NCBI GenBank assembly: GCA_030432025.1
Contig: JAUIIA010000002.1
Location: 124,001-188,000 of the forward strand
Length of the DNA stretch: 64,000 nucleotides
Reading direction: 5' to 3'
Source of the DNA: Alphaproteobacteria bacterium
Lineage (GTDB): Bacteria > Pseudomonadota > Alphaproteobacteria > Micavibrionales > Micavibrionaceae
Position 1 is the first letter of the stretch, and every line of letters begins with the position of its first letter. The position numbers and the translations under genes were made by a program. Below are positions 1 to 64,000 of this stretch, in pieces. The notes beneath the pieces were generated by a model. It did not search any database. It was given only the letters and a program-made list of their open reading frames with translations, and was not told where the DNA came from.

Positions 1-467
1 CACAATGTTTTCACATTGTAATTTATATGCGCTTCCCTCGGATTACTCTGCTTTTCTTCAGCCGTTTTTTCTATCAGCTCTTGTAGCTCTAAAGGTGCAT
101 CTGCGAAATGAATTTGTAAGAACTTATCTCTGTATCTGAGAATTGCATTTCCAGTATAATTGCCAATACCCTGGTTGGTGTTTAGCGTAGGCAAGGCAAA
201 AACTTTTCCATCCACGACTTCAGCGACATAAGCATATGTTCGCGTTGTAAAATACTGCAACTCTTCGTCCTCACCATCATTATCAATGTCCACAAAGAAC
301 GATTTTTGATAATTCTCGATAGGTGACCCAACAAATAAATCATTGATGGTTTTGTCCTTATACATCTCCTGCATTTCACTGCAAACATCGCGGGAAACAT
401 CAACCTTAGCTATTGCCTCTGCGTGTACTAGGAATAAAAAAAGAACTGTCAGGATAGATTTTTTCAT
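1..467 (-). CDS. Secreted hypothetical protein, 3' end cut by window edge
   Basis: The reading frame opens with ATG at 467 and stays open to base 1, so at least 155 residues are visible and the C-terminus lies outside the window. The N-terminus is a signal peptide (MKKS, a hydrophobic run, cleavage likely after AIA near residue 20), so the product is exported. Residues about 60-68 (DIDNDGEDE) look like an acidic calcium-loop type motif of the kind seen in FG-GAP/VCBS proteins, but one motif does not assign the family. The gene is richer in A+T than its neighbours. I do not recognise the protein. Confidence 0.7.
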   Translation of the reverse strand, partial: MKKSILTVLFLFLVHAEAIAKVDVSRDVCSEMQEMYKDKTINDLFVGSPIENYQKSFFVDIDNDGEDEELQYFTTRTYAYVAEVVDGKVFALPTLNTNQGIGNYTGNAILRYRDKFLQIHFADAPLELQELIEKTAEEKQSNPREAHINYNVKTL

Positions 468-504
468 ACCGACCGTTATCGCACAAAGTCTGACTTCAAT
501 CTAC

Positions 505-1017
505 TTAACCCGTCAAACTACCCTTCACATACGCAGCCGCCGCTGAGCTTGAATATTCAAATGAGCGGGAATAGCTCGCCTCCAGCAATCGGCTTTGCGA
601 AATCTCGATATCGCCGTCCGTTGTCTCCAGCGTCACCGTCGTTTCCTGCAAAAAACTCAGCTCATAGCTCTCGGTAAAGGAAAAGCTTTCCTGCGCCGCA
701 ATCGCGCCGATATCAACCCGCAGCGACCCGCGCTTCAGAAGCGGCGCTTCATTCTCATCAACGCCGTTGCGCCCCTGCACCAATGATGCAAGCCGCAGGG
801 CAAATTCACGGTCCTCCCGCAATTTGCGTTGCGCATCTTCGGAAATATCGACGATATCGAAAACTCTGGAAAGCGGGTCATCGGGCACTTCACGCGTGCC
901 GCCCGCATACGCACTGGCCGACAACGCGGCCGCGCTTTGCTGATGCTGAATTTCAACTGATTTTGTAACAGACACAGATGTTGTTTGCGCAATACTCGCG
1001 CTGATAATACCTGTCAT
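505..1017 (-). CDS. Hypothetical protein, 170 aa
   Basis: The start chosen is ATG at 1017, because AAGGGAG sits just upstream; the frame is open further upstream but has no better start. The product has no membrane segment. The first 40 residues are Ser/Ala/Gln rich, the middle (about 45-75) is charged and probably helical with a SEDAQRKL motif, and the C-terminal half is Ser/Thr/Glu rich with alternating hydrophobics, suggesting beta structure. The SEDAQ-type motif recalls short segments in flagellar-associated small proteins, but that is a weak resemblance. Function unknown. It is divergent from the lipase-like gene at 1133. Confidence 0.65.
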   Translation of the reverse strand: MTGIISASIAQTTSVSVTKSVEIQHQQSAAALSASAYAGGTREVPDDPLSRVFDIVDISEDAQRKLREDREFALRLASLVQGRNGVDENEAPLLKRGSLRVDIGAIAAQESFSFTESYELSFLQETTVTLETTDGDIEISQSRLLEASYSRSFEYSSSAAAAYVKGSLTG

Positions 1018-1132
1018 GGTTATCTCCCTTCTGGAGGTCCAAATCAAATAGAGGTAACAATACTTGTCCCTTCCATTATACACCGAAATTCGCTTAAATA
1101 CGAATATTGAAAACAACTGTATTCCCTGACTT

Positions 1133-1825
1133 ATGACTGAAATCGTCGTCCTCCTCCACGGTATCCTGCGCAGCCGTACCGACATGCTCTTGATTGAACG
1201 TGCCTTGAGAAAAGCAGATTATATTCCGATCAATATCCGCTACCCCTCTCGCACCATGCCATTGGAGGAACTGACCGATTTCGTCGCCGAGACGATTAAA
1301 AACCACGAGGATTACGACCCCGATCTGCCGATCAATTTCGTCACCCATTCCATGGGTGGCCTAATTACGCGTTATTACCTCGCAACACACAGACCGGATA
1401 ATCTCAACAGGGTCGTCATGCTCAGCCCGCCAAACACGGGCAGTGAATTTGCCGACTTTTTCGATGACCATAAAATGCTCGGCGAACCGTTCCGCAAAAT
1501 ATTTGGTCCCGCCGGCCCGCAACTGCGCACCGACCACGAACATATAACCGGCGACATCGATTACCCGCTTGGCATCATCGCGGGCAGCGCCTCCATCAAC
1601 CCCCTCGCCCCATGGGTACTGGAGGGGGAGCATGACGGCATCGTCCCCGTTGAGCGCACAAAGATCGATGGCATGGCCGACCATATCGTCATCTTCGCCA
1701 CCCATTCCTTCATGATGTTCAACCCGAAGGTGATCGCGCAAACAATCGAGTTTTTAGACAACGGCAAATTCAACCACCAAAAACCGGATCTGGAAATAGA
1801 CCCGGAAACGGCAACCCCCGAATAA
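1133..1825 (+). CDS. Alpha/beta-hydrolase, lipase/esterase-like
   Basis: This 230-residue cytosolic protein has the order of an alpha/beta-hydrolase. An oxyanion-type HGIL segment lies at residues 9-12 and the nucleophile elbow THSMGG has Ser73. The likely acid is Asp168 in GEHDG and the likely base His191 in ATHS. The HG...HSMGG layout resembles the PGAP1/triacylglycerol-lipase-like group that hydrolyses ester or amide bonds of lipids. No signal peptide is visible. It is followed after 9 bp by the FecR-domain gene and may share a transcript. Substrate is unknown. No clear Shine-Dalgarno precedes the ATG. Confidence 0.85.
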   Translation: MTEIVVLLHGILRSRTDMLLIERALRKADYIPINIRYPSRTMPLEELTDFVAETIKNHEDYDPDLPINFVTHSMGGLITRYYLATHRPDNLNRVVMLSPPNTGSEFADFFDDHKMLGEPFRKIFGPAGPQLRTDHEHITGDIDYPLGIIAGSASINPLAPWVLEGEHDGIVPVERTKIDGMADHIVIFATHSFMMFNPKVIAQTIEFLDNGKFNHQKPDLEIDPETATPE

Positions 1826-1834
1826 GAGGCCAAA

Positions 1835-2617
1835 ATGAGAATACTCCCGCTCCTGACATTATTTGTTCTGTTCACCCCCACTCAAGTTCTCGCACAAGCC
1901 GAAACCCCGATCGGTGAATTTATCGAACTCGAAGGCAGCGCCTTCATTGTAACAGAGGAAGAAGAGACATCTGCCGAAGTCGGCGACCCTATATTCCTCA
2001 ATGACACGATCGAGACCGAAGCAGACACACGCGCCATGATCCAGCTCAAGGACGAGACTGAAATCATCTTAGGCTCCAAAGCCAGCCTGAAGGTCGACAC
2101 TTACGTATTCGACCCCGCCGACACATCGAAGAATGAAGGTGATTTGCTGGTTAAAGGTCCGTTCGTGTGGATGAGCGGCCTACTCCCCAAAAACAACCGT
2201 AATGTGAATATACAGACACCTTTGGGGTCAATCGGCATTCGCGGAACCACTGTCTGGGGCGGAACTCTGGATGCAAAATTCGGCGTCTTCGTTTTTGACG
2301 GCAAGGTCTTTTTCACAAACTCGACAGGACGCGTCACAATCGAAAAAGATGAAGGCGTGTTCGTCACGGAAAAAAGCCCCGGCCTGAATGTCAAAAAATG
2401 GGGAAATGCCAAAATCGAAGCGGCATTTGACACCATTGCCTTAAGCGATAGCAGCAAACAGTCTGAAAAATATCTCCGACTGGTGAATAAAGACTTTGAA
2501 GTCGCGCCTGAGACGCCGATGGAGGCAACAGAAGACAAGCTGGGAATACCTCAACTTGAGGACAAAAACGCCCCTGCCCCGACCGAGCCGACCGAAGAAC
2601 CAAATCTTGAAGAATAA
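1835..2617 (+). CDS. FecR-domain periplasmic protein
   Basis: The product (260 aa) begins with a signal peptide (MRIL...VLAQA, cleavage near residue 21). A FecR domain follows at about residues 25-150: a doubled GDPIF/NDTI segment, an EIILGSKASL strand and the LGSIGIRGTT signature near residue 130. FecR domains act in the periplasm as ligand or sigma-regulator sensing modules, and many free-standing copies have no known partner. The last 40 residues are Pro/Glu rich and probably disordered. No FecI-type sigma factor or TonB receptor lies nearby, so a signalling role is not supported by context. A GAGG ribosome site precedes the ATG. Confidence 0.85.
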   Translation: MRILPLLTLFVLFTPTQVLAQAETPIGEFIELEGSAFIVTEEEETSAEVGDPIFLNDTIETEADTRAMIQLKDETEIILGSKASLKVDTYVFDPADTSKNEGDLLVKGPFVWMSGLLPKNNRNVNIQTPLGSIGIRGTTVWGGTLDAKFGVFVFDGKVFFTNSTGRVTIEKDEGVFVTEKSPGLNVKKWGNAKIEAAFDTIALSDSSKQSEKYLRLVNKDFEVAPETPMEATEDKLGIPQLEDKNAPAPTEPTEEPNLEE

Positions 2618-2623
2618 ATGAAA

Positions 2624-2872
2624 TTAGAGCAGCTGATTTAAACGCTGCGCGCTCGAAGATAGGACAGCACCACTGTCTTCCTCCAGCAATGCGCGAGTCT
2701 GGCTCGCCGTATCATTGGCTTGCGCTTCCAGCGCTTCAGGCGATAGCTCAACCTGATCCCCCTGCGCAGCTGCATCAGCTTCAGGCGAATTCTCTGTCTG
2801 TTTGTTGTTTTGTGTGCGGTTTACTTGCCCGACATTCGCCGGGTTACCCGCACCTGTAATCGGATCAACCAT
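2624..2872 (-). CDS. Small hypothetical protein with FlgM-like motif
   Basis: This is an 82-residue acidic, Gln/Asn/Ala-rich protein with no membrane segment. The segment around residues 40-52 (DQVELSPEALEAQ) resembles the conserved N-terminal DxVELSxEA motif of FlgM-like anti-sigma-28 proteins, but the C-terminal sigma-binding helices of FlgM are not recognisable. AGGAAAAG upstream of 2872 supports the start. It ends 6 bp from the convergent FecR-domain gene. It may be a small flagellar-type regulator or simply an orphan; function is not assigned. Confidence 0.6.
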   Translation of the reverse strand: MVDPITGAGNPANVGQVNRTQNNKQTENSPEADAAAQGDQVELSPEALEAQANDTASQTRALLEEDSGAVLSSSAQRLNQLL

Positions 2873-2949
2873 CTTTTCCTAACCTTATACCCAGATACCA
2901 TTTTAATATTTATGGGCTCTCAATGCAATTCCATAATCAACAAACGGGC

Positions 2950-3741
2950 TTAAAGTGCGAGCCTTAGCACCTTAAAATGCGGTTCCGCGCCCAACTTCGG
3001 CGAAAACACATCATTTTTCACACCTTTAATCTGTTTCAGATAAATCTCTGACAGCTTCTGGGTTTTCCTGAGAAAGCGATTATCGCACCGAACACCACGC
3101 ACCGTAAGGCTTGCCACTTTCTCTACAACTTCAGGCAAACCATCTGCAGGCTTGAGGTCGTAAAGCTTATCCATGCGCTGCCCATGCTGCTTCAACAAAT
3201 CTTCAGGCAACAAACACCGCCTCTGCCGTGCGAAATGCGGCACACTGCGCAATAACCCCGCCAGCGCGTAATTCACGGACACTGGCTGCACTGGCTCGAC
3301 GTCATCATCCCCGCCAGCGACCTTAACGGCCAACTTCATCAACGGCGTCGTGGTGAAATCCGCATAATTGATCAGCCCCTCAATATTCCCCGGCAAAACA
3401 TCCTCCAGATCAAACTCCCGCGCATAAATCAACTTCTCGAAATGCTCTTGCGGCAAATCATATTTCTCGATCGCCCCAGCCAGCGCCATCAGCACCTCAT
3501 GCTCCAGCGCGATGCCGCTATCATAGATCTCGCTAATCGCCTCGCGCCACCATTGTAAACGGATCAATCCCAGCTGCGTCTCACTGACGACTTCACGGGT
3601 TTTGGCAATCTCCAGATTAAACGCGAATAACGCGAACAAAGCATCACGGCTGGCTTCGGGCGCAAACATAGACAGCAAATAGCGATCAGGGTCATACGCC
3701 TTGACCTGCTCCGCACAATAATCGCTGTTCGTTAATACCAT
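2950..3741 (-). CDS. Squalene/phytoene synthase-fold protein, NDUFAF6-like
   Basis: The 263-residue protein has the trans-isoprenyl diphosphate synthase (head-to-head) fold signature near residues 40-70: FALFAFNLEIAKTREVVSE followed by LGLIRLQWWREAISEIY. These segments match mitochondrial NDUFAF6 (C8orf38), a complex I assembly factor, better than true squalene or phytoene synthases. The aspartate-rich substrate motifs expected of active enzymes are not evident at the first site. The likely role is in respiratory complex assembly rather than carotenoid or hopanoid synthesis, by homology only. In many alphaproteobacteria it follows the secF/Mth938-like gene; here sodB and an orphan lie between them. 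Confidence 0.8.
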   Translation of the reverse strand: MVLTNSDYCAEQVKAYDPDRYLLSMFAPEASRDALFALFAFNLEIAKTREVVSETQLGLIRLQWWREAISEIYDSGIALEHEVLMALAGAIEKYDLPQEHFEKLIYAREFDLEDVLPGNIEGLINYADFTTTPLMKLAVKVAGGDDDVEPVQPVSVNYALAGLLRSVPHFARQRRCLLPEDLLKQHGQRMDKLYDLKPADGLPEVVEKVASLTVRGVRCDNRFLRKTQKLSEIYLKQIKGVKNDVFSPKLGAEPHFKVLRLAL

Positions 3742-3797
3742 GACTTATTTTACGCCTTTTCCCTTGAGAAATTGAACCTTTGCATTAGGTTAGGTGT

Positions 3798-3812
3798 TGT
3801 TGTTCTACAACA
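3798..3812. promoter_or_regulatory. Inverted repeat upstream of sodB
   Basis: TGTTGT and ACAACA are separated by TCT, giving a perfect 15 bp interrupted palindrome 33 bp before the sodB start. The position suits an operator or a 5'-UTR hairpin. No regulator is identified, and the sequence does not match a Fur box by eye. Confidence 0.3.
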
Positions 3813-3845
3813 TCAGATACCGAATTAAAACGAGAGGAATTGAAT

Positions 3846-4472
3846 ATGTCTTTTGAACTACCGGAACTCCCATACGCTTACGATGCTCTCGACCCGTATA
3901 TGTCAGCGGAAACGCTGGAATTCCACCACGACAAACACCACAACGCCTATGTGCAAAAAGGAAACGAGATGATTCAAGGCACAGGCCTTGAAGATGCGTC
4001 CCTTGAACAAGCCATGGTCAGCGCCTTCAAAGACCCGAAGCATGGCGGTCTGTTCAACCAGCTTGGTCAGCACTACAACCACATCCATTTCTGGAACTGG
4101 ATGAAGGCCGATGGTGGCGGCAAAGCCATGGACGGCAAACTGGAAGAAAAAATCAAAGAAGACCTCGGTGGCTACGATGCTTTCCGCGATGAGTTCCTGA
4201 AAAAAGGCGCCGGCCAATTCGGTTCTGGCTGGGTCTGGCTCGCACAAGACGGTGCATCCGGCAAACTAGAAGTTGTCGCGACACCAAATGGTGAAAACCC
4301 GCTCGTATACGGCAAAACGCCATTGCTCGGTTGTGATGTTTGGGAACACAGCTACTACATCGACTACCGCAATGCGCGCCCAAAATACCTCGAGGCATTC
4401 GTCGATAATCTCGTAAACTGGGAATATGTGGCGGAATTGTTTGAAAAAGGGCCGGTTAAGCTCGCTGCTTAA
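3846..4472 (+). CDS. sodB: Superoxide dismutase, Fe type
   Basis: The product converts superoxide to oxygen and hydrogen peroxide. At 208 residues it has the usual family length. Metal ligands are His27 (FHHDKHH), His79 (NHIHFW), Asp164 and His168 (CDVWEHSYYIDY). Gln75, four residues before His79, is the position typical of iron enzymes. No signal peptide is present, so it is cytosolic. ATG at 3846 is preferred over the in-frame TTG at 3840 because AGGA at 3835-3838 is properly spaced from it. Its stop codon overlaps that of the convergent 596-residue gene by 4 bp. Confidence 0.95.
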   Translation: MSFELPELPYAYDALDPYMSAETLEFHHDKHHNAYVQKGNEMIQGTGLEDASLEQAMVSAFKDPKHGGLFNQLGQHYNHIHFWNWMKADGGGKAMDGKLEEKIKEDLGGYDAFRDEFLKKGAGQFGSGWVWLAQDGASGKLEVVATPNGENPLVYGKTPLLGCDVWEHSYYIDYRNARPKYLEAFVDNLVNWEYVAELFEKGPVKLAA

Positions 4473-6259
4473 TTAGGGCCAAATTCAATAACGTCTCTGG
4501 CGCGTTGTTCTATATCCATAGAACTATACTGCTCATGCAAGCCATTCAAACGCTCGGCAAGCTGTCTTAACTCTTCATCGGCTGTAAAGTCGTCACCGAA
4601 GTCAGAACTGACAGGCAGCTTGTCGATATCAATTGTGCCATTCTCTGCAACAGCATCTGCAAAGTTAGTACGCACAGCCGCGATGGCTGCTTTTGTCTGC
4701 ATCGCGACAACAATATCGTAAACGGGACCACTCCCATCCTCAGCCGCTACATTCAGCAACCCTTCAATCTCTGCTGTCGTCGCCTCGACCTTTGCTCTCA
4801 ACGCCATTTCATCAGCATCAAGCCCGTCACCTGCCGCGGGTTCAATAGTCTCAAGAGGTGGATCAACACGACCCGGACTATACACTTCCGCTTCTACCGC
4901 TGCGCCTGTATCGAGTTCTTCCACCTTAACATCATTCGTAACTTCAACCGTGCCGCCATCGAGAAGTGTTTGAGCATCTTCAACACGCCCCTCCTCCAAA
5001 GCCTCCAAAGCCAATCTGAACTTGCTGTCATCACCCAATGGCGGTGCATATCCTGTTTGTACACTTTCCATCACGTAAGCTGCAGCAATCGGGCGCCATG
5101 ACTCTTCAATCTGCTTATACTCATCACGGCCATCAAAATAATCCGCCACTTTTTCAGGGTCGGGCGGCGTGCCCATATTACGGCGCATTGCTTCCAGAAC
5201 ACGCAGGCCCTTACCTTCATTGTAAAAGCCACCTTCCTCAATCGCTGCCACGGGTGTAGCAGATAAGCCGTAAACCTCATTAGCCAGAACAAACCCTGCT
5301 GTAGCTTCTGGTACAACATCCTGAGGACCTTCAATCAAATCCTCTTCTGGCCCCTCAATCACTACACCGACGGTCTCTCCCGCGCGATCATACTGCGCAC
5401 CAGTAACCTCAACAGACTCAGGCTCGACCTTAACATCCTGAACCGGTGCCGGACGCTCATCATATTGTCGCATTTCAATCACACCGCCTGCAGAAATGCT
5501 GGCAACGGGAATACCAGCACCGAAATTCACACCTGTACTGTTATCCCGATCAACAGCATCACCAAGCTGAACCGAATACTCACGAAGTTGCGCCAGCAAC
5601 ACCGCATTTTCAACATCACCCTTACCTTGAATAAGAACATTATTAAGCTGTGCCCCGCCTGCGACGGCCGCATCACGCGTCAAAACCGGGCTTTGTGGCG
5701 TATCGCCTTCGCGCAAAGACGGATCAACCAGAACAATTTCCGCTCCAACATGATTTCCGCCGAAACGGTCAATCGTCCCGTCGGCCTTTAACACGGCTTG
5801 TCTCAAAACCTGCCCGTCACTCGCCCCGCCTTCAAGCGCTACCAAATCTGCCGAATACACATCCTTGGACGGTAAAAACTCATCGCGATAAGGATCGTAA
5901 CCGCGCGTATCTGCACGCGCATCTTCGATAATCGGCTTAATCAAACTATCCGACAGGTGAATGATATCTTCATGGCTCATCGCAATCGGCTGGCCGGTTT
6001 CAGGATCACGGAACAGCATATACGCCTCCCCGTCATTACCCGTTACAAACGCCATTCCAGCCGCATGCTCATTTTCAAAGCGGATCGGCTCAGGCAAGCC
6101 AACAGGCCATCCATCAGGACGTTCAGGCAAAGATTGCAATGAAATTTCAACAACTTGTTCTGAATTATCGGGATTCACAAGCGACAAAGGCGCGCCCTCT
6201 TGGCTCGCCGCACTCGCAAGGTAAGTCTTTAACTGCTCAAAATAGGATGGTCCCGCCAT
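4469..6259 (-). CDS. Large acidic hypothetical protein, 596 aa
   Basis: I do not recognise this protein. It has no signal peptide or membrane segment and is strongly acidic. The first 110 residues form a compact-looking region (GNDGEAYMLFRDPETGQPI). The middle, about residues 260-300, is rich in Val/Glu/Pro with two similar EVT and VKVE stretches, also seen near residue 440, hinting at internal repeats. The C-terminus is helical and charged. It shares a 4 bp convergent overlap with sodB and sits between two complex I assembly-factor homologues. It may be an effector-like or structural protein specific to its lineage; no function can be assigned. Confidence 0.7.
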   Translation of the reverse strand: MAGPSYFEQLKTYLASAASQEGAPLSLVNPDNSEQVVEISLQSLPERPDGWPVGLPEPIRFENEHAAGMAFVTGNDGEAYMLFRDPETGQPIAMSHEDIIHLSDSLIKPIIEDARADTRGYDPYRDEFLPSKDVYSADLVALEGGASDGQVLRQAVLKADGTIDRFGGNHVGAEIVLVDPSLREGDTPQSPVLTRDAAVAGGAQLNNVLIQGKGDVENAVLLAQLREYSVQLGDAVDRDNSTGVNFGAGIPVASISAGGVIEMRQYDERPAPVQDVKVEPESVEVTGAQYDRAGETVGVVIEGPEEDLIEGPQDVVPEATAGFVLANEVYGLSATPVAAIEEGGFYNEGKGLRVLEAMRRNMGTPPDPEKVADYFDGRDEYKQIEESWRPIAAAYVMESVQTGYAPPLGDDSKFRLALEALEEGRVEDAQTLLDGGTVEVTNDVKVEELDTGAAVEAEVYSPGRVDPPLETIEPAAGDGLDADEMALRAKVEATTAEIEGLLNVAAEDGSGPVYDIVVAMQTKAAIAAVRTNFADAVAENGTIDIDKLPVSSDFGDDFTADEELRQLAERLNGLHEQYSSMDIEQRARDVIEFGPN

Positions 6260-6386
6260 CTATGCACACCCGTAAACTACTGTTTTTTATAGTTTTTCAC
6301 TCGTAGGCACAATAATAGTCGAAAAACCCTAATTTTTGGTGAACACAGGGCAGGAAAAGTCTTTATTGTCAGTATATTAGGAAGAA

Positions 6387-6764
6387 CTAAACAGGAATTA
6401 AGGCCGCAACGACGCGCCGCCCTTCGGCCATCAAGACATTATAGGTACGACAGGCCGCACCAGAATCCATGACATCCACGCTCAAGCCCTTTTCTTTCAG
6501 GGCGTTTCTAAGCTTTGGCTTAAGGAATGTGGTCGCCTTACCGCAACCCAGCAAAACAACATCAATCTCATCAGCTTGATTGGTCAGAAACTCGAAATCC
6601 GCTTCTTCCAGATCCCCTATCTCACCGGAAAAGCCCCAGTCACGGGTCTCGGAAGGCAAAACAAACACAGCCCCGCCATAGGTTTCACCACTGACTTTGA
6701 ACTGCCCGCCAGCATAACTTTGGATAACTTGTTGATTGGCTTTGATCAGGGGCGTGACGTCCAT
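6387..6764 (-). CDS. Mth938-domain protein, NDUFAF3-like
   Basis: This 125-residue protein matches the Mth938/DUF498 family: a beta strand YGGAVFVLP near residue 30, then VVLLGCGK and a C-terminal RTYNVLMAEGRRVVAALIP. The human member NDUFAF3 (C3orf60) is needed for assembly of respiratory complex I, and its bacterial relatives are commonly found beside secD/secF. The start codon directly abuts the secF stop, so translation is probably coupled. It is the last gene of the yajC-secD-secF unit. A bacterial role in complex I assembly is inferred from the homologue. Confidence 0.85.
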   Translation of the reverse strand: MDVTPLIKANQQVIQSYAGGQFKVSGETYGGAVFVLPSETRDWGFSGEIGDLEEADFEFLTNQADEIDVVLLGCGKATTFLKPKLRNALKEKGLSVDVMDSGAACRTYNVLMAEGRRVVAALIPV

Positions 6765-7769
6765 CTACGCCTCCTGTGCCTCTCCTGTGGGAATTTCGGA
6801 GCGCTTCAAATTCGTCAGCAACAATACCGGCGCCGCCACAAATACTGAAGAATACGTACCAACGACAATCCCGATAATCAGCGCATCGACAAACCCGCGG
6901 ATAACTTCCCCGCCGAACACATAAAGGGCAATCAAAGCCAGCAACGTGGTGAAGGAGGTCATCAAGGTTCTGCTCAGCATCTGGTTGATCGACATGTTGA
7001 ACAACTCGGGCAATGGCATCTTCTTGTACTTACGCAAATTCTCACGAATACGGTCAAACACAACCACTGTGTCGTTGATCGAGTAACCCGCAATCATCAA
7101 AATCGCCGCAACCGTAGAAAGATCAAAATCCATTTGCGCGAATGCAAACAGCCCCATAATTGCGACCGTATCGTGCAGCAACGCAATAATCGATGCCACA
7201 CCGAACTGCCACTCAAAGCGGAACCAGACATAACCGAGGATACCAATCATAGACAGGATAACGGCAATCAGCCCTTGCTGCTTTAATTCCTTACCAACCT
7301 GCGGCCCAACATATTCAACGCGACGGTAATCCACCTCTCCGTCTTCGGCAAAAGTATCGTTAACAGCCTGGCGTACATCGTCGATCGCCAACTCCTGTGC
7401 TGTTGGCGGGCACTCGGCCCAGTCCTTGGAATTGGCGCGGCACTCTTCGCGCTCCTGCACTGCGATCGGGTCTTCAACCTGCTGCGGCAAGCGTATCAGC
7501 AAATCATCCTTCGCACCGAATTCCTGAATGGAAATCGCACCAAGCTCCAGACTATTCAACAACGTCCGCATCCCGGCCAGATCGGGCTCAACAGGGGTCT
7601 TGACCTCAATAACCGTACCGCCGGTAAAATCGATACCGAAATTCAGCCCCTTCGTGGAGATCATAAAAATCGATCCGATAATCAAGACCGCCGAAACGAA
7701 ATACGCGACAAAGCGCATGCCGATGAAATCAATCATCGTTTCTTCGGGAACTATGCGTAAACCTTTCAT
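6765..7769 (-). CDS. secF: Protein translocase subunit SecF
   Basis: SecF forms the SecDF complex with SecD in the inner membrane, using the proton motive force to help pull exported proteins out of SecYEG. The 334 residues show an N-terminal membrane segment followed by the SecF signature NFGIDFTGGT near residue 50. A periplasmic region follows, then five further membrane segments with the GYSINDTVVVFDRIREN motif. The gene lies 10 bp after secD and abuts the Mth938-like gene. Confidence 0.97.
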   Translation of the reverse strand: MKGLRIVPEETMIDFIGMRFVAYFVSAVLIIGSIFMISTKGLNFGIDFTGGTVIEVKTPVEPDLAGMRTLLNSLELGAISIQEFGAKDDLLIRLPQQVEDPIAVQEREECRANSKDWAECPPTAQELAIDDVRQAVNDTFAEDGEVDYRRVEYVGPQVGKELKQQGLIAVILSMIGILGYVWFRFEWQFGVASIIALLHDTVAIMGLFAFAQMDFDLSTVAAILMIAGYSINDTVVVFDRIRENLRKYKKMPLPELFNMSINQMLSRTLMTSFTTLLALIALYVFGGEVIRGFVDALIIGIVVGTYSSVFVAAPVLLLTNLKRSEIPTGEAQEA

Positions 7770-7779
7770 AACTTAATCC

Positions 7780-9327
7780 TTATACCGGCAACGTTTCAGG
7801 GCGCTTCTTGCGCAACCACGCCAAAACCAGCAAACGCGTTACCATGATGGCTGTAAAAAATGATGTGACAATGCCGATACCGAGCGTGACCGCAAACCCT
7901 TTGATCGGCCCTGTTCCGAACGTGAACAGAATAAACGCGGCAATCAATGTGGTCAGGTTCGAGTCAACAATCGTCGACATCGCACGGCTATACCCCGCAT
8001 CAATCGCTGAAATCGGCGTGCGGCCCGCGGATAACTCCTCACGGATACGTTCGAAAATCAGCACATTCGCGTCAACCGCCATACCGATGGTCAATACTAT
8101 ACCCGCAATACCGGGTAACGTCAGCGTCGCCTGCAAGCCGGACAAAATGGCAAAGATCAGCGCAACATTGACGGCCAACGCAACATTCGCCATCAGACCG
8201 AACAAACCGTACAAAATGCCCATAAAACAGAGCACAAGGATCAACCCGTAAATACTGGCCTGACGTCCCGCTTCAACCGAGTCCGCACCAAGTGAAGGAC
8301 CAACTGTGCGTTCCTCAACCACCCCCATAGGCGCAGGCAAAGCCCCCGCACGAAGTAGCAACGCAAGGTCACTGGCTTCCTGTACGGTAAAACCGCCAGA
8401 GATCTGCCCTGAACCACCAAGAATAGGCTCACGAATAACAGGCGCACTCAAAATTTGTCCGTCCAGCACAATGGCAAACGGTTTTCCGACATTCTTACGG
8501 GTAACATCCGCAAATCGGCGGCCACCCGTGTTATCGAGACGGAAGGAAATAACAGGCTGCCCGTCCTGAAATGCAGGAGCGGCATTTTCCAGCATATCAC
8601 CCGTGATCAAAGCACGCGGCTCAACTTCCATAGTCTGGCGCGGGTCATCCGCCATTACAAATGTCTTGGAAATACCTGGTGAACCGGGGTCCTTCAAAAG
8701 ATGAAACGTCAGCTTCGCAGTCGTACCGATAATGTTTTTCAAACTCTCCGCATCTGCACCAGGCGCTTGGATCAGAATTCTGTCCTCCCCCTGACGTTGA
8801 ATGATCGGCTCTGTCGTCCCAAGTTCATCAATACGACGACGAACAATCTCGATAGATTGTGAAATCGTCTGGTCATAAATCTCGCGGATACCGTTTTCGT
8901 TGAAGGTTGCCTCAACTGTCAGCCCGTCGTCAGATGTAGAAATATCCAGATTAGGGTTGTTCAAACGCAGCATACGGCGAACATCCTCACCGTCCGAAGA
9001 ATTCCGCAAAGTTACACGCACACCTTGGGGAATAACCCCCAAACGCTTATAGCCAACGCGGTCCTCACGCATAGACGAACGCATATCCTGCTCCAGATTT
9101 TCGGAGCGCTCACGCACGACAACGTCAACATCAACCTCATACAGCAAATGCGCACCACCGCGCAGATCAAGTCCCAGATTGATGGTCTTGGTCGGCATCC
9201 ATGACGGCAGATTTTCCTGCATCCATAGACGGGTCTCCGCCGGGATAACGTTTGGCGAGGCATAAACAAAACCGAGTATGCACACCACAATCGTCAGGAC
9301 CGCTTTCCACGGTGCGATATTTACCAT
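7780..9327 (-). CDS. secD: Protein translocase subunit SecD
   Basis: SecD is the larger partner of SecF. The 515 residues contain an N-terminal membrane anchor, the LGLDLRGGAHLL signature near residue 50, a large periplasmic P1 region, and a C-terminal five-helix membrane domain. That domain carries GMAVDANVLIFERIREE and the conserved TLIAAFILFTFGTGPIKGFA stretch. Length is short of the E. coli protein (about 615 aa) but normal for alphaproteobacteria. It is separated by 9 bp from yajC upstream, consistent with one operon. Confidence 0.97.
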   Translation of the reverse strand: MVNIAPWKAVLTIVVCILGFVYASPNVIPAETRLWMQENLPSWMPTKTINLGLDLRGGAHLLYEVDVDVVVRERSENLEQDMRSSMREDRVGYKRLGVIPQGVRVTLRNSSDGEDVRRMLRLNNPNLDISTSDDGLTVEATFNENGIREIYDQTISQSIEIVRRRIDELGTTEPIIQRQGEDRILIQAPGADAESLKNIIGTTAKLTFHLLKDPGSPGISKTFVMADDPRQTMEVEPRALITGDMLENAAPAFQDGQPVISFRLDNTGGRRFADVTRKNVGKPFAIVLDGQILSAPVIREPILGGSGQISGGFTVQEASDLALLLRAGALPAPMGVVEERTVGPSLGADSVEAGRQASIYGLILVLCFMGILYGLFGLMANVALAVNVALIFAILSGLQATLTLPGIAGIVLTIGMAVDANVLIFERIREELSAGRTPISAIDAGYSRAMSTIVDSNLTTLIAAFILFTFGTGPIKGFAVTLGIGIVTSFFTAIMVTRLLVLAWLRKKRPETLPV

Positions 9328-9336
9328 GATCAGGCC

Positions 9337-9771
9337 TTACTTCTTATCTTCGTCTTTTTTCGTGTAGTCTTTTTTGCGATCTTTATCGCTGTCGTTGGCG
9401 GGTTTGGAGTGCATCAAAACACTGTCATGCCCCTGTAACATCGAACGCACAACCTTAACTGTCATGCTGTTACCAAGGTCGACTTCAACTTCGTCTTCGC
9501 CATCTTTGATCTTGGTGATTTTTCCGACCAGACCGCCGGCCGTAACGACCTTATCGCCCTTTTTGAGACCTTGCAGCATCTCTGCGTGCTCTTTAATACG
9601 CTTTTGTTGCGGACGGATCAACAAAACATAGAACATCAACACCAATACGGCGACCAATCCCATATTCCACAAAAATGCTTCGGTTGCGCTCGGCGCATCG
9701 GGGATAGCAGCGCTTGCTGGGATGTCTCCGCTGATTTCTACCGCCTGTGCGTAGGCCTTTGCAATGAACAT
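9337..9771 (-). CDS. yajC: Sec translocase accessory subunit YajC
   Basis: YajC is a small single-pass membrane protein that associates with SecDF. ATG at 9771 is chosen because GAAGGAG lies 8 bp upstream; an upstream in-frame TTG would place that ribosome site inside the gene. The product (144 aa) has a membrane segment around residues 38-58 ending in the hallmark LIRPQQKR. The YajC core GDKVVTAGGLVGKI follows, then a Lys/Asp-rich tail (DKDRKKDYTKKDEDKK) that is longer than in E. coli. Confidence 0.95.
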   Translation of the reverse strand: MFIAKAYAQAVEISGDIPASAAIPDAPSATEAFLWNMGLVAVLVLMFYVLLIRPQQKRIKEHAEMLQGLKKGDKVVTAGGLVGKITKIKDGEDEVEVDLGNSMTVKVVRSMLQGHDSVLMHSKPANDSDKDRKKDYTKKDEDKK

Positions 9772-9861
9772 GCTTAAAACTCCTTCAAACAACTCTTATA
9801 AATTGATGGAAGGACTATAATCCCTCATGCAGCGAAAGCAAGAGGAACCCGAATAACGTTT

Positions 9862-10326
9862 TTACGAGCGTTGGATAAGTTTAAGGACGACCCAGCCCCC
9901 CAGCAACATACCGATCAGCAGCGTGGCATACATCACCTGCCCCGTGAAATAGACTCTCTCGTATGTAAGGCCGACCGCGGCAAAGCCGGGAAGCAGCAAC
10001 AGCAAACCCGTGACCAGCTTCAAATAGCCAGAAACCGAGGGGCTTGGCGTATCAGCACCCGCAACGGTAATAACTTCGCGTTCTATGGCAGGGTTGAGCA
10101 AATAGGAAATCTGATCAACGTGCTTTACATTGACCTTTTCTTTCTCCCCCTCATCATTCTCGCGTTCGATAATCGGGAGAACACGACCGAGAAATTTTTT
10201 CTTCTGAAAACCGACAACCTCGAATTCCTCAACCGATTGTCCGAAGCGGGTCAGCATAAACAAGATGATTAGCCCCAGCCCGGCCAGCGCGAGCGGTATA
10301 GCAATGATGGCGAGTAAATATCCCAT
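9862..10326 (-). CDS. Membrane protein of unknown function, 154 aa
   Basis: Three membrane segments are visible: residues about 3-25, 103-121 and 127-148. Between the first and second lies a soluble region of about 70 residues with charged stretches (ERENDEGEKEKVNV). I do not recognise a family. The start is 3 bp past the stop of the upstream nlpD-like gene, so the two are probably co-transcribed. The yajC-secDF unit follows 91 bp downstream. Confidence 0.75.
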   Translation of the reverse strand: MGYLLAIIAIPLALAGLGLIILFMLTRFGQSVEEFEVVGFQKKKFLGRVLPIIERENDEGEKEKVNVKHVDQISYLLNPAIEREVITVAGADTPSPSVSGYLKLVTGLLLLLPGFAAVGLTYERVYFTGQVMYATLLIGMLLGGWVVLKLIQRS

Positions 10327-10329
10327 GGA

Positions 10330-11346
10330 TTAGCTGCCTATATAAACATTCGGGTTTAACGCATCCGTCCCGCGGCGGATTTCAAAATGAAGCTGCGGAC
10401 TATCGACCGATCCGGTTGACCCGACTGTCCCGATCGCCTGTCCGCGTTTTAAAACCGTACCGCGTCCTACCGTAATCTTATCCAGATGTGCATAGGCTGT
10501 CATCCAGCGATTATCATGCCGCACCAAAATCAGGTTACCCGAACCTTTCAATGCATTCCCAGCATAAACGACTACGCCGTTTTCCGCCGCCTTAACCGGC
10601 GTACCGCGTGCCGCGCTAATATTGATACCGTCATTATACAACCCGTCCTTTTTCGGCCCGTAAGTCGATATGACCTTACCGCTGACGGGTTGCAGGAATT
10701 TTGAAGACGACCGCTTCGGTGTATGTGAAGGAATTCTGGCAAGTGTTTTTGACGGTGCGGACGCGCTGGCCGTCTGAACCTTTGCAGGTTTTTGATCGGG
10801 AACAGGCGTACCCTTGCCTACTTGCGGCACAGGGGCCGCGGCTGATTGTTGAGCAGGCTTAGAGGATGGTCGCGGCGCAATCGTTCTGACCGGCGCACTT
10901 GCACTGGCGCTACGAATAACGGCGGGCTTTGTTTTCGGCGTAACCGACGGCAGTTTTAATTTCTGACCGGGACGAATAATATACGGCGCGGAGATATTGT
11001 TCATACGTGCCAATTCGCTCTCATTCACCTCATACAGCCGCGCTACGGTCGAAATACTGTCCCCTCTGCGCACGCGGTGGATACGTGGTGCCGGCAACTC
11101 CAGACGCTGCCCGGGGCGCAAGGCAAACGGCGCACTCAAATGATTACTGATCACGATATCGCGCATGACAATGTCATAACGGTTTGAAATCGCCCACAAG
11201 TTCTCACCTCGCGTAACCGTGTGCACGCCAGCACTCCCGGCCCCTTCGCTTTGGCCATAATGAGTCACCGGCGCCGGCGCTTGAGTACCGATGCACGAAA
11301 ATAAAACGAATGAGGATAATAGCGGCAGAATTGACGCGTTCTTCAT
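10330..11346 (-). CDS. nlpD: NlpD-like lipoprotein, two LysM domains and degenerate LytM
   Basis: NlpD proteins bind peptidoglycan and activate cell-wall amidases during septum splitting. ATG at 11346 begins a lipoprotein signal ending FVLFSC, so the protein is lipid-anchored. Two LysM domains follow (about residues 42-86 and 89-133), then a Ser/Pro/Ala/Lys-rich linker and a C-terminal M23/LytM domain. The zinc-site motif reads NDGIN where active peptidases have HxxxD, although a later LHFE is retained. It is therefore probably a non-catalytic activator, like E. coli NlpD. Gene order pcm-nlpD is conserved in many proteobacteria. Confidence 0.88.
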   Translation of the reverse strand: MKNASILPLLSSFVLFSCIGTQAPAPVTHYGQSEGAGSAGVHTVTRGENLWAISNRYDIVMRDIVISNHLSAPFALRPGQRLELPAPRIHRVRRGDSISTVARLYEVNESELARMNNISAPYIIRPGQKLKLPSVTPKTKPAVIRSASASAPVRTIAPRPSSKPAQQSAAAPVPQVGKGTPVPDQKPAKVQTASASAPSKTLARIPSHTPKRSSSKFLQPVSGKVISTYGPKKDGLYNDGINISAARGTPVKAAENGVVVYAGNALKGSGNLILVRHDNRWMTAYAHLDKITVGRGTVLKRGQAIGTVGSTGSVDSPQLHFEIRRGTDALNPNVYIGS

Positions 11347-11399
11347 AGCACTGATTTTACACAATTTTAGGGAATTGGTCCACAGCCCTGTCCACAGGG

Positions 11400-12074
11400 T
11401 TATGCCGCTTCATCATCAGAAGCAATATCAGGAAGCAAAGGCACAAAGCGCACAGGGAAAATATCCCGCGCCGAATAGGCTTCATCACTCTCCTTTTTGA
11501 AGAGCTTTAACATTTGGTCGCCACTCGGCCCCACAGGAATAATCATCGTACCGCCTGGCTTTAGCTGGTCAATCAGGGCTTGGGGCGGCTTTTCACGGGC
11601 CGCTGCCGTTACAATGATCTTATCGAACGGCGCTTGATCAATACCGTTAATCTTCGGCCACCCTTTCATGCCGTCCGCTGCGATCGCGGTGACATTACGA
11701 ATTCTCAGCTCCTCGAACTTCTTTTCCGCACGGTTAAGCAGCGGTTTATGACGCTCAATCGTGTATACACGACGGCAAAGACGCGCCAGCACAGCTGTCT
11801 GATACCCGCAGCCCGTACCGATTTCGAGGATTTTATCCATATCACTAATCTGCAGCGCCGCCGTCATACTCGCCACAACATAAGGCTGGCTGATCGTCTG
11901 CCCCCGCCCGATCGGCAGCGCCATATCCTCCCACGCCTGATCCTTCACCGCATCAGGCACAAACTCATCGCGCGGTACGCGCTCCATTGCGCTCAGCACG
12001 GTTGTGTCTGTAATCCCCTTGGTACGGAGATCCATAATCAGTCTAATGCGGCGGTTAATATCTTGCGTGTTCAT
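11400..12074 (-). CDS. pcm: Protein-L-isoaspartate O-methyltransferase
   Basis: Pcm methylates isoaspartyl residues with S-adenosylmethionine to repair aged proteins. ATG at 12074 (MNTQDINRR) gives 224 residues, the usual length. The upstream in-frame extension is not supported by family alignment from memory. Family motifs seen are MERVPRDEFVP, the GRGQTISQPYVV segment, the SAM-binding IGTGCGYQTAVLA and the IIPVGP strand near the C-terminus. The nlpD-like gene follows 53 bp downstream. The gene usually upstream of pcm, surE, is absent here. Confidence 0.94.
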   Translation of the reverse strand: MNTQDINRRIRLIMDLRTKGITDTTVLSAMERVPRDEFVPDAVKDQAWEDMALPIGRGQTISQPYVVASMTAALQISDMDKILEIGTGCGYQTAVLARLCRRVYTIERHKPLLNRAEKKFEELRIRNVTAIAADGMKGWPKINGIDQAPFDKIIVTAAAREKPPQALIDQLKPGGTMIIPVGPSGDQMLKLFKKESDEAYSARDIFPVRFVPLLPDIASDDEAA

Positions 12075-12141
12075 CTTTGAAACAGGTAGAATCAGTATTG
12101 GGGTTTCTATAACTATCATGCACAAATTCAGGGCGTAATCC

Positions 12142-13203
12142 ATGTGGAAGCGAATTCAAGACGAGATTTTCAGTAATTTCCAATCCGCCCCCGAACCGGG
12201 TGAAGTCGCAGATATTCGCAACAAGCAAGACAAAGACTTCCTCAAAGACAGCGCAGAAACACTTGAAAAACTTGAAGATATCCGCCTCGAAAAACTCGAC
12301 ATTTTTAAGTTTCGGCAAAAAATCGGCGTCCCCGCCGCAGCCGTGGCGACTCCCGTATGCGGATATATCGACTACTGGTTACTCGCACTGCAGGGTGGAA
12401 ACGACAACGGCATAGCGGGCCTTACCGTCATCGTTATGGGTGCCCTTTACTGGTGGGTTACCCAGCCACGTCGCGAATACCGCGATGCCTATAAAACCGA
12501 GATCTTGCCTAGACTAGCTCAGCTCTTCGGCGACTTCACCTACAGCCTCACTAACAAAATAGACATGGTTAAAATGATGGGCTCGAAAATCGTGCCGCAT
12601 CATGACAGGTACAAATCTGAAGACTATTTCGTCGGCACCTACAAAGGTGTCGATATCGAGTTTTCCGAGATCGATCTGGAAGAACGGCGTAGAAGCGGCA
12701 AGAAAACAAGGTATATAAGTGTTTTCAAAGGCTTGGCTGTTATGCTTACCATCAAGAACAAGCGCTTCTACGGCCACACACTCATCGAACAAGATAAAGG
12801 CAAGATATCTGAATGGTTTAGAGAAAGACGCTCAAGCCTTGAGAGAGCCGAAATGGTTGATCCGGAATTCGAACAATTGTTTGATGCCTACACCAATGAT
12901 CAGGTCGAAGCCCGCTACCTCATTGATCCCGTGATGATTGAAAACCTCAAAGGCCTATATCAGGAATATGAAGGCGAAAAACTGGGTGCTGCCTTCTACA
13001 ACGACCGAATGCTCATACTGGTCTCCAGCAAGACCAATCACTTTGAGCCGGCAAACATCTATACACCCGCCACAGACCCGGCGAGCATCATCAAGATGAA
13101 GCATGAAATTCACCAAATCCTCTCCATCATCGATAAACTTTCACTGTATGATCCAAGAGAGGTGCATCGCGAGCATGGTCAAGAAGACATTGATGCGGCA
13201 TAA
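12142..13203 (+). CDS. DUF3137 family membrane protein
   Basis: This 353-residue protein begins with a charged helical segment, has two membrane helices at about residues 65-84 and 90-108 (ending ALYWWVTQPRR), and a large cytoplasmic C-terminal domain. The C-terminal domain carries VDIEFSEIDLEERRRSGKKT and, near residue 290, AAFYNDRMLILVSS. This layout matches the DUF3137 family, which is commonly encoded beside lemA. The lemA gene follows 31 bp downstream. Biochemical function is not known. It is divergent from pcm with a 67 bp gap. Confidence 0.82.
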   Translation: MWKRIQDEIFSNFQSAPEPGEVADIRNKQDKDFLKDSAETLEKLEDIRLEKLDIFKFRQKIGVPAAAVATPVCGYIDYWLLALQGGNDNGIAGLTVIVMGALYWWVTQPRREYRDAYKTEILPRLAQLFGDFTYSLTNKIDMVKMMGSKIVPHHDRYKSEDYFVGTYKGVDIEFSEIDLEERRRSGKKTRYISVFKGLAVMLTIKNKRFYGHTLIEQDKGKISEWFRERRSSLERAEMVDPEFEQLFDAYTNDQVEARYLIDPVMIENLKGLYQEYEGEKLGAAFYNDRMLILVSSKTNHFEPANIYTPATDPASIIKMKHEIHQILSIIDKLSLYDPREVHREHGQEDIDAA

Positions 13204-13234
13204 TTGCTTTCAGGAACCATAAGGGGAAAATCAC

Positions 13235-13804
13235 ATGGAATTTTTTGGTATTTTAATCGTCCTCCTGCTGATCTTTGGCTGGATTATCATGATCTACAAC
13301 AATCTGATCGCGTTACGCGAGAAGCGCAGACAAGCGTTTTCGGATGTGGACGTTCAGTTGAAGCAACGTTACGACCTGATCCCACAGCTTGTGGAAACGG
13401 TTAAGGGTTACATGGGCCATGAGAAAGAAGTACTGGAAAACGTCACCAAAGCACGTGCGGGCGTTAAAGAAACCGGAAACAACATTGCCGACCGCGCCAA
13501 AGCCGAAAGCGCACTTTCAGGAGCTATGATGAACCTGTTTGCAGTCGCGGAAGCTTACCCGGACTTGAAAGCCAACCAGAACTTCCAACACCTCATGGAC
13601 GAGCTGTCAGACATTGAAGACAAAATCGCCGCCGCGCGCCGCTTCTTCAACGCTGCCACACAAAAACTCAATGTGGCTGCACAGCAATTCCCTGCCGTTA
13701 TCATTGCCAACATGGTCAACATAACGCCCGAGGACTTCTTCGAGGTCGAGCCCGCAATGGCCAAGGCCATGCAAGAAGCCCCCGAAGTCAAATTCGGAAG
13801 TTAG
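13235..13804 (+). CDS. lemA: LemA family protein
   Basis: LemA proteins are membrane-anchored helical bundles of unsettled function. The 189 residues show an N-terminal membrane segment (FFGILIVLLLIFGWIIMIYN) and then the family core: NNLIALREKRRQAFSDVDVQ, LKQRYDLIPQLVETVKGY and the C-terminal FNAATQKLNVAAQQFPAVI. A ribosome site AAGGGG sits 8 bp before the ATG. It follows the DUF3137 gene and is followed 23 bp later by a small membrane protein, suggesting a three-gene unit. Confidence 0.95.
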   Translation: MEFFGILIVLLLIFGWIIMIYNNLIALREKRRQAFSDVDVQLKQRYDLIPQLVETVKGYMGHEKEVLENVTKARAGVKETGNNIADRAKAESALSGAMMNLFAVAEAYPDLKANQNFQHLMDELSDIEDKIAAARRFFNAATQKLNVAAQQFPAVIIANMVNITPEDFFEVEPAMAKAMQEAPEVKFGS

Positions 13805-13827
13805 GATAGAAGGTTTTTGTACCGTTC

Positions 13828-14061
13828 ATGATTAAGAGAAGGCTCTTTTTTATAGCTAGCGGATTATCGCTGCTTGCAGCCGCTTTTCTTGCCAATCAAT
13901 CCTTATTTATTGTTTGGCAGTCCGCCTTCCCAGAAAACAACTTAGAGCTTCTGGAAACATGGTTTTATATATTCTGTGCTTTAACGCTAATATCTTTGTT
14001 ACTGGCTATCATTCTGTTCATCAAAGCAATTAGAATGAAAGATACGACAAAGTTACATTAA
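13828..14061 (+). CDS. Small two-helix membrane protein
   Basis: The 77-residue product has two membrane segments, about residues 9-28 and 45-66, separated by a short acidic loop, and a basic C-terminal tail. It lies 23 bp after lemA on the same strand and directly before a strong hairpin with T runs, so it is probably the last gene of the DUF3137-LemA transcript. Its last 9 bp overlap the end of the convergent gene. No family is recognised. Confidence 0.6.
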   Translation: MIKRRLFFIASGLSLLAAAFLANQSLFIVWQSAFPENNLELLETWFYIFCALTLISLLLAIILFIKAIRMKDTTKLH

Positions 14062-14511
14062 CAGCTTTTCGGCCTCCGCTAAGGAGGCCGTTTTGTTTTC
14101 CAGCTCAGCCAGAATAAAGCTACGCAGCGCTGCTTCATGGGCCACCAGAAACTCCAGCGCCTCGCGATCATCATCCAGCGCCGCATCCAGCAACCGCTCC
14201 ATACGCAAAAGATCACCATCAATGACCGATGCGAAAGCCTGCATCAATTCATGCCAATCCCGCTCCGCATAGAGCGCGCCTTTATTGCGCCCCTGCTCGA
14301 TAAACATCTTTTCATTATAGGATAGCTCATACTTGGCGATCAGCCCATCCATCGCCGCCAGCGTCGCTGCCTCCAAGTCGCCCAGAACTGTACATTTACG
14401 GCTAACCTCAGAGTCGCGCGTTTGTTTAGCGAGCATATAAAACATCTCGCGCCCATAGATTTCCTCGGTGTAACACCGCAGAATTTCATTGAGATAGGTT
14501 TGCTGATCCAT
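14053..14511 (-). CDS. Helical hypothetical protein, 152 aa
   Basis: The sequence predicts an almost wholly helical soluble protein. Several Glu and one His are placed as in ferritin-like bundles (EEIYGREMFYMLA, GDLEAATLAAM, LEFLVAHEAALR), so a ferritin-like or rubrerythrin-like fold is possible but not shown. It begins 3 bp after the serS stop and is probably co-transcribed with it. The last codons form one arm of the terminator used by the opposite-strand gene. Function is unknown. Confidence 0.7.
   Translation of the reverse strand: MDQQTYLNEILRCYTEEIYGREMFYMLAKQTRDSEVSRKCTVLGDLEAATLAAMDGLIAKYELSYNEKMFIEQGRNKGALYAERDWHELMQAFASVIDGDLLRMERLLDAALDDDREALEFLVAHEAALRSFILAELENKTASLAEAEKLLM
14070..14099 (+). 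terminator. Intrinsic terminator of the DUF3137-lemA unit
   Basis: CGGCCTCC (14070-14077) pairs with GGAGGCCG (14083-14090) around a 5 nt loop, and TTTTGTTTT follows directly. On the plus strand this is a classic rho-independent terminator 9 bp past the small membrane protein gene. It lies within the last codons of the convergent gene. The minus-strand reading lacks a T run, so it acts in one direction. Confidence 0.8.
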
Positions 14512-14514
14512 GGC

Positions 14515-15807
14515 TTACGCCGCCTCGGATTGCGCCTGTTCCTTGGTGATTTTCTCGATCCCGCCCATATACGGTTTCAACACTTCCGGGATGAAGATGC
14601 CGCCATCGGCCGGATCATAGTAGTTTTCAATCACCGCGATCAATGCACGGCCCACAGCCACACCCGAACCGTTCAACGTATGAACGAAGCGTGTCTGCTT
14701 CTCGCCCTTCGGACGCGTCCGTGCATTCATGCGGCGCGCCTGAAAGTCCCAGCAGTTGGAACAGCTTGAAATCTCGCGGTAACGTCCCTGCCCCGGCAAC
14801 CAGACTTCGATATCGAATGTCTTACGCGCACCAAAGCCTGTATCCCCACTACACAGCACAACCGTGCGGAACGGCAGCTCCAGCTTCTTCAGAACAGCTT
14901 CCGCACAACCCAGCATACGCTCATGCTCTGCTTCACTTTCTTCGGGCGCAGTCACGCTGACCAGCTCGACTTTGTAGAACTGGTGCTGACGGATCATCCC
15001 GCGCGTGTCTTTACCCGCGGCGCCCGCTTCCTGTCGAAAACATGGCGTAAAAGCCGTATAACGGCGCGGCAAATAATCCTCATCGACAATTTCACCTGAA
15101 ACAATATTCGTCAGCGGCACCTCGGATGTCGGCAACAGCCAATCATCGCGCGTTGTGCGGAATTGATCATCCGCAAATTTCGGCAACTGCCCCGTACCGA
15201 ACATCGCATCGTCCTTAATCATCAATGGCGGGGAAACTTCCGTATACCCATGTTCCTGCGTATGCATATCCAGGAAAAACATGCCCAGAGCACGCTCCAA
15301 ACGCGCCAAGCCGCCGCTCAATAGCGTAAAGCGGCTACCTGACATCTTGGCGGCCGTTTCCGCATCCATCATGCCCAGCGCTTCGCCGATTTCATAATGC
15401 TCGGGCGTTTTATCACCTTTCGGCTCGCCCCACTTATGAACTTCGACATTCTCGTCCTCATCCGCACCATCCGGCACATCATCAGCCATAATGTTCGGCA
15501 AGCCCGCCAAATGCTGGTTCAGGGAATTGGCAATCGTACGTTCACGTTCTTCCAGCTCGCCCATTTTCTCTTTCAACGCTGCGACGGCATCCATTGCTTC
15601 CTGCGCATCGCCACCGGCTTTCTTGATCTCGCCGATCTTCTTTGATGCCTCGTTACGCTCCGCCTGCAAGGTCTGCAATTCCGTCTGCACTTCACGGCGC
15701 TCTGAATCCATTTGCAACAAGGACGAGCTTTGCGGCTGCTTTCCACGGCGTTGCATCGCCGCATCAAAGGCTTCGGGATTTTCGCGAATAAATTTAATAT
15801 CGTGCAT
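14515..15807 (-). CDS. serS: Seryl-tRNA synthetase
   Basis: SerRS charges tRNA-Ser with serine. The 430 residues are the normal bacterial length. The N-terminal antiparallel coiled coil (about residues 30-100, rich in Glu/Lys/Ala) binds the long variable arm. The class II catalytic core contains motif 2 ([15 protein letters not shown]), the FYKVELV strand and motif 3 ([15 protein letters not shown]). The start at 15807 ([14 protein letters not shown]) matches the family N-terminus. In many alphaproteobacteria serS lies near surE-pcm, and pcm is 2.4 kb away here. Confidence 0.97.
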
Positions 15808-15894
15808 AATTTCGTCTCTTGTTAGTGTTGAGCTATATTAACCATGTGTGCGCTAGGGCTGTAAATGCCTGATAAAGTATGATTTAAAGAATTT

Positions 15895-16782
15895 ATGAGT
15901 GTTTTTAGCATAGACAAGCCGAACAACCCTCAGGGCATTGCGCTCCCTGTGGTGTTTGACTCACCCCACAGCGGCACCGATTACCCCGAAGATTTTGGCT
16001 ACGCTTGCGATTTCGAAACACTGACCAGCGCCGAAGACCAATATGTCGAAGAACTATTCGCAAACGTCCCTGCATACGGCATTACCTTTTTACATGCGCA
16101 TTTCCCGCGCAGCTATATCGACCCCAACCGCGCCTTTGATGACATTGACCGCGAACTACTGAATGAGGACTGGTCCGGCCCGTTTGAAATTAACCCCAGC
16201 CCGCGCTCCCATGCCGGCATCGGTTTAATCCGCCGTTTGGTAAAGCCCGGCATTCCCGTTTACGACCGCGCACTGACGTCGGAGGAAATTGTTCAGCGTA
16301 TCGAGAAATATTACCGCCCCTATCACGGCGCTTTAGAGACCTTAATGAAAGACGCGCACTATAACTTCGGTCAGGTCTGGCACATCAATTGCCACTCGAT
16401 GCCATCCGCCAGCGCGTATCCCAAACGCTCTATCGGTCTGATCGGTAACCGCCCCAAACCCGTCGACTTCGTGCTCGGCGACCGTGACGGCACATCATGC
16501 GACCGCGAACTCACAAGTTCTTTGCGCACCTTTATCCGCTCTCTGGGCTACAGCGTCGCCACCAACGACCCGTTTAAGGGCGTGGAACTGGTCGATAAAT
16601 ACTCCGCACCGTCAAAGGGCTATCACTCTTTGCAGCTAGAGATAAACAAATCGCTCTACATGTCGGAAAAAACGGGTGAGAAGCTCGGCCACTTCGACGA
16701 ATTCAAAACCCATATCGACCAAATCTCTGCTTTCTGCGCCGACTTTGTCGAAAGCCGTCTCGTCGATCTGGCTGCCGATTAA
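15895..16782 (+). CDS. N-formylglutamate amidohydrolase family protein
   Basis: Members hydrolyse N-formylglutamate to glutamate and formate, the last step of one histidine degradation route. The 295 residues show the family's N-terminal FDSPHSGTDYP with a likely metal-binding His, then HFPRSYIDPNRAFDDID and the central INCHSMPS motif. The C-terminal HSLQLEINKSLYM also matches. No other hut genes lie nearby, so the physiological substrate may differ. It is a single-gene unit divergent from serS and convergent with the DUF983 gene, whose stop abuts its own. Confidence 0.9.
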   Translation: MSVFSIDKPNNPQGIALPVVFDSPHSGTDYPEDFGYACDFETLTSAEDQYVEELFANVPAYGITFLHAHFPRSYIDPNRAFDDIDRELLNEDWSGPFEINPSPRSHAGIGLIRRLVKPGIPVYDRALTSEEIVQRIEKYYRPYHGALETLMKDAHYNFGQVWHINCHSMPSASAYPKRSIGLIGNRPKPVDFVLGDRDGTSCDRELTSSLRTFIRSLGYSVATNDPFKGVELVDKYSAPSKGYHSLQLEINKSLYMSEKTGEKLGHFDEFKTHIDQISAFCADFVESRLVDLAAD

Positions 16783-17148
16783 TTAATGCTTTGATTGCCA
16801 CCACAATCCGGCCAAGAACAACCCCTTGGCCCGTGGTAAAATCAGATAAATGCACAAAAACGAAACCAACAAAACTATGCTTGTCTCTATCCATTCCGCG
16901 AAAACCTCGTAACGCGCAAATTCAACAATCAAGGGCACAACGATATGCCCGGTGATCAAGATCGTCAGCCACGGCGGCGCATCATCAGCCCGTAACTGTG
17001 ACAAATCCTCATGGCACTCGCTGCATGCCTTATTCGGCGAAATAAAGGATTTAAACAGCTTACCTGTTCCGCATTTGGGGCAACGCCCTTTAACACCGCG
17101 CCACAATGCGACTTTCTGGTCTTGCGGCTCTATCACACGCTCATCCAT
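16783..17148 (-). CDS. DUF983 family protein with zinc ribbon
   Basis: ATG at 17148 is chosen because GAGGGTG lies 8-9 bp upstream; it overlaps the end of lipB by 8 bp, suggesting translational coupling. The product (121 aa) has a zinc ribbon at about residues 20-45 ([10 protein letters not shown], then CSECHEDL), followed by two membrane helices (about 57-78 and 87-106). This is the DUF983 layout. Family members are often near cytochrome oxidase genes and have no defined reaction. Here the partner is lipB. Confidence 0.85.
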
Positions 17149-17767
17149 TAAAAACACCCTCAAATTCACGCTGCAATACCTTATCCAACACCTCTGCGCT
17201 GACCTCAACACCAAGGTCATGCAGGCTGGTCACACCATGCTCTGATATCCCGCACGGGACAATGCCACCAAAATGCGAAAGGTCGGGGTTAATGTTGATT
17301 GCAATGCCATGAAGCGTAATCCAGTGCCGCACCCGCACGCCAATCGCGGCTATCTTCTTCTCCGAGCCGTTGGGCATAACGACCCAGATACCGACACGTC
17401 CGCACCGCCGCTCGCCCTTAATGTCAAAATGCGCCAGCGTGCGAATAATCCATTCTTCCAGATTCCAGACATATTTCTTAATGTCAGGTGCCCCCTCACG
17501 CTCTTTCAGGTCAAGCATGACGTAGGCAACGCGTTGCCCCGGCCCGTGATAGGTATACTGCCCGCCGCGTCCCGCTTCATAAACGGGGAAGTCGGCATTC
17601 AGTAAGTCAGTTTCCTTCGCGCTCGTGCCCGCCGTGTAAAGCGATGGATGCTCCAGCAACCACACGCACTCCTCACCGCCATGCTTGTGAATAGCGGCCA
17701 CACGCTCATCCATAAAGGACAGCGCTTCCTCATATTCAATCTGTGTATTTGAAACTTTCCATTCCAT
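17141..17767 (-). CDS. lipB: Octanoyl-[acyl-carrier-protein]:protein N-octanoyltransferase
   Basis: LipB moves octanoyl groups from acyl carrier protein to the lipoyl domains of 2-oxoacid dehydrogenases and the glycine cleavage H protein. The 208-residue product has the expected motifs: [17 protein letters not shown], the [20 protein letters not shown] signature, the lysine in [13 protein letters not shown] and the catalytic cysteine in GIVPCGI. ATG at 17767 is preferred over the GTG two codons upstream. No lipA is seen nearby. Confidence 0.96.
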
Positions 17768-17813
17768 GCGCACTCTTATGCCTCAGAACATCGCAGAAAA
17801 ACAACTATGTTCG

Positions 17814-18278
17814 CTATTGCTGCTTTTCCAGTCGAAATTTGAGAAAAACCTGCCCGCCAACCTTCTGTTCGCCATCAGGCACAAACCCTAGCCGCAACAG
17901 CGCCGAGCTATTGGAACGGCCTGGCGGCAGCAATGCCGTCATGTAATCCAGACCCAACTCGTTAAAAGCTTCATCTCTGACTTTCCTGAAAATACGTATA
18001 CCCCACCCCCAATAATCAGGATGCAATACAAGCGCGAAATCAGGATCACCATTTTCATACTGTAATCCGCCCCACCCTGCGAAACGTCCGTCAATGACAA
18101 AAGCCCACGGACCATAACCATGTTCATCCCAAAGTGCCTGTTTCGCCACAAGAAAGCTTTCGACATCAAAACCATCGGCCAACAACGGCATATGCTGCCC
18201 TACAAGCGGGTGCGCCATCAGCTCAATCAATGTTTTTTGTGGAATGTCCTGAAGTGAAACTAACCGTAAACTATCCAT
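17814..18278 (-). CDS. GNAT family N-acetyltransferase
   Basis: The 154-residue protein has the layout of a GNAT acetyltransferase: residues about 56-72 form the WAFVIDGRFAGWGGLQY strand pair, followed by FALVLHPDYWGWGIRIFRKV, the acetyl-CoA binding helix region. The usual glycine-rich pyrophosphate loop (Q/RxxGxG/A) reads YWGWGIR, close enough to bind CoA. A C-terminal ALLRLGF strand completes the fold. The substrate is unknown. It lies just downstream of the duplicated tRNA tail, on the same strand. Confidence 0.8.
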   Translation of the reverse strand: MDSLRLVSLQDIPQKTLIELMAHPLVGQHMPLLADGFDVESFLVAKQALWDEHGYGPWAFVIDGRFAGWGGLQYENGDPDFALVLHPDYWGWGIRIFRKVRDEAFNELGLDYMTALLPPGRSNSSALLRLGFVPDGEQKVGGQVFLKFRLEKQQ

Positions 18279-18294
18279 GAGCCTGTATAATTCT

Positions 18295-18325
18295 TAAATG
18301 GTGCGGCCGAGAGGACTTGAACCTC
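18295..18325. repeat. Direct repeat copy 1: detached tRNA-Leu 3' end
   Basis: This 31 bp segment is identical to 18422-18452, the 3' end of the tRNA-Leu gene. On the minus strand it encodes the whole T arm (GAGG-TTCAAGT-CCTC), the 3' acceptor strand and the encoded CCA, but no 5' half. The two copies are 127 bp apart in direct orientation. This is how an attachment site looks after tRNA-targeted integration, or a relic of a partial tRNA duplication. Confidence 0.85.
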
Positions 18326-18351
18326 GCGAAGCAATGTTCCGCATTGTTCGC
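18326..18351 (-). other. Hairpin next to the detached tRNA tail
   Basis: GCGAA-G-CAATG (18326-18336) can pair with CATTG-TTCGC (18342-18351) around TTCCG, a 10 bp stem with one bulged G. On the minus strand it stands directly 5' of the detached T arm, so the transcript would fold as hairpin, T arm, then acceptor strand with CCA. Whether the RNA exists is not known. Confidence 0.45.
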
Positions 18352-18421
18352 ATCTTCATAAAAAGTGGAGGTTCACTTCATCAAAGCCCATTCAAATTTT
18401 CTAAAGATAATGATCTGCCTG

Positions 18422-18452
18422 TAAATGGTGCGGCCGAGAGGACTTGAACCTC
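18422..18452. repeat. Direct repeat copy 2: inside tRNA-Leu
   Basis: Second copy of the 31 bp repeat, spanning the T arm, the 3' acceptor strand and the encoded CCA of the intact tRNA-Leu gene. Together with 18295-18325 it brackets 96 bp of sequence that I cannot relate to any tRNA half. An 11-base T-arm segment (GTGGAGGTTCA) recurs in inverted orientation at 18365-18375. Confidence 0.85.
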
Positions 18453-18514
18453 CACGGGATTTAACTCCCACAGCGACCTCAACGCTGCGCGTCTACCGAT
18501 TCCGCCACGGCCGC
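18426..18514 (-). tRNA. tRNA-Leu (anticodon GAG)
   Basis: On the minus strand the 5' acceptor strand GCGGCCG (from 18514) pairs with CGGCCGC, followed by discriminator A and an encoded CCA (18428-18426). The D arm holds the usual GTAGACGC. The anticodon stem CAGCG/CGCTG closes the loop TTGAGGT, giving anticodon GAG, which reads CUC/CUU leucine codons. A long variable arm (GGGAGTTAAATCCC) fits the type II leucine class. The T arm is GAGG-TTCAAGT-CCTC. Confidence 0.96.
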
Positions 18515-18722
18515 ACAAGGCCCATATGGGTGTAGGTGTCAGTTGACGAACATCCGTTTACCAAAAGCCCCTCGATGCTGCAACAAAAACCTTACTATAT
18601 ATGTTCTTGGTAATTTTGCATTGCACCACAACAACAGCTTGCATCCCGCGGTTTAATTGGCTATCGAGATGCAACATTTAGAATTATGCGATAATTACAA
18701 CCCATAGAACGGTACGAGAAGA

Positions 18723-21095
18723 ATGAGCAAGAAATCGAAGAACAGCAAGGAAGCCCTTTGGAAAGACGCGCTGGATTACCACCGCCTGCCCGAGCCGGGT
18801 AAAGTAGCCCTAAAGCCTACAGTCGCACTGGCAACCCAGCGTGACCTCGCTTTGGCTTACTCACCAGGTGTTGCCGCTCCTTGTGAAGAAATCGAAAAAG
18901 ACCCCCTCACCGCTTACGATTACACATCCAAGGGCAACCTTGTCGCAGTTATCTCCGACGGTACCGCCGTTCTGGGCCTCGGTAACATCGGTGCACTGGC
19001 CTCCAAGCCGGTCATGGAAGGTAAATCCGTACTATTCAAGAAATTCGCCAACATCGACTCCGTTGATGTTGAAGTCGACATGAACACACAAATGGATGAA
19101 GACGCCGCCCGCGAAGAATATATTTCGCGCTTCGTCGACATCGTCGCTTCTCTGGAGCCAACCTACGGCGGCATCAACCTTGAAGACATTAAAGCGCCTG
19201 AGTGTTTCGAGATTGAAAAACGTCTTAAAGAGCGCATGAACATTCCTGTGTTCCACGATGATCAGCACGGTACGGCTATTATTGTGACTGCAGCATTCAT
19301 AAACTGGTTAGAAATTACAGGCCGCGACCCATCCAAGTTGCGGCTTGTTGCTTCAGGGGCCGGTGCATCGGCGATCTCTTGCTTGAACCAGCTCATGGGC
19401 GCAGGCCTTAAACGCGAAAACATCATCGTGTGTGACCGCGCAGGTGTGGTCTACAAAGGCCGTAACGAAAGTATGGACCCACAAAAAGAAAAATTCGCGG
19501 TCGATACGGAACTAAGAACAATCGAAGAAGCCCTCGAAGGTGCCGACATTTTCCTCGGCCTGTCCGCTGCAGGCGCAGTGAAAAAAGAATGGGTCAAGAA
19601 AATGGCCGACGCGCCATTAATGCTGACGCTTGCAAACCCGACACCGGAAATTATGCCGGAGGAAACACGCGAAGTTAAACCGGACGCCATCATCTGTACG
19701 GGCCGTTCCGACTACCAGAACCAGGTCAACAACGTCCTGTGTTTCCCGTTTATCTTCCGTGGCGCGCTCGATGTCGGTGCCACCAAAATCAACGAAGAAA
19801 TGAAGCAAGCCTGCGTTGAAGCCATCGCCAAACTTGCGCGTAAAGAAGTCGCGGCCGAAGTCGCCAGCGTCTACAGCGACGAACATCTGGAATTCGGCCC
19901 GGACTACCTGATCCCGAAACCATTCGATCCGCGCCTGATCGTCGATCTACCAATCGCCGTTGCCAAAGCGGCCATGGAAAGTGGTGTTGCAACCCGCCCG
20001 ATCGAAGATTTCAAAGCCTACGAACACAAGCTGATGCAGTTCTTTATCCGTACACAGCTTGTTATGCGCCCGATTTACAACCGCGCAATGGAAGATCCGA
20101 AGCGTGTTGTTTACTGTGAGGGCGAAGAAGAGCATGTCCTGCAAGCAGTACAGATCGCGTTGGACGAGCGCATCGTCAAACCTATCCTCATCGGCCGTGA
20201 AAAAGTCATCGTAACACGCGCCAAGAAAATGGGCCTACGCTTAGAAGTCGGTGAAAACATCGACATCGTCGATCCGGAAAATGACAACCGCTACCGAGAA
20301 TATTGGGAACATTATCACCAGATCATGGAGCGTCGTGGCGTAACGCCCGCAATGGCCCGTGATGCCCTGCGCACGAACACAACTGTAATCGGCGCGCTTA
20401 TGGTTCACCGCGGTGAAGCCGACTCCCTGATTTGCGGTACGGTCGGTCGCTACCGTGACCACCTGAAGGACATCATCGACATTATCGGTCTGAAGCCGGG
20501 TGTTGAAACCCCTGCTGCGATGAACGCATTGCTGAACTCCCGCGGTACGTACTTCTTCTGTGACACACAGATTAACCCTGACCCGAGCATCGCTGAAATT
20601 TCCGAGATGACCTTACTGGCCTCCGAAGAGGTCGCCCGTTTCGGCATCAAGCCAAAGGTCGCACTACTGTCTCACTCAAACTTCGGTTCGAACGACAGCG
20701 AAGTCGCATTCAAGATGCGCGCCGCGTATCAAGACATCCGCCGCCGCGATCCGTCACTGGAAATTGATGGTGAAATGCATGCAGATGCTGCTTTGGTTGA
20801 AAAAATCCGTTCTGCCGTTATGCCGAACTCTACTTTGGAAGGTCAGGCGAACCTGTTCATCATGCCGAATGTCGAAGCATCTAACATTGCTTTCAACATG
20901 ACAAAGATCTTCTCTGACGGCATCAGCATCGGCCCAATCCTGCTCGGCGCGGCCCAGCCAGTGCACATTCTGACACCGTCCGTATCCTCGCGCGGTATCG
21001 TGAATGTGACGTCTCTGGCTACTGTTGGCGCTCAGGTTTTCGATGAGGAAAACGCTGACCGCATCCCAGCCACTTTGAAAAGCGCTACAAAATAA
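18723..21095 (+). CDS. maeB: NADP-dependent malic enzyme, MaeB type with phosphotransacetylase-like domain
   Basis: The enzyme decarboxylates malate to pyruvate with NADP reduction. The 790 residues match the fused MaeB form. The malic enzyme domain (about residues 1-430) has [10 protein letters not shown], the [12 protein letters not shown] motif and the [11 protein letters not shown] nucleotide-binding loop. A phosphotransacetylase-like domain follows (about 440-780, with [16 protein letters not shown] and [11 protein letters not shown]). In such fusions the second domain is thought to be regulatory, binding acetyl-CoA, rather than catalytic. No co-transcribed partner is obvious; a stem-loop spans the stop codon. 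Confidence 0.96.
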
Positions 21096-21111
21096 TTTAC
21101 GGCGCTTTTCA
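21076..21111 (+). terminator. Stem-loop across the maeB stop codon
   Basis: TGAAAAGCGC (21076-21085) pairs perfectly with GCGCTTTTCA (21102-21111) around a 16 nt loop that contains the TAA stop. The T run forms the 3' arm rather than following it, so this may be a weak terminator or an mRNA 3'-end protecting hairpin. Confidence 0.5.
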
Positions 21112-21153
21112 TTAAAGGCTTGATCTTATAGCCCCTTTTCGGAGATGGTATGG

Positions 21154-21173
21154 CACACCACATCACTGGTGTG
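21154..21173 (+). promoter_or_regulatory. Hairpin in the mgtE leader
   Basis: CACACCA and TGGTGTG pair over seven bases around CATCAC, ending 34 bp before the mgtE start. No T run follows, so it is not an intrinsic terminator. It could be an operator or a 5'-UTR element. It is too small to be an M-box or ykoK-type magnesium riboswitch, and I see no wider conserved architecture. Confidence 0.35.
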
Positions 21174-21207
21174 AAACCTGCTTATCCGAATATAAGGTCC
21201 GTAAGAC

Positions 21208-22602
21208 ATGGTCGAAGAAACCAAAATTACAGCAGATGTTGAACAGGGCGATGATGTCACATTCACCTTGAGTGATAACGACATCAAGACCGCTCTGGAC
21301 GCTCTGCATGTCGAGGATTCCGACACCGTTATCTCCGTTCTGGATGAGCTAAGCCCCGCTGACACAGCGGACCTGATTGCCAAAATCAACCCTGAAGACC
21401 GCGCCGAGATTGTACAAATGTACAGCCAGTGCCTGAGCGCGGAAACCTTCAACGAAATGGACCCCGAGCTAAGCCGTTCAATCCTTGAGCGCATGGATAC
21501 AAGCGAAATCGCTGCCCTGATCTCGGCTTTGGAGAGTGATGACGCGCTGGAAGTCATCGAGCCGCTCGACGAAGCCAAGCAACAGGAAATCATCCATAAA
21601 CTCTCGGCCAAGACCCGTTTGGCCTTGGAAGAAGGTCTGAGCTTCCCTGAAGATTCCGCTGGTCGTCTGATGCAGCGTGAAGTCGTTGCGGTCCCACAAT
21701 TCTGGACCGTCGGCAAAACTATTGATTACCTACGCGCTGCCGCCAACGACCTGCCAGAGGATTTCTTTGACGTGTTCGTCATTGACCCCGGCTATCACGT
21801 TTGTGGCCAAATCCCGCTCAATCGTCTGATCCGTTGCAAGCGTTCGGAAAAAATAGAGAACCTGACGCCCGAAGCCGTCATCCCTATTCCGGCCGACATG
21901 GATCAGGAGGAAGTCGCCCACCTTTTCCGTCGTGACAATCTCGTCTCCGCCCCCGTGGTTGATGAGGATAACCGCCTGCTCGGTGTCATCACCATTGATG
22001 ATATTGTCGACGTTATCGACGAAGAGGCACAGGAGGATATCCTGAAGCTTGCCGGTGTGGACCAAGGTGACCTGTACCGCGCCGTATGGTCGACAACGGG
22101 CACGCGTTTCCGCTGGCTGTTCGTCAATTTGCTCACCGCTATTCTAGCCTCCTTCGTGATTACGTTTTTCGAAGCGACAATCGAGGAAATCGTCGCCCTC
22201 GCCGTGCTTATGCCGATTGTCGCCTCCATGGGCGGGAATGCGGGTACACAGGCCCTGACCGTTGCGGTGCGCGCCCTTGCAACAAAGGAACTGTCCGGCA
22301 CCAACACTGCGCGTATTATCTGGAAAGAAACAATCGTCGGCTCACTAAACGGAATTGCCTTCGCCTTCATTACTGGAATAATCGCCGCGCTATGGTTTTC
22401 AACCCCAATGCTGGGACTCGTCATCGCCTTGGCCATGATCATCAACCTGTTCGTCGCCGGACTGTTCGGCGCCGCAATCCCCGTCATATTGGACCGCAGT
22501 GGTGCTGACCCCGCCGTTGCGTCAACTGTCTTCCTGACCACAGTCACAGATGTAGTAGGCTTTTTTGCATTTTTAGGATTAGCCGCTATATTGCTGCTCT
22601 AG
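21208..22602 (+). CDS. mgtE: Magnesium transporter MgtE
   Basis: MgtE is a dimeric Mg2+ channel gated by cytosolic magnesium. The 464 residues show the N-terminal superhelical domain (about 30-135), a tandem CBS pair (about 140-265, with VIPIPADMDQEEVAHLF and GVITIDDIVDVIDEE) and a plug helix. A five-helix membrane domain follows with MPIVASMGGNAGTQALTV and the C-terminal DPAVASTVFLTTVTDVVGF. These are hallmark pore motifs. It is transcribed alone or with the GNAT gene 31 bp downstream. Confidence 0.96.
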   Translation: MVEETKITADVEQGDDVTFTLSDNDIKTALDALHVEDSDTVISVLDELSPADTADLIAKINPEDRAEIVQMYSQCLSAETFNEMDPELSRSILERMDTSEIAALISALESDDALEVIEPLDEAKQQEIIHKLSAKTRLALEEGLSFPEDSAGRLMQREVVAVPQFWTVGKTIDYLRAAANDLPEDFFDVFVIDPGYHVCGQIPLNRLIRCKRSEKIENLTPEAVIPIPADMDQEEVAHLFRRDNLVSAPVVDEDNRLLGVITIDDIVDVIDEEAQEDILKLAGVDQGDLYRAVWSTTGTRFRWLFVNLLTAILASFVITFFEATIEEIVALAVLMPIVASMGGNAGTQALTVAVRALATKELSGTNTARIIWKETIVGSLNGIAFAFITGIIAALWFSTPMLGLVIALAMIINLFVAGLFGAAIPVILDRSGADPAVASTVFLTTVTDVVGFFAFLGLAAILLL

Positions 22603-22633
22603 GATGAAATAAGAAAGAATCGAAAACACATTT

Positions 22634-23167
22634 ATGTCTGCATCCAAGCTAGTTAAGCCAACGATAGAGTGTAAAGACAGCTACCTTGAAGCTCTCGATG
22701 AATTCCACGCCGAAGGCCGTTACCAGTTCCTGAACCGTGAAGAGATCGAAAAAGATTTTCAAAAATTCGTTGATGACCTCAACGAAGGCCGCCGTCACCT
22801 GCACAAGCCCTACGCCAATTGGGTTGAACCCGTGCCGGAAACTATTTTATGGCTGGTTAAAGAAGACCGCTATATCGGAACATTCAATATCCGTCACCGC
22901 TTAAACTGGCATCTGGAAAAATGGGGCGGCCATATCAACTTTGTCATTCGCCCGTCGATGCGGGAAAAAGGATTCGGCAAAAAGATCCTGCAAAAAGGCA
23001 TGCCGTACATTTGCTATCTCGGGATAGACCGTGCATTGGTGACCGTATCTCCCAAAAACGCTGCAGGAATTAAAATCATCGAATTTTGCGGCGGTCAGTT
23101 CGAAGACGAAACCCCCGCGACAGACAAGTTTCCCACCCGCCGCCGTTACTGGCTAGATTGTTCATAA
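22634..23167 (+). CDS. GNAT family N-acetyltransferase
   Basis: The 177-residue product has an N-terminal helical lead, the strand ETILWLVKEDRYIGTFNIRHRL and the core GHINFVIRPSMREKGFGKKILQ. In the last, RPSMREKGFG is the acetyl-CoA pyrophosphate-binding loop. VTVSPKNAAGIKIIEFCGG follows, matching the usual NxxGIKIxEKxGG strand-helix of the YitI/YkwB-like GNAT group. The acetylated substrate is not known. Gap to mgtE is 31 bp and to the PBP gene 36 bp. Confidence 0.85.
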   Translation: MSASKLVKPTIECKDSYLEALDEFHAEGRYQFLNREEIEKDFQKFVDDLNEGRRHLHKPYANWVEPVPETILWLVKEDRYIGTFNIRHRLNWHLEKWGGHINFVIRPSMREKGFGKKILQKGMPYICYLGIDRALVTVSPKNAAGIKIIEFCGGQFEDETPATDKFPTRRRYWLDCS

Positions 23168-23203
23168 TACTTGAAAATCCGCGGATTATGCTTATAAAGG
23201 CGT

Positions 23204-25213
23204 ATGGCCAAAAAGACCGCAAAGAAAAAGACTAAAAAGAAAAAAAATACGAAGACCCAAAAACGCTCCGTTTTGGGGTTTTTGTTTAAATGGGCTTTTG
23301 TCCTCGGCCTATGGTGCATGATCATTCTGGGCGGAATTTTCGCCTATTACGCACAAGAACTCCCCGACATTACCAAAGAAGCCAGCTTTGAGCGCAAACG
23401 CGCAATTATCGTCGAAGACCGCAACGGTGATGTCGTCGCCAGATACGGCGAAATCGTCGGTAACAAGGTCAGCGTCGATGACCTGCCCCCATATCTGGTC
23501 CAAGCCGTTATCGCGACCGAAGACCGACGCTTTTATCATCATTTCGGCCTCGATCCACTCGGCCTTGCCCGCGCCATGTTCGTCAATGTCCGCGAAGGTA
23601 AAGTCACCCAGGGCGGATCAACAATCACACAGCAGCTTGCTAAAAACCTGTTCCTCTCACAGGAACGGACCCTGAAGCGTAAAATTCAGGAAGCCATGCT
23701 GGCCTTCTGGCTTGAATACGAATTGACCAAAGACGAAATCCTGAGCGCGTATCTCAACCGCGTATATCTGGGTTCCGGCGTTTACGGTGTCGATGCTGCC
23801 GCCAAAACATATTTCAAAACAGGGGTCGAAAACCTCTCCTTGCGTGAATGCGCAACACTCGCGGGTTTGCTAAAGGCACCCTCGCGCTACTCCCCCCTCA
23901 GCAACCCCGGCCTATCAAAGCAACGCACACAAGTTGTTCTCGGCGCTATGGTCGATGCTGGCTACATCACCGAAGACCAAGCCAACGGCAACTCCAAGGT
24001 TCCGCCAAAGCCGACCCAAAAACCCACAGATGAGCTAGCCGACCGTTATTACACTGACTGGATCGTCGACTCTCTGGATGACTTGATCGGGACACCTGAA
24101 GAAGACTTGATCATCAAAACCACACTCGACTCCCGTATTCAAAAACATGTGCAGGACGAAATCGCCAGTGCCGTCGAACAATACGGCGCGGACAGACACT
24201 TTTCCCAAGGCTCCATGATCGTCATGCGCCCCAGCGGCGAAGTCCTCGCCCTCATCGGTGGCCGTAACTATTCCGCCAGTCAGTTCAACCGTGCCACACA
24301 AGCCCTGCGCCCACCCGGTTCCGCCTTCAAACCTTTTGTCTACCTAACGGCGTTGGAACATGGCTGGGACCCGCAACATTTGATCATGGATGAACCAATC
24401 ACGACTGGCCGCTACCGCCCCAAAAACTTCGGTCACAAATATTACGGTGAAGTGACATTGGAAGAAGCGTTGACGCTGTCCCTGAATACTATTTCTTACC
24501 AACTGATCAAGGAAGTCGGCCCCGATGCCGTCATCCACACTGCACGCCGTGCGGGAATTACATCCGAACTCGCCCCCGACCTCTCACTAGGTCTCGGCAG
24601 CAGCGGCATCACGCTTCTTGAAATGGCGACAGCCTACAGCACACTTGCCAACGGCGGCTATACAGTCGAGCCATACGGCATCCTCGAAATCCGTTCAAAG
24701 GAAACTGACGAGCTGTATTACAAACGCCCCCGTCGCCAGACACACAAGAAGGTGTTCGCCTCACATGACATCCAGAACCTGTCATCCATGATGAACAGCG
24801 TTATCCAATACGGTACGGGCCAAGGTGCAAATTTCGGCCGCCCCGCTGCAGGGAAAACCGGTACATCACAAGACAGCCGCGATGCCTTGTTCATGGGTTA
24901 CACGCATGAACTGGTCGGCGTTGTCTGGTTGGGTAATGATGACAATAGTTCAATGAAAAACGTCACAGGTGGCAGCTTCCCTGCACAAATCTGGCGTGAT
25001 GTAATGAGAAAATCTTCCGGCCTGTATCCACCGGCAAATAACTACAGCTTTGAACAAGCATCTGGTTTTGAGGAATTACTGGGATCAATCTTTTTCCGCG
25101 ACGGCACCGACCGCCGCATGAGAGAGATCCAGCCCGCTACAGGCTTCGAAAGTAAAGAAACGAAACGCGGCAAGCGGAGAACTCTTAACGAGTCCACCCG
25201 CTACAACGATTAA
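23204..25213 (+). CDS. Penicillin-binding protein 1A family, bifunctional
   Basis: This class A PBP polymerises and cross-links peptidoglycan. The 669 residues start with a very lysine-rich cytosolic tail (residues 1-20), a membrane anchor (about 26-50) and a GT51 transglycosylase domain with catalytic Glu106 (ATEDRRFYHHFG) and GGSTITQQLAKN. The transpeptidase domain has the SAFK motif (Ser373, Lys376), SLN and KTGTS (Lys551). The length is short for PBP1A of enterics because the large insert domain is missing, as is common in alphaproteobacteria. The stop lies 1 bp from the convergent gene. Confidence 0.95.
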   Translation: MAKKTAKKKTKKKKNTKTQKRSVLGFLFKWAFVLGLWCMIILGGIFAYYAQELPDITKEASFERKRAIIVEDRNGDVVARYGEIVGNKVSVDDLPPYLVQAVIATEDRRFYHHFGLDPLGLARAMFVNVREGKVTQGGSTITQQLAKNLFLSQERTLKRKIQEAMLAFWLEYELTKDEILSAYLNRVYLGSGVYGVDAAAKTYFKTGVENLSLRECATLAGLLKAPSRYSPLSNPGLSKQRTQVVLGAMVDAGYITEDQANGNSKVPPKPTQKPTDELADRYYTDWIVDSLDDLIGTPEEDLIIKTTLDSRIQKHVQDEIASAVEQYGADRHFSQGSMIVMRPSGEVLALIGGRNYSASQFNRATQALRPPGSAFKPFVYLTALEHGWDPQHLIMDEPITTGRYRPKNFGHKYYGEVTLEEALTLSLNTISYQLIKEVGPDAVIHTARRAGITSELAPDLSLGLGSSGITLLEMATAYSTLANGGYTVEPYGILEIRSKETDELYYKRPRRQTHKKVFASHDIQNLSSMMNSVIQYGTGQGANFGRPAAGKTGTSQDSRDALFMGYTHELVGVVWLGNDDNSSMKNVTGGSFPAQIWRDVMRKSSGLYPPANNYSFEQASGFEELLGSIFFRDGTDRRMREIQPATGFESKETKRGKRRTLNESTRYND

Positions 25214-25214
25214 C

Positions 25215-25652
25215 CTACACGTAGGCATCTTCCGCTATCAACGGGAAGCCCCCTTTAAACGCAGCAAAGCGGTCTTCACCGATTCCATCCCAATATGACT
25301 TCAACTCCAGCAGCGCCGGTGTCGGCCCACCGATTGCCCACTCGTTACGCATAAGCGCACGGTCTGCAAATCTAAGATATTCTGCCGGGAATGCCATACG
25401 CGGTGCACGCAATCCCATTTCAACGAGTAATTTGGAAATATGTGCATCGCTGTAATCCAGCATATCGGCGATAAATTGAATGGCCGAGAGAACTTTAATT
25501 TCCATACGGGAATTTGGCACATGCCGCAGATGACGCATGAAGCGAGCATAAATTTCCAACTCCGCTTCCTGTTCCTTTTGCGGCGGCAACGGCAACTGTG
25601 TCGTTTCCTTAGCTGTCATTGAAGGAGAAGATGTTATAGCTGTCTGTGTCAT
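25215..25652 (-). CDS. Hypothetical protein, 145 aa
   Basis: A strong ribosome site (GGGAGGG, about 8 bp before ATG at 25652) supports the gene. The first 30 residues are Thr/Ser/Pro/Gln rich and look disordered. Residues 30-90 are helical (EIYARFMRHLRHVP, VLSAIQFIADMLDYSD) and could form a small helical or HTH-like fold, and the C-terminus is mixed. No membrane segment. The family is not recognised. It ends 1 bp from the PBP stop codon. Confidence 0.65.
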   Translation of the reverse strand: MTQTAITSSPSMTAKETTQLPLPPQKEQEAELEIYARFMRHLRHVPNSRMEIKVLSAIQFIADMLDYSDAHISKLLVEMGLRAPRMAFPAEYLRFADRALMRNEWAIGGPTPALLELKSYWDGIGEDRFAAFKGGFPLIAEDAYV

Positions 25653-25822
25653 TTTTTAAGCCCTCCCGGCTTTTCAAGGTCGCTCATAACCCCGTGAAAA
25701 AAATTTGGTGTTCGAGGCTATAACTACACAATCGATTGAAAAGATTAATGGTTCCTTAAAATTTGCCGGTCACCCCTGTAACCCGCAGAAACCCTTGTGG
25801 ATAATGAAAATATTTTTGAAAA

Positions 25823-26254
25823 CTACTTCGGAATTCCGGCCACAGCCAACGAATCGGCACGCTCGTTTTCAGGGTGTCCGGAGTGTCCTTTCACCCAATG
25901 AAAGGTGACATTATGACCCTTAACCAGATCATCAATCTGCTGCCAGAGATCGACATTTTTGACGGGGTTCTTTGATGCGGTCTTCCAGCCTTTGGCTTTC
26001 CACCCCTCCATCCATTCGTTGATTCCCTGCATCACATATTTGCTGTCGGTGTAAAGCTCGATATGCGGCTTCCCCTTGATCGCCTCCAGCGCTTTTATAA
26101 CCGCCATCATCTCCATGCGGTTATTGGTTGTATCAGCTTCGCCACCATTTAATTCCTTCTCATGCCCGTTCCAGAGCATAAGAACACCCCAGCCACCCGG
26201 TCCGGGGTTACCGCTACATGCTCCATCTGTATAGATTTTTACAACCTTGCTCAT
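25823..26254 (-). CDS. rnhA: Ribonuclease HI
   Basis: RNase HI cuts the RNA strand of RNA-DNA hybrids, removing R-loops and primers. The 143 residues carry the full active site: [16 protein letters not shown] (first Asp), [14 protein letters not shown] (Glu), YTDSKYV (second Asp), and the [15 protein letters not shown] loop with His and the last Asp. It overlaps the P-loop gene upstream by 4 bp (ATGA), so the three genes ispH, the P-loop gene and rnhA are translationally linked. Confidence 0.97.
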
Positions 26255-26967
26255 CTGTAACGGCTGATTACTTCGAGGAATTCATCTTCATTACTCACAT
26301 CCGCCAGCGCCTGCGACGGAATTGTATAGCCATAACGATCAGCCAGCCTTTTATATTTCGGCAAACGCTGTTCGAACAGCTTCGGAAATACCCAGCGGGA
26401 AAACGTATCGGGGTCGATATCCTGATCATCCGTTAAGCCGTGCTCCTCCATGAAATCGTCATACCACCCCAAGAATTTTGACGGCGGAAAGAATAACGGC
26501 TTCGGGTGTTTCTGTGCGCGGTCGACCACTTCCTTCTCATGCTCGGGCGAAGACTCGATATAACAAATCTCGGACAAATCACCGACGCTTTCCAAAACCA
26601 CTTCATCCTCGATCTCGCAAAAGCTGCCCGTTGAGTCATGGATAAAATTCGCAAAGCCCTGCTCTTCGGCTTTCTTGATATGACGGTCAAGAAACAGCAA
26701 AGACCTACACTCCGCATGATAATAGGATGCCTGACGCTTGCGGAATTCGCGCAAACATAAGCCGCCCTTGTCATTATCACCCAAGCGCCCGACCAGCTTC
26801 GCCAAAGCATCCAGCACCTCGTCCTCGGTCATATCTTTATCGCCGATCAAATCCGCGCCAATATTCTCATCACAGGAATAACGAAACCATCCCCACTGCG
26901 CCAATTGCTGCGACATATAGGATTTGCCGACACCTGACATACCAATAAATGTAATGACGTTTTTCAT
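26251..26967 (-). CDS. P-loop NTPase, shikimate-kinase-like, between ispH and rnhA
   Basis: The N-terminus carries a Walker A motif, [17 protein letters not shown], at about residues 6-22, typical of small-molecule kinases of the shikimate/adenylate kinase group. An acidic cluster ([11 protein letters not shown]) and a [14 protein letters not shown] segment follow that could hold the substrate-binding aspartates. At 238 residues it is longer than shikimate kinase, with an extra C-terminal part containing [14 protein letters not shown]. It overlaps ispH and rnhA by 4 bp each. In many alphaproteobacteria the gene at this position is thrB (homoserine kinase). Substrate unknown. Confidence 0.75.
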
Positions 26968-27941
26968 GCTGTTCTTTTTTCTGCGTCTTCCAGAATTTTC
27001 GGAATTTTGAAATGCACGTTCTCTTGTGTAATGGCAATCTCTTTAATTGTCACGTCATAGCGCTCTTTCGCCGCTTCGATCACTTCATCGACCAGAATTT
27101 CGGGCGCAGACGCCCCTGCTGAAATCCCCAGCGCCTTCACACCATCCATCCAGCGCCAATCAATTTCCGCCGCACGTTGCACCAACATGGATTTATCGCA
27201 GCCATGCAGCGCCGCAACCTCGACCAAACGGTTGGAGTTCGAAGAATTCGGCGCACCGATAACGATGACCGCATCACTCTCCGGCGCTATAGCTTTTACG
27301 GCCGCCTGACGGTTTGTGGTCGCGTAACAAATATCTTCCTTATGCGGCGCGACAACATCAGGAAAGCGTTTCTGCAATGCCTCGACAATCGCGGCCGTAT
27401 CATCCACCGACAATGTGGTTTGGGTACAGAACGCGAGCTGCTGCTCATCATCAACGTCCAGCGTCGCAACATCCTCCACCGTCTCGACCAGTAAGACGGC
27501 ACCCGCGGGCAACTGCCCCATCGTGCCGATCACTTCGGGGTGACCCGCATGGCCTATCAACACAACCTGCTGCCCGTTCTTATGATGACGCTCTGCCTCT
27601 CTGTGAACCTTACTCACCAGCGGACATGTCGCATCGACATAAAACATCTCACGCTTCGCTGCATTCGCGGGCACCGATTTCGGCACACCATGGGCGGAGA
27701 ATATAACGGGCCTCTTATCATCGCCCTCATCCTCGGGAATCTCATCCAGCTCCTCGACAAACACCGCACCTTTAGCGCGCAAGGAATCCACGACATATTT
27801 GTTATGCACTATCTCATGACGCACATAGACGGGCGCACCGTATTTCTCCAGCGCCATCTCGACAATCTGGATCGCACGGTCCACCCCCGCACAAAATCCG
27901 CGCGGCGCAGCCAGTAATATAGTGAGTTGATCTTTAGTCAT
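26964..27941 (-). CDS. ispH: 4-hydroxy-3-methylbut-2-enyl diphosphate reductase
   Basis: IspH performs the last step of the MEP isoprenoid pathway, reducing HMBPP to isopentenyl and dimethylallyl diphosphate with an iron-sulphur cluster. The 325 residues contain the three cluster cysteines in [23 protein letters not shown] and ICYATTNRQ. The substrate loops SAHGVPKSV and [11 protein letters not shown] are also present. It is linked by ATGA overlap to the P-loop gene and overlaps the upstream membrane protein by 8 bp. dxs and ispA lie about 3-6 kb away. Confidence 0.96.
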
Positions 27942-28320
27942 CTTGTAAACTTGGTTTATCGTATTCTAACACTTCTACTTCTTGAGCAACTTCTTCATAA
28001 GCTTTAAATGCATTCGTTACGAACATTGTTAAAAACAAAGCATAGAAACAAATTATAATCGGAACCAGACAGCCCGCATTTAAGGTAAAAGCAAAACCGG
28101 CCCACAAATTCCCGAAAAAATTATCCGACTTTGCTTTCGCGCCCAAGACTAGGTCCGTAACAATATAGACCAAGCCAAAGAGGAGCGGGTAAGAAACAGC
28201 CAAATATGTGGCAATCTGTAAATTCCCTGTTAAGGCAACAAATATCACCAAAACACCGTAGAACAAGCTCAAAACCACGAAGATAAGCACTAATAACTGT
28301 TTATCGTCATATATGTTCAT
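27934..28320 (-). CDS. Hypothetical membrane protein, 128 aa
   Basis: Three membrane segments are visible (about residues 9-31, 38-57 and 79-103), followed by an acidic C-terminal tail of 25 residues ([20 protein letters not shown]). Its 3' end overlaps ispH by 8 bp, so it is the first gene of the ispH operon. No family is recognised. The start at 28320 has no obvious Shine-Dalgarno, which leaves the N-terminus slightly uncertain. Confidence 0.65.
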
Positions 28321-28404
28321 GGCTTATGTTATCCCCTCTTGCCTTGCGGGGTGTGCTCTCGTAAAGTTTATCTCCCAAAGGGTTTTAGCACCGAGGAAGC
28401 ATCA

Positions 28405-29142
28405 ATGAAACATATAAGATACGGCGTTCTTTTGTTAAGTGTTCTGGGGCTTGGCGCATGCCAGTCCACGATAGAGGGCCTGCAAAAGGATTTCGACTCA
28501 CTGAACCTTCCTTCCGCGACAACGTCCGTTTCGGGCAATGAAGCCGACCGTTTCGTCGCCAGCGGTTCCTGCCCACAAGCCGAAGTGGTAAACGAGCTGC
28601 AATCCCTTTCCGAATTCGACAGCGTGTCCAATCCGTCCGACAGCAACCTGATCTCCACGATTGAAATCACCAACGTGCAGAAAAGCTGCGATTACAGCAG
28701 CGGCGCCGCCACCATTGATTTGAAAATGGACTTTGTCGGCACGCTCGGCCCACGTGGTCGCGCTTTGTCATCCGACCGTCCGTTCTTCTCCTACCCGTTC
28801 TTTGTCGCGGTTACATCCCGCAACGGCACAATTCTGGCCAAGGAAGTCTTCGCCGCCTCTCTGACCTATGATCCGGGTGAGAATACAAAAGTATACACCG
28901 AGAAACTGCGTCAGATCATTCCGATCGAACGCGGCGAAAGCGGTGGCGACTATCGCGTTCTTGTCGGCTTCCAACTCACGCCTGACCAACTTGCCTATAA
29001 CCGTCAGGTCATCCGTGAAAACCAGTTGATGGAACAAGCCCGCGCCCAGGCCCCGACCGAGTTCGAGACAACCGCGCAGGAAGCCCAACAACAAGCGGCG
29101 CAGCAAAGCAATAGCAACCGCCCAATTCCGATCACACCATAA
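28405..29142 (+). CDS. Predicted lipoprotein, 245 aa
   Basis: ATG at 28405 is chosen because GAGGAAG is 5-6 bp upstream and the protein then begins with a clean lipoprotein signal ending LGLGAC near residue 16. The mature part is mostly beta-like (TIEITNVQKSCDYSSGAATIDLKMDFVGTLG), with paired strands and a Gln-rich tail (AQQQAAQQSNS). A single extra Cys pair might form a disulphide. It leads directly into gmhA with only 1 bp between. Function is unknown; an envelope role is inferred from the signal and context. Confidence 0.8.
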   Translation: MKHIRYGVLLLSVLGLGACQSTIEGLQKDFDSLNLPSATTSVSGNEADRFVASGSCPQAEVVNELQSLSEFDSVSNPSDSNLISTIEITNVQKSCDYSSGAATIDLKMDFVGTLGPRGRALSSDRPFFSYPFFVAVTSRNGTILAKEVFAASLTYDPGENTKVYTEKLRQIIPIERGESGGDYRVLVGFQLTPDQLAYNRQVIRENQLMEQARAQAPTEFETTAQEAQQQAAQQSNSNRPIPITP

Positions 29143-29143
29143 T

Positions 29144-29731
29144 ATGAGCTTTGATCTCGACAAATACTGGGCCACGGAAACCCTCGAACATCTCGAGGTC
29201 GCCAAGAAAAGCTTTTCCAGCCTGCATCATGAATTCGAAATCATGGTTGATATGTGCGCCGAAAGCCTGCAACACGGCGGCAAGCTATTGTTCTTCGGCA
29301 ATGGCGGCAGCGCTTCCGACGCGCAACACCTCGCGACAGAATTAACCGTTCGTTTCGCCGAAGACCGCAAACCCATTCCCGCCATCGCGCTGACAACTGA
29401 TACATCCGCCCTCACCGCTATCGGCAATGATTACGGCTTTGAATACCTTTTCGCTCGCCAAATTGACGCTCTGGGCCATGGCGGCGACATCGCACTGGGC
29501 ATCAGCACATCGGGCAAAAGCCCCAACGTCCTTGAAGGCTTGAAAAAAGCCAAAGAAAAGGGGCTGAAAACTATTGGCCTGTCCGGTAAAGACGGCGGCG
29601 AAATGAAGAAACACTGCGATCTTTTAATCATTGTCCCGTCCGACACCACCGCCCGCATTCAGGAAATGCACATCACCATCGGCCAGATGCTCTGCGGCGC
29701 GCTGGAGAAAAAGCTCGGACTCGTTGAATAG
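29144..29731 (+). CDS. gmhA: Phosphoheptose isomerase, SIS domain protein
   Basis: GmhA converts sedoheptulose 7-phosphate to D-glycero-manno-heptose 7-phosphate for the lipopolysaccharide core. The 195-residue product has the SIS-domain signature FFGNGGSASDAQHLATEL, the GISTSGKSPNVLEGL loop and the C-terminal EMHITIGQMLCGALE with the active-site His/Glu. DiaA, a replication initiator binder, is a close relative and cannot be ruled out. No other heptose genes are seen near it. It lies between the lipoprotein gene and xseB. Confidence 0.85.
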   Translation: MSFDLDKYWATETLEHLEVAKKSFSSLHHEFEIMVDMCAESLQHGGKLLFFGNGGSASDAQHLATELTVRFAEDRKPIPAIALTTDTSALTAIGNDYGFEYLFARQIDALGHGGDIALGISTSGKSPNVLEGLKKAKEKGLKTIGLSGKDGGEMKKHCDLLIIVPSDTTARIQEMHITIGQMLCGALEKKLGLVE

Positions 29732-29772
29732 CACCTTGAGCAAACACATCTTTTCACATACAATCCTGCGTC

Positions 29773-30024
29773 ATGACACAGCCACAGCCTAAACCGATAG
29801 ACCAGCTCAATTTCGAAGATGCTTTGAAGGAGCTGGAGAGCGTAGTACACGGCCTTGAGCGTGGCGACACGCCTTTGGAAGAATCCATAACCGCCTATGA
29901 GCGTGGCATTGCCCTCAAAAAACATTGCGAAAACAAGCTCCGTGAGGCACAGGCGAAAATCGAAAAAATTACAGTCGACAAAGATGGCAATGTATCAAGC
30001 GAGCCATTAGACCCCGAAAAATAA
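29773..30024 (+). CDS. xseB: Exodeoxyribonuclease VII small subunit
   Basis: XseB is the small subunit of exonuclease VII, which digests single-stranded DNA into short oligonucleotides. The 83 residues have the family core NFEDALKELESVVHGLERGDTPLEESI followed by AYERGIALKKHCENKLREAQAKIEK. Order xseB-ispA(-dxs) is conserved in many bacteria. The ispA start lies 28 bp downstream. xseA is not in the window. Confidence 0.96.
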   Translation: MTQPQPKPIDQLNFEDALKELESVVHGLERGDTPLEESITAYERGIALKKHCENKLREAQAKIEKITVDKDGNVSSEPLDPEK

Positions 30025-30052
30025 GCACAAAGAATAAGAGAGAACAGAAAAC

Positions 30053-30967
30053 ATGCCTTCACCGCGTAGTGCCAGTCCTGAACTTCAAAATGCCATGGAT
30101 GATGTGGCTGAAGCCGTTAACCGTACCATTGAACGACTTTTGCCCGAAACCGATCTGGCTGAAGCCCCACTGTACGAAGCCATGCGCCACGGTACTCTTG
30201 GCGGCGGTAAGCGTCTGCGCCCGTTCCTATGCATGCAATCCGCATTCCTGTTCAATGTGCCTTCCTCCCGCGCGCGCCGCGTCGCTGCTGCTCTGGAATT
30301 CGTTCACTGTTACTCCCTGATCCACGATGACTTGCCCGCGATGGATGATGCATCCCTGCGTCGTGGTCAGCCAACCGTCCATAAACGATTCGACGAAGCG
30401 ACCGCCATTCTGGCCGGTGATGCTTTGCTTACACTCGCCTTCGAAGTTCTGGCCGACCCGGAAACACACCCCGACCCGCATGTGCGTTGCGAACTCGTAA
30501 CCGCACTGGCACAAGCTTCAGGCGGACATGGTATGTGCGGCGGACAAATGCTCGATCTGATCGCCGAACGCGATGATGTTAACTTTGATGTCGGTGAAGT
30601 CTCACGCCTGCAGCGCATGAAAACAGGTAAACTGATGGCGTTCGCCTGCGAAGCCGGTGCTATCCTTGGTAAAACCAGCGAAGCCCAGCGTAAAGCGCTG
30701 TGTAACTTCGCACATGACCTTGGGCTGGCGTTTCAGGTTACTGACGACATTCTCGACGTCGAAGCCGACCCACAAGACACAGGAAAAGACACAGGAAAAG
30801 ACGAGGAAGCCGGTAAGGCCACATTCGTATCAACACTCGGTAAAGACGCGGCCAAGGCCCGTGCTGAAATGATCGTCGCACAAGCCAAGCGTCACCTGAA
30901 GATCTTTGAAGGTCGTGAAACCATGCTGGCGAAACTCGCCGATTACGTCATGGAACGCCGCGCGTAA
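30053..30967 (+). CDS. ispA: Farnesyl diphosphate synthase (polyprenyl synthetase family)
   Basis: IspA condenses isopentenyl diphosphate with dimethylallyl and geranyl diphosphate. The 304 residues include both aspartate-rich motifs, DDLPAMDD and DDILD, plus GGGKRLRP near residue 50 and the GGQMLDL segment. At residues 243-250 a DTGK unit is duplicated in tandem (12 bp repeat at 30776-30799), just before the conserved KDEEAGKATF segment. Gene order is xseB-ispA, with dxs 900 bp downstream after two orphan genes. Confidence 0.96.
   Translation: MPSPRSASPELQNAMDDVAEAVNRTIERLLPETDLAEAPLYEAMRHGTLGGGKRLRPFLCMQSAFLFNVPSSRARRVAAALEFVHCYSLIHDDLPAMDDASLRRGQPTVHKRFDEATAILAGDALLTLAFEVLADPETHPDPHVRCELVTALAQASGGHGMCGGQMLDLIAERDDVNFDVGEVSRLQRMKTGKLMAFACEAGAILGKTSEAQRKALCNFAHDLGLAFQVTDDILDVEADPQDTGKDTGKDEEAGKATFVSTLGKDAAKARAEMIVAQAKRHLKIFEGRETMLAKLADYVMERRA
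30776..30799 (+). repeat. 12 bp tandem duplication in ispA
   Basis: GACACAGGAAAA occurs twice in a row in frame, duplicating Asp-Thr-Gly-Lys in a surface loop next to the DEEAGKATF segment of IspA. The third unit diverges to GACGAG. The reading frame is kept. Slipped-strand copying is the simplest origin. Confidence 0.9.
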
Positions 30968-30985
30968 TCACTTATCCCCAAAACC

Positions 30986-31008
30986 AGTATCCTTTTCACA
31001 CGGATACT
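30986..31008. other. Stem-loop downstream of ispA
   Basis: AGTATCC pairs with GGATACT over seven bases around a 9 nt loop, 19 bp after the ispA stop codon. There is no following T run, so termination by this hairpin alone is unlikely; it may protect the mRNA 3' end. Confidence 0.35.
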
Positions 31009-31156
31009 TGTGGCTACGATGATGCCATTAGGTATGCGCACTCGCGCCCTTGTAAGCTCTACCTACTATCGTATAAATTTTTATCCAGAAAAAGACACTG
31101 AAAATATGTAAAGACCATCTTGTCTCGCGCCATTTTCCAGAGCTATAGTTGAGCTT

Positions 31157-31444
31157 ATGAAAGCGACGCTTGTACTGAACAAGAAAAACGAAATGGGGTT
31201 CTTTTACGGGACCCCGTTGGAGATTAAGCCGGAATGGGCCAGCATCGATGTAGATATGGGCCAGATACAAGTGTTCGATGACAATGGCGGCCACCAACAC
31301 CTCATACTCGACAACATCAATGAGAAAATCTATCAACGCGTTCAGAAAGAAGGGAAAATCCTTCTGGTCGAGGTTGAAGACAACGATATCCGCAAGCCCG
31401 TAAAGGCCGATTGGGTCCACCTTATGGTGTCCCAGCAAAGCTGA
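31157..31444 (+). CDS. Small hypothetical protein, 95 aa
   Basis: I do not recognise a family. The product is soluble and rich in charged residues, with strand-like segments (ATLVLNKKNEMGFFYG, QHLILDN) and KILLVEVEDND near residues 68-79, suggesting a small beta-rich fold. It sits in the ispA-dxs interval, on the same strand, 189 bp after ispA. A longer frame exists on the opposite strand but has no ribosome site and a composition unlike a real protein. Confidence 0.6.
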   Translation: MKATLVLNKKNEMGFFYGTPLEIKPEWASIDVDMGQIQVFDDNGGHQHLILDNINEKIYQRVQKEGKILLVEVEDNDIRKPVKADWVHLMVSQQS

Positions 31445-31532
31445 AAAATACATCGCATTTGATATAGTTTTGACCTTTTTTTAACCCTAATCACTTAGAA
31501 TATTAGTGGAGAGTGATAAAACAGGGTGACCA

Positions 31533-31817
31533 ATGGTCGGGGAATTAATTCAAGGCGCAATTAGCGAATTTAGAGACGACAACGATGCTAGCGATCCGCT
31601 GGCAACGGTTGGACGTTTCGTCGGTGCTGCTTTTGACCTGGAAGTCATGTCCGAAGTCGTTGAAATCGCAGGCAATATGGAAGGTGGCCTTGATGGTGTC
31701 TTCCCTGAAATCGAACAGACACCGGCTCTCGACAACACCCTCAACAACATCAACAAAACAAATGTTGATCCAATGTTCGCCAACGGCCCTACCTTTGGCG
31801 GCAACACCTACACCTAA
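31533..31817 (+). CDS. Small hypothetical protein, 94 aa
   Basis: The 94-residue product is acidic, with a helical first half (LIQGAISEFRDDNDASD, VGRFVGAAFDLEVM) and an Asn/Gly/Pro-rich tail (NNINKTNVDPMFANGP) that looks disordered. AGGGTGACC lies before the ATG. No signal peptide or membrane segment. It is the second orphan between ispA and dxs, ending 54 bp before dxs. Function unknown. Confidence 0.6.
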   Translation: MVGELIQGAISEFRDDNDASDPLATVGRFVGAAFDLEVMSEVVEIAGNMEGGLDGVFPEIEQTPALDNTLNNINKTNVDPMFANGPTFGGNTYT

Positions 31818-31871
31818 ACATCCACAAAACCTTTGCTTTCAATGCCGCCTTTGAGCTAAAAAGGCCGGACT

Positions 31872-33782
31872 ATGACGAGCGCGCACCCAAAATCGCAAAA
31901 ACCCGCTGAAACGGCCTCGAAAACGGCTGAAAGCCTGCTTGACCGCGTCAATATCCCTGCTGATATGAAGGACCTCACCGATGCCGAGCTACGCCAGCTC
32001 GCCGATGAAGTCCGCGACGCCACAGTCAACGCCGTTTCAAAGACAGGCGGGCATCTGGGCGCAGGCTTGGGCGTTGTCGAGCTTACCGTCGCCATCCACG
32101 CCGTCTTCAACACGCCCGAAGACAAGCTGATCTGGGATGTCGGTCACCAATGCTACCCGCATAAAATTCTGACGGGCCGCAAAGACCGCATCCACACCCT
32201 AAGACAGGGCGGCGGCCTCTCCGGCTTTACCAAACGCAACGAGTCCGAATACGACCCCTTCGGCGCGGCACACAGCTCGACCAGCATCTCGGCCGGCCTC
32301 GGAATGGCGGTCGCAAGAGACCTCGCCGATAAAGACAACAACGTGATCGCCGTCATCGGCGACGGCGCCATGAGCGCAGGCATGGCCTATGAAGCCATGA
32401 ACAACGCGGGCGCCAACAAATCCCGCCTGATCGTCATCCTGAATGACAACGAAATGTCCATCGCCCCGCCCGTCGGCGCGATGAGCCGCTATCTGACGAA
32501 CCTCGTCTCCTCCAAACCCTACATAAACGCGCGCGAAATCGGCAAACGCCTGTTCGACGTGCTGCCATCGCCCATCCGCCACGCCGCCAAACGCGCCGAA
32601 GAAGGCGTCCGCGTAGCAGTCGGCGGCGGCAGCTTCTTCGAAGAAATGGGCTTTTACTATATCGGCCCCGTCGACGGCCATAACCTCGACCAGCTTCTGC
32701 CGATCCTGCGCAACATCCGTGACGGCGAGCACGAAGGCCCCATCCTCATCCACGCCAAAACGCAAAAGGGCAAAGGCTACCTCCCCGCGGAGAACTCGCC
32801 ATCCAAAATGCACGGCGTAAAGAAATTCGACGTGGTCACGGGCGAGCAGAAGAAAAGCAAGCCGAACGCCCCCAGCTACACAGCCACCTTCGCCAAACAA
32901 CTGATCAAGGAAGCGCAAGCAGACGAGCGCATCGTCGGCATCACCGCCGCCATGCCGGACGGCACGGGGATGGATATCTTCGGCTACGAATTCCCCGACC
33001 GCACATTTGACGTAGGGATAGCCGAACAACACGCCGTGACATTTGCGGGCGGTCTAGCCGCCGAAGGCTTTAAGCCCTTCGTCGCCATCTACTCCACCTT
33101 CCTGCAACGCGCCTATGACCAAGTCGTGCACGATGTCGCCATTCAAAACCTGCCCGTCCGCTTCATGATGGACCGCGCAGGGTTAGTCGGCGCGGACGGC
33201 CAGACCCATGCCGGAAGCTTCGATATCGCCTATCTCGGCTGCCTGCCGAATTTCGTATTGATGGCCGCATCCGACGAAGCCGAGCTCTGCCACATGGTCG
33301 CCACCGCCGCCGCTTACGATGACGGGCCAATCGCGCTCCGTTACCCACGCGGCGAAGGCACAGGCGTAGACATCCCCGAAACGGCAGAAGTCCTCGAAAT
33401 CGGCAAAGGTAAAATTGTCCGTGAAGGTAAAGGGGACGTTGCCATCCTCTCCTACGGCACGCGGCTGGAGGAAGCCCTTAAGGCCGCTGAAGAAATCGAT
33501 GCCACAGTCGCAGACGCGCGCTTTGCAAAACCGCTCGATGAAGCCCTCATCCGCGACCTCGTCAAAAACCACAAAACACTTGTGACGATTGAGGAAGGCG
33601 CCCGCGGCGGCTTCGGCTCTATGGTGCTGGAATTTTTGGCGAATAACGACCTGACAAACGGCATCAAAATCCGCACCATGACATTGCCGGACGTCTTCCA
33701 AGACCACGACGACCCCGCCAAACAATACGAAACCGCAGGGCTAGTAGCCAAAAACATTGTAAAAACAATTAACTCTGAGTAA
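31872..33782 (+). CDS. dxs: 1-deoxy-D-xylulose-5-phosphate synthase
   Basis: Dxs makes DXP from pyruvate and glyceraldehyde 3-phosphate, the first step of the MEP pathway and a thiamine pyrophosphate enzyme. The 636 residues contain [29 protein letters not shown], the ThDP-binding [18 protein letters not shown], and the catalytic region [17 protein letters not shown]. The gene is visibly richer in G+C at third positions than its flanks. It follows the two orphans of the ispA cluster; the next gene is sharply A+T rich. Confidence 0.97.
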
Positions 33783-33819
33783 TATTCACGAATATTTTAA
33801 ACAGTATTTGTGAGGCTGC

Positions 33820-34794
33820 GTGATTACAGCAGAACTAGCAGAAAAATCTGCTCGTCTACCTATACATATTCAAGTTCCTACGCATTTTCTTTTAGCTAAA
33901 GAACAAGTCGTTGCCGTAAATTCTTTAATTGTTTGCCTAGAAGAGGTAAACAAACGGCTGTTTGAAAACAGAATACATTGCGAATTAATAGTACTGCCTG
34001 ACGAAGAAGGTACTCACAAAACCGTAACTAAAATCGTTGTAAAAGGCGTTGGTTATATAACTGCGGGCGCTCTAACACTAAGCGCTATAGGCGGAATGAT
34101 TTCATTTACCGAAACAGATTCATTCAAAGGTTTCGTACACGGCGTCACGGGCAAAGAAATAAAACATTACGAGACTTCAAAAGAAATAGGGGAGCTTTTA
34201 CACGATATTATAGTGGGCCTTTACACCACTGAAAACGAACAATTAGAAGAAAGTATTCCTCCAGAAATTAATCTTGATAAGGCAATTAAAGCTAAAAGTG
34301 ATTTTTACGAAATGTGTTTAGATAACCCACAAATTGCAGCTGTAGGGTTTGATGACTCAGAAAATTTCCCTGTGCAACGCGGACAATTTCCTTACCACAC
34401 ATCCAAAGATCGAAGTCGCAAACTTCAATCTGAATTTAAATTATTCGATACTATCATCGTATCGCCTGTAACTATTGATAAGGATGCAAAATGGGAATTA
34501 CAGGACGTCCATTCTAAAATATCTATTAAAGCTTACCTCCGAGACGAAGATTTCAGAAATGAGTTTTTAAGCGGTGATCATCCTTTAAAAACATTAAATA
34601 CAGATGATCGAATGAAAGTGCTTATTGAATATGAAAGAGAAGAAAAAAATGGAGAGATTAAATATAAGAACACATATATCAAAAAAGTGTATGAGCTAAA
34701 TGACGAAGTATTCGCTGAAATCCCTGATATAATACAGCCTCCAGACGATTCCAAAGACGAAAGACCTATGGATAGTTTATGGTTTGCAGGTTGA
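33820..34794 (+). CDS. A+T-rich orphan protein with one membrane segment
   Basis: The 324-residue product starts at GTG with GAGG close upstream. It has one hydrophobic segment at about residues 74-93 (VGYITAGALTLSAIGGMISF), then a GFVHGVTGKEIKHYETSKE region. A C-terminal part of about 80 residues has strands WELQDVHSKISIKAYLRDEDF and YIKKVYEL, a pattern I associate with uncharacterised accessory-genome proteins. Codon use is strongly A/T-ending, unlike dxs just upstream, which suggests acquisition by transfer. Function is unknown; a defence or mobile-element role is only a guess. Confidence 0.7.
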   Translation: MITAELAEKSARLPIHIQVPTHFLLAKEQVVAVNSLIVCLEEVNKRLFENRIHCELIVLPDEEGTHKTVTKIVVKGVGYITAGALTLSAIGGMISFTETDSFKGFVHGVTGKEIKHYETSKEIGELLHDIIVGLYTTENEQLEESIPPEINLDKAIKAKSDFYEMCLDNPQIAAVGFDDSENFPVQRGQFPYHTSKDRSRKLQSEFKLFDTIIVSPVTIDKDAKWELQDVHSKISIKAYLRDEDFRNEFLSGDHPLKTLNTDDRMKVLIEYEREEKNGEIKYKNTYIKKVYELNDEVFAEIPDIIQPPDDSKDERPMDSLWFAG

Positions 34795-35184
34795 CAAAAT
34801 ATGAATCAATTCCTATAATTTCGGCGCATCTGAATTGTCCGAAATGGTGTACTTACATCCCTCCTCCGCACCCCATTCTCAAAGTGAAAAAACGCCGCCC
34901 AAAATCGTAAAATCGGCTTGCAAAATGCGAGTCAAAACACACGAAATTAACCATTATTAACCTTCTCATTCTGAGAATGTTAATTTTTCACATTGATAAC
35001 GCATTTAATATCAATGGCTTATTTTTCACGTTAACACTTTTGTGGTTAACAATACCTTGGATTGTATCGAAAGATTAAACTTTAGAAACATTTTAGCCGT
35101 ATTCTGAATATAAGAGCATCAAGTTCGTAGGCATGAGAGAGAAAAAACAAAAAAATCATACCAGAACCTACGAGGATGACTTAA
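34795..35184. other. 390 bp non-coding stretch with TTAA motifs and palindromes
   Basis: No plausible gene is seen on either strand. The stretch is A+T rich. It holds TTAACC..TTAACC (about 34957-34972) with a 6 bp gap between TTAA boxes, and a perfect odd palindrome CATTCT-G-AGAATG at 34967-34979. It also has two GTTAAC boxes at 35030-35035 and 35045-35050. TTAA pairs recall the CtrA consensus TTAA-N7-TTAAC, but the spacings here (6 and 11) do not fit exactly. It probably contains the promoter of the small secreted protein gene at 35185. Confidence 0.6.
35125..35173 (+). promoter_or_regulatory. Leader hairpin covering the ribosome site of the 35185 gene
   Basis: TCGTAGG (35125-35131) pairs with CCTACGA (35167-35173). 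Inside it GGCATGA (35130-35136) nearly matches TCATACC (35156-35162), giving a partly extended stem around an A-rich loop. The 3' arm runs into GAGGA, the likely ribosome site 10 bp before the ATG at 35185. Folding would limit access to it, so translation may be controlled. Confidence 0.4.
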
Positions 35185-35475
35185 ATGCTACGTATACTCA
35201 AATTCGCGTTGATACTACTGGCGGCATCAGCAACAAGTGCTAAAGCACAAGACGCCAGCGCTATATTAAATATCGGTGTAAACCTTATCCAATGTGGCCA
35301 AACACAGGCGGATCTGCCGCGTGCATGTAAGGCTGACAGCCGCTGCTGCGTCTTTATGGACGACTACAAGCAGGAAGTAACTTACAGCACCGGCGAACCT
35401 GACTGGCAGACACGTCTGGCCAGCAATCAGGAGAAGTTCTTCAAGATCAAAAGTAATACAAAATCCGACATTTAG
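35185..35475 (+). CDS. Small secreted cysteine-containing protein, 96 aa
   Basis: The N-terminus is a signal peptide (MLRILKFALILLAASATSAKA, cleavage near residue 21). The mature 75 residues have four cysteines (QCGQT, RACKAD, RCCVF), an arrangement that could form two disulphides in the periplasm. No family is recognised. It has its own long leader with a predicted hairpin at the ribosome site and stands alone before the HAD phosphatase gene. Confidence 0.7.
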   Translation: MLRILKFALILLAASATSAKAQDASAILNIGVNLIQCGQTQADLPRACKADSRCCVFMDDYKQEVTYSTGEPDWQTRLASNQEKFFKIKSNTKSDI

Positions 35476-35525
35476 GACGCTTTACTATCTCGACATAAGG
35501 CTGAAAAGCCATTAATTTCAGCTAA

Positions 35526-36236
35526 ATGTCCTTACCCAAACCTTCAGTGGTCATATTTGACATGGACGGCACAACCGTGCGCCACCTGAACCCCAAATTG
35601 CTGGGGTTTATGGAGTGGCTCGACGACACGGTGTATAAGGTTTCCCGCCTGTGGACATGGATATTCGAACGAAAGGGTAAGGGACCGCTGCAGCTCACGC
35701 AGCCTGAACAACCCGTAAAACCGCCCAAATCCATCATCGTGCACAAAGCGATCCATAAACTGCGTAAAAAGCCTGTAGAGCTGTTGGTTGAGCCATGCCC
35801 GGGAGTTATGACCGTTCTGGAATTCCTCAAACAGCAGGACATCCCGCTGGCACTGGTCAGTAACGGTCTGGGTAAAGGATACGGTCAGGACATTGTGCAG
35901 AAATTCGGGCTCGACAAATATTTCGGCGTTACAATCTTCCGCGAAGATATCCGTAAATCCAAGCCCAACCCCGAGCCCATCATTCTCGCACTCAGCAAGC
36001 TTAAGGATAATTACGATGACGGCGACCTGATCTGGTATATCGGCGACCGTCACAAGGATGTCTCCGCCGCACAGGCCGCGCAGAAATCCCTCCCCTGCCA
36101 GATCATACCGCTGGCTTACGGCATGAACGCCGCCGTCGCGATCATCGAAAAAGGGTATGACAAGCGTAACATCCTGATGACGTATCAGGACTTACACGAA
36201 ATGCTCCAGGATATTTTCAAGGATAAAGCCGCTTAA
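35526..36236 (+). CDS. HAD-superfamily phosphatase
   Basis: The 236 residues contain all four HAD motifs: motif I FDMDGTT near residue 13, motif II LVSNG near residue 112, the conserved lysine in SKPNP (motif III) and motif IV GDRHKD near residue 178. The cap domain is inserted after motif I (residues 20-90), with a WTWIFERKGKG segment, so it is a C1-type phosphatase such as phosphoglycolate phosphatase, but the substrate is not determined. It is convergent with sppA, 21 bp apart. Confidence 0.9.
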   Translation: MSLPKPSVVIFDMDGTTVRHLNPKLLGFMEWLDDTVYKVSRLWTWIFERKGKGPLQLTQPEQPVKPPKSIIVHKAIHKLRKKPVELLVEPCPGVMTVLEFLKQQDIPLALVSNGLGKGYGQDIVQKFGLDKYFGVTIFREDIRKSKPNPEPIILALSKLKDNYDDGDLIWYIGDRHKDVSAAQAAQKSLPCQIIPLAYGMNAAVAIIEKGYDKRNILMTYQDLHEMLQDIFKDKAA

Positions 36237-36257
36237 TCAGCGCCCTCAACGCTCCGC

Positions 36258-38153
36258 TTACTGCAGGCGCATCGGTTCATACGTGCTATACAGCTCGGGG
36301 TTCTGCATAATCGACATCTGATGAACCACAGGCTCGGCCATATTCAGGAACTTGTCCTGAATGCGCATATTTTGCTGCCCCATGCGGATTTGCGTATCGA
36401 ACAATGCGAACAGCTCCTCGAACACGGATTTAGGCTTCGGATACACGACAATGTCGACATCGGACCTGTCCGCTTCACCGATAATAATCGCAGCATGGTC
36501 CAGAGCGGCTTCCAGGCCGCCAAGCTCATCAACCAGACCGACATCAACGGCGTTCTTGCCCGTCCATACGCGGCCACCCGCGATCTTGTCGACTTCCTCC
36601 TCCGTCATACCGCGGCCCTTGGCCACACGCTTCAGGAAGTTGCTGTAAACATTATCCAGCATCGCATTAAAGCGCTCGGCTTCGCTGCGGCTAAAGGAAG
36701 AGTTAGAGGACCACAGACCGGCATTTTGCCCCCAACCAATCTCGGCAAAGTTAACGCCGACCTTATCCAACAATTCGGAGAAAATGAACTTACCGCCCAC
36801 CACGCCGATAGATCCGGTCAGGGTTGTCGGCATCGCGTAAATTTTGTCAGCATAGGCCGCGATCCAGTAACCGCCTGATGCCGCCGTCGAACCCATAGAG
36901 ACAATAACCGGCATGCCTTCATCTTGGGCTTTTTCAATCGCACGAAGGATACTTTCAGACGCAGACGGCGAACCGCCCGGGCTGTCGATACGAAGTACAA
37001 TCGCTTCAATCTCGTAATCATCCGCAGCTTCCAGAATAGCCGGCGCAATCTCGTCTGCTGCCGCCACACCGTCCGCAGGCAAGCCGCCACTATCAGATGT
37101 CGGCATAATCGCACCAACCGCATAAACCAGCGCCACCTTTGGCTTACTGCTAAACAGGCTCGCATTCTTTTCTTTCAAAACGCTCGCATATTGCTCTACA
37201 TCAATGAATTCCAGATAGTCAGGGTCGCGGTATCCCGTCACTTTTTCTGCAACATTGTCGAGCAACACATCGGCATAATCCATGTGTGTGATCAGCCCCG
37301 ACGCTTCGGCTTCGGGAGCTGTCAGCAAACCTTTATCAACCAGCTTCTGGAATTCCTGCTCGCTGATACCGCGGTCCTTTGGAATCTCGGTCGTCAACTG
37401 GTCACGGATACCGTTGATGATTTGCTGCATCGTCTCGCGGTTTTCCTTACTGATATTCTTTTCCGTGATGCTCTCGAATGCGGTCTTGTAATCTTTACGC
37501 TTAAAGAATTGCGGCTTCACACCGATCTTATCCAGCGTCTCGCGGAAAAACGGAATTTCGGCCTGAACGCCCGTGATGGAGACGACGCCAAGCGGCTGCA
37601 TCCAGATTTGTTCAAATGCGGAAGCGAGATAATAACGCCCGAAACCGCCGCCGCCTTCACCGTATGACGAAGAATAGATGTAAGCGAACTTGCCGCTATC
37701 ACGGAAACGCTTGATCGCATTTCGTACTTCCGTTGTCTGCGATAGCTGGAAGTTACCGTTATACATACGCGCGACAAGGCCTTTGACACGGTCATCTTCG
37801 CTGGCGCGGTCCAAGGCATTCACAATTTTGCGAACCGTCAACGCATCGCCCGCAAACGGATCGGACAAGGTCGCAGGCTCAGGAATTTCCAGGAACTGGT
37901 CCTCAAATGTCATGAACAGCACCATTTCATCGGGCAATGTCGGCACAGCGGCATCATCGGGAATAAGGGCGGGAATAAGCGTAATCGCGATAAATATATT
38001 CGCGAGCATAACAAACCCAAGAACCATGGCCATGCGCTTCATCGCCGTCCAGATGATCGGAAGAACCTTCCACTTGAACTTCGGCTTTTTTACAGCCGTC
38101 GGCAGTGTATTCGGGTAAAGCGGTCTATGCTGTCTGAAATGGTTTTGCGACAT
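36258..38153 (-). CDS. sppA: Signal peptide peptidase SppA, 67 kDa type
   Basis: SppA is a membrane-bound serine-lysine peptidase that degrades signal peptides after cleavage. The 631-residue, two-domain length matches the E. coli type. A membrane anchor lies at about residues 38-60. The catalytic lysine is in [10 protein letters not shown] and the catalytic serine in [10 protein letters not shown], followed by [11 protein letters not shown]. Both match the E. coli SppA pattern. No partner gene is co-transcribed. The active site is on the periplasmic side. Confidence 0.94.
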
Positions 38154-38223
38154 ATTTAAATACTAACGCAGAGAAGCGAATATGCGAACCCTCTTCTAAC
38201 ATTTTAGAACGAAATTTTACGGA

Positions 38224-39054
38224 TTACTGGAACGCTTCGCCGATATCAAAATCTGCGTAAGCTTCGGGACGCAGAACCTTTAGCTGCTCACCTATCGCGG
38301 GCAAAAGAGAATTCGGCAAAAGCCCTGCTCTGGCCATAACCGGACTAACAATGTCGATCGTTCCTCCAGCCGTCACCATTCCGTTTTCGACCTTGGTTGA
38401 GACACCGGCTTTTTGCAATGCCGCCACAGTGCGGCTTTGTACATCGCTATCGTTAAAACTTAGCTCGGTTGTAATTTCGGTGACTTCCGCAAATACGCCA
38501 TTCTCGCGGATAAAATCAATACCCAGCAATTGCCCTGCCTGCGTATCTTGCGTAACTACGTCAACATAATTGGCCAATTCACCTTCATAGCCGCCAACAA
38601 AAGAACCATATAAATGATCATTGCCCTCAGCCAGACGATTCATCTCCATTATCGCGATATCACGCACAACCTCGCGCGGTAAGACAGCATAAGCGGTCAC
38701 CCCGTCCTCGGTCTTCACATCATTGGACAATGCCGAGACGACACCAAGTACACCCACCTCGTCCTTAGCAACACTAATTTTTGCTGAAAAAGAGGAGCTA
38801 TTATAAGTATTGAACTTAACGGCTTCATACCCGGCCTCACCAAGCAGGGTTTTCGTCGTTTGAATAACGTGATCTTTCTTGTTCGTAGGAACATCCAGGC
38901 CAATAATGATATCCTGTGAACCCGATGGGTGCACATCCAAAACAACTTCATTGATGGGACTTTTGGAACCTTCGATGGAGTATCTGTGAGACACAGGCTC
39001 CCACTTGCTTTGCCGCTCTTCGGGTTCTAATAACTCGTACTCAACCTTAGACAT
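38224..39054 (-). CDS. Hypothetical protein, 276 aa
   Basis: The product is soluble, acidic and beta-rich by eye: alternating hydrophobic stretches DIIIGLDVP and AKISVAKDEVGVLGVVSAL, plus a regular helix around EVVRDIAIMEMNRLA. There is no signal peptide or membrane segment. I do not recognise the family. It lies between sppA and aroC on the minus strand with 70-74 bp gaps, probably with its own promoter. Ribosome site upstream of 39054 is not obvious. Confidence 0.6.
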   Translation of the reverse strand: MSKVEYELLEPEERQSKWEPVSHRYSIEGSKSPINEVVLDVHPSGSQDIIIGLDVPTNKKDHVIQTTKTLLGEAGYEAVKFNTYNSSSFSAKISVAKDEVGVLGVVSALSNDVKTEDGVTAYAVLPREVVRDIAIMEMNRLAEGNDHLYGSFVGGYEGELANYVDVVTQDTQAGQLLGIDFIRENGVFAEVTEITTELSFNDSDVQSRTVAALQKAGVSTKVENGMVTAGGTIDIVSPVMARAGLLPNSLLPAIGEQLKVLRPEAYADFDIGEAFQ

Positions 39055-39128
39055 ATTTAGCCGTTCTTAATCCGTTAAAACGCGGAAGATTATACACAAC
39101 TATATATTATGTCAAAGAAAAAGAGCTA

Positions 39129-40211
39129 CTACAAGCATTGCGCCTTATGACGCAACCAGTGATCAGCAAGAACGCAAGCCATCATGGCCTCTACGACAGG
39201 TGCGCCCCGAATTCCGACACAAGGGTCATGACGCCCTTTGGTCACGATTTCAGTGTTATTGCCGTCCTTATCAATAGTTTTAACAGGGGTAAGGATAGAA
39301 CTGGTCGGCTTGAACGCAACACGCACAACGACGTCCTGACCACTGGAAATACCGCCCAAAATACCACCAGCATTGTTGGACTGGAATTCCGCGATATCGT
39401 CCAGCATTTGAATTTCATCGGCATTATCCTCGCCGCCGAACATGACGGCTTCGAACCCTGCGCCGATTTCAACAGCCTTGGTCGCGTTAATGCTCATCAT
39501 CGCTTTAGCGATATCCGCATCCAGCTTGTCGTAAACGGGCGCGCCCAGCCCTGCGGGAATACCACTGGCATGACATTCGATAACCGCGCCGGCAGATGAA
39601 CCGCTTTTACGCACGGTATCAAGATAGCCTTCCCATTCATCGACAACCGTTGGATCAGGGCACCAAAGTGGGTTGTTGGCAACCTCATCCCAGTCCCAGT
39701 GATCGTAATCAATCTTGTGAGTACCAATCTGCACGACAGCCGCACGAATTTTAACTTCAGGGCCAATCTGGCTTTCCAGAACTTTACGGGCAACGGCACC
39801 CGCCGCAACACGCATCGCGGTTTCACGGGCGGAGGAACGCCCGCCGCCACGATAATCACGGATTCCGTATTTCTCGTTATAGGTATAGTCCGCATGGCCG
39901 GGGCGGAATTTATCTTTAATCTCGCCGTAATCCTTGGATTTCTGGTCCTGATTACGGATCAACAACCCAATCGGCGTCCCCGTTGTCTGCCCTTCAAACA
40001 CGCCGGAGAGGATCTCAACGGTATCCGGCTCCTTACGCTGCGTCGTATGACGGCTTTGGCCGGGTTTGCGCTTATCCAGATATTGCTGGATGAACTCTTC
40101 ATCAATCTCGATGCGCGGCGGAACGCCGTCAACCACACACCCGATTGCGGGTCCATGGCTCTCACCGAAGCTTTGATACTGAAACAATGTGCCGAAACGA
40201 TTACCTGACAT
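39129..40211 (-). CDS. aroC: Chorismate synthase
   Basis: AroC makes chorismate from EPSP using reduced flavin as cofactor, the last step of the shikimate pathway. The 360 residues include the N-terminal [19 protein letters not shown], the [21 protein letters not shown] motif and the C-terminal [18 protein letters not shown]. All three are family signatures. No other aro genes are nearby, so the pathway is scattered in this genome, as usual. The start ATG at 40211 is supported by alignment with family N-termini. Confidence 0.97.
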
Positions 40212-40255
40212 GTTTACATTGATATGGCGAAAGCCATTGAAAATCTACGAAAAAC

Positions 40256-41167
40256 TTACTCTTTTTCCGATTTTCCCGCCAGAAACTCAAGGATGAGGTC
40301 ATCAACGGGGCGTTTACTACGATATATCCATGTCAGGGAGGAGATAAGCTCGACATGCCCTAAACCGTCGATCAGTGAAGTTTTGACGCTTCCGCCCTGC
40401 TCTTTAAGCTTGGCCGCAACCTTCTCGTAATTAAACGTACCGACAATTTCATCCTCCGCCCCATGAAGCAAAAGCATCGATGGCTCAGAGCCATCGATGA
40501 ATGTCGTCACCTGCATCTGCGGGTAGTTTTCAGGCGGCCCAAACATATCGACTAAATCCGCATCCTCGGGCGTGAAGTTGTACGGCCCCGCCAGCCCGAT
40601 AAATCCGCTTAAAGTCTGCGGTTCGACACCCAATTCACGCAAATACCGTTTATCACTGACCACAATCGCGCCCAGATGCGCGCCTGCCGAATGCCCCGAT
40701 ACCACAATTTTTCGGCCCGGATATGTCTCGGACACCCATTTGATGGACTGCGCGACATCTTGTGCAAAGCTCGGGAATTTGACATCGGGGTATTTACGGT
40801 AATCGGGAACAACCGTAATATAGCCATTCTCGGCAAAGAACGAACCGACAAAACGGTAATCTTCCTTCTTTCCGTCAGTCCAGCGCCCACCATAGATAAA
40901 TACAATGATAGGACTATCGGTGCGCACCTCTTGGGGCGTAAAGACATCCAGCTTCTGACCTATCTCATCGTCATAAACGATATCCGTTTGAACTTTGTGG
41001 CTGGTGAAATATGTGGGAGCATTCACAACAAACAGCCCCGCTTGAGAACACGCCTGATTAAGCAAAGAGGCTAAGGCCGCAAACATAACAATAAAAACCT
41101 TCCGCCCGTATCGATGCAGGGGCATGTATCCATTTGATGTCATGTTGTTTTTTCGTACAACACCCAT
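40256..41167 (-). CDS. Alpha/beta-hydrolase, carboxylesterase-like
   Basis: The protein (about 303 residues) has a membrane or export signal near the N-terminus (VFIVMFAALASLLNQACSQ), so it is probably exported or lipid-anchored; the lipobox is imperfect. The hydrolase domain shows FIYGGRWTDG (oxyanion), the nucleophile elbow VSGHSAGAHLG and the acid/base region LLHGAEDEIVG and GLGHVE. This fits the BD-FAE/carboxylesterase group. The start is uncertain: ATG at 41167 is used, but other in-frame starts exist and none has a good ribosome site. Its substrate is unknown. Confidence 0.82.
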   Translation of the reverse strand: MGVVRKNNMTSNGYMPLHRYGRKVFIVMFAALASLLNQACSQAGLFVVNAPTYFTSHKVQTDIVYDDEIGQKLDVFTPQEVRTDSPIIVFIYGGRWTDGKKEDYRFVGSFFAENGYITVVPDYRKYPDVKFPSFAQDVAQSIKWVSETYPGRKIVVSGHSAGAHLGAIVVSDKRYLRELGVEPQTLSGFIGLAGPYNFTPEDADLVDMFGPPENYPQMQVTTFIDGSEPSMLLLHGAEDEIVGTFNYEKVAAKLKEQGGSVKTSLIDGLGHVELISSLTWIYRSKRPVDDLILEFLAGKSEKE

Positions 41168-41200
41168 CACCAGATCACTTTTTTATGAGTTTGGCGGCCT

Positions 41201-41665
41201 TTATTTGCCGACATGCACAGCTTCTTTTTGTGTGCTCAATGTGCCTTGCTCGATGATTGCAACAGTCAGGCGGGAAACAGCAACGCGTTTGCCCGTGGCT
41301 TCTTCGGTAATATCAGTTTGCCAGACCTGAGTGCGGCGGCCTTTATGTAACGGCACGCAATGGCCAATAACTTTACCTTCCGTCACTGCGCGGATGTGAT
41401 TGCAATTGATCTCCAGACCGACAGCGCGGAATTTATCGGGATCTATCGTCATCCATGCTGCAACACTGCCCAAAGTTTCGGACAGCACACAGGATGCACC
41501 ACCATGCAAAATACCAAAGGGCTGTGTTGTGCGATTATCAACCGGAAGCGTGCCTTCAAGAAAATCAGGACCAACTTTCGTGAACTCAAAACCGATATGG
41601 TCGCCCATATTTGCACCGCGGAAGTTTGTAAGATGGTCCAGCGTGTAATCCGTAAACCAGATCAT
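41201..41665 (-). CDS. PaaI-family hotdog thioesterase
   Basis: The 154-residue product has the hotdog fold pattern with the catalytic HGGASCVLSETLGS loop (Glu as the likely base), then the AVGLEINCNHIR strand and the C-terminal GKRVAVSRLTVAI. It resembles the YdiI/PaaI thioesterases acting on acyl-CoA or aromatic-CoA. It is 5 bp downstream of fabI and is therefore likely co-transcribed, but no direct role in fatty acid synthesis is established. Confidence 0.88.
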   Translation of the reverse strand: MIWFTDYTLDHLTNFRGANMGDHIGFEFTKVGPDFLEGTLPVDNRTTQPFGILHGGASCVLSETLGSVAAWMTIDPDKFRAVGLEINCNHIRAVTEGKVIGHCVPLHKGRRTQVWQTDITEEATGKRVAVSRLTVAIIEQGTLSTQKEAVHVGK

Positions 41666-41670
41666 GTGGT

Positions 41671-42528
41671 TTAGGCCGCCTCGTCCTTATTCTTTTTCGG
41701 AGCAATGGACTGCAGCAATTCACCGGTTTCGCCTGCGCTTTCAACGCTGCACATACCGACTGTGTGATAGCCCGCATCAACATGCAGCACTTCACCTGTC
41801 ACACCGCTACCCAGATCGGACAGCAGGAACAGACCGGAACGGCCGACATCTTCGATTGTCACATTACGACGCAACGGGGAGTTCAACTCGTTCCATTTCA
41901 GGATGTAGCGGAAATCGCCGATACCACTTGCCGCCAATGTCTTGATCGGACCTGCGGAAATTGCATTTACACGAATGTCTTTCGGCCCGAGATCTGCCGC
42001 CAAGTAACGTACAGAGGCTTCCAGAGCAGCTTTCGCAACACCCATCACATTGTAATGCGGCATTACGCGTTCGGCACCGTAATAAGTTAACGTGATCAAA
42101 GAACCGCCTTCTTTCATTAACGGTACTGCACGCTGCGCTACTGATGTGAAGGAATAAACCGAGATATCCATCGTGCGCAGGAAGTTATCGCGTGACGTAT
42201 CCAGATACAGCCCATCCAGCTCGTTCTTGTCGGAAAACGCAATCGCATGAACGACAAAATCAATTTGCCCCCACTCTTCCTCGATTGTTTTAAATGCAGC
42301 ATCGATGCTGTCTTCATCTGTAACATCGCAAGGTACAACGATATTCGCACCGATTTTTTCCGCCAATGGACGGACACGCTTTTCTAAAGCTTCACCCTGA
42401 TATGTGAAGGCTAACTCTGCGCCACTTTCGGCGGCTGCACTGGCGATACCCCATGCAATTGAACGGTCATTAGCGACGCCCATTATCAGGCCGCGCTTAC
42501 CTTTGAGGAATGTATTCTCAAAACTCAT
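41671..42528 (-). CDS. fabI: Enoyl-[acyl-carrier-protein] reductase [NADH] FabI
   Basis: FabI reduces trans-2-enoyl-ACP in the last step of each fatty acid elongation cycle. The 285 residues have the SDR-like nucleotide fold with GLIMGVANDRSIAWGIA, the NADH-binding VPCDVTD, the conserved IAFSDKNELDG, and the active-site Tyr-x6-Lys in YGAERVMPHYNVMGVAKA. The C-terminal tail reaches beyond the usual end by about 20 residues (SAGETGELLQ...). The thioesterase gene follows 5 bp downstream. Confidence 0.97.
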   Translation of the reverse strand: MSFENTFLKGKRGLIMGVANDRSIAWGIASAAAESGAELAFTYQGEALEKRVRPLAEKIGANIVVPCDVTDEDSIDAAFKTIEEEWGQIDFVVHAIAFSDKNELDGLYLDTSRDNFLRTMDISVYSFTSVAQRAVPLMKEGGSLITLTYYGAERVMPHYNVMGVAKAALEASVRYLAADLGPKDIRVNAISAGPIKTLAASGIGDFRYILKWNELNSPLRRNVTIEDVGRSGLFLLSDLGSGVTGEVLHVDAGYHTVGMCSVESAGETGELLQSIAPKKNKDEAA

Positions 42529-42699
42529 AGTAATTTCTTGATTCTGCTGCTGTTAAAATTATTGCAAGTATCCTACACATTATCGCTCACGCGTCCAGCA
42601 TTTATGCGTTGAGCACTATTCAGGAAATACTGAACACAGTGTCTTTCTACCTTCCGCTAATCTTGCTAAGCTTTTTACAACAACTGGTTTTTATCGTTC

Positions 42700-44217
42700 A
42701 TGAGCGCCGAATTAAGCAATTTAGATCACATTTTTAACGCCATACGCCGCGAAGTTCAGGAAGAATTTCCGACATTGACGGTGTTGTTTGCCATAAACGA
42801 AACTGGCGACATAGACCAGGCGATCCAGTCAAAAAGAGAAGAAATCAAAGAGCACCCTGCCGGAGACCTGCTGCTATCACGGGCACGGCCTAAAGCTGAC
42901 AACACACAACTTTACTACCTGCTGGACCCCGCGACCTATACGCGCAAGCTGTTCATGAATTTCGGCATGAAAAAAGATTTCCTCTTTCTAGGGATCTTCA
43001 AGGAATACTCGCTCGCTTTCTATGAGGAAGAAGGCTTCGCCGCGCAATACCTCTCATATGCGTGTCTCTTTAAAATGCTGCATGCCTATTTCCTCGAAAC
43101 AGGAAAATTGAAAGAAGAAGAAGACGGCATTGTCGCATTGAACGCCTCACAAACGCGTGTGCAAAATTTGCGCATGAATTTGATGGCTGATTCTTTTGCA
43201 GCCATGATGATGGAAAGCAAAGGCATAAAAGGCGCCATCCAGCGTCTGGTTAAACGCTATTGCGAACTCAGCGTCAAAGCAACGATTAACATGTTCCCCG
43301 AATACCACCCGCTGCCAATGGCGATTGACGGGTTAAACGTTGTTTACAAAGATTTGAAAGACGACCTGCCGCCAAAAACAGGGAAGCTAGAACATTTCTT
43401 TATGATGGCTCTGGAAATCGGACAAACTTACGATGACCTCAGCCTACAGCAATGGACGCGCTTCTGTCTGGGCACGCAAGACATGGTCTGGGCTGACTTC
43501 TCCGCCAATGAAATTCTGAGCGCCGCGATTTACGGATCGGACGATCCCTACATCCGCTCCAACGCGTATATATGTGCAGAAAGCCTGAACACGAACCCTG
43601 TGCCGCTGAAGAATAATGATCTGTATAATCCGTTTTCGGATGAGGATAAGAATGAACGCGCACATCTACGCCTGTGCCGTGTCGCATTCATTAAGGCAAT
43701 AGAGGCCGTAAACCATAACGACAATTCACAAATCTTTCTCAACAAGGCCGCCGAGCAAACAACAAGATTGCTGGAAGGCCAACCGATCGGGTGGTGTGCA
43801 CCCGCTTTGATGGAAGCTGAAAACGCCTACCGATTATTCAGGGATGACCCGGATGCGGAAGATGACATGGTCCAGAATGCGTTTCACGGAACATGCGCAA
43901 AACTAAAATGGTTTGACCTGAAAAGGTTCAACCGCTTCATCATCGCGCAAAAACGACGCGGTATTAATCTGACAATTTATGAAGTGATGGGGCTGGTTGA
44001 TCAGAACCCCGCTTACGCTCATTACCGTCCGGCGTTTGAGCTTATGGCCCAATATCAAAGCGCTGAAGCTGCGGCTAACAAAGAAACCAGCCAGAGCCCG
44101 TTTGGACACGTAGAAGAACCTACAGAAGATGAGCCTGAAGAGGAACTTCCCCCGGAGACGTCAGAAGAACCTATAGAAGGTGAACTTCTAGACCCCGAGG
44201 AAAGCTCTCAGGCATAA
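42700..44217 (+). CDS. Orphan protein, 505 aa, with acidic tail
   Basis: I do not recognise this protein. It has no signal peptide and no membrane segment. Residues 1-430 look globular and largely helical, with segments QNLRMNLMADSFAAMMMES and QIFLNKAAEQTTRLLEG. The last 60 residues are almost entirely Glu/Pro/Ser/Ala and probably disordered. It stands alone between fabI (divergent, 171 bp) and the 17 kDa antigen-like gene (convergent, 4 bp). No convincing domain match can be given by eye. Confidence 0.6.
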   Translation: MSAELSNLDHIFNAIRREVQEEFPTLTVLFAINETGDIDQAIQSKREEIKEHPAGDLLLSRARPKADNTQLYYLLDPATYTRKLFMNFGMKKDFLFLGIFKEYSLAFYEEEGFAAQYLSYACLFKMLHAYFLETGKLKEEEDGIVALNASQTRVQNLRMNLMADSFAAMMMESKGIKGAIQRLVKRYCELSVKATINMFPEYHPLPMAIDGLNVVYKDLKDDLPPKTGKLEHFFMMALEIGQTYDDLSLQQWTRFCLGTQDMVWADFSANEILSAAIYGSDDPYIRSNAYICAESLNTNPVPLKNNDLYNPFSDEDKNERAHLRLCRVAFIKAIEAVNHNDNSQIFLNKAAEQTTRLLEGQPIGWCAPALMEAENAYRLFRDDPDAEDDMVQNAFHGTCAKLKWFDLKRFNRFIIAQKRRGINLTIYEVMGLVDQNPAYAHYRPAFELMAQYQSAEAAANKETSQSPFGHVEEPTEDEPEEELPPETSEEPIEGELLDPEESSQA

Positions 44218-44221
44218 ATCC

Positions 44222-44698
44222 CTAGTCTACAATATCCCAGGTACCATCAGGGTTCTCACACGCTGTACCTACAGCTGTTTCCTGACGACCACCTACAAAG
44301 ATTGTCTGCTCGAACTCGCGGCAATAACGGCCGGTAGAGCTCGTACCGTTACGTACAGGAGTGACCTGACCGTAGTTACCACTCTCAGGGTTGCTCCATG
44401 AGATTGTTTCACCAACAGGTGCTTCATATGCACGCTGGTTTGCTTGTGCCGCATACGCACGGTCAGCCTGGTCAAGTGAACGACCGATTTCAGTACCGAT
44501 CAAACCGCCAAGCAGAACGCCGACACCTGTTGCAATCAAACGGCCGGAACCGTCACCAACTTGCGAGCCAAGAACACCACCGATAACGGCACCACTACCG
44601 CCACCGATCAGTTCTTTATTTCCTCGGCCTTGCAAAGTCTGACAAGCGCTCATGGCCAAAACTGCCACGCACATCGCGAATAAACCAAAATTCTTCAT
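44222..44698 (-). CDS. 17 kDa surface antigen-like lipoprotein, glycine zipper
   Basis: The N-terminus is a lipoprotein signal ending MSAC (residues 16-19). Residues 30-75 contain a glycine zipper (GGGSGAVIGGVLGSQVGDGSG, VLLGGLIGTEIGRSLDQ), typical of the 17 kDa antigen family of alphaproteobacteria and of related 2TM glycine-zipper proteins. The C-terminal domain (GRYCREFEQTIFVGGRQETAVGTAC) has a probable disulphide. The protein is expected in the outer membrane inner leaflet. Function is structural or unknown. The stop is 4 bp from the convergent orphan gene. Confidence 0.85.
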   Translation of the reverse strand: MKNFGLFAMCVAVLAMSACQTLQGRGNKELIGGGSGAVIGGVLGSQVGDGSGRLIATGVGVLLGGLIGTEIGRSLDQADRAYAAQANQRAYEAPVGETISWSNPESGNYGQVTPVRNGTSSTGRYCREFEQTIFVGGRQETAVGTACENPDGTWDIVD

Positions 44699-44806
44699 CT
44701 TTTATGCCTTTCATTGTATTGCGATTCTGTGTTCGCATCTTATATGAGTATTGTTACCCTACAAATGAATATACGAACGAAGCAGTAAAACCATTCCAAT
44801 TTTTTT

Positions 44807-45415
44807 ATGACGACTGAAATATTTGAAAAATACGGGACAGACCCGATCGCATTATGCCAGCAATGGTATAAAGACGCACAAAAACAAGAACTTAACGACC
44901 CTGAAACGGTATGCTTGGCCACAGCCGATGCTGACGGCTTCCCTAGTAACCGCATGGTTTTATTAAAAGAAATCAACGAAGACGGTTTCAAGTTCCATAC
45001 AAATTCAAACAGCGAAAAAGGCCATGATCTAGCGGAAAACCCGAAAGCCGCGATCTGTTGGTACTGGAAATCTTTACGCAAACAAATCCGCATTACGGGC
45101 AGCGTAGTAAAAGTCAGCGAAGAGGAATCGGACAAATACTTCACAACCCGTCCACGGAACAGACAAGTCGGTGCATGGGCGTCCAATCAATCCTCACCGT
45201 TTGAAAAATGGGAAGACCTTGAAGCTTCCATTCAAAAATATGAGGACGAATTCGCCGATACGGATGCCATCCCCCGCCCGTCATATTGGAATGGTTATCG
45301 GGTGATCCCTGAAACCATTGAATTCTGGATGGCGCATAAAGACCGCCTGCATACGCGCTTTAGGTATAAAAAAGATGCGAACGGTGTGTGGACAGCACAC
45401 TGGCTGTACCCATAA
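44807..45415 (+). CDS. pdxH: Pyridoxine/pyridoxamine 5'-phosphate oxidase
   Basis: PdxH makes pyridoxal 5'-phosphate using FMN and oxygen. The 202 residues show PSNRMVLLKEINEDGFKF, the FMN-binding NSNSEKGHDLAENP and WYWKSLRKQIRITG, the KYFTTRPRNRQVGAWAS segment, and the C-terminal RLHTRFRYKK with catalytic Arg/His. It is a single gene, convergent with an esterase gene 10 bp away. PLP produced here serves hemA product ALAS among others. Confidence 0.96.
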   Translation: MTTEIFEKYGTDPIALCQQWYKDAQKQELNDPETVCLATADADGFPSNRMVLLKEINEDGFKFHTNSNSEKGHDLAENPKAAICWYWKSLRKQIRITGSVVKVSEEESDKYFTTRPRNRQVGAWASNQSSPFEKWEDLEASIQKYEDEFADTDAIPRPSYWNGYRVIPETIEFWMAHKDRLHTRFRYKKDANGVWTAHWLYP

Positions 45416-45425
45416 GGCAAAGCGC

Positions 45426-46355
45426 TTATTTACTCTGCCTCATAAAGAACTCGTATATTGCCTTCGTTGCATCCAGCGATTGCGGTGGCTTATCGCCCAG
45501 CCTTGATCCCTGCTCTCCGCCCGGCCACGCATGACCGCCATTATTCACAACAATCCGCTCAACCTCTTGCCCTTTCGGACATTGATATCTCTCAACCGTC
45601 AAAGCAGCTCCGGCTTGCTGTGTTGTTACAGGATCGGAAACACATCCATTCGCCGCAGCCCAGAATGTTCCTTGATATGAAGAAGGCTTAAGCGGCGTAC
45701 CATCCCATGAACTCTTAAAACGCCCGTCACTCTGACCACCGATCAACGGCACGGACTCATCCAGCTTGCCGTTTATGATCAACGCAGAAACAGGATAATC
45801 AGGCTTTTGCTCATCACCGAACATGCCTCCAACCACTGGGGCAATGGCGGTGATCTTATCAGAAAGCGCAGCCCCCAATTGGTTGGTCATCATTGCGCCG
45901 TTGGACATCCCCGTTACATAAACACGTTTCGGGTCGGCGTTATCATGTGCAACCAATCTATCAATCAACGCCCTTATGAAACCGACATCATCGACATTGT
46001 TTTCCATCGCATACCCGCAGCAATGTGTTGCATTCCATGTCTTGAGTTTTTTGATACGGGCAAACTTCCCCGAACCCGTCGGGTAAACCACGATAGCGCC
46101 GCGCGGTACAGCCAGCTCCGTAAAACCTGTCATCCTCTTCGCGCTTTCACCATTACCGCCGCCGCCATGCAAAACAAAAATCAAAGGTGACCTTGTTCCT
46201 TCTGCAACATTCTGTGGCTTATCAATAATGTAATGCCGCTGCTGATTGTTATGCATCAATGTGCGCTCCTCGGCATGCGCAAAGCCCGCGCCAAAAGATA
46301 TTTGCAAAAAAACGAGCGTAATAATCCCGAAATTGAAAAAAATTGATAAACGCAT
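45426..46355 (-). CDS. Secreted PHB-depolymerase-family esterase
   Basis: The 309 residues begin with a signal peptide (about residues 1-27, cleaved near AHA). The esterase fold then shows VLHGGGGNGESAKRM (oxyanion), the nucleophile elbow VTGMSNGAMM, and the NNGGHAWPGG catalytic-histidine motif, typical of the polyhydroxybutyrate depolymerase/LpqC group. In the environment such enzymes hydrolyse polyesters or feruloyl esters; the substrate here is unknown. Two extra cysteines (CCGYAM) may form a disulphide. Confidence 0.87.
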   Translation of the reverse strand: MRLSIFFNFGIITLVFLQISFGAGFAHAEERTLMHNNQQRHYIIDKPQNVAEGTRSPLIFVLHGGGGNGESAKRMTGFTELAVPRGAIVVYPTGSGKFARIKKLKTWNATHCCGYAMENNVDDVGFIRALIDRLVAHDNADPKRVYVTGMSNGAMMTNQLGAALSDKITAIAPVVGGMFGDEQKPDYPVSALIINGKLDESVPLIGGQSDGRFKSSWDGTPLKPSSYQGTFWAAANGCVSDPVTTQQAGAALTVERYQCPKGQEVERIVVNNGGHAWPGGEQGSRLGDKPPQSLDATKAIYEFFMRQSK

Positions 46356-46471
46356 GGTTCATTCTCCCCAGATCCTGCTATATAAACACCTACTAAGCTT
46401 ATACGTGTAAAGATTCAAAAACCTTTCAAATACATTCATAGCGTACGAGCAATGATAAGGAGATGCGTAAA

Positions 46472-48376
46472 ATGAGTGCAACGGCAAAACAAACAAAAGA
46501 CGATGGTCAAATGAATTTCAGCGCGGATGTTTCCCGCTTGCTAAACATTGTGGCCAACGCCCTTTACACCAACCACGATGTCTTCCTGCGGGAATTGATT
46601 TCGAACAGTGCCGATGCTTGCGACCGCCTACGCTATGACGCAATTCAGAAACCGGAACTCATCGCTGATGAAAGCCAGTTCCGCATTCACGTATACAAAA
46701 ACACAGATAACCGCACACTGACGGTGGTCGATAACGGTATCGGTATGGGCAAGGCCGAGTTGATCGATAACCTTGGTACAATTGCAAAATCAGGTACAGC
46801 CGCACTCATGGAAAAAATGAAAAGCGCGGATGACCCATTGAAACTGATCGGCCAATTCGGTGTCGGTTTCTATGCCTGTTACATGATCGCCGACTTCGTC
46901 ACTGTCGTCAGCCGTAAGGCCGGATCAAAAGCCGTTTGGGTTTGGGAAAGTGACGGCGCAACAGGCTTTAATGTGCGCAAAGCCACAAAGGAAGAGGAAG
47001 CCAAGCTGGATGGTGAGCGTGGAACAGCGATCATCATGAACATAAAAGACGACGGCTCCGACTTCCTGATCGATCAGAAAATCAAGGACACAGTTGAAAC
47101 TTACTCCGATCACATCGATTTCAAAATCTTCAACAATTCGCCCGAAGAAACTGAAAAAGGCGAAGGCCAGCCGATCAATAAAGCATCGGCAATCTGGACA
47201 CGCTCAAAAAGCGATGTCACGCCGGAACAATACGAAGAATTCTACCGCCACATCACACACGGTCTGGATGAACCCGTCCTGACATCTCATTGGCGTGCGG
47301 AAGGTAAAATTGAATTCAGCGCCCTGCTATTCGTCCCGACACTGCGCCCATGGGATCTTTACGACCCGTCACGCAAAAGTGCAGTTCGGCTCTATGTTCG
47401 TCGCGTGATGATTTCGGAATCTCTAGACGGTCTTATGTATCCGTGGCTGCGTTTTGTTCGTGGCGTTATCGACTCCGAAGACCTGCCGTTGAATATCAGC
47501 CGAGAGTCTTTGCAGTATAATCCGGTCATCGCCAAAATCCGTTCCAGCGTCGCACGCCGCGTGCTCAGCGACCTCGACAAACTAAGCCGCGATGACAAGG
47601 CCGCCTTCATCACCTTCTGGGGACAGTTCGGTCCGGCCATTAAAGAAGGCCTGTATGACGCAGAAGAACACCGCGACGGTATCTTCAAAATCTGCCGCTT
47701 CTATTCGACCCACGACAACGGTGAAAAGCTGACGTCCTTGGATGAGTACGTGGAGCGCATGAGCGATGATCAGGAAGATATCTATTATTTGAGTGGTGAA
47801 AATCTGGATACGTTGAAAAACTCACCACAACTTGAGGGCTTTAAGTCCCGCGGTATCGAAGTGATGTTCTTCACAGATACGATCGACGATTTCTGGCTGC
47901 AAACAGCCACAGACTATAAAGGCAAAACCTTCAAATCCGTCACACGCGGTGATATCGAATTCGATAAAAAAGAAGAAGAAACAGACGAGAAAAAAGAAGA
48001 CCTTGATGATGTTCATGAAGACCTTCTCGAGAATATCAAACAAGTTCTCGGCGATGATGTGGCCTATGTCCGCGTATCAAAACGCCTGACCGACTCACCT
48101 GTATGTCTGGTTGCGCAAGATGGCGGCGTGGACATGCACATGGAACGTGTCCTGAAAATCCACCAGAAATATGCAGGTGATGCCAAACCCGTATTTGAAG
48201 TGAACGTGAAGCACCCGCTCATACAAAAGCTGGAAAAAACTGACGGCAAGTCAGCAGATTTCAAGGACATCACGAAGCTATTGCTGGATCAGGCCAGAAT
48301 CATTCAGGGCGAGCCCGTAAAAAATCCGGCGGAATTTGCCCGCCGGATGGCTGTTTATCTTGAAAAGGGATTCTAG
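46472..48376 (+). CDS. htpG: Molecular chaperone HtpG (Hsp90)
   Basis: HtpG is the bacterial Hsp90, an ATP-driven chaperone dimer. ATG at 46472 is used because AAGGAG lies 9 bp upstream; an earlier ATG at 46463 would sit directly against that ribosome site. The 634 residues include the N-terminal ATP site (ELISNSADACDRLRYDA, DNGIGMGKAELIDNLGTIA, GQFGVGFYACYMIAD), the middle domain with NISRESLQYNPV and a charged C-terminal dimerisation part. No heat-shock sigma-32 promoter or CIRCE element was recognised in the 116 bp upstream. Confidence 0.96.
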   Translation: MSATAKQTKDDGQMNFSADVSRLLNIVANALYTNHDVFLRELISNSADACDRLRYDAIQKPELIADESQFRIHVYKNTDNRTLTVVDNGIGMGKAELIDNLGTIAKSGTAALMEKMKSADDPLKLIGQFGVGFYACYMIADFVTVVSRKAGSKAVWVWESDGATGFNVRKATKEEEAKLDGERGTAIIMNIKDDGSDFLIDQKIKDTVETYSDHIDFKIFNNSPEETEKGEGQPINKASAIWTRSKSDVTPEQYEEFYRHITHGLDEPVLTSHWRAEGKIEFSALLFVPTLRPWDLYDPSRKSAVRLYVRRVMISESLDGLMYPWLRFVRGVIDSEDLPLNISRESLQYNPVIAKIRSSVARRVLSDLDKLSRDDKAAFITFWGQFGPAIKEGLYDAEEHRDGIFKICRFYSTHDNGEKLTSLDEYVERMSDDQEDIYYLSGENLDTLKNSPQLEGFKSRGIEVMFFTDTIDDFWLQTATDYKGKTFKSVTRGDIEFDKKEEETDEKKEDLDDVHEDLLENIKQVLGDDVAYVRVSKRLTDSPVCLVAQDGGVDMHMERVLKIHQKYAGDAKPVFEVNVKHPLIQKLEKTDGKSADFKDITKLLLDQARIIQGEPVKNPAEFARRMAVYLEKGF

Positions 48377-48387
48377 AGCCTAAAGTT

Positions 48388-48954
48388 CTAGTTCTCGATT
48401 TCCCGCTCTTCAGGCGGGCAGAAACGGAAACGTGCACCATCCGCTAGCATCATCATACCCAAATACTGGTTGTGTGCGGCCTGTGCCATAGCAACCTTGC
48501 CTTCCATCTTCGGGTTAAGTTCGATCAAGTCCACTAGCCCGTTTTTAACCTTCAAAAGCTGCGCAACCTGCAGGTCTGTCTCAGGCTTCAGGATATCTTC
48601 GTATTCCTTGGAAATGTTTTCCAAAGCCATCTCATAATTCTGCATATACAGACGTTCCAGCTTTGTCAGATGCTCACATAACTTCTCGGGGCTCTTACGT
48701 TTAGTCTTGGCCTCAGGCAATAACTCTTCAACGTAAGGCTTCATATCCTTCCATGTGTAATCGGAATTATAAGCCCCTTCCGCATTCGTGGCAGGCGTAA
48801 ATGTTTGACCGTAATATGTCACTGTCTCTACATCCGAAGACGTATCTTTCAGGGTCATGCTGCCCTTATCCTCCAGCGCCTGGGCAAATACCATGGAGCC
48901 TGCGGATACAACCAAAACCAGTGACAAAACTGCGTATTTAAAATACTTCATCAT
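48388..48954 (-). CDS. Secreted hypothetical protein, 188 aa
   Basis: A signal peptide is present (MMKYFKYAVLSLVLVVSAGSM, cleavage after VFAQA). The mature part is helical and charged (KLCEHLTKLERLYMQNYEMALENI), with two cysteines far apart (KLCEH, RFCPP) that could be joined by a disulphide. The family is not recognised. It lies downstream of, and 24 bp from, the 395-residue secreted peptidase-like gene and may be co-transcribed with it. Confidence 0.7.
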   Translation of the reverse strand: MMKYFKYAVLSLVLVVSAGSMVFAQALEDKGSMTLKDTSSDVETVTYYGQTFTPATNAEGAYNSDYTWKDMKPYVEELLPEAKTKRKSPEKLCEHLTKLERLYMQNYEMALENISKEYEDILKPETDLQVAQLLKVKNGLVDLIELNPKMEGKVAMAQAAHNQYLGMMMLADGARFRFCPPEEREIEN

Positions 48955-48978
48955 TGCTAAATTTCCGATGTTAAAAGT

Positions 48979-50166
48979 TTATGGACAGCTAGTGTAACAC
49001 CCACCATAGTTGTGAGGAACCGTACCACCCCAGTTACTTCTGGCCTTATCCGAAACGTATAAACGCTGGCCATCCGAGGTCGTCGTTACAATTTCGACGT
49101 GTCCGTATTTCGCACCACCTGTCACCTTACCGCTTGAGTAAGTAGAAAGAGGCTTTCCTGCGCGAACGTCAGAGTCAAACCATAGAATAGAACCCGGCGG
49201 GCATTGCTCTGGCGGCATGTTCAATAGCGTCCAGCCGTTTGATGGCAACGTATCATCCCAGTCATGGGCGTTACCACGAGTAACGCTGAACCCCATAGCC
49301 AACATAATGTTCGCGACACCCTTGGCACAATAACCGCCACCGGCATTGTCTGTCTGGGAAATATTGATCGCTTGTTGAGATTTAGACAGATCCCAACAGC
49401 TGCTGTCTGTTACTTCACTTGGCGCTGTAACCGTACCCGGTGGGTTTGTTGTTGTCGGTGTTGCCGGTTGTGTAACCGTACCTGTTCCACCCGGTGCAGT
49501 TGGACTGCCGACCGGTGTTGTACCGATACCCGTCGGTGCCGGAGGTGGAGGCGCACAAATCTGCGTAATAATATCTGTTTGGAAACCGCTTGTAAGCGTA
49601 CTAATGCTAAGTCCGCCAGATACAACTTGGCTTAAGTCGATTTGACCTGCCTGCTGGGCGAATGCGTTCTGCGCGTATACGAGGAAGTCAGGGTTTAACG
49701 GACCGGCACCGCAGCCTAATGTCTCGAGAAGCTCGTACTGCGCCTGCATGGCCCTAAACGTACCGATGAGATTTGTAAGGTCTGAAGCACTGAGATTATT
49801 GAGGTCCATACTTGCAAGCTGTGACAACAAAGCTTGTCTCAAATTCGGGGGTAGACCATCAAGCAATGAATTCAAAGCAGCAGATACAGGGCTTCCACCG
49901 CCCAATACACCGCCCAAAGCACCTGTAAACAAAGGAGAACCGGTACCAAAGATGGTGCCTCCTGTTAAACCGAACGGGTTTGCCGCACTACCTGGGGGCG
50001 CTACATCGGTATTTTGTGGACAAATAACGTCATTAATCGACGTTTCCATACAGTTATGCGAACCGTTTTGCGCGTTGGCATCTGTAGGCGTTAGAAAGAG
50101 TGCAAAAGCGCCTAACGCTACTAAAGCACTGAAAAAGCTTAATTTAATCGATGAAAATATGCTCAC
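48979..50166 (-). CDS. Secreted protein with C-terminal CHAP/NlpC-like domain
   Basis: The 395 residues start with a signal peptide (cleaved near NAQ, residue 33). A long helical or low-complexity N-terminal part and a Pro/Thr/Gly-rich linker (residues about 205-245) lead to a C-terminal domain. That domain has a cysteine in GGGYCAKGVANIMLAMGF and a later His in YGHVEIVT, the Cys...His order of CHAP/NlpC cysteine peptidases that cut peptidoglycan. The catalytic assignment is inferred. The gene is the second in a cluster of three exported proteins. Confidence 0.7.
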   Translation of the reverse strand: MSIFSSIKLSFFSALVALGAFALFLTPTDANAQNGSHNCMETSINDVICPQNTDVAPPGSAANPFGLTGGTIFGTGSPLFTGALGGVLGGGSPVSAALNSLLDGLPPNLRQALLSQLASMDLNNLSASDLTNLIGTFRAMQAQYELLETLGCGAGPLNPDFLVYAQNAFAQQAGQIDLSQVVSGGLSISTLTSGFQTDIITQICAPPPPAPTGIGTTPVGSPTAPGGTGTVTQPATPTTTNPPGTVTAPSEVTDSSCWDLSKSQQAINISQTDNAGGGYCAKGVANIMLAMGFSVTRGNAHDWDDTLPSNGWTLLNMPPEQCPPGSILWFDSDVRAGKPLSTYSSGKVTGGAKYGHVEIVTTTSDGQRLYVSDKARSNWGGTVPHNYGGCYTSCP

Positions 50167-50256
50167 AATAACCCCAAAATAAATCTACCTACTTTAATGG
50201 TAAAACGCAGCACGTTAAAAATACGTAAAATTTTATCTATTTTTTAAAACGCAGTG

Positions 50257-51204
50257 TTACTGGCAAGAACCGCCTGAACCGTCGAAGTAACAACCCGGTG
50301 TAGGACAAACAGCATCATTAAACGTTGAACCGCCGATTGTAACAGTCAAACCTGTCTCGATTGGATCTTCAGAACAGCTACCGCCAACTCTGGCATCGAA
50401 CTTCGCCTGCTCTGGCTCAATAGCATCAACCGCACCGTCTGTACCGGGGTTCGGAAACGCTGCCGCCAAATTATCAGCCCAATTGGTACCGCGGTTTGGA
50501 TCATTACATGGCAAAGGCATGTCTCTCGGGTCAACCAAGCTGAGTTCCAGCAATGTACGGAACTGGTTAATATCGAAATCCTGACATTTCAGGAACAACC
50601 AAACCGCGTTCATCGCGTTACAAGACGCAGCAGGTGGCGGAATCGTCGAATATGTACCACCGGCATAAACATGGCCGAAATTGATACCTGCATACGCAAA
50701 ATACGGCGTACGAACGGTCTGGCTTAAGCTGTTATCCAATTGTGAGGACAGTAGAACGGACGGTGTGCCCGGCGGGTTTGGCCCAGGGTCACCGATAGGA
50801 ATATCCGGCTGCGACACAGGCGGTGGCCCCATGATATCGGGTCTGGAGGCACCTGTTCCGTGGCTTGTAAACAACGGACCGGGCGCAGAGACGTTATCAC
50901 TGAACATAAGGTTCGCACCCGCGGCCAACTCGGCCATACGGTCATCAAAACAGGAATATTCCAAAACACTGTCAGGCTTTAGGATAAGACGTTCTGCAAC
51001 CTCAACCTCACGTTGACCTTCAAGCCATGAACGCGCGGCAAGAACATCATAAAATTCGGGATCACATGCGGGAGAAATATCAATCGGACGCGTCGAAGCA
51101 GCATCCACCACAAGCGGGATGCCGAAAAAAGCTACAAAAAGCAGAATGTTAAAAAGGGGTCTTACCACCACAAAATGCTCACCACGTCCAAAATCACGTA
51201 CCAC
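50257..51204 (-). CDS. Secreted cysteine-containing hypothetical protein
   Basis: The frame opens with a GTG at 51204, but GTG at 51171, preceded by GGTGAG at a proper distance, would give a cleaner signal peptide (VVRPLFNILLFVAFFGIPLVVDA). The mature protein of about 280 residues has many cysteines and Pro/Gly-rich loops, and ends CYFDGSGGSCQ. A NDAVCP motif near the C-terminus echoes NDVICP at the N-terminus of the next gene. No family is recognised. It leads the cluster of exported proteins, 90 bp upstream of the CHAP-like gene. Confidence 0.65.
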   Translation of the reverse strand: MVRDFGRGEHFVVVRPLFNILLFVAFFGIPLVVDAASTRPIDISPACDPEFYDVLAARSWLEGQREVEVAERLILKPDSVLEYSCFDDRMAELAAGANLMFSDNVSAPGPLFTSHGTGASRPDIMGPPPVSQPDIPIGDPGPNPPGTPSVLLSSQLDNSLSQTVRTPYFAYAGINFGHVYAGGTYSTIPPPAASCNAMNAVWLFLKCQDFDINQFRTLLELSLVDPRDMPLPCNDPNRGTNWADNLAAAFPNPGTDGAVDAIEPEQAKFDARVGGSCSEDPIETGLTVTIGGSTFNDAVCPTPGCYFDGSGGSCQ

Positions 51205-51254
51205 CTCTAGTCTAGCACAACCTTTTTAAAAGATCATAATTTAAAGGCGTGATT

Positions 51255-51686
51255 TTAAAGCATTCCCTGATAATGCCTTTCCGCCATCTCCTCGATCTCA
51301 TCATCGGAAAAATCGAAATTTTTGCCTAATTCCTCGATCAGAACATTACGAATTACCGCATTAACGTCGTCTCCGCTTTCGCACCACATGTCGAGCAAAG
51401 GCCTGCGGAAAATCATCAGCACATCGTCGTCATTAGCGGTTTTGCGCTCAACACCGGGGGAAATCTCCTTGCCGCTTTTATAAACGGCTATCAGGTCGTA
51501 TGGATCATCGATATCCAACTCGTCTTCCAGCGCTTCGTCGGGGAAATCCTCGATGATAAGCGCAACACCGTCACAAAACTCCATAAGTTCTTCAGGCAAT
51601 GTTTCCATCGCCTCCGAAACCATAACCTCCACGTCATCCAGACTTGGCGGAACCGTGTAATTCATAATAATACGTTTTGACCCCAT
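51255..51686 (-). CDS. DUF1025-family zincin-like protein with lost metal site
   Basis: The family (metallopeptidase-like, DUF1025) normally carries HExxH near residue 118. Here that segment reads LIEELGKNF (residues 116-124): the first His is Glu118 and the second is Lys122. The surrounding framework is well kept: TVPPSLDDVEVMVSEAMETLPEEL at the N-terminus and FSDDEIEEMAERHYQG after the site. The start at 51686 (MGSKRI) has AGGG just upstream; a second ATG at 51665 is possible. It is probably a non-catalytic relative whose function is unknown. Confidence 0.8.
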   Translation of the reverse strand: MGSKRIIMNYTVPPSLDDVEVMVSEAMETLPEELMEFCDGVALIIEDFPDEALEDELDIDDPYDLIAVYKSGKEISPGVERKTANDDDVLMIFRRPLLDMWCESGDDVNAVIRNVLIEELGKNFDFSDDEIEEMAERHYQGML

Positions 51687-51845
51687 AACCCTGCCCCCAT
51701 TTTATAATCAGTATTCCCAAACATAGACGACCTGCGCCAAAGATGTCGCACGTCCCTGTTGTGTAAACAGACACCGTGAATCAAGATGCAATTTGAGTCG
51801 TTTTTACGTTACGATGAATCGCGAAACCGAACAATGGAAAGCATT

Positions 51846-52136
51846 ATGACCGCCAAGATTGATCCACAGACCTTACAAGAGGAGTTGTCCACACTGGACG
51901 ACTGGACAAAGCCGGAAGACAGAGACGCGATTGAGAAATCATTCAAATTCAAAAACTTCAACGCGGCTTGGGGCTTCATGTCGCGTATCGCCTTACTTGC
52001 CGAAAAGATGGACCACCATCCCGAATGGTTCAATGTGTATAACAAGGTGGATATCACCCTAACGACACATGATGCGGGCGGGATATCCGAAAAAGACATC
52101 AAGATGGCAAAAGCGATTGATGCATTTGCAGGATGA
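51846..52136 (+). CDS. phhB: 4a-hydroxytetrahydrobiopterin dehydratase (PCD/DCoH)
   Basis: The enzyme recycles pterin cofactor after aromatic hydroxylation. ATG at 51846 is used because GGAAAG lies 6 bp upstream, giving 96 residues, the family length. The active-site motif KMDHHPEW is at about residues 57-64, followed by [18 protein letters not shown]. In alphaproteobacteria it is sometimes a stand-alone protein with no phenylalanine hydroxylase. Here it is 18 bp upstream of the ThDP decarboxylase pair and probably co-transcribed with it. Confidence 0.93.
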
Positions 52137-52154
52137 ATCACCTAAGCTCATCAA

Positions 52155-52640
52155 ATGATTGATCAAATCCTCGACACATTAGACGAACACAACATCCACC
52201 AAACGACAGGCGTCCCCGACGGCTGGATCGTCCCCTTGATTAAAGGCCTAAGCGACGACGACCGCTTTGACTACATCGCCGCCGCGCGTGAGGAAGAATG
52301 TTTCGGCATTGCCTCCGGTATCGCCATGAGCGGTAAACGCGCACTCGTGCTGATGCAAAATTCAGGGTTCCTGAACTCCATCGGCGCGTTCACCACGTTG
52401 TGCCAGAAATACCAAACACCTTTTGTGTGCCTAATCGCGCATCGCGGCGGGATTAACGATTCAAACTCTTACGACCCGAATAAATACCGCAGCTTCGAGG
52501 CAACAACAGGCGCGATGAATTTATTCGTCCACCCATCGTCTTGGGAAGACCTGCATGTCAACATCCCTAAGGCTATGGCGCGCTCCGAAGGTGCGGGCGA
52601 ACCCGCTTTTGTCACAATTTCAGAAGGCATGCCCAAATGA
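52155..52640 (+). CDS. Split ThDP decarboxylase, alpha (PYR) subunit, ComD-like
   Basis: The 161 residues match the PYR half of a thiamine diphosphate decarboxylase: GVPDGWIVPL at the N-terminus, then REEECFGIASGIAMSGKRALVLMQNSGFLNS, where the glutamate cluster activates the cofactor. This is the pattern of the alpha subunit of sulfopyruvate decarboxylase (ComD) and of the PYR part of phosphonopyruvate decarboxylase. It overlaps the beta subunit by 4 bp (ATGA). The substrate (a 3-substituted pyruvate) is not fixed by sequence alone. Confidence 0.82.
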   Translation: MIDQILDTLDEHNIHQTTGVPDGWIVPLIKGLSDDDRFDYIAAAREEECFGIASGIAMSGKRALVLMQNSGFLNSIGAFTTLCQKYQTPFVCLIAHRGGINDSNSYDPNKYRSFEATTGAMNLFVHPSSWEDLHVNIPKAMARSEGAGEPAFVTISEGMPK

Positions 52641-53176
52641 AACAAGCGCAAGCCTTCGAACAACTCGTAGAGTTCGCGGAAAAACACGACGCGCTGATTG
52701 TCGCGGATATCGGTTCGCAATCCCTATGGCTGAAAGCCGCCAAAGACCGCCCCGAAAACCTGTATCTGTCAGGCCCGATGGGCATGGCGTCCTCCGTCGC
52801 CCTTGGTGTCGCCATGAGCCATAAAGACCGCCTTGTCATCGCGGCATGCGGCGACGGTGCACTGGGCATGAATATGAGTTCTCTGGCCACCATTTCGGCC
52901 ATTGCGCCGTCAAATATGATTGTCGTCGTCATGGATAACGGTGTCTATGAATTCACCAAATCCCTACCTGTACCGGGTACAGGTGTGGATTGGAGCAACA
53001 TCTCCGCCGCCTACCCCGGCTTCAAAAGCACCATACAATTGCAGGACATGGATTCCGTTGATCCGCAAAGCGGCCCTTACTTCGTTCATGCCGACATCGA
53101 AGGCGGAGAGCTTCCACCAGGCCCCGGCATGCATGCCATTGACGTTCATCACCGCTTCAAAAGCCTGTTCAAATAA
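52637..53176 (+). CDS. Split ThDP decarboxylase, beta (PP) subunit, ComE-like
   Basis: The 179-residue product is the pyrophosphate-binding half: ADIGSQSLWLKAAKDRPENLYLSGPMGMASSVALG near the N-terminus and the ThDP motif GDGALGMNMSSLATISA followed by VVVMDNGVYE. Together with the upstream gene it would make a full heteromeric decarboxylase like sulfopyruvate or phosphonopyruvate decarboxylase. No phosphonate, coenzyme M or sulfonate genes are visible nearby, so the pathway is unknown. Confidence 0.83.
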   Translation: MKQAQAFEQLVEFAEKHDALIVADIGSQSLWLKAAKDRPENLYLSGPMGMASSVALGVAMSHKDRLVIAACGDGALGMNMSSLATISAIAPSNMIVVVMDNGVYEFTKSLPVPGTGVDWSNISAAYPGFKSTIQLQDMDSVDPQSGPYFVHADIEGGELPPGPGMHAIDVHHRFKSLFK

Positions 53177-53250
53177 CGAAACCCTGAGTTTTTAAAGGTT
53201 TGTAAAAGCTTTTTGTGATATACTAAGGATTAGTACAAAGGGAAAAGGAC

Positions 53251-53427
53251 ATGACCACGGTACCAGCAGGAATAGCGGCCCAAGCCGCGCTAACACAACA
53301 GAATGTTGCTCTTTCAGTTATCAAGCAAAATGCACAGGCTGATCAGGCGATCGCAGCGATTCTACAGGAATCGGCTGAAACTGTTGCCGCCGCAACGCGC
53401 GGACGCAACGTCAATATTCGCGTTTAA
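53251..53427 (+). CDS. Small motility-protein-like gene, YjfB-type, 58 aa
   Basis: An ATG at 53251 preceded by AAAAGGA opens a 58-codon frame ending TAA at 53427. The product is helical: VPAGIAAQAALTQQNVALSV, then IKQNAQADQAIAAILQESAE, and a basic tail RGRNVNIRV. The pattern resembles the putative motility (YjfB) family of small helical proteins. It stands between the ThDP pair and the convergent DUF433-DUF5615 gene, 4 bp from the latter's stop. Function is not established. Confidence 0.6.
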   Translation: MTTVPAGIAAQAALTQQNVALSVIKQNAQADQAIAAILQESAETVAAATRGRNVNIRV

Positions 53428-53430
53428 ATA

Positions 53431-54357
53431 TCAGAGATAATCTTCAGGTCCGACAGGCTCCAACGGGATGCCTGATTTATAACTTACGTGCGCACGGACT
53501 TTATTCAGCGCACTCCAATCCACTTCTTCGGCAAGATCAGCATCACGCAAGGACGTGACTTTACTCTGCTCGTCAATATGACGGCCTGTTCTGTATTTCT
53601 TAAAAATATCCGGCAATCTTAATCCCTGCCGCAAACCGTTTCTGGTCAGCCCCATATAAACCGTTCTCTGCGGTTCCTTATTCGCTTCCTTGGCAAAATT
53701 TTGCGCCTGCTTACTACATGCCTCGACCATACCTTCTCTACTCAAAAAGTCGGCCTTCTTCTTACCTTTACGGGTTTTACGCTCGGACTTATCACGCTTG
53801 GGCTTTGCGCTGTCGATATGCACAACGAACGGAAACTGCTTCAGATCATCATCAATACCTTTATAGGCCCTGTTCCTTAGCATCGCTTCCATCGCAAACA
53901 CTTCAGCAAGCTGAACAAAGTCATAATCACGCGTAATGATAACCGCACGGCTTCCGTTACTGGTAAATTCACGCCAGATATCGAGGTCGGCGGCACTCTT
54001 CATGTCTTCCAATTCGATATGACTAACCGCAGCCACACGATCGAGAAGCGCAGGAATGTACTTCCAGCTCAGATTTTCATCAAATAACAACTTGATAGGA
54101 CGGTGGTCCTTGGGACTTTTTCGCGGCGTAATCCCAGCAGCGTTGCGGCGATACTCGGAACGGTCCTCCAAAGAGATCATCGCAAGCGCCTTGCATATAT
54201 CAATATCACCGTCAGTAAGTTCGGGGTGCATCTTCAGGATTTCCGGTGCCCTCATACCCTGGTCACGTAGCGCCAGCACATCGCGCACTTTCATGCCACT
54301 CTGTGTCAGGACGGGGTCCTGCGGATCTCCATGTATACGTTGAGCGAAAATTTCCAT
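53431..54357 (-). CDS. DUF433-DUF5615 fused toxin-antitoxin-like protein
   Basis: Residues about 12-62 (DPVLTQSGMKVRDVLAL, ILKMHPELTDGDI) match DUF433, an HTH antitoxin-like domain. Residues about 88-150 match DUF5615, a PIN-like (Mut7-C) nuclease domain, with KLLFDENLS (Asp93, Glu94), DLDIW (Asp124, Asp126) and IITRDYDF (Asp144, Asp146). These two families usually occur as two adjacent genes of one toxin-antitoxin pair, antitoxin first. Here they are one 308-residue polypeptide in that order, plus a basic linker (KPKRDKSERKTRKGKKK) and a C-terminal part of about 100 residues with no match. Confidence 0.8.
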   Translation of the reverse strand: MEIFAQRIHGDPQDPVLTQSGMKVRDVLALRDQGMRAPEILKMHPELTDGDIDICKALAMISLEDRSEYRRNAAGITPRKSPKDHRPIKLLFDENLSWKYIPALLDRVAAVSHIELEDMKSAADLDIWREFTSNGSRAVIITRDYDFVQLAEVFAMEAMLRNRAYKGIDDDLKQFPFVVHIDSAKPKRDKSERKTRKGKKKADFLSREGMVEACSKQAQNFAKEANKEPQRTVYMGLTRNGLRQGLRLPDIFKKYRTGRHIDEQSKVTSLRDADLAEEVDWSALNKVRAHVSYKSGIPLEPVGPEDYL

Positions 54358-54438
54358 CGCTGATTTCCCTGTTTATGCAAAAATAAATAGCAGGGTTTAG
54401 CGGAAAAAATCAAATATTAGTTTTTAATGATTAATGAC

Positions 54439-55671
54439 TTATGCAACAGCCTTGATAAGCGCGTGGTGCGTCGCCCACAGATGCTGTAGCGTGTTGGCCA
54501 TGTGCTTCACATCTTCCTGAGAGTGCGCGGCCGTGGCAGTCAAACGCAGGCGCTCCGTACCTTTCGGCACAGTCGGATAGTTGATCGGTTGAACATATAT
54601 ATTGTGCTCATCCATCAGGATATTGGACACTTCGCGGCAACAATTCGGCTCACCGACAATAAGCGGCACGATATGACTTTCACCGCGCATAAACGGCAGA
54701 TCGGCAGCTTCCAGCATATCCTTGAACAGTTTTACATTGCGACGCATACGTTCACGCTCAATATCGGAAACCTTCAAGTGCTCGACAGCCGCACGTGCAG
54801 CAGCCAAAACCGCTGGCGGCAAACTCGTTGTGAAGATAAAGCCTGAAGCAAAACTACGTACGCAATCGACAATCTCGGTCGGGCCAGTAATAAAACCGCC
54901 CATACAGCCATAGGCCTTACCGAATGTGCCTTCAATAACATCAATACGGTCAAGCAAGCCGCGCTCTTCGGCAACACCGCCACCACGTGGCCCATACAAA
55001 CCAACGCCATGCACTTCATCAAGATAAGTCAGCGCGTTGTACTTTTCAGCCAGATCGCAAATTTCTTTGATCGGGGCAATATCCCCTTCCATGGAATAAA
55101 CAGATTCAAAAGCAACAATCTTCGGGCGCTTGATATCAACAGATTTCAGCAGCTCCTCAAGATGTTCTAAATCATTGTGGCGGTAGATTTTCTTCTCTGC
55201 CTTGGAATCCTTCATCCCGTGGATCATAGAAGCATGGTTCAATTCATCGGAAAAGATCACACATTCAGGCAGAATTTTACCCATAACGCCCAGCGCACCT
55301 TCATTGGCGACGTATCCGGATGAGAAGATCAAACCGGCTTCTTTTTGATGCAGATCAGCCAGCGACTCTTCCAATTCGACATGATAACGGGTTGTACCGG
55401 AAATATTACGTGTACCGCCTGCGCCTGCGCCTGAATTTTCCAGCGCTTCGTGTGCGGCTTTCAAAACAACAGGATGTTGCCCCATACCGAGATAATCATT
55501 CGAACACCAAATCGTCACTTCGCGCGCTTCGGAACCGTCATCAGGCCTGTACATCGCTTTCGGGAATTGTCCGGCGATACGCTCCAGATTTGCAAATGTA
55601 CGGTAACGCCCTTCGCGCTTCACGTCCTTGATGCAATCTTCAAAGTGGTTTTGGTAATCGAATTGGCTCAT
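54439..55671 (-). CDS. hemA: 5-aminolevulinate synthase
   Basis: ALAS condenses glycine and succinyl-CoA using PLP, the C4 entry to haem synthesis and typical of alphaproteobacteria. ATG at 55671 ([10 protein letters not shown]) is used rather than an upstream TTG. The 410 residues show ARIL-type conserved segments [49 protein letters not shown] and the PLP lysine in [14 protein letters not shown]. It is a single gene, convergent with nothing near. No second ALAS is in the window. Confidence 0.97.
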
Positions 55672-55802
55672 ATGAATACCGTTCTTTTTTATCAATATTG
55701 TTTTAGTTATTGTAAAAGAAAAGCAGAACGTTCTCTAATGGGTCCGTTTTGTATACCCTGAAGATTAGAAAAGCAAGCATTTCAATACAGGTTTCCGCTT
55801 AA

Positions 55803-56675
55803 ATGATACTGGTTTTTGGCTCAATTCTGCAATCTATTACGATCGAAGATGACCCCGATAGCGTCGTCGGTTCGACTAGTTTTGCCAAACTTTATGCAAA
55901 CAGCGTAGGTGGCAAAGGCGCATTGCAATCTCTCGCAGCAGCCAAGGCCGGCGGGAAAACGGCTCTGGTTGGGCGAACCGGCGATGATGAGCTTTCAAAA
56001 CACATCCTGATGCGCTTACGCAAACACGGTGTCATCACATCCGGCGTTGCAAAAGCCGACCATGCACAAACCGGTACGGCGACATACATCAGTAACGAAG
56101 ACCGCACGATCATCGCGCTCGGGGCCAGTGAAAAAACAACCGCCGAGCAGATTCCGCAAGAAGTTCTCAATGACCGTTCCGTTGTTTTGACACAAACCGA
56201 ACTGGACATGACGGAAACAGAAGCCGTTTTCGAAATTGCAAAAAACAAAGCTGCAACAACGATTTTGAACCTGTCACCGCGAATTGATATTGAAAGCTCG
56301 ACATTAAAGCTTGTCGATTACCTGATTGCGCCGTCTACAGCGAAGAACGCACTCGGCGACTTAAGCGCCTACCCTAAACTGACAACCATCTTTCTAAACA
56401 ACGACGGCAGCTGCGAGCTACGTTTAAAAACAGGCGCCTCCAGCCCTATTCCGAAAATCTCACTCGACCACCTGCAATGGCTTCATCCCGAAGGTTCACA
56501 AGACGCGTTTTGCGGAACTTTCGCAGCTTGTCTATATGCGGGTTTAGGCCTTGATAAGGCGTTGATCCGCTCTCTGGTCGCCGCAACATTATCAGCGTCC
56601 AAACCGGGCGAATATGACTCTATTCCGTATAGTGATGAAGTGAACGAAACGCTGAAAGCGTTCCAGCAAGGTTAG
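55803..56675 (+). CDS. PfkB-family carbohydrate kinase, ribokinase-like
   Basis: The 290-residue product has the ribokinase fold: NSVGGKGALQSLAAAKAGGKTALVGRTGDDE (substrate region) and GTATYISNEDRTII. The usual anion-hole motif GAGD here reads GSQDAFCGTF, with the catalytic Asp kept but two glycine/alanine positions changed. It probably phosphorylates a sugar or nucleoside; the altered loop leaves activity in some doubt. It is convergent with the TetR gene, 3 bp apart. Confidence 0.82.
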   Translation: MILVFGSILQSITIEDDPDSVVGSTSFAKLYANSVGGKGALQSLAAAKAGGKTALVGRTGDDELSKHILMRLRKHGVITSGVAKADHAQTGTATYISNEDRTIIALGASEKTTAEQIPQEVLNDRSVVLTQTELDMTETEAVFEIAKNKAATTILNLSPRIDIESSTLKLVDYLIAPSTAKNALGDLSAYPKLTTIFLNNDGSCELRLKTGASSPIPKISLDHLQWLHPEGSQDAFCGTFAACLYAGLGLDKALIRSLVAATLSASKPGEYDSIPYSDEVNETLKAFQQG

Positions 56676-56678
56676 TTT

Positions 56679-57299
56679 TTACGCGAACCCTAGTGTATTG
56701 GCGAATTGCTCCAGACGCTCGAGGTCTTTGTCCAAAGCCGCCATAGTCGCGCCCAGATCAGGACTTTCATCATCCTTCCATGTCCGCAAAACCTTCACGT
56801 AAAGGGCGGTTAATCCCGCAACGCGAGCTGCGCCGCGAATACCTCCTGTCTCAAGCCCCGCCGCCTCCAGCATCCAGCTCATGGAACGGCACAAATACGG
56901 TGCGGAAAACATCGCCTGCTTAGGGTCATACTTGAAAGACTTCAATACAGCCAAAAGTCCAGGACGGTAATCATTCAGGATTTCATACCGCTCCATCAAA
57001 ATGTCAAACAGCTGGTCACGCGCAGAAATGGACGGATCAGGCTCACCGATGACCTCTAGAACACGTCGGTCGATCATGCGGCCGAACAGCGTCAGAACAT
57101 CCATCTTGTCATCAACGACCTCGAACAGCTCAACCAAGGAGATACCAGCCTCACGCGCGATATCATTCAGGGAAACATTCTCCCACCCCTGCTCCTCAGC
57201 AAGGTCCAGCGCCTTTAGAACGACCAGAGCTTTGACATCTATTTCGGCCTTTTTGGCGTTTTTTGGCGTTTTTTTGGGGGGCGTGGCTTTTTTGGGCAT
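56679..57299 (-). CDS. TetR-family transcriptional regulator
   Basis: ATG at 57299 (MPKKAT) starts a lysine-rich tail of about 20 residues, then a helix-turn-helix at about residues 22-65 (KALDLAEEQGWENVSLNDIAREAGISLVELF). The C-terminal ligand domain of about 130 residues ends GLTALYVKVLRTWKDDESPDLGATMAALDKDLERLEQF, reminiscent of COQ9-fold regulators of alphaproteobacteria. GGAG is close to the start. It is divergent from the adenosine kinase gene, whose promoter it may control. Confidence 0.85.
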   Translation of the reverse strand: MPKKATPPKKTPKNAKKAEIDVKALVVLKALDLAEEQGWENVSLNDIAREAGISLVELFEVVDDKMDVLTLFGRMIDRRVLEVIGEPDPSISARDQLFDILMERYEILNDYRPGLLAVLKSFKYDPKQAMFSAPYLCRSMSWMLEAAGLETGGIRGAARVAGLTALYVKVLRTWKDDESPDLGATMAALDKDLERLEQFANTLGFA

Positions 57300-57343
57300 A
57301 GCTCCACTCAATCCTTGGCTTGCTCGTTTGAATTCTGTAATTG

Positions 57344-57360
57344 TTGTACCGAGTTTGTAC
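57344..57360. promoter_or_regulatory. TTGTAC direct repeats between TetR and adenosine kinase genes
   Basis: TTGTAC occurs at 57344-57349 and 57355-57360, 11 bp apart (one helical turn), in the 89 bp divergent interval. This suits binding of a dimeric TetR-type regulator to the same face. It is only a candidate operator; no footprint or conservation can be shown here. Confidence 0.35.
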
Positions 57361-57388
57361 GAATCACACAAGAAATGGATTACTGCTT

Positions 57389-58390
57389 ATGTCTAACCCC
57401 TCATTAGGTGTTGTCGCTGTTGGAAACGCCCTCGTTGACGTTCTTACCCAAGTTGATGACGAATTCATCGAAAACCAGCATAAAGAAAACGGAATGGAGC
57501 GCGGCGCGATGACGCTTATTGACGAACTTCGTGCCGTTGAACTTTACGCTCAAATGCCCGAAGGCGTTGAGAGCTCTGGCGGGTCAGCAGGAAACACCAT
57601 GGCGGGTTTCGCATCTTTCGGCGGTAACGGTGGCTTCATTGGCAAGGTCGCAGATGATCAATTGGGTAAAATTTTCCAACATGACTTACGCTCCATGGGT
57701 ATCACTTTTGACACACAACCTCTTGCGCTAGGCGCAAAGACAGGGCGTTGCCTGATCCTCGTCACACCGGATGCGCAGCGCACTATGAACACATTTCTGG
57801 GCGCCAGTGTGGAGCTAACGGCCACTGATATCGACGAAGATTTAATTGCCGACGCACAAGTCACATACCTGGAAGGCTACCTGTTCGACAAAGACACCGC
57901 CAAACAAGCATTCATTGCCGCCGCTGAGGCAGCACACAATGCCGGACACCGCGTTGCGCTTACACTTTCCGATCCGTTCTGCGTCGATCGTCACCGTTCT
58001 GACTTCCTGAAATTAGTAGAAAGTCACGTCGACATCCTTTTCGCGAACGAAGAAGAGATTAAGTCATTATTCATGCAAGATGATTTCGACGATGCAAAAA
58101 GCGCAATTAGTGAACATGTGGAAATCGCGGCTTTGACACGCGGACCGAAAGGCTCAGTGATTGTTAGTGAAGGTCAGGACATCCACATCGAAGCCGCAAA
58201 GGTCGATAAGGTCGTAGATACAACAGGCGCAGGCGACCAATTCGCCGCCGGCTTCCTCTATGGCTTTACACAAGGTGAAACCTTGGAACTCTGCGGAAGA
58301 CTGGGTTCATTGGCCGCTGCTGAAGTCATCAGCCACATGGGCCCGCGTCCGCAAGCTTCATACAAAGACTTTTTATCGAAGGCCGCATGA
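57389..58390 (+). CDS. Adenosine kinase-like PfkB family kinase
   Basis: ATG at 57389 starts MSNPSLGVVAVGNALVDVLTQVDD. The 333-residue product has the adenosine kinase pattern: GGSAGNTMAGFASFGGNGGFIGKVADDQLG, the hydrophobic DPFCVDRHR segment, FANEEEIKSL and the anion hole TTGAGDQFAAGFLYG with catalytic Asp. In alphaproteobacteria this family phosphorylates adenosine. It overlaps the binding-protein gene downstream by 4 bp (ATGA), so the two are translated together. Confidence 0.9.
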   Translation: MSNPSLGVVAVGNALVDVLTQVDDEFIENQHKENGMERGAMTLIDELRAVELYAQMPEGVESSGGSAGNTMAGFASFGGNGGFIGKVADDQLGKIFQHDLRSMGITFDTQPLALGAKTGRCLILVTPDAQRTMNTFLGASVELTATDIDEDLIADAQVTYLEGYLFDKDTAKQAFIAAAEAAHNAGHRVALTLSDPFCVDRHRSDFLKLVESHVDILFANEEEIKSLFMQDDFDDAKSAISEHVEIAALTRGPKGSVIVSEGQDIHIEAAKVDKVVDTTGAGDQFAAGFLYGFTQGETLELCGRLGSLAAAEVISHMGPRPQASYKDFLSKAA

Positions 58391-60105
58391 TCAAACGCCT
58401 GATACCGACAGTTCTGATAACGGCACTGCTTCCGATAGCGGCGCTCGCAGCAGATCCGTACGGTCTGGCTATGCATGGCGACCCGAAATACAGCGCGGAC
58501 GCCACGCATCTTGAGTATGCAAATACCGAAGCCCCGAAAGGCGGTACACTGAAAATCGCCGCAACGGGAACGTTTGACACCCTCAACCCGTTCTCGATCA
58601 AGGGCAAATCCGTGCAAGGGCTGCACCTGTTCTACGACCGTTTGATGGCGCGTGTATGGGATGAACCGTTCACGCTATACCCGTTAATCGCGAAAAATGC
58701 GGAAATGCCTGCGGACCGCTCTTCCATCACCTTCACAATCAATGAGGAAGCCCGCTTCCATGACGGCACACCAATCACGGTTGATGATGTACTGTTCTCC
58801 TTCGAGACACTGAAGGAGGCCGGTCGCCCGAATATGCGCCGTATTTATCAACTCGTCGATAATGTCGAAAAGCTGGACGGCAACCGCGTTAAATTCACAT
58901 TCGGTAAAGGCTACGACAGGGAAACAGGAATGATCATGGCGATTATGCCCGTTCTGTCGAAAACCTACTGGACCGGCCGGGAATTCGATTCCACTACGCT
59001 CGATATCCCTGTCTCCAGTGGTCCTTATAAAATCAAAAGCTTCGATCCTGGTCGCCGCATTGTCTATAAACGCGATCGCGACTATTGGGCGAAGGACAAC
59101 CTAACCAATGTCGGGCACAACAATTTCGACGAAATCATCTATGAGTATTTCCGCGATAACTCCGTCGCTTTCGAAGGGTTCGCGTCCAGCGAAGTAACCT
59201 TCCGCCGCGAGGGCAACTTACGCAAATGGAAAACAGCTTACACGTTCCCTGCCATAGAAACGGGGGATGTTATCAAAGAGGCCCTGCCCCATGGCCGCCC
59301 CGAAAAAACCAAAGGCTTTATCTTCAACACACGCCGTGCACCGTTTGATGACATCCGCGTGCGCGAAGCGATCGGCTTACTGTTCAACCGGCAGGCCGTG
59401 AACGAAATCCTGTTCGATAATGAACAAAAATTTATCACCTCCTACTTCCCCAACTCCGAATTCGAAGCCATTGCCTTCCGTGCCCCGCCGGAAACCGCCG
59501 AATATGACTTGCGTGCAAAAATGCGTGAAGCCTCCACCCTTCTGAAAGAAGCAGGATGGGCCGTCGAGAACGGTGCACAAACCAAAAACGGCGAACCACT
59601 GTCTTTTGAACTAATCCTGCAAAACCCCGAAGAAGAAAAAATCGCTCTGCATTTCCAGCAAAACCTGAAACGTCTCGGCATTGATATGAGAATTCGTGTC
59701 ACTGATTCTGCGGGCTTCGTACGCCGTCTGAATACTTACGACTACGACATGGTCTTGCATCACTGGCAATCCACACTCTCCCCCGGTACCGAACAAGTCG
59801 TGTACTGGAGCTGTGAAGCCGCAGAACAGGAAGGCCGTTTTAACTATCCCGGTATTTGTGATGAGGAAATCGATTCACTGGCGAGCTCAGTTGCAAACAC
59901 AGTAACACGCGAAGAATTGGTCAAAACCATGCAAAAGCTCGATGCAAAACTGCTCGAAGGCCACTATATGGTCCCGCTTTTCTATGCTGGTGTTGACCAC
60001 GTAGCATACTGGAGCCCTATACAACGCCCCGAAACTACGCCGCTTTACGGTTTAGTTCTTGAAACATGGTGGATGGATGGGGATACTTCAACAAATCAGG
60101 ATTGA
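58387..60105 (+). CDS. Extracellular solute-binding protein, YejA-like (SBP_bac_5)
   Basis: The 572 residues start with a signal peptide cleaved near residue 21 (ALAAD). The mature protein is a family 5 binding protein: APKGGTLKIAATGTFDTLNPF, FTINEEARFHDGTPITVDDVLFSFETL, and a C-terminal half with PLFYAGVDHVAYWSPI. The large size and the GTFDTLNPFS segment match the YejA/microcin C group, which binds peptides. No permease or ATPase of an ABC system is linked, so it relies on components encoded elsewhere. Confidence 0.9.
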   Translation: MIKRLIPTVLITALLPIAALAADPYGLAMHGDPKYSADATHLEYANTEAPKGGTLKIAATGTFDTLNPFSIKGKSVQGLHLFYDRLMARVWDEPFTLYPLIAKNAEMPADRSSITFTINEEARFHDGTPITVDDVLFSFETLKEAGRPNMRRIYQLVDNVEKLDGNRVKFTFGKGYDRETGMIMAIMPVLSKTYWTGREFDSTTLDIPVSSGPYKIKSFDPGRRIVYKRDRDYWAKDNLTNVGHNNFDEIIYEYFRDNSVAFEGFASSEVTFRREGNLRKWKTAYTFPAIETGDVIKEALPHGRPEKTKGFIFNTRRAPFDDIRVREAIGLLFNRQAVNEILFDNEQKFITSYFPNSEFEAIAFRAPPETAEYDLRAKMREASTLLKEAGWAVENGAQTKNGEPLSFELILQNPEEEKIALHFQQNLKRLGIDMRIRVTDSAGFVRRLNTYDYDMVLHHWQSTLSPGTEQVVYWSCEAAEQEGRFNYPGICDEEIDSLASSVANTVTREELVKTMQKLDAKLLEGHYMVPLFYAGVDHVAYWSPIQRPETTPLYGLVLETWWMDGDTSTNQD

Positions 60106-60172
60106 GCACGCGTATAAGGCTTGCTATGCTCAAAGTCGTTATAAGTAAGGCATTTATTTGGAAATCCCGCTC

Positions 60173-60712
60173 ATGTTTAAAAAATTCACCGTTTTGACTC
60201 TTAGCGTCGCAGCCCTAGCAACTACGGGTGCATGTACCCCCGGAAAAAGTGTCGGGGACATAGGCGGGCAATTCTGGCAACGTGTCAGCGTTTCCGAATC
60301 TATCTACCAACAAGGGCCAAAAGCCCAGCAAATGCTAAACCGTGACATATCCCGCTGCGTTGTCGAACTTCGCGAATTAGAGCGCCTCGGCACTCTGAAA
60401 GATGCGATCCCGACTGATCTGGCCGGCAAGACGCTCAACCCCGACGAACTAGCGTTGCGCGACTACGATATGCCCGAGCGTGAAAAACACCTCTTCGCAG
60501 AACACAGCGATTACACAGACTTCGAAGGCTGCATGTATGAGCGTGGTTGGGAACGCGTAGAACACGCACCATATGAAGTTACACGTCGTGGCCGCGAGAA
60601 TTATCTCCGTGCACATGTCGACTATGACTACACGCCTGAATTCGAAGCACGCCAATACAGCGAAAAAATGAACACGAATGAAAACGGCGACTTCGGCGAA
60701 CTCAACGAATAA
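60173..60712 (+). CDS. Predicted lipoprotein, 179 aa
   Basis: ATG at 60173 begins MFKKFTVLTLSVAALATTGAC, a clean lipoprotein signal with cysteine at residue 21. An upstream in-frame TTG would extend it without a better ribosome site. The mature part is charged and helical (MPEREKHLFAEHSDYTDFEGCMYERGWERV). Two further cysteines (ISRCVVEL, EGCMYE) could form a disulphide. It is followed 13 bp later by ygfZ. No family is recognised. Confidence 0.75.
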   Translation: MFKKFTVLTLSVAALATTGACTPGKSVGDIGGQFWQRVSVSESIYQQGPKAQQMLNRDISRCVVELRELERLGTLKDAIPTDLAGKTLNPDELALRDYDMPEREKHLFAEHSDYTDFEGCMYERGWERVEHAPYEVTRRGRENYLRAHVDYDYTPEFEARQYSEKMNTNENGDFGELNE

Positions 60713-60725
60713 TCAGCATACCGAT

Positions 60726-61409
60726 ATGACATTCTATGTCAGCTTACCGAACCGGGGCCTCATTCATATTGAAGGCCCCGATCGTTTTGAATTCCTGCAA
60801 GCCCTGATCACCAACGATCTGGAAAAGCTATCGGCTGAACAAATGGTTTATGCCTGCCTACTCACGCCGCAAGGAAAATTCCTGCATGATTTTTTCTGCA
60901 TCTGGGGGAAAGATTTCATCCTGCTCGATTGCGAAGGCGGCGAACGCGCACAAGACTTATACCGTCGCCTGAATATGTATCGTCTGCGCAAGGATGTGCA
61001 GATTTCAGTCGAAGAGCAAAACGAAGTCTATGCCGTATTCGGTGAGCCATTGGGCCTGCCCGACCCCCGAGACCCCGAAATGGGTAGCCGGACATTCGAA
61101 AAGCCGGAAGGCATCGTGTCAAAGCCGTTCGGGGAATGGGACATCCACCGTATAAAGCTGGGCATCCCCGACGGCAGCCGCGATTTGATTCCCGATAAAT
61201 CGACGATGGATGAAGGCAATATGGATCAGATCAACGCCATTGATTACGATAAGGGGTGCTATATCGGGCAGGAACTAACCGCCCGTATGCATTACCGTGG
61301 ATTGGGAAAACGTAAGCTACAATATGTAGATGCCAACGACCCGCCCGAAGGCGCAGAGATCAGGTCACAATGCGATGATGCCGCAATCGCCCTTATAAGG
61401 AAATCCTAG
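60726..61409 (+). CDS. ygfZ: Folate-binding protein YgfZ/CAF17-like
   Basis: YgfZ proteins help assemble certain iron-sulphur enzymes and bind tetrahydrofolate. ATG at 60726 (MTFYVSL) is used. The signature KGCYIGQELTARMHYRG lies at residues 176-192, with the key Cys178. The 227-residue length is shorter than most (the C-terminal strand after GLGKRKLQYV is truncated), as in some alphaproteobacterial versions. The stop overlaps the convergent gene by 4 bp. It follows the lipoprotein gene. Confidence 0.9.
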   Translation: MTFYVSLPNRGLIHIEGPDRFEFLQALITNDLEKLSAEQMVYACLLTPQGKFLHDFFCIWGKDFILLDCEGGERAQDLYRRLNMYRLRKDVQISVEEQNEVYAVFGEPLGLPDPRDPEMGSRTFEKPEGIVSKPFGEWDIHRIKLGIPDGSRDLIPDKSTMDEGNMDQINAIDYDKGCYIGQELTARMHYRGLGKRKLQYVDANDPPEGAEIRSQCDDAAIALIRKS

Positions 61410-61783
61410 GATATATCAACCGAACGGTCTTCACCGATAATGATATGGCCCAGCAGCGCAACACGGCTCTCCTGTTCGATCAACCCCGGCTTCAACGTTT
61501 CGCACTGCTCATCATAGGCCAGAACGGCATTATAGAATGTATACACGCATTCCTGTGAACCGCTCATACGTGCAGATAACCTTGCTCTCAATGATTTCGC
61601 TGAAAGATCACCATCTACACCCTTACAGCTGTCAGTGGCCTCCCCCTCGGCCGTCCTTGCGAAACGGTCAATAAGAAGGCGTGAACCATTGGTATGTTGC
61701 AGATATTTTTCTGATCCGTCGATCTTACGCAGATCAAATATTATCGCGGCCGCAATATCACGGGAGGTGAACCGTTTTTGCAT
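61406..61783 (-). CDS. Hypothetical protein, 125 aa
   Basis: The 125-residue product has no signal or membrane segment. It has three cysteines (DSCKGV, QECVYTFY, EQCETL) and a mostly helical sequence (RFTSRDIAAAIIFDLRKIDG, SLRARLSARMSGS). Neither the family nor a partner is recognised. Its last 4 bp overlap the end of ygfZ in convergent orientation. It is separated from the next minus-strand gene by 68 bp. Confidence 0.6.
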   Translation of the reverse strand: MQKRFTSRDIAAAIIFDLRKIDGSEKYLQHTNGSRLLIDRFARTAEGEATDSCKGVDGDLSAKSLRARLSARMSGSQECVYTFYNAVLAYDEQCETLKPGLIEQESRVALLGHIIIGEDRSVDIS

Positions 61784-61851
61784 GCTGTTTGTCCCTGTCT
61801 AACTCAGAATATTAGGGTCTTAGCACGCCAAGATGAATTATGCAAACTACG

Positions 61852-62196
61852 CTAACCGTCAATCTCTATTGTCTGATCGGAAATCCATGTATCGGCCAAG
61901 TCCCGCAAGTGTGGCCAAGCGGCTTCCCGTGACAGCGCACGCCCGCCTTTATCGTAATAAGCGGTAGCTGCGGCTTCGAAACGCTGTAAATTCGGGAACA
62001 CCCCTTCCATTTCTGCACGAATACCATCCCTATACTCGCGCGACAGCACATCCGCCTGTTGCAAACCTGCGCGGCGCTCCATTTCCTCACGCAGAGGTTT
62101 TACAGCTTCATATAAATCGGAAAGTGCTTCAGGAATAATAACCCATCCGGTGTAGGCCGACGCTATGACAGCCGAATTGAACGTTTGTTCGACCAT
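61852..62196 (-). CDS. Hypothetical protein, 114 aa
   Basis: The product is acidic and helical (YEAVKPLREEMERRAGLQQADVLSREYRDGI), with no signal or membrane segment. AAAGG sits directly before its ATG at 62196 and 14 bp separate it from the small membrane protein gene upstream, so it is probably the last gene of a unit starting with ppdK. The family is not recognised. Confidence 0.65.
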   Translation of the reverse strand: MVEQTFNSAVIASAYTGWVIIPEALSDLYEAVKPLREEMERRAGLQQADVLSREYRDGIRAEMEGVFPNLQRFEAAATAYYDKGGRALSREAAWPHLRDLADTWISDQTIEIDG

Positions 62197-62210
62197 CCTT
62201 TACGCGCCTC

Positions 62211-62381
62211 TTACGCCGCCTGTGGCGCGAACATGCTCTGAAACACGACATAGGCGAGCAACAAGACGATCAGAATGATCGCTAACAGCACGTCTTTACG
62301 GGAGAAGAAGTGATACATATCAAATGTATGCAGAACTTCTTCCTCTTCATTCGTTTCGTTTTTTGCAGGTTCGTCGTTCAT
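62211..62381 (-). CDS. Small single-pass membrane protein, 56 aa
   Basis: A 56-codon frame runs from ATG at 62381 to TAA at 62211. The N-terminal 30 residues are acidic (NETNEEEEVLHTFDMYHFFSRK), followed by one membrane helix (about residues 31-49, VLLAIILIVLLLAYVVF) and a short tail. It lies between the TRIC-type channel gene and the 114-residue gene, 14 bp from the latter. Orientation with a negatively charged N-terminus is unusual for a cytosolic N-terminus. Function unknown. Confidence 0.65.
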   Translation of the reverse strand: MNDEPAKNETNEEEEVLHTFDMYHFFSRKDVLLAIILIVLLLAYVVFQSMFAPQAA

Positions 62382-62416
62382 ATGACCATCTTTTTCTTAT
62401 CAGGATTACAGAGTAT

Positions 62417-63034
62417 CTAAAACTTAAGCCGCGGTAAATGCCATTGCATTTTATAAGCGACAAGCCGCACAGTTAAAGCGGTTATAAACACGATAAAAGT
62501 GTTCAAGTCGCTTTGATACTCATACATATTCAAATAATAAACAGTCAAAGCAACTAAAATTGCGACAGAACCGTAAAAGTCGCTCTTGAATACGGCTGGT
62601 ACTTCATTCGCCAGAATATCGCGCAGAATACCGCCCCCCGTAGCGGTAATGAAGCTCAACACGGTTACACCGAAAACACCTAATCCCGCCTCCATACCGA
62701 CGAGCGTGCCAGTCAAACTGAATGCTACCAAACCGATGGAATCGGTAATAACAAATAAAGCACGCTGCTCAATCGCAGTTTTTTTCATCCGCGCCAATAA
62801 CAGACCTAAAACAAAGGCTAGCACTACGATCATAAAACCGGACATATCAGTCAACGCCATAGGCGTTTGACCGATCAGGACATCCCGTATCATGCCACCG
62901 CCATTAGCTGTCAGAAATGCGAGAATAAAGACACCCATGACATCCATATGCTTGCGCGCCCCAACCAAAAAACCGGACAGCGCAAATGCCGCGCTGCCAA
63001 TCCATGACGCTAGCAAGAAGACATCAAGAGACAT
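62417..63034 (-). CDS. TRIC-type cation channel family membrane protein (UPF0126)
   Basis: The 205 residues contain about seven membrane segments in two repeated halves, each with a glycine-rich motif: LTANGGGMIRDVLIG near residue 41 and ITATGGGILRDILAN near residue 128. This is the pattern of the bacterial TRIC/UPF0126 (YadS/YicG-like) family, trimeric potassium-permeable channels. It starts 6 bp after the end of ppdK and is likely co-transcribed with it. Physiological role in bacteria is unclear. Confidence 0.92.
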   Translation of the reverse strand: MSLDVFLLASWIGSAAFALSGFLVGARKHMDVMGVFILAFLTANGGGMIRDVLIGQTPMALTDMSGFMIVVLAFVLGLLLARMKKTAIEQRALFVITDSIGLVAFSLTGTLVGMEAGLGVFGVTVLSFITATGGGILRDILANEVPAVFKSDFYGSVAILVALTVYYLNMYEYQSDLNTFIVFITALTVRLVAYKMQWHLPRLKF

Positions 63035-63040
63035 GTGAAT

Positions 63041-64000
63041 TTAAGCCGCTTTCTTTGCTTCCGCGGCTTTAGGCTTTCCCAGGCCTTCCCCTTTAATCGA
63101 GGCTTGTGCAGCCGCCAAACGGGCAATCGGAACACGATATGGGGAACAGGATACGTAATCCAGGTTTATGCTTTCACAAAACTGAATAGAGGCAGGGTCA
63201 CCGCCATGCTCGCCACAAATACCAAGCTTGATGCCCGCGTTGGTTTGACGGCCACCATGCGCAGCAAGCTCAACCAAACGACCGACACCATCAACATCGA
63301 GTGACGCAAAAGGATCACGCTCATAGATACCATGGCCAACATAAGCAGGCAGGAAGTTTGCTGCATCATCACGGCTCATACCGAGCGTAGTCTGCGTCAA
63401 ATCATTCGTACCGAAACTGAAGAAGTCAGCGCTTTGTGCAATCTCGTCAGCAGTCAGACATGCACGCGGCAATTCGATCATTGTGCCAACACTGTACTCA
63501 AGTGTTTCACCTTTTTCTTCGAATACGCTGGCTGCAACATTTTCTACAGCTTTACGCAATATATCCAACTCGGCCTGTGTGCCGATCAACGGGATCATAA
63601 CTTCAGGAGCAGTACTCTGGCCTGTTTTGGCTTTCGCTTCCAACGCACCTTCGAAAATCGCGCGTGCCTGCATCTCGTAGATCTCAGGGAATGTGATACC
63701 CAAACGGCAACCGCGGTGACCAAGCATGGGGTTGGTTTCATGCAGCTCGCTCAAACGAAGGCGGACCTTCTCATGCGGAATACCCGCAACTTGCGCGAAG
63801 TTATCAATATCTTCCTGTGAATGCGGTAGGAACTCATGCAACGGCGGGTCCAACAAACGCACCGTTACCGGCAAGCCGCTCATAATTTCGAACAATTCCG
63901 CAAAGTCCGCACGCTGCTCAGGCAAGAGCTTTTCAAGCGCAGCACGACGATCGGCTTCGTTCGTTGCGAAAATCATTTCGCGCACATTCTGAATACGGGC
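63041..64000 (-). CDS. ppdK: Pyruvate, phosphate dikinase, C-terminal part
   Basis: Only the C-terminal 319 residues are in the window; the gene continues past base 64000. They form the PEP/pyruvate-binding TIM barrel: [35 protein letters not shown], and the catalytic cysteine in [15 protein letters not shown], ending [17 protein letters not shown]. PpdK interconverts pyruvate, ATP and phosphate with PEP, AMP and diphosphate, and can supply PEP for gluconeogenesis. The tail ([12 protein letters not shown]) is basic. Confidence 0.95.

What the first reader, a model, noticed from the sequence alone, without database searches (positions are those of the whole stretch)
53431..54357. DUF433 antitoxin-like and DUF5615 PIN-like domains fused in one protein with a novel C-terminus
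Seen: a DUF433-like segment (about residues 12-62) followed in frame by a DUF5615-like nuclease segment with DEN, DLDIW and TRDYDF (about 88-150). A basic linker and about 100 unmatched residues follow. Known: these families normally occur as two adjacent genes of one toxin-antitoxin pair. A single chain means antitoxin and toxin can no longer be separated by proteolysis of the antitoxin alone, so regulation must differ: self-inhibition, a processing step, or reuse as an RNA-processing enzyme. The C-terminal extension may be the regulator or targeting part.
Basis: partly seen in the sequence, partly recalled or inferred. Interest (0 to 1): 0.75.

Follow-up and report, generated by a model that had tools for sequence, protein, structure and literature searches.

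The report
Single-chain antitoxin-toxin fusion protein
A protein pair that other bacteria make from two neighbouring genes, an antidote and a probable RNA-cutting poison, is here one continuous protein, and relatives of it sit at the same chromosomal place in many related bacteria, so it looks like an old, inherited variant whose control must differ from the usual pair.

Summary
The 308-aa ORF (53431-54357, minus strand) carries DUF433 (res. 15-56) and DUF5615 (res. 89-151), both over Pfam's cut-offs, in one open frame. It is no sequencing error: an 83% identical, equally long protein lies in a second genome of the genus, and divergent single-chain relatives occur across the order. Outside the order the domains were separate genes in what I sampled: 0 of 39 DUF5615 loci had both in one ORF, 32 were two-gene pairs. 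A tree of the nuclease core puts 16 of 16 fused rows on one branch (88/99, not fully significant). Of 29 genomes with both matches, 21 have the fusion within 2 kb upstream of the same metallopeptidase gene. The "novel C-terminus" is partly explained: residues about 155-246 resemble the second half of the nuclease domain (moderate evidence); about 60 residues are extra. The DUF433 part lacks the G-x-R signature of stand-alone DUF433 (0 of 25 against 42 of 42). Best reading: a toxin-antitoxin-derived nuclease controlled in cis, comparable to EzeT or CapRel, inherited and often lost. Activity, inhibition and trigger are untested.

The parts
53431..54357 (-). whole fused gene, 308 aa, stop included
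54190..54315 (-). DUF433 domain, res. 15-56 (profile comparison 12-66)
   Evidence: 29.2 bits over cut-off 23.6; matches solved DUF433 2ga1
53896..54108 (-). catalytic half of the DUF5615 (PIN-like) domain, res. 84-154, with D93 E94 D124 D144 D146
   Evidence: 35.1 bits over cut-off 23.8 (89-151)
53620..53895 (-). probable second half of the DUF5615 domain, res. 155-246
   Evidence: joint alignment, forced profile alignment, predicted elements; against: no unforced hit
53740..53811 (-). basic insertion, res. 183-206
   Evidence: 11 K/R of 24; this length in 2 of 25 rows
53434..53619 (-). extra C-terminal tail, res. 247-308
   Evidence: no Pfam match; tail length in 25 relatives 4 to 141
51255..51686 (-). 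zincin-like metallopeptidase gene, the conserved neighbour
   Evidence: Pfam Zincin_1; 21 of 29 genomes have the fusion within 2 kb upstream
51786..52136 (+). pterin-4a-carbinolamine dehydratase gene, recurrent neighbour
   Evidence: Pfam Pterin_4a; gene maps
54439..55695 (-). PLP-dependent enzyme (called ALAS here by recall), recurrent neighbour on the other side
   Evidence: Pfam Aminotran_1_2; gene maps

Best explanation
The gene encodes a single-chain protein that arose, probably once, from a two-gene DUF433-DUF5615 toxin-antitoxin operon in an ancestor within the order, probably Micavibrionales (shown: the fusion, conserved acidic residues, clustering of the fused rows in a tree, a shared chromosomal site). 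The DUF5615 part most likely cuts RNA with its D/E/D/D/D site (inferred from the family). The N-terminal DUF433 module, whose relative in a studied pair binds and neutralises the toxin, now does so in cis: the protein is made in a restrained state and is switched on by a change of conformation or assembly, a trigger molecule or limited proteolysis, not by loss of a separate antitoxin (inferred, by analogy with EzeT and CapRel). It serves an accessory stress or defence function, because it is missing from most genomes searched and diverges faster than its neighbours (inferred).
For: Both domains over cut-off in one frame; no other DUF433 or DUF5615 match in the genome; five acidic residues all kept in 21 of 25 relatives; low dN/dS in all parts against G004; 16 of 16 fused rows on one branch, 88/99; canonical pairs elsewhere, 0 of 39 fused; match in 33 of 142 genomes of the order and faster divergence than neighbours; a COG2442 protein neutralises its PIN toxin by complex formation in Synechocystis (PMC3834315, abstract and discussion); EzeT and CapRel show cis-control in single chains (PMC4803016 and PMC9712102, passages).
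Against: The DUF433 part has lost the G-x-R signature seen in all 42 stand-alone ones examined and is its least conserved domain (71% against 91% in the core), which would also fit loss of the antitoxin role. 4 of 25 relatives have one of the five acidic residues replaced. No defence family match and housekeeping surroundings. No experiment shows nuclease activity, toxicity or inhibition; fold searches gave no specific match to a solved PIN nuclease.
Confidence: 0.45

Rival explanations
1. Reused RNA-processing or decay nuclease: the protein is constitutively active, and the DUF433 module is only a nucleic-acid-binding or dimerisation part; no toxin-antitoxin behaviour remains.
For: Loss of the G-x-R signature in 25 of 25 fused DUF433 parts; a fixed chromosomal site among housekeeping genes; purifying selection.
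Against: Match in only 33 of 142 genomes and none in the slot of the regions examined, so it is dispensable; much faster divergence than neighbours.
Confidence: 0.3
2. An ordinary type II toxin-antitoxin system in one chain: DUF433 still binds its own promoter, and a protease removes the N-terminal module to free the toxin.
For: VapB10 binds its promoter and is degraded by ClpXP in the pair (PMC3834315); a 20-residue linker (67-86) between the domains with lower confidence in the model (blocks 59 and 66).
Against: Signature lost; no promoter-like site found upstream of the gene in the scanned stretch, which is weak evidence; in CapRel, a fused system, activation is by binding of a phage protein.
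Confidence: 0.15
3. Sequencing or assembly error joining two genes.
For: None found.
Against: A profile match in L009 crosses one TGA, outside the 314-aa open frame that holds the domains.
Confidence: 0.01

Closest known systems
PIN-COG2442 (DUF433) toxin-antitoxin pairs, e.g. Synechocystis VapBC10 (PMC3834315, abstract and discussion; PMC2701414, passages)
   Same: The same two kinds of domain, in the order antitoxin then nuclease, with the acidic motifs of the nuclease.
   Different: There two genes and two proteins, with a separable, degradable antitoxin; here one chain, with the G-x-R signature of the antitoxin gone. Whether VapC10 itself is a DUF5615 protein was not tested.
EzeT (PMC4803016, passages)
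   Same: Antitoxin part N-terminal and toxin part C-terminal in one polypeptide; deleting the antitoxin part releases toxicity there.
   Different: The toxin is a zeta-type kinase, unrelated to DUF5615.
CapRel (PMC9712102, abstract and passages)
   Same: Fused toxin-antitoxin, silent until a trigger relieves autoinhibition.
   Different: Unrelated domains, antitoxin at the C-terminus, a tRNA-modifying toxin; a phage trigger is shown there and unknown here.
Slr1999 HicA-HicB fusion of Synechocystis (PMC4963859, passages)
   Same: Toxin and antitoxin domains in one protein; auto-regulation suggested by its authors.
   Different: HicAB domains; reported without a fused homologue in any other organism, whereas the present fusion is spread over an order.

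Membership tests
DUF433 (PF04255) | score over Pfam's gathering cut-off | tested here: met
   29.2 against 23.6 bits; but only 8 of 25 relatives match at E 0.01
DUF433 (PF04255) | fold of the solved member 2ga1 | tested here: met
   VIA Z 8.0, rmsd 3.3, 64 residues (unrelated folds reach 8.4 there for another part of the model); Foldseek probability 0.98 but E 0.78; sequence profile E 0.013
DUF433 (PF04255) | G-x-R signature of stand-alone members (empirical, from the 42 examined; not a published definition) | tested here: not met
   42 of 42 stand-alone, 0 of 25 fused at that place; one unrelated NKRL match elsewhere under the loose pattern
DUF5615 (PF18480) | score over Pfam's gathering cut-off | tested here: met
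   35.1 against 23.8 bits; 21 of 25 relatives match at E 0.01
DUF5615 (PF18480) | acidic catalytic-type residues | tested here: met
   D93, E94, D124, D144, D146 present in the window protein; all five in 21 of 25
DUF5615 (PF18480) | second half of the domain present | tested here: inconclusive
   for; against: unforced alignments end near res. 154 and the C-terminal part alone gives probability 1.1 to 2.9
PIN nuclease fold | match to solved PIN structures | tested here: inconclusive
   only generic alpha/beta matches; three insignificant sequence hits: a PIN domain E 0.25, MARF1 0.79, VapC11 0.83
type II PIN-COG2442 toxin-antitoxin system | two separate genes and proteins | tested here: not met
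   one ORF here and in the relatives aligned
type II PIN-COG2442 toxin-antitoxin system | toxicity and neutralisation | not testable with these tools
   needs expression experiments
fused (cis-acting) toxin-antitoxin proteins such as EzeT and CapRel, as a mechanism class | antitoxin-type and toxin-type domains in one chain | tested here: met
fused (cis-acting) toxin-antitoxin proteins such as EzeT and CapRel, as a mechanism class | inhibition in cis, and a trigger | not testable with these tools
   needs expression, RNase and trigger experiments

The most novel reading that the evidence does not exclude
A single-origin family of one-protein immune or stress nucleases in Micavibrio-like bacteria, in which a former DUF433 antitoxin has become a built-in inhibitor and sensor of a DUF5615 nuclease, kept at one chromosomal site and diverging fast because it follows changing triggers.
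Probability: 0.2. Interest if true: 0.72.

Novelty: new variant of a known kind. Interest (0 to 1): 0.5.

Why it matters
Fused toxin-antitoxin proteins are known one by one (EzeT, CapRel, Slr1999). Here a fusion of a different pair appears to have arisen once and stayed fused through much of an order, often at one genomic site and mostly with its acidic residues kept. That gives a natural series (two-gene pairs, a minimal 223-aa fusion, long fusions) in which one can ask directly what an antitoxin domain becomes when it can no longer be degraded apart from its toxin.

Tried and rejected
Sequencing error or chance match: rejected. Mobile-element origin: tblastn of the window protein found nothing in the plasmid and phage collections, and the A4 scan of IMG/VR confirmed none of 71 candidate stretches; these searches reach close relatives only. 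Known defence or phage family: no PADLOC match, insignificant PHROG matches, no NCBIfam match. C-terminus as a second, degenerate nuclease copy: one relative (L111, res. 198-297) gave a hit to the canonical DUF5615 profile, but profile comparison of the C-terminal parts gave probability 2.9 and 1.1 and no other relative showed it; not pursued. Search for a specific solved fold of residues 84-308: none. A decayed copy in the slot of G097 (L169, 310 aa): 4.3 bits, and no real blastp match to two relatives; left open. Papers: DUF433 with DUF5615: 0; DUF5615: 0; DUF433 with fusion and toxin-antitoxin: 4 listed, of which passages of two and the abstract and discussion of a third were read; fused toxin-antitoxin or PIN searches, seen as listings apart from passages of PMC9712102 and PMC4803016; COG2442 or COG4634: 11 listed; Micavibrio with toxin-antitoxin: 2, off topic. 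I saw no description of this fusion in these searches; most subscription journals are not held.

Rows left out: alignment A2 has 25 rows (the window and 24 loci). Left out of the loci: L001 and L008-L014 (the same proteins again), L021 and L034 (near-copies of L020 and L030), L032 (cut by the contig end), L036 and L037 (no clear DUF433 part), and matches given no locus. Locus proteins were read from stop to stop, so their lengths include residues before the start codon. The tree used 16 of the 25 fused and 18 of 30 canonical rows, picked by hand. One search used 24 of the 28 loci of the cluster (those over 240 aa). One search used 39 loci for the class: the 30 returned and 9 of the 12 regions (frames of 200 aa or more); the other three were not used there. 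Of 99 genomes with the metallopeptidase match and no family match, 71 were fetched, plus 5 with a family match elsewhere; in the scan an ORF mostly overlapped by a longer one was dropped, so a slot gene could have been missed. The first motif count used slightly different patterns for the two sets; one search repeated it with the same patterns (strict pattern: 35 of 42 against 0 of 25).

Full report
WHAT IS THERE. The ORF at 53431-54357 on the minus strand encodes 308 residues. Pfam gives DUF433 at residues 15-56 (29.2 bits, cut-off 23.6) and DUF5615 at 89-151 (35.1 bits, cut-off 23.8); nothing else reaches its cut-off. NCBIfam and PADLOC give nothing and PHROGs only insignificant matches. Profiles made from stand-alone DUF433 and DUF5615 proteins match residues 12-66 (probability 96.8) and 83-154 (98.0) of the family alignment.

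REAL AND CONSERVED. G004 of the same genus has an 83% identical protein of the same length; contig length identifies it with MAG NORP248. Against it dN/dS is below 0.08 in every part; dS is saturated in most parts and was then set to 3, so these are rough bounds. Identity is 71% in the DUF433 part, 91% in the catalytic core, 92% in residues 207-246 and 81% in the tail. With a profile of seven members 33 of 142 genomes of the order have a match; some matches are short, and one (G139) belongs to a two-gene pair. In 25 aligned single-chain members D93, D124 and D144 are invariant and E94 and D146 are present in 23 each; all five are present in 21 of 25. Pfam itself sees DUF5615 in 21 and DUF433 in only 8 of the 25 at E 0.01; in the others the DUF433 part rests on the alignment. 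G027 and G079, which have the 223-aa form, are single contigs of 2,458,610 and 2,481,983 bases; I recall, from no call, that these are the sizes of the M. aeruginosavorus strains EPB and ARL-13.

FUSED HERE, SEPARATE ELSEWHERE. In the order six of 142 genomes (G087, G118, G053, G052, G139, G037) carry DUF433 and DUF5615 in separate adjacent frames. In the class, DUF5615 matches occur in 46 of 385 genomes, two of them from this order. I examined 39 loci from outside the order, including the listed matches with an open frame of 200 aa or more: none has both domains in one ORF (E 0.001) and 32 are two-gene pairs. The fused-family profile found 24 of 385 genomes in the class and 23 of 398 in the phylum, each count including the window's own. 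Outside the order, the class matches that cover both parts (six) contain a stop, and none of the listed phylum matches covers both. So the fusion was seen only in this order; this is a sample, not a proof. A tree of 74 columns of the nuclease core puts 16 fused rows on one branch (88/99, short of full significance), next to two canonical proteins with which they form a well supported set (100/99). This fits one fusion event.

SAME PLACE IN THE CHROMOSOME. In the window the gene lies beside a PLP-enzyme gene that I call ALAS by recall (Pfam: Aminotran_1_2) and near genes for a pterin dehydratase and a zincin-like peptidase. Of 33 genomes with a family match 29 also have the peptidase match; in 21 the family match lies within 2 kb upstream of it on the same strand, in eight it lies elsewhere (my count; gene maps). 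I fetched 76 regions around the peptidase gene: 71 of the 99 genomes with the peptidase and no family match, and five with a family match elsewhere (G027, G061, G062, G079, G119). There the only ORF with E below 0.1 is a 180-aa DUF5615-like protein in G040. Ancestral presence with many losses is the simplest reading; transfer by recombination through conserved flanks is not excluded. The protein diverges faster than its neighbours: median pairwise identity about 28% against 64% (ALAS, 105 pairs), 49% (peptidase, 136), 58% (pterin dehydratase, 91), 56% (a binding protein, 55) and 53% (a GcvT-like protein, name recalled, 28); it was the less similar one in 105, 134, 91, 47 and 28 of these pairs. 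Identities correlate at 0.67, 0.56, 0.37, 0.24 and 0.71, so vertical inheritance is only partly borne out.

THE C-TERMINUS. A DUF5615 domain does not end at the TRDYDF motif. Joint alignment with canonical proteins, a forced profile alignment and the predicted order of elements in two models (mean pLDDT 77.6 and 83.6) place strand 177-181 (FVVHI), helix 207-225 and strands 234-238 and 241-244 on the second half of the canonical domain. This is moderate evidence: unforced comparison stops near residue 154, the C-terminal part alone gives no hit, and fold searches of residues 84-308 give only generic alpha/beta matches. The basic linker 183-206 (11 K/R in 24) has that length only in the window protein and its sister; residues 247-308 are extra, and the tail varies from 4 to 141 residues in the 25 relatives.

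THE DUF433 MODULE. The model matches the solved DUF433 protein 2ga1 (Z 8.0, rmsd 3.3, 64 residues; Foldseek probability 0.98 with E 0.78; sequence profile E 0.013). But the G-x-R signature present in 42 of 42 stand-alone DUF433 proteins is missing at that place in 25 of 25 fused ones. What that signature does is unknown to me. So the module kept its helices and lost something that all the separate antitoxins examined keep.

HOW IT MOST LIKELY WORKS. Known: in Synechocystis a COG2442 protein neutralises its PIN partner by forming a complex, activates its own operon and is degraded by ClpXP (PMC3834315, abstract and discussion). In one chain, and with no other DUF433 match in the genome, release by degrading a separate antitoxin is not available. 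Control in cis has precedents: EzeT (PMC4803016, passages) and CapRel (PMC9712102, abstract and passages). Patchy presence with kept acidic residues favours a controlled accessory nuclease over a core RNA-processing enzyme, but the lost signature and the housekeeping surroundings keep the second possibility alive. I put 0.45 on cis-control, 0.30 on a reused constitutive nuclease and 0.15 on an ordinary toxin-antitoxin system in one chain. Nuclease activity, toxicity, inhibition and trigger are all inferred.

VERDICT. It is a new variant of a known kind: more widespread and probably older than the finding suggested, with a less novel C-terminus.

Noticed in passing
window 52155-53176 (+): Two ORFs (161 and 179 aa) overlapping by 4 bases match the N- and C-terminal domains of thiamine-pyrophosphate enzymes: an enzyme made in two halves.
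   Followed up: partly
window 53251-53427 (+): A 58-aa ORF ending 4 bases before the fused gene's stop, on the opposite strand, without a Pfam match; from recall it resembles YjfB-like small proteins, not tested.
   Followed up: partly
window 50257-51204 (-): A 315-aa ORF without a Pfam match whose relatives lie beside the metallopeptidase gene in many of the other genomes mapped (cluster f23).
   Followed up: no
L121 and L122 (G089, G090): Two members of the nuclease family in tandem at the slot; the second has no clear DUF433 match.
   Followed up: partly
L169, 6036-6965 (+) (G097): A 310-aa ORF in the slot between the PfkB and metallopeptidase genes that may be a decayed or very divergent relative; the evidence is weak (4.3 bits).
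   Followed up: partly
L146-L221, stretch upstream of the metallopeptidase gene: The slot is variable: different genomes hold other, unlabelled genes there (for example frames of about 545 and about 700 aa) or nothing.
   Followed up: partly
L111 (G046), residues 198-297 of the fused protein: A second hit to the canonical DUF5615 profile in the C-terminal part of one relative, not borne out by profile comparison.
   Followed up: partly
many fused relatives, between D144 and D146: In 14 of 25 rows the two aspartates of the T-x-D-x-D-F motif are set 7 to 21 residues apart, by an inserted loop, instead of 1.
   Followed up: no
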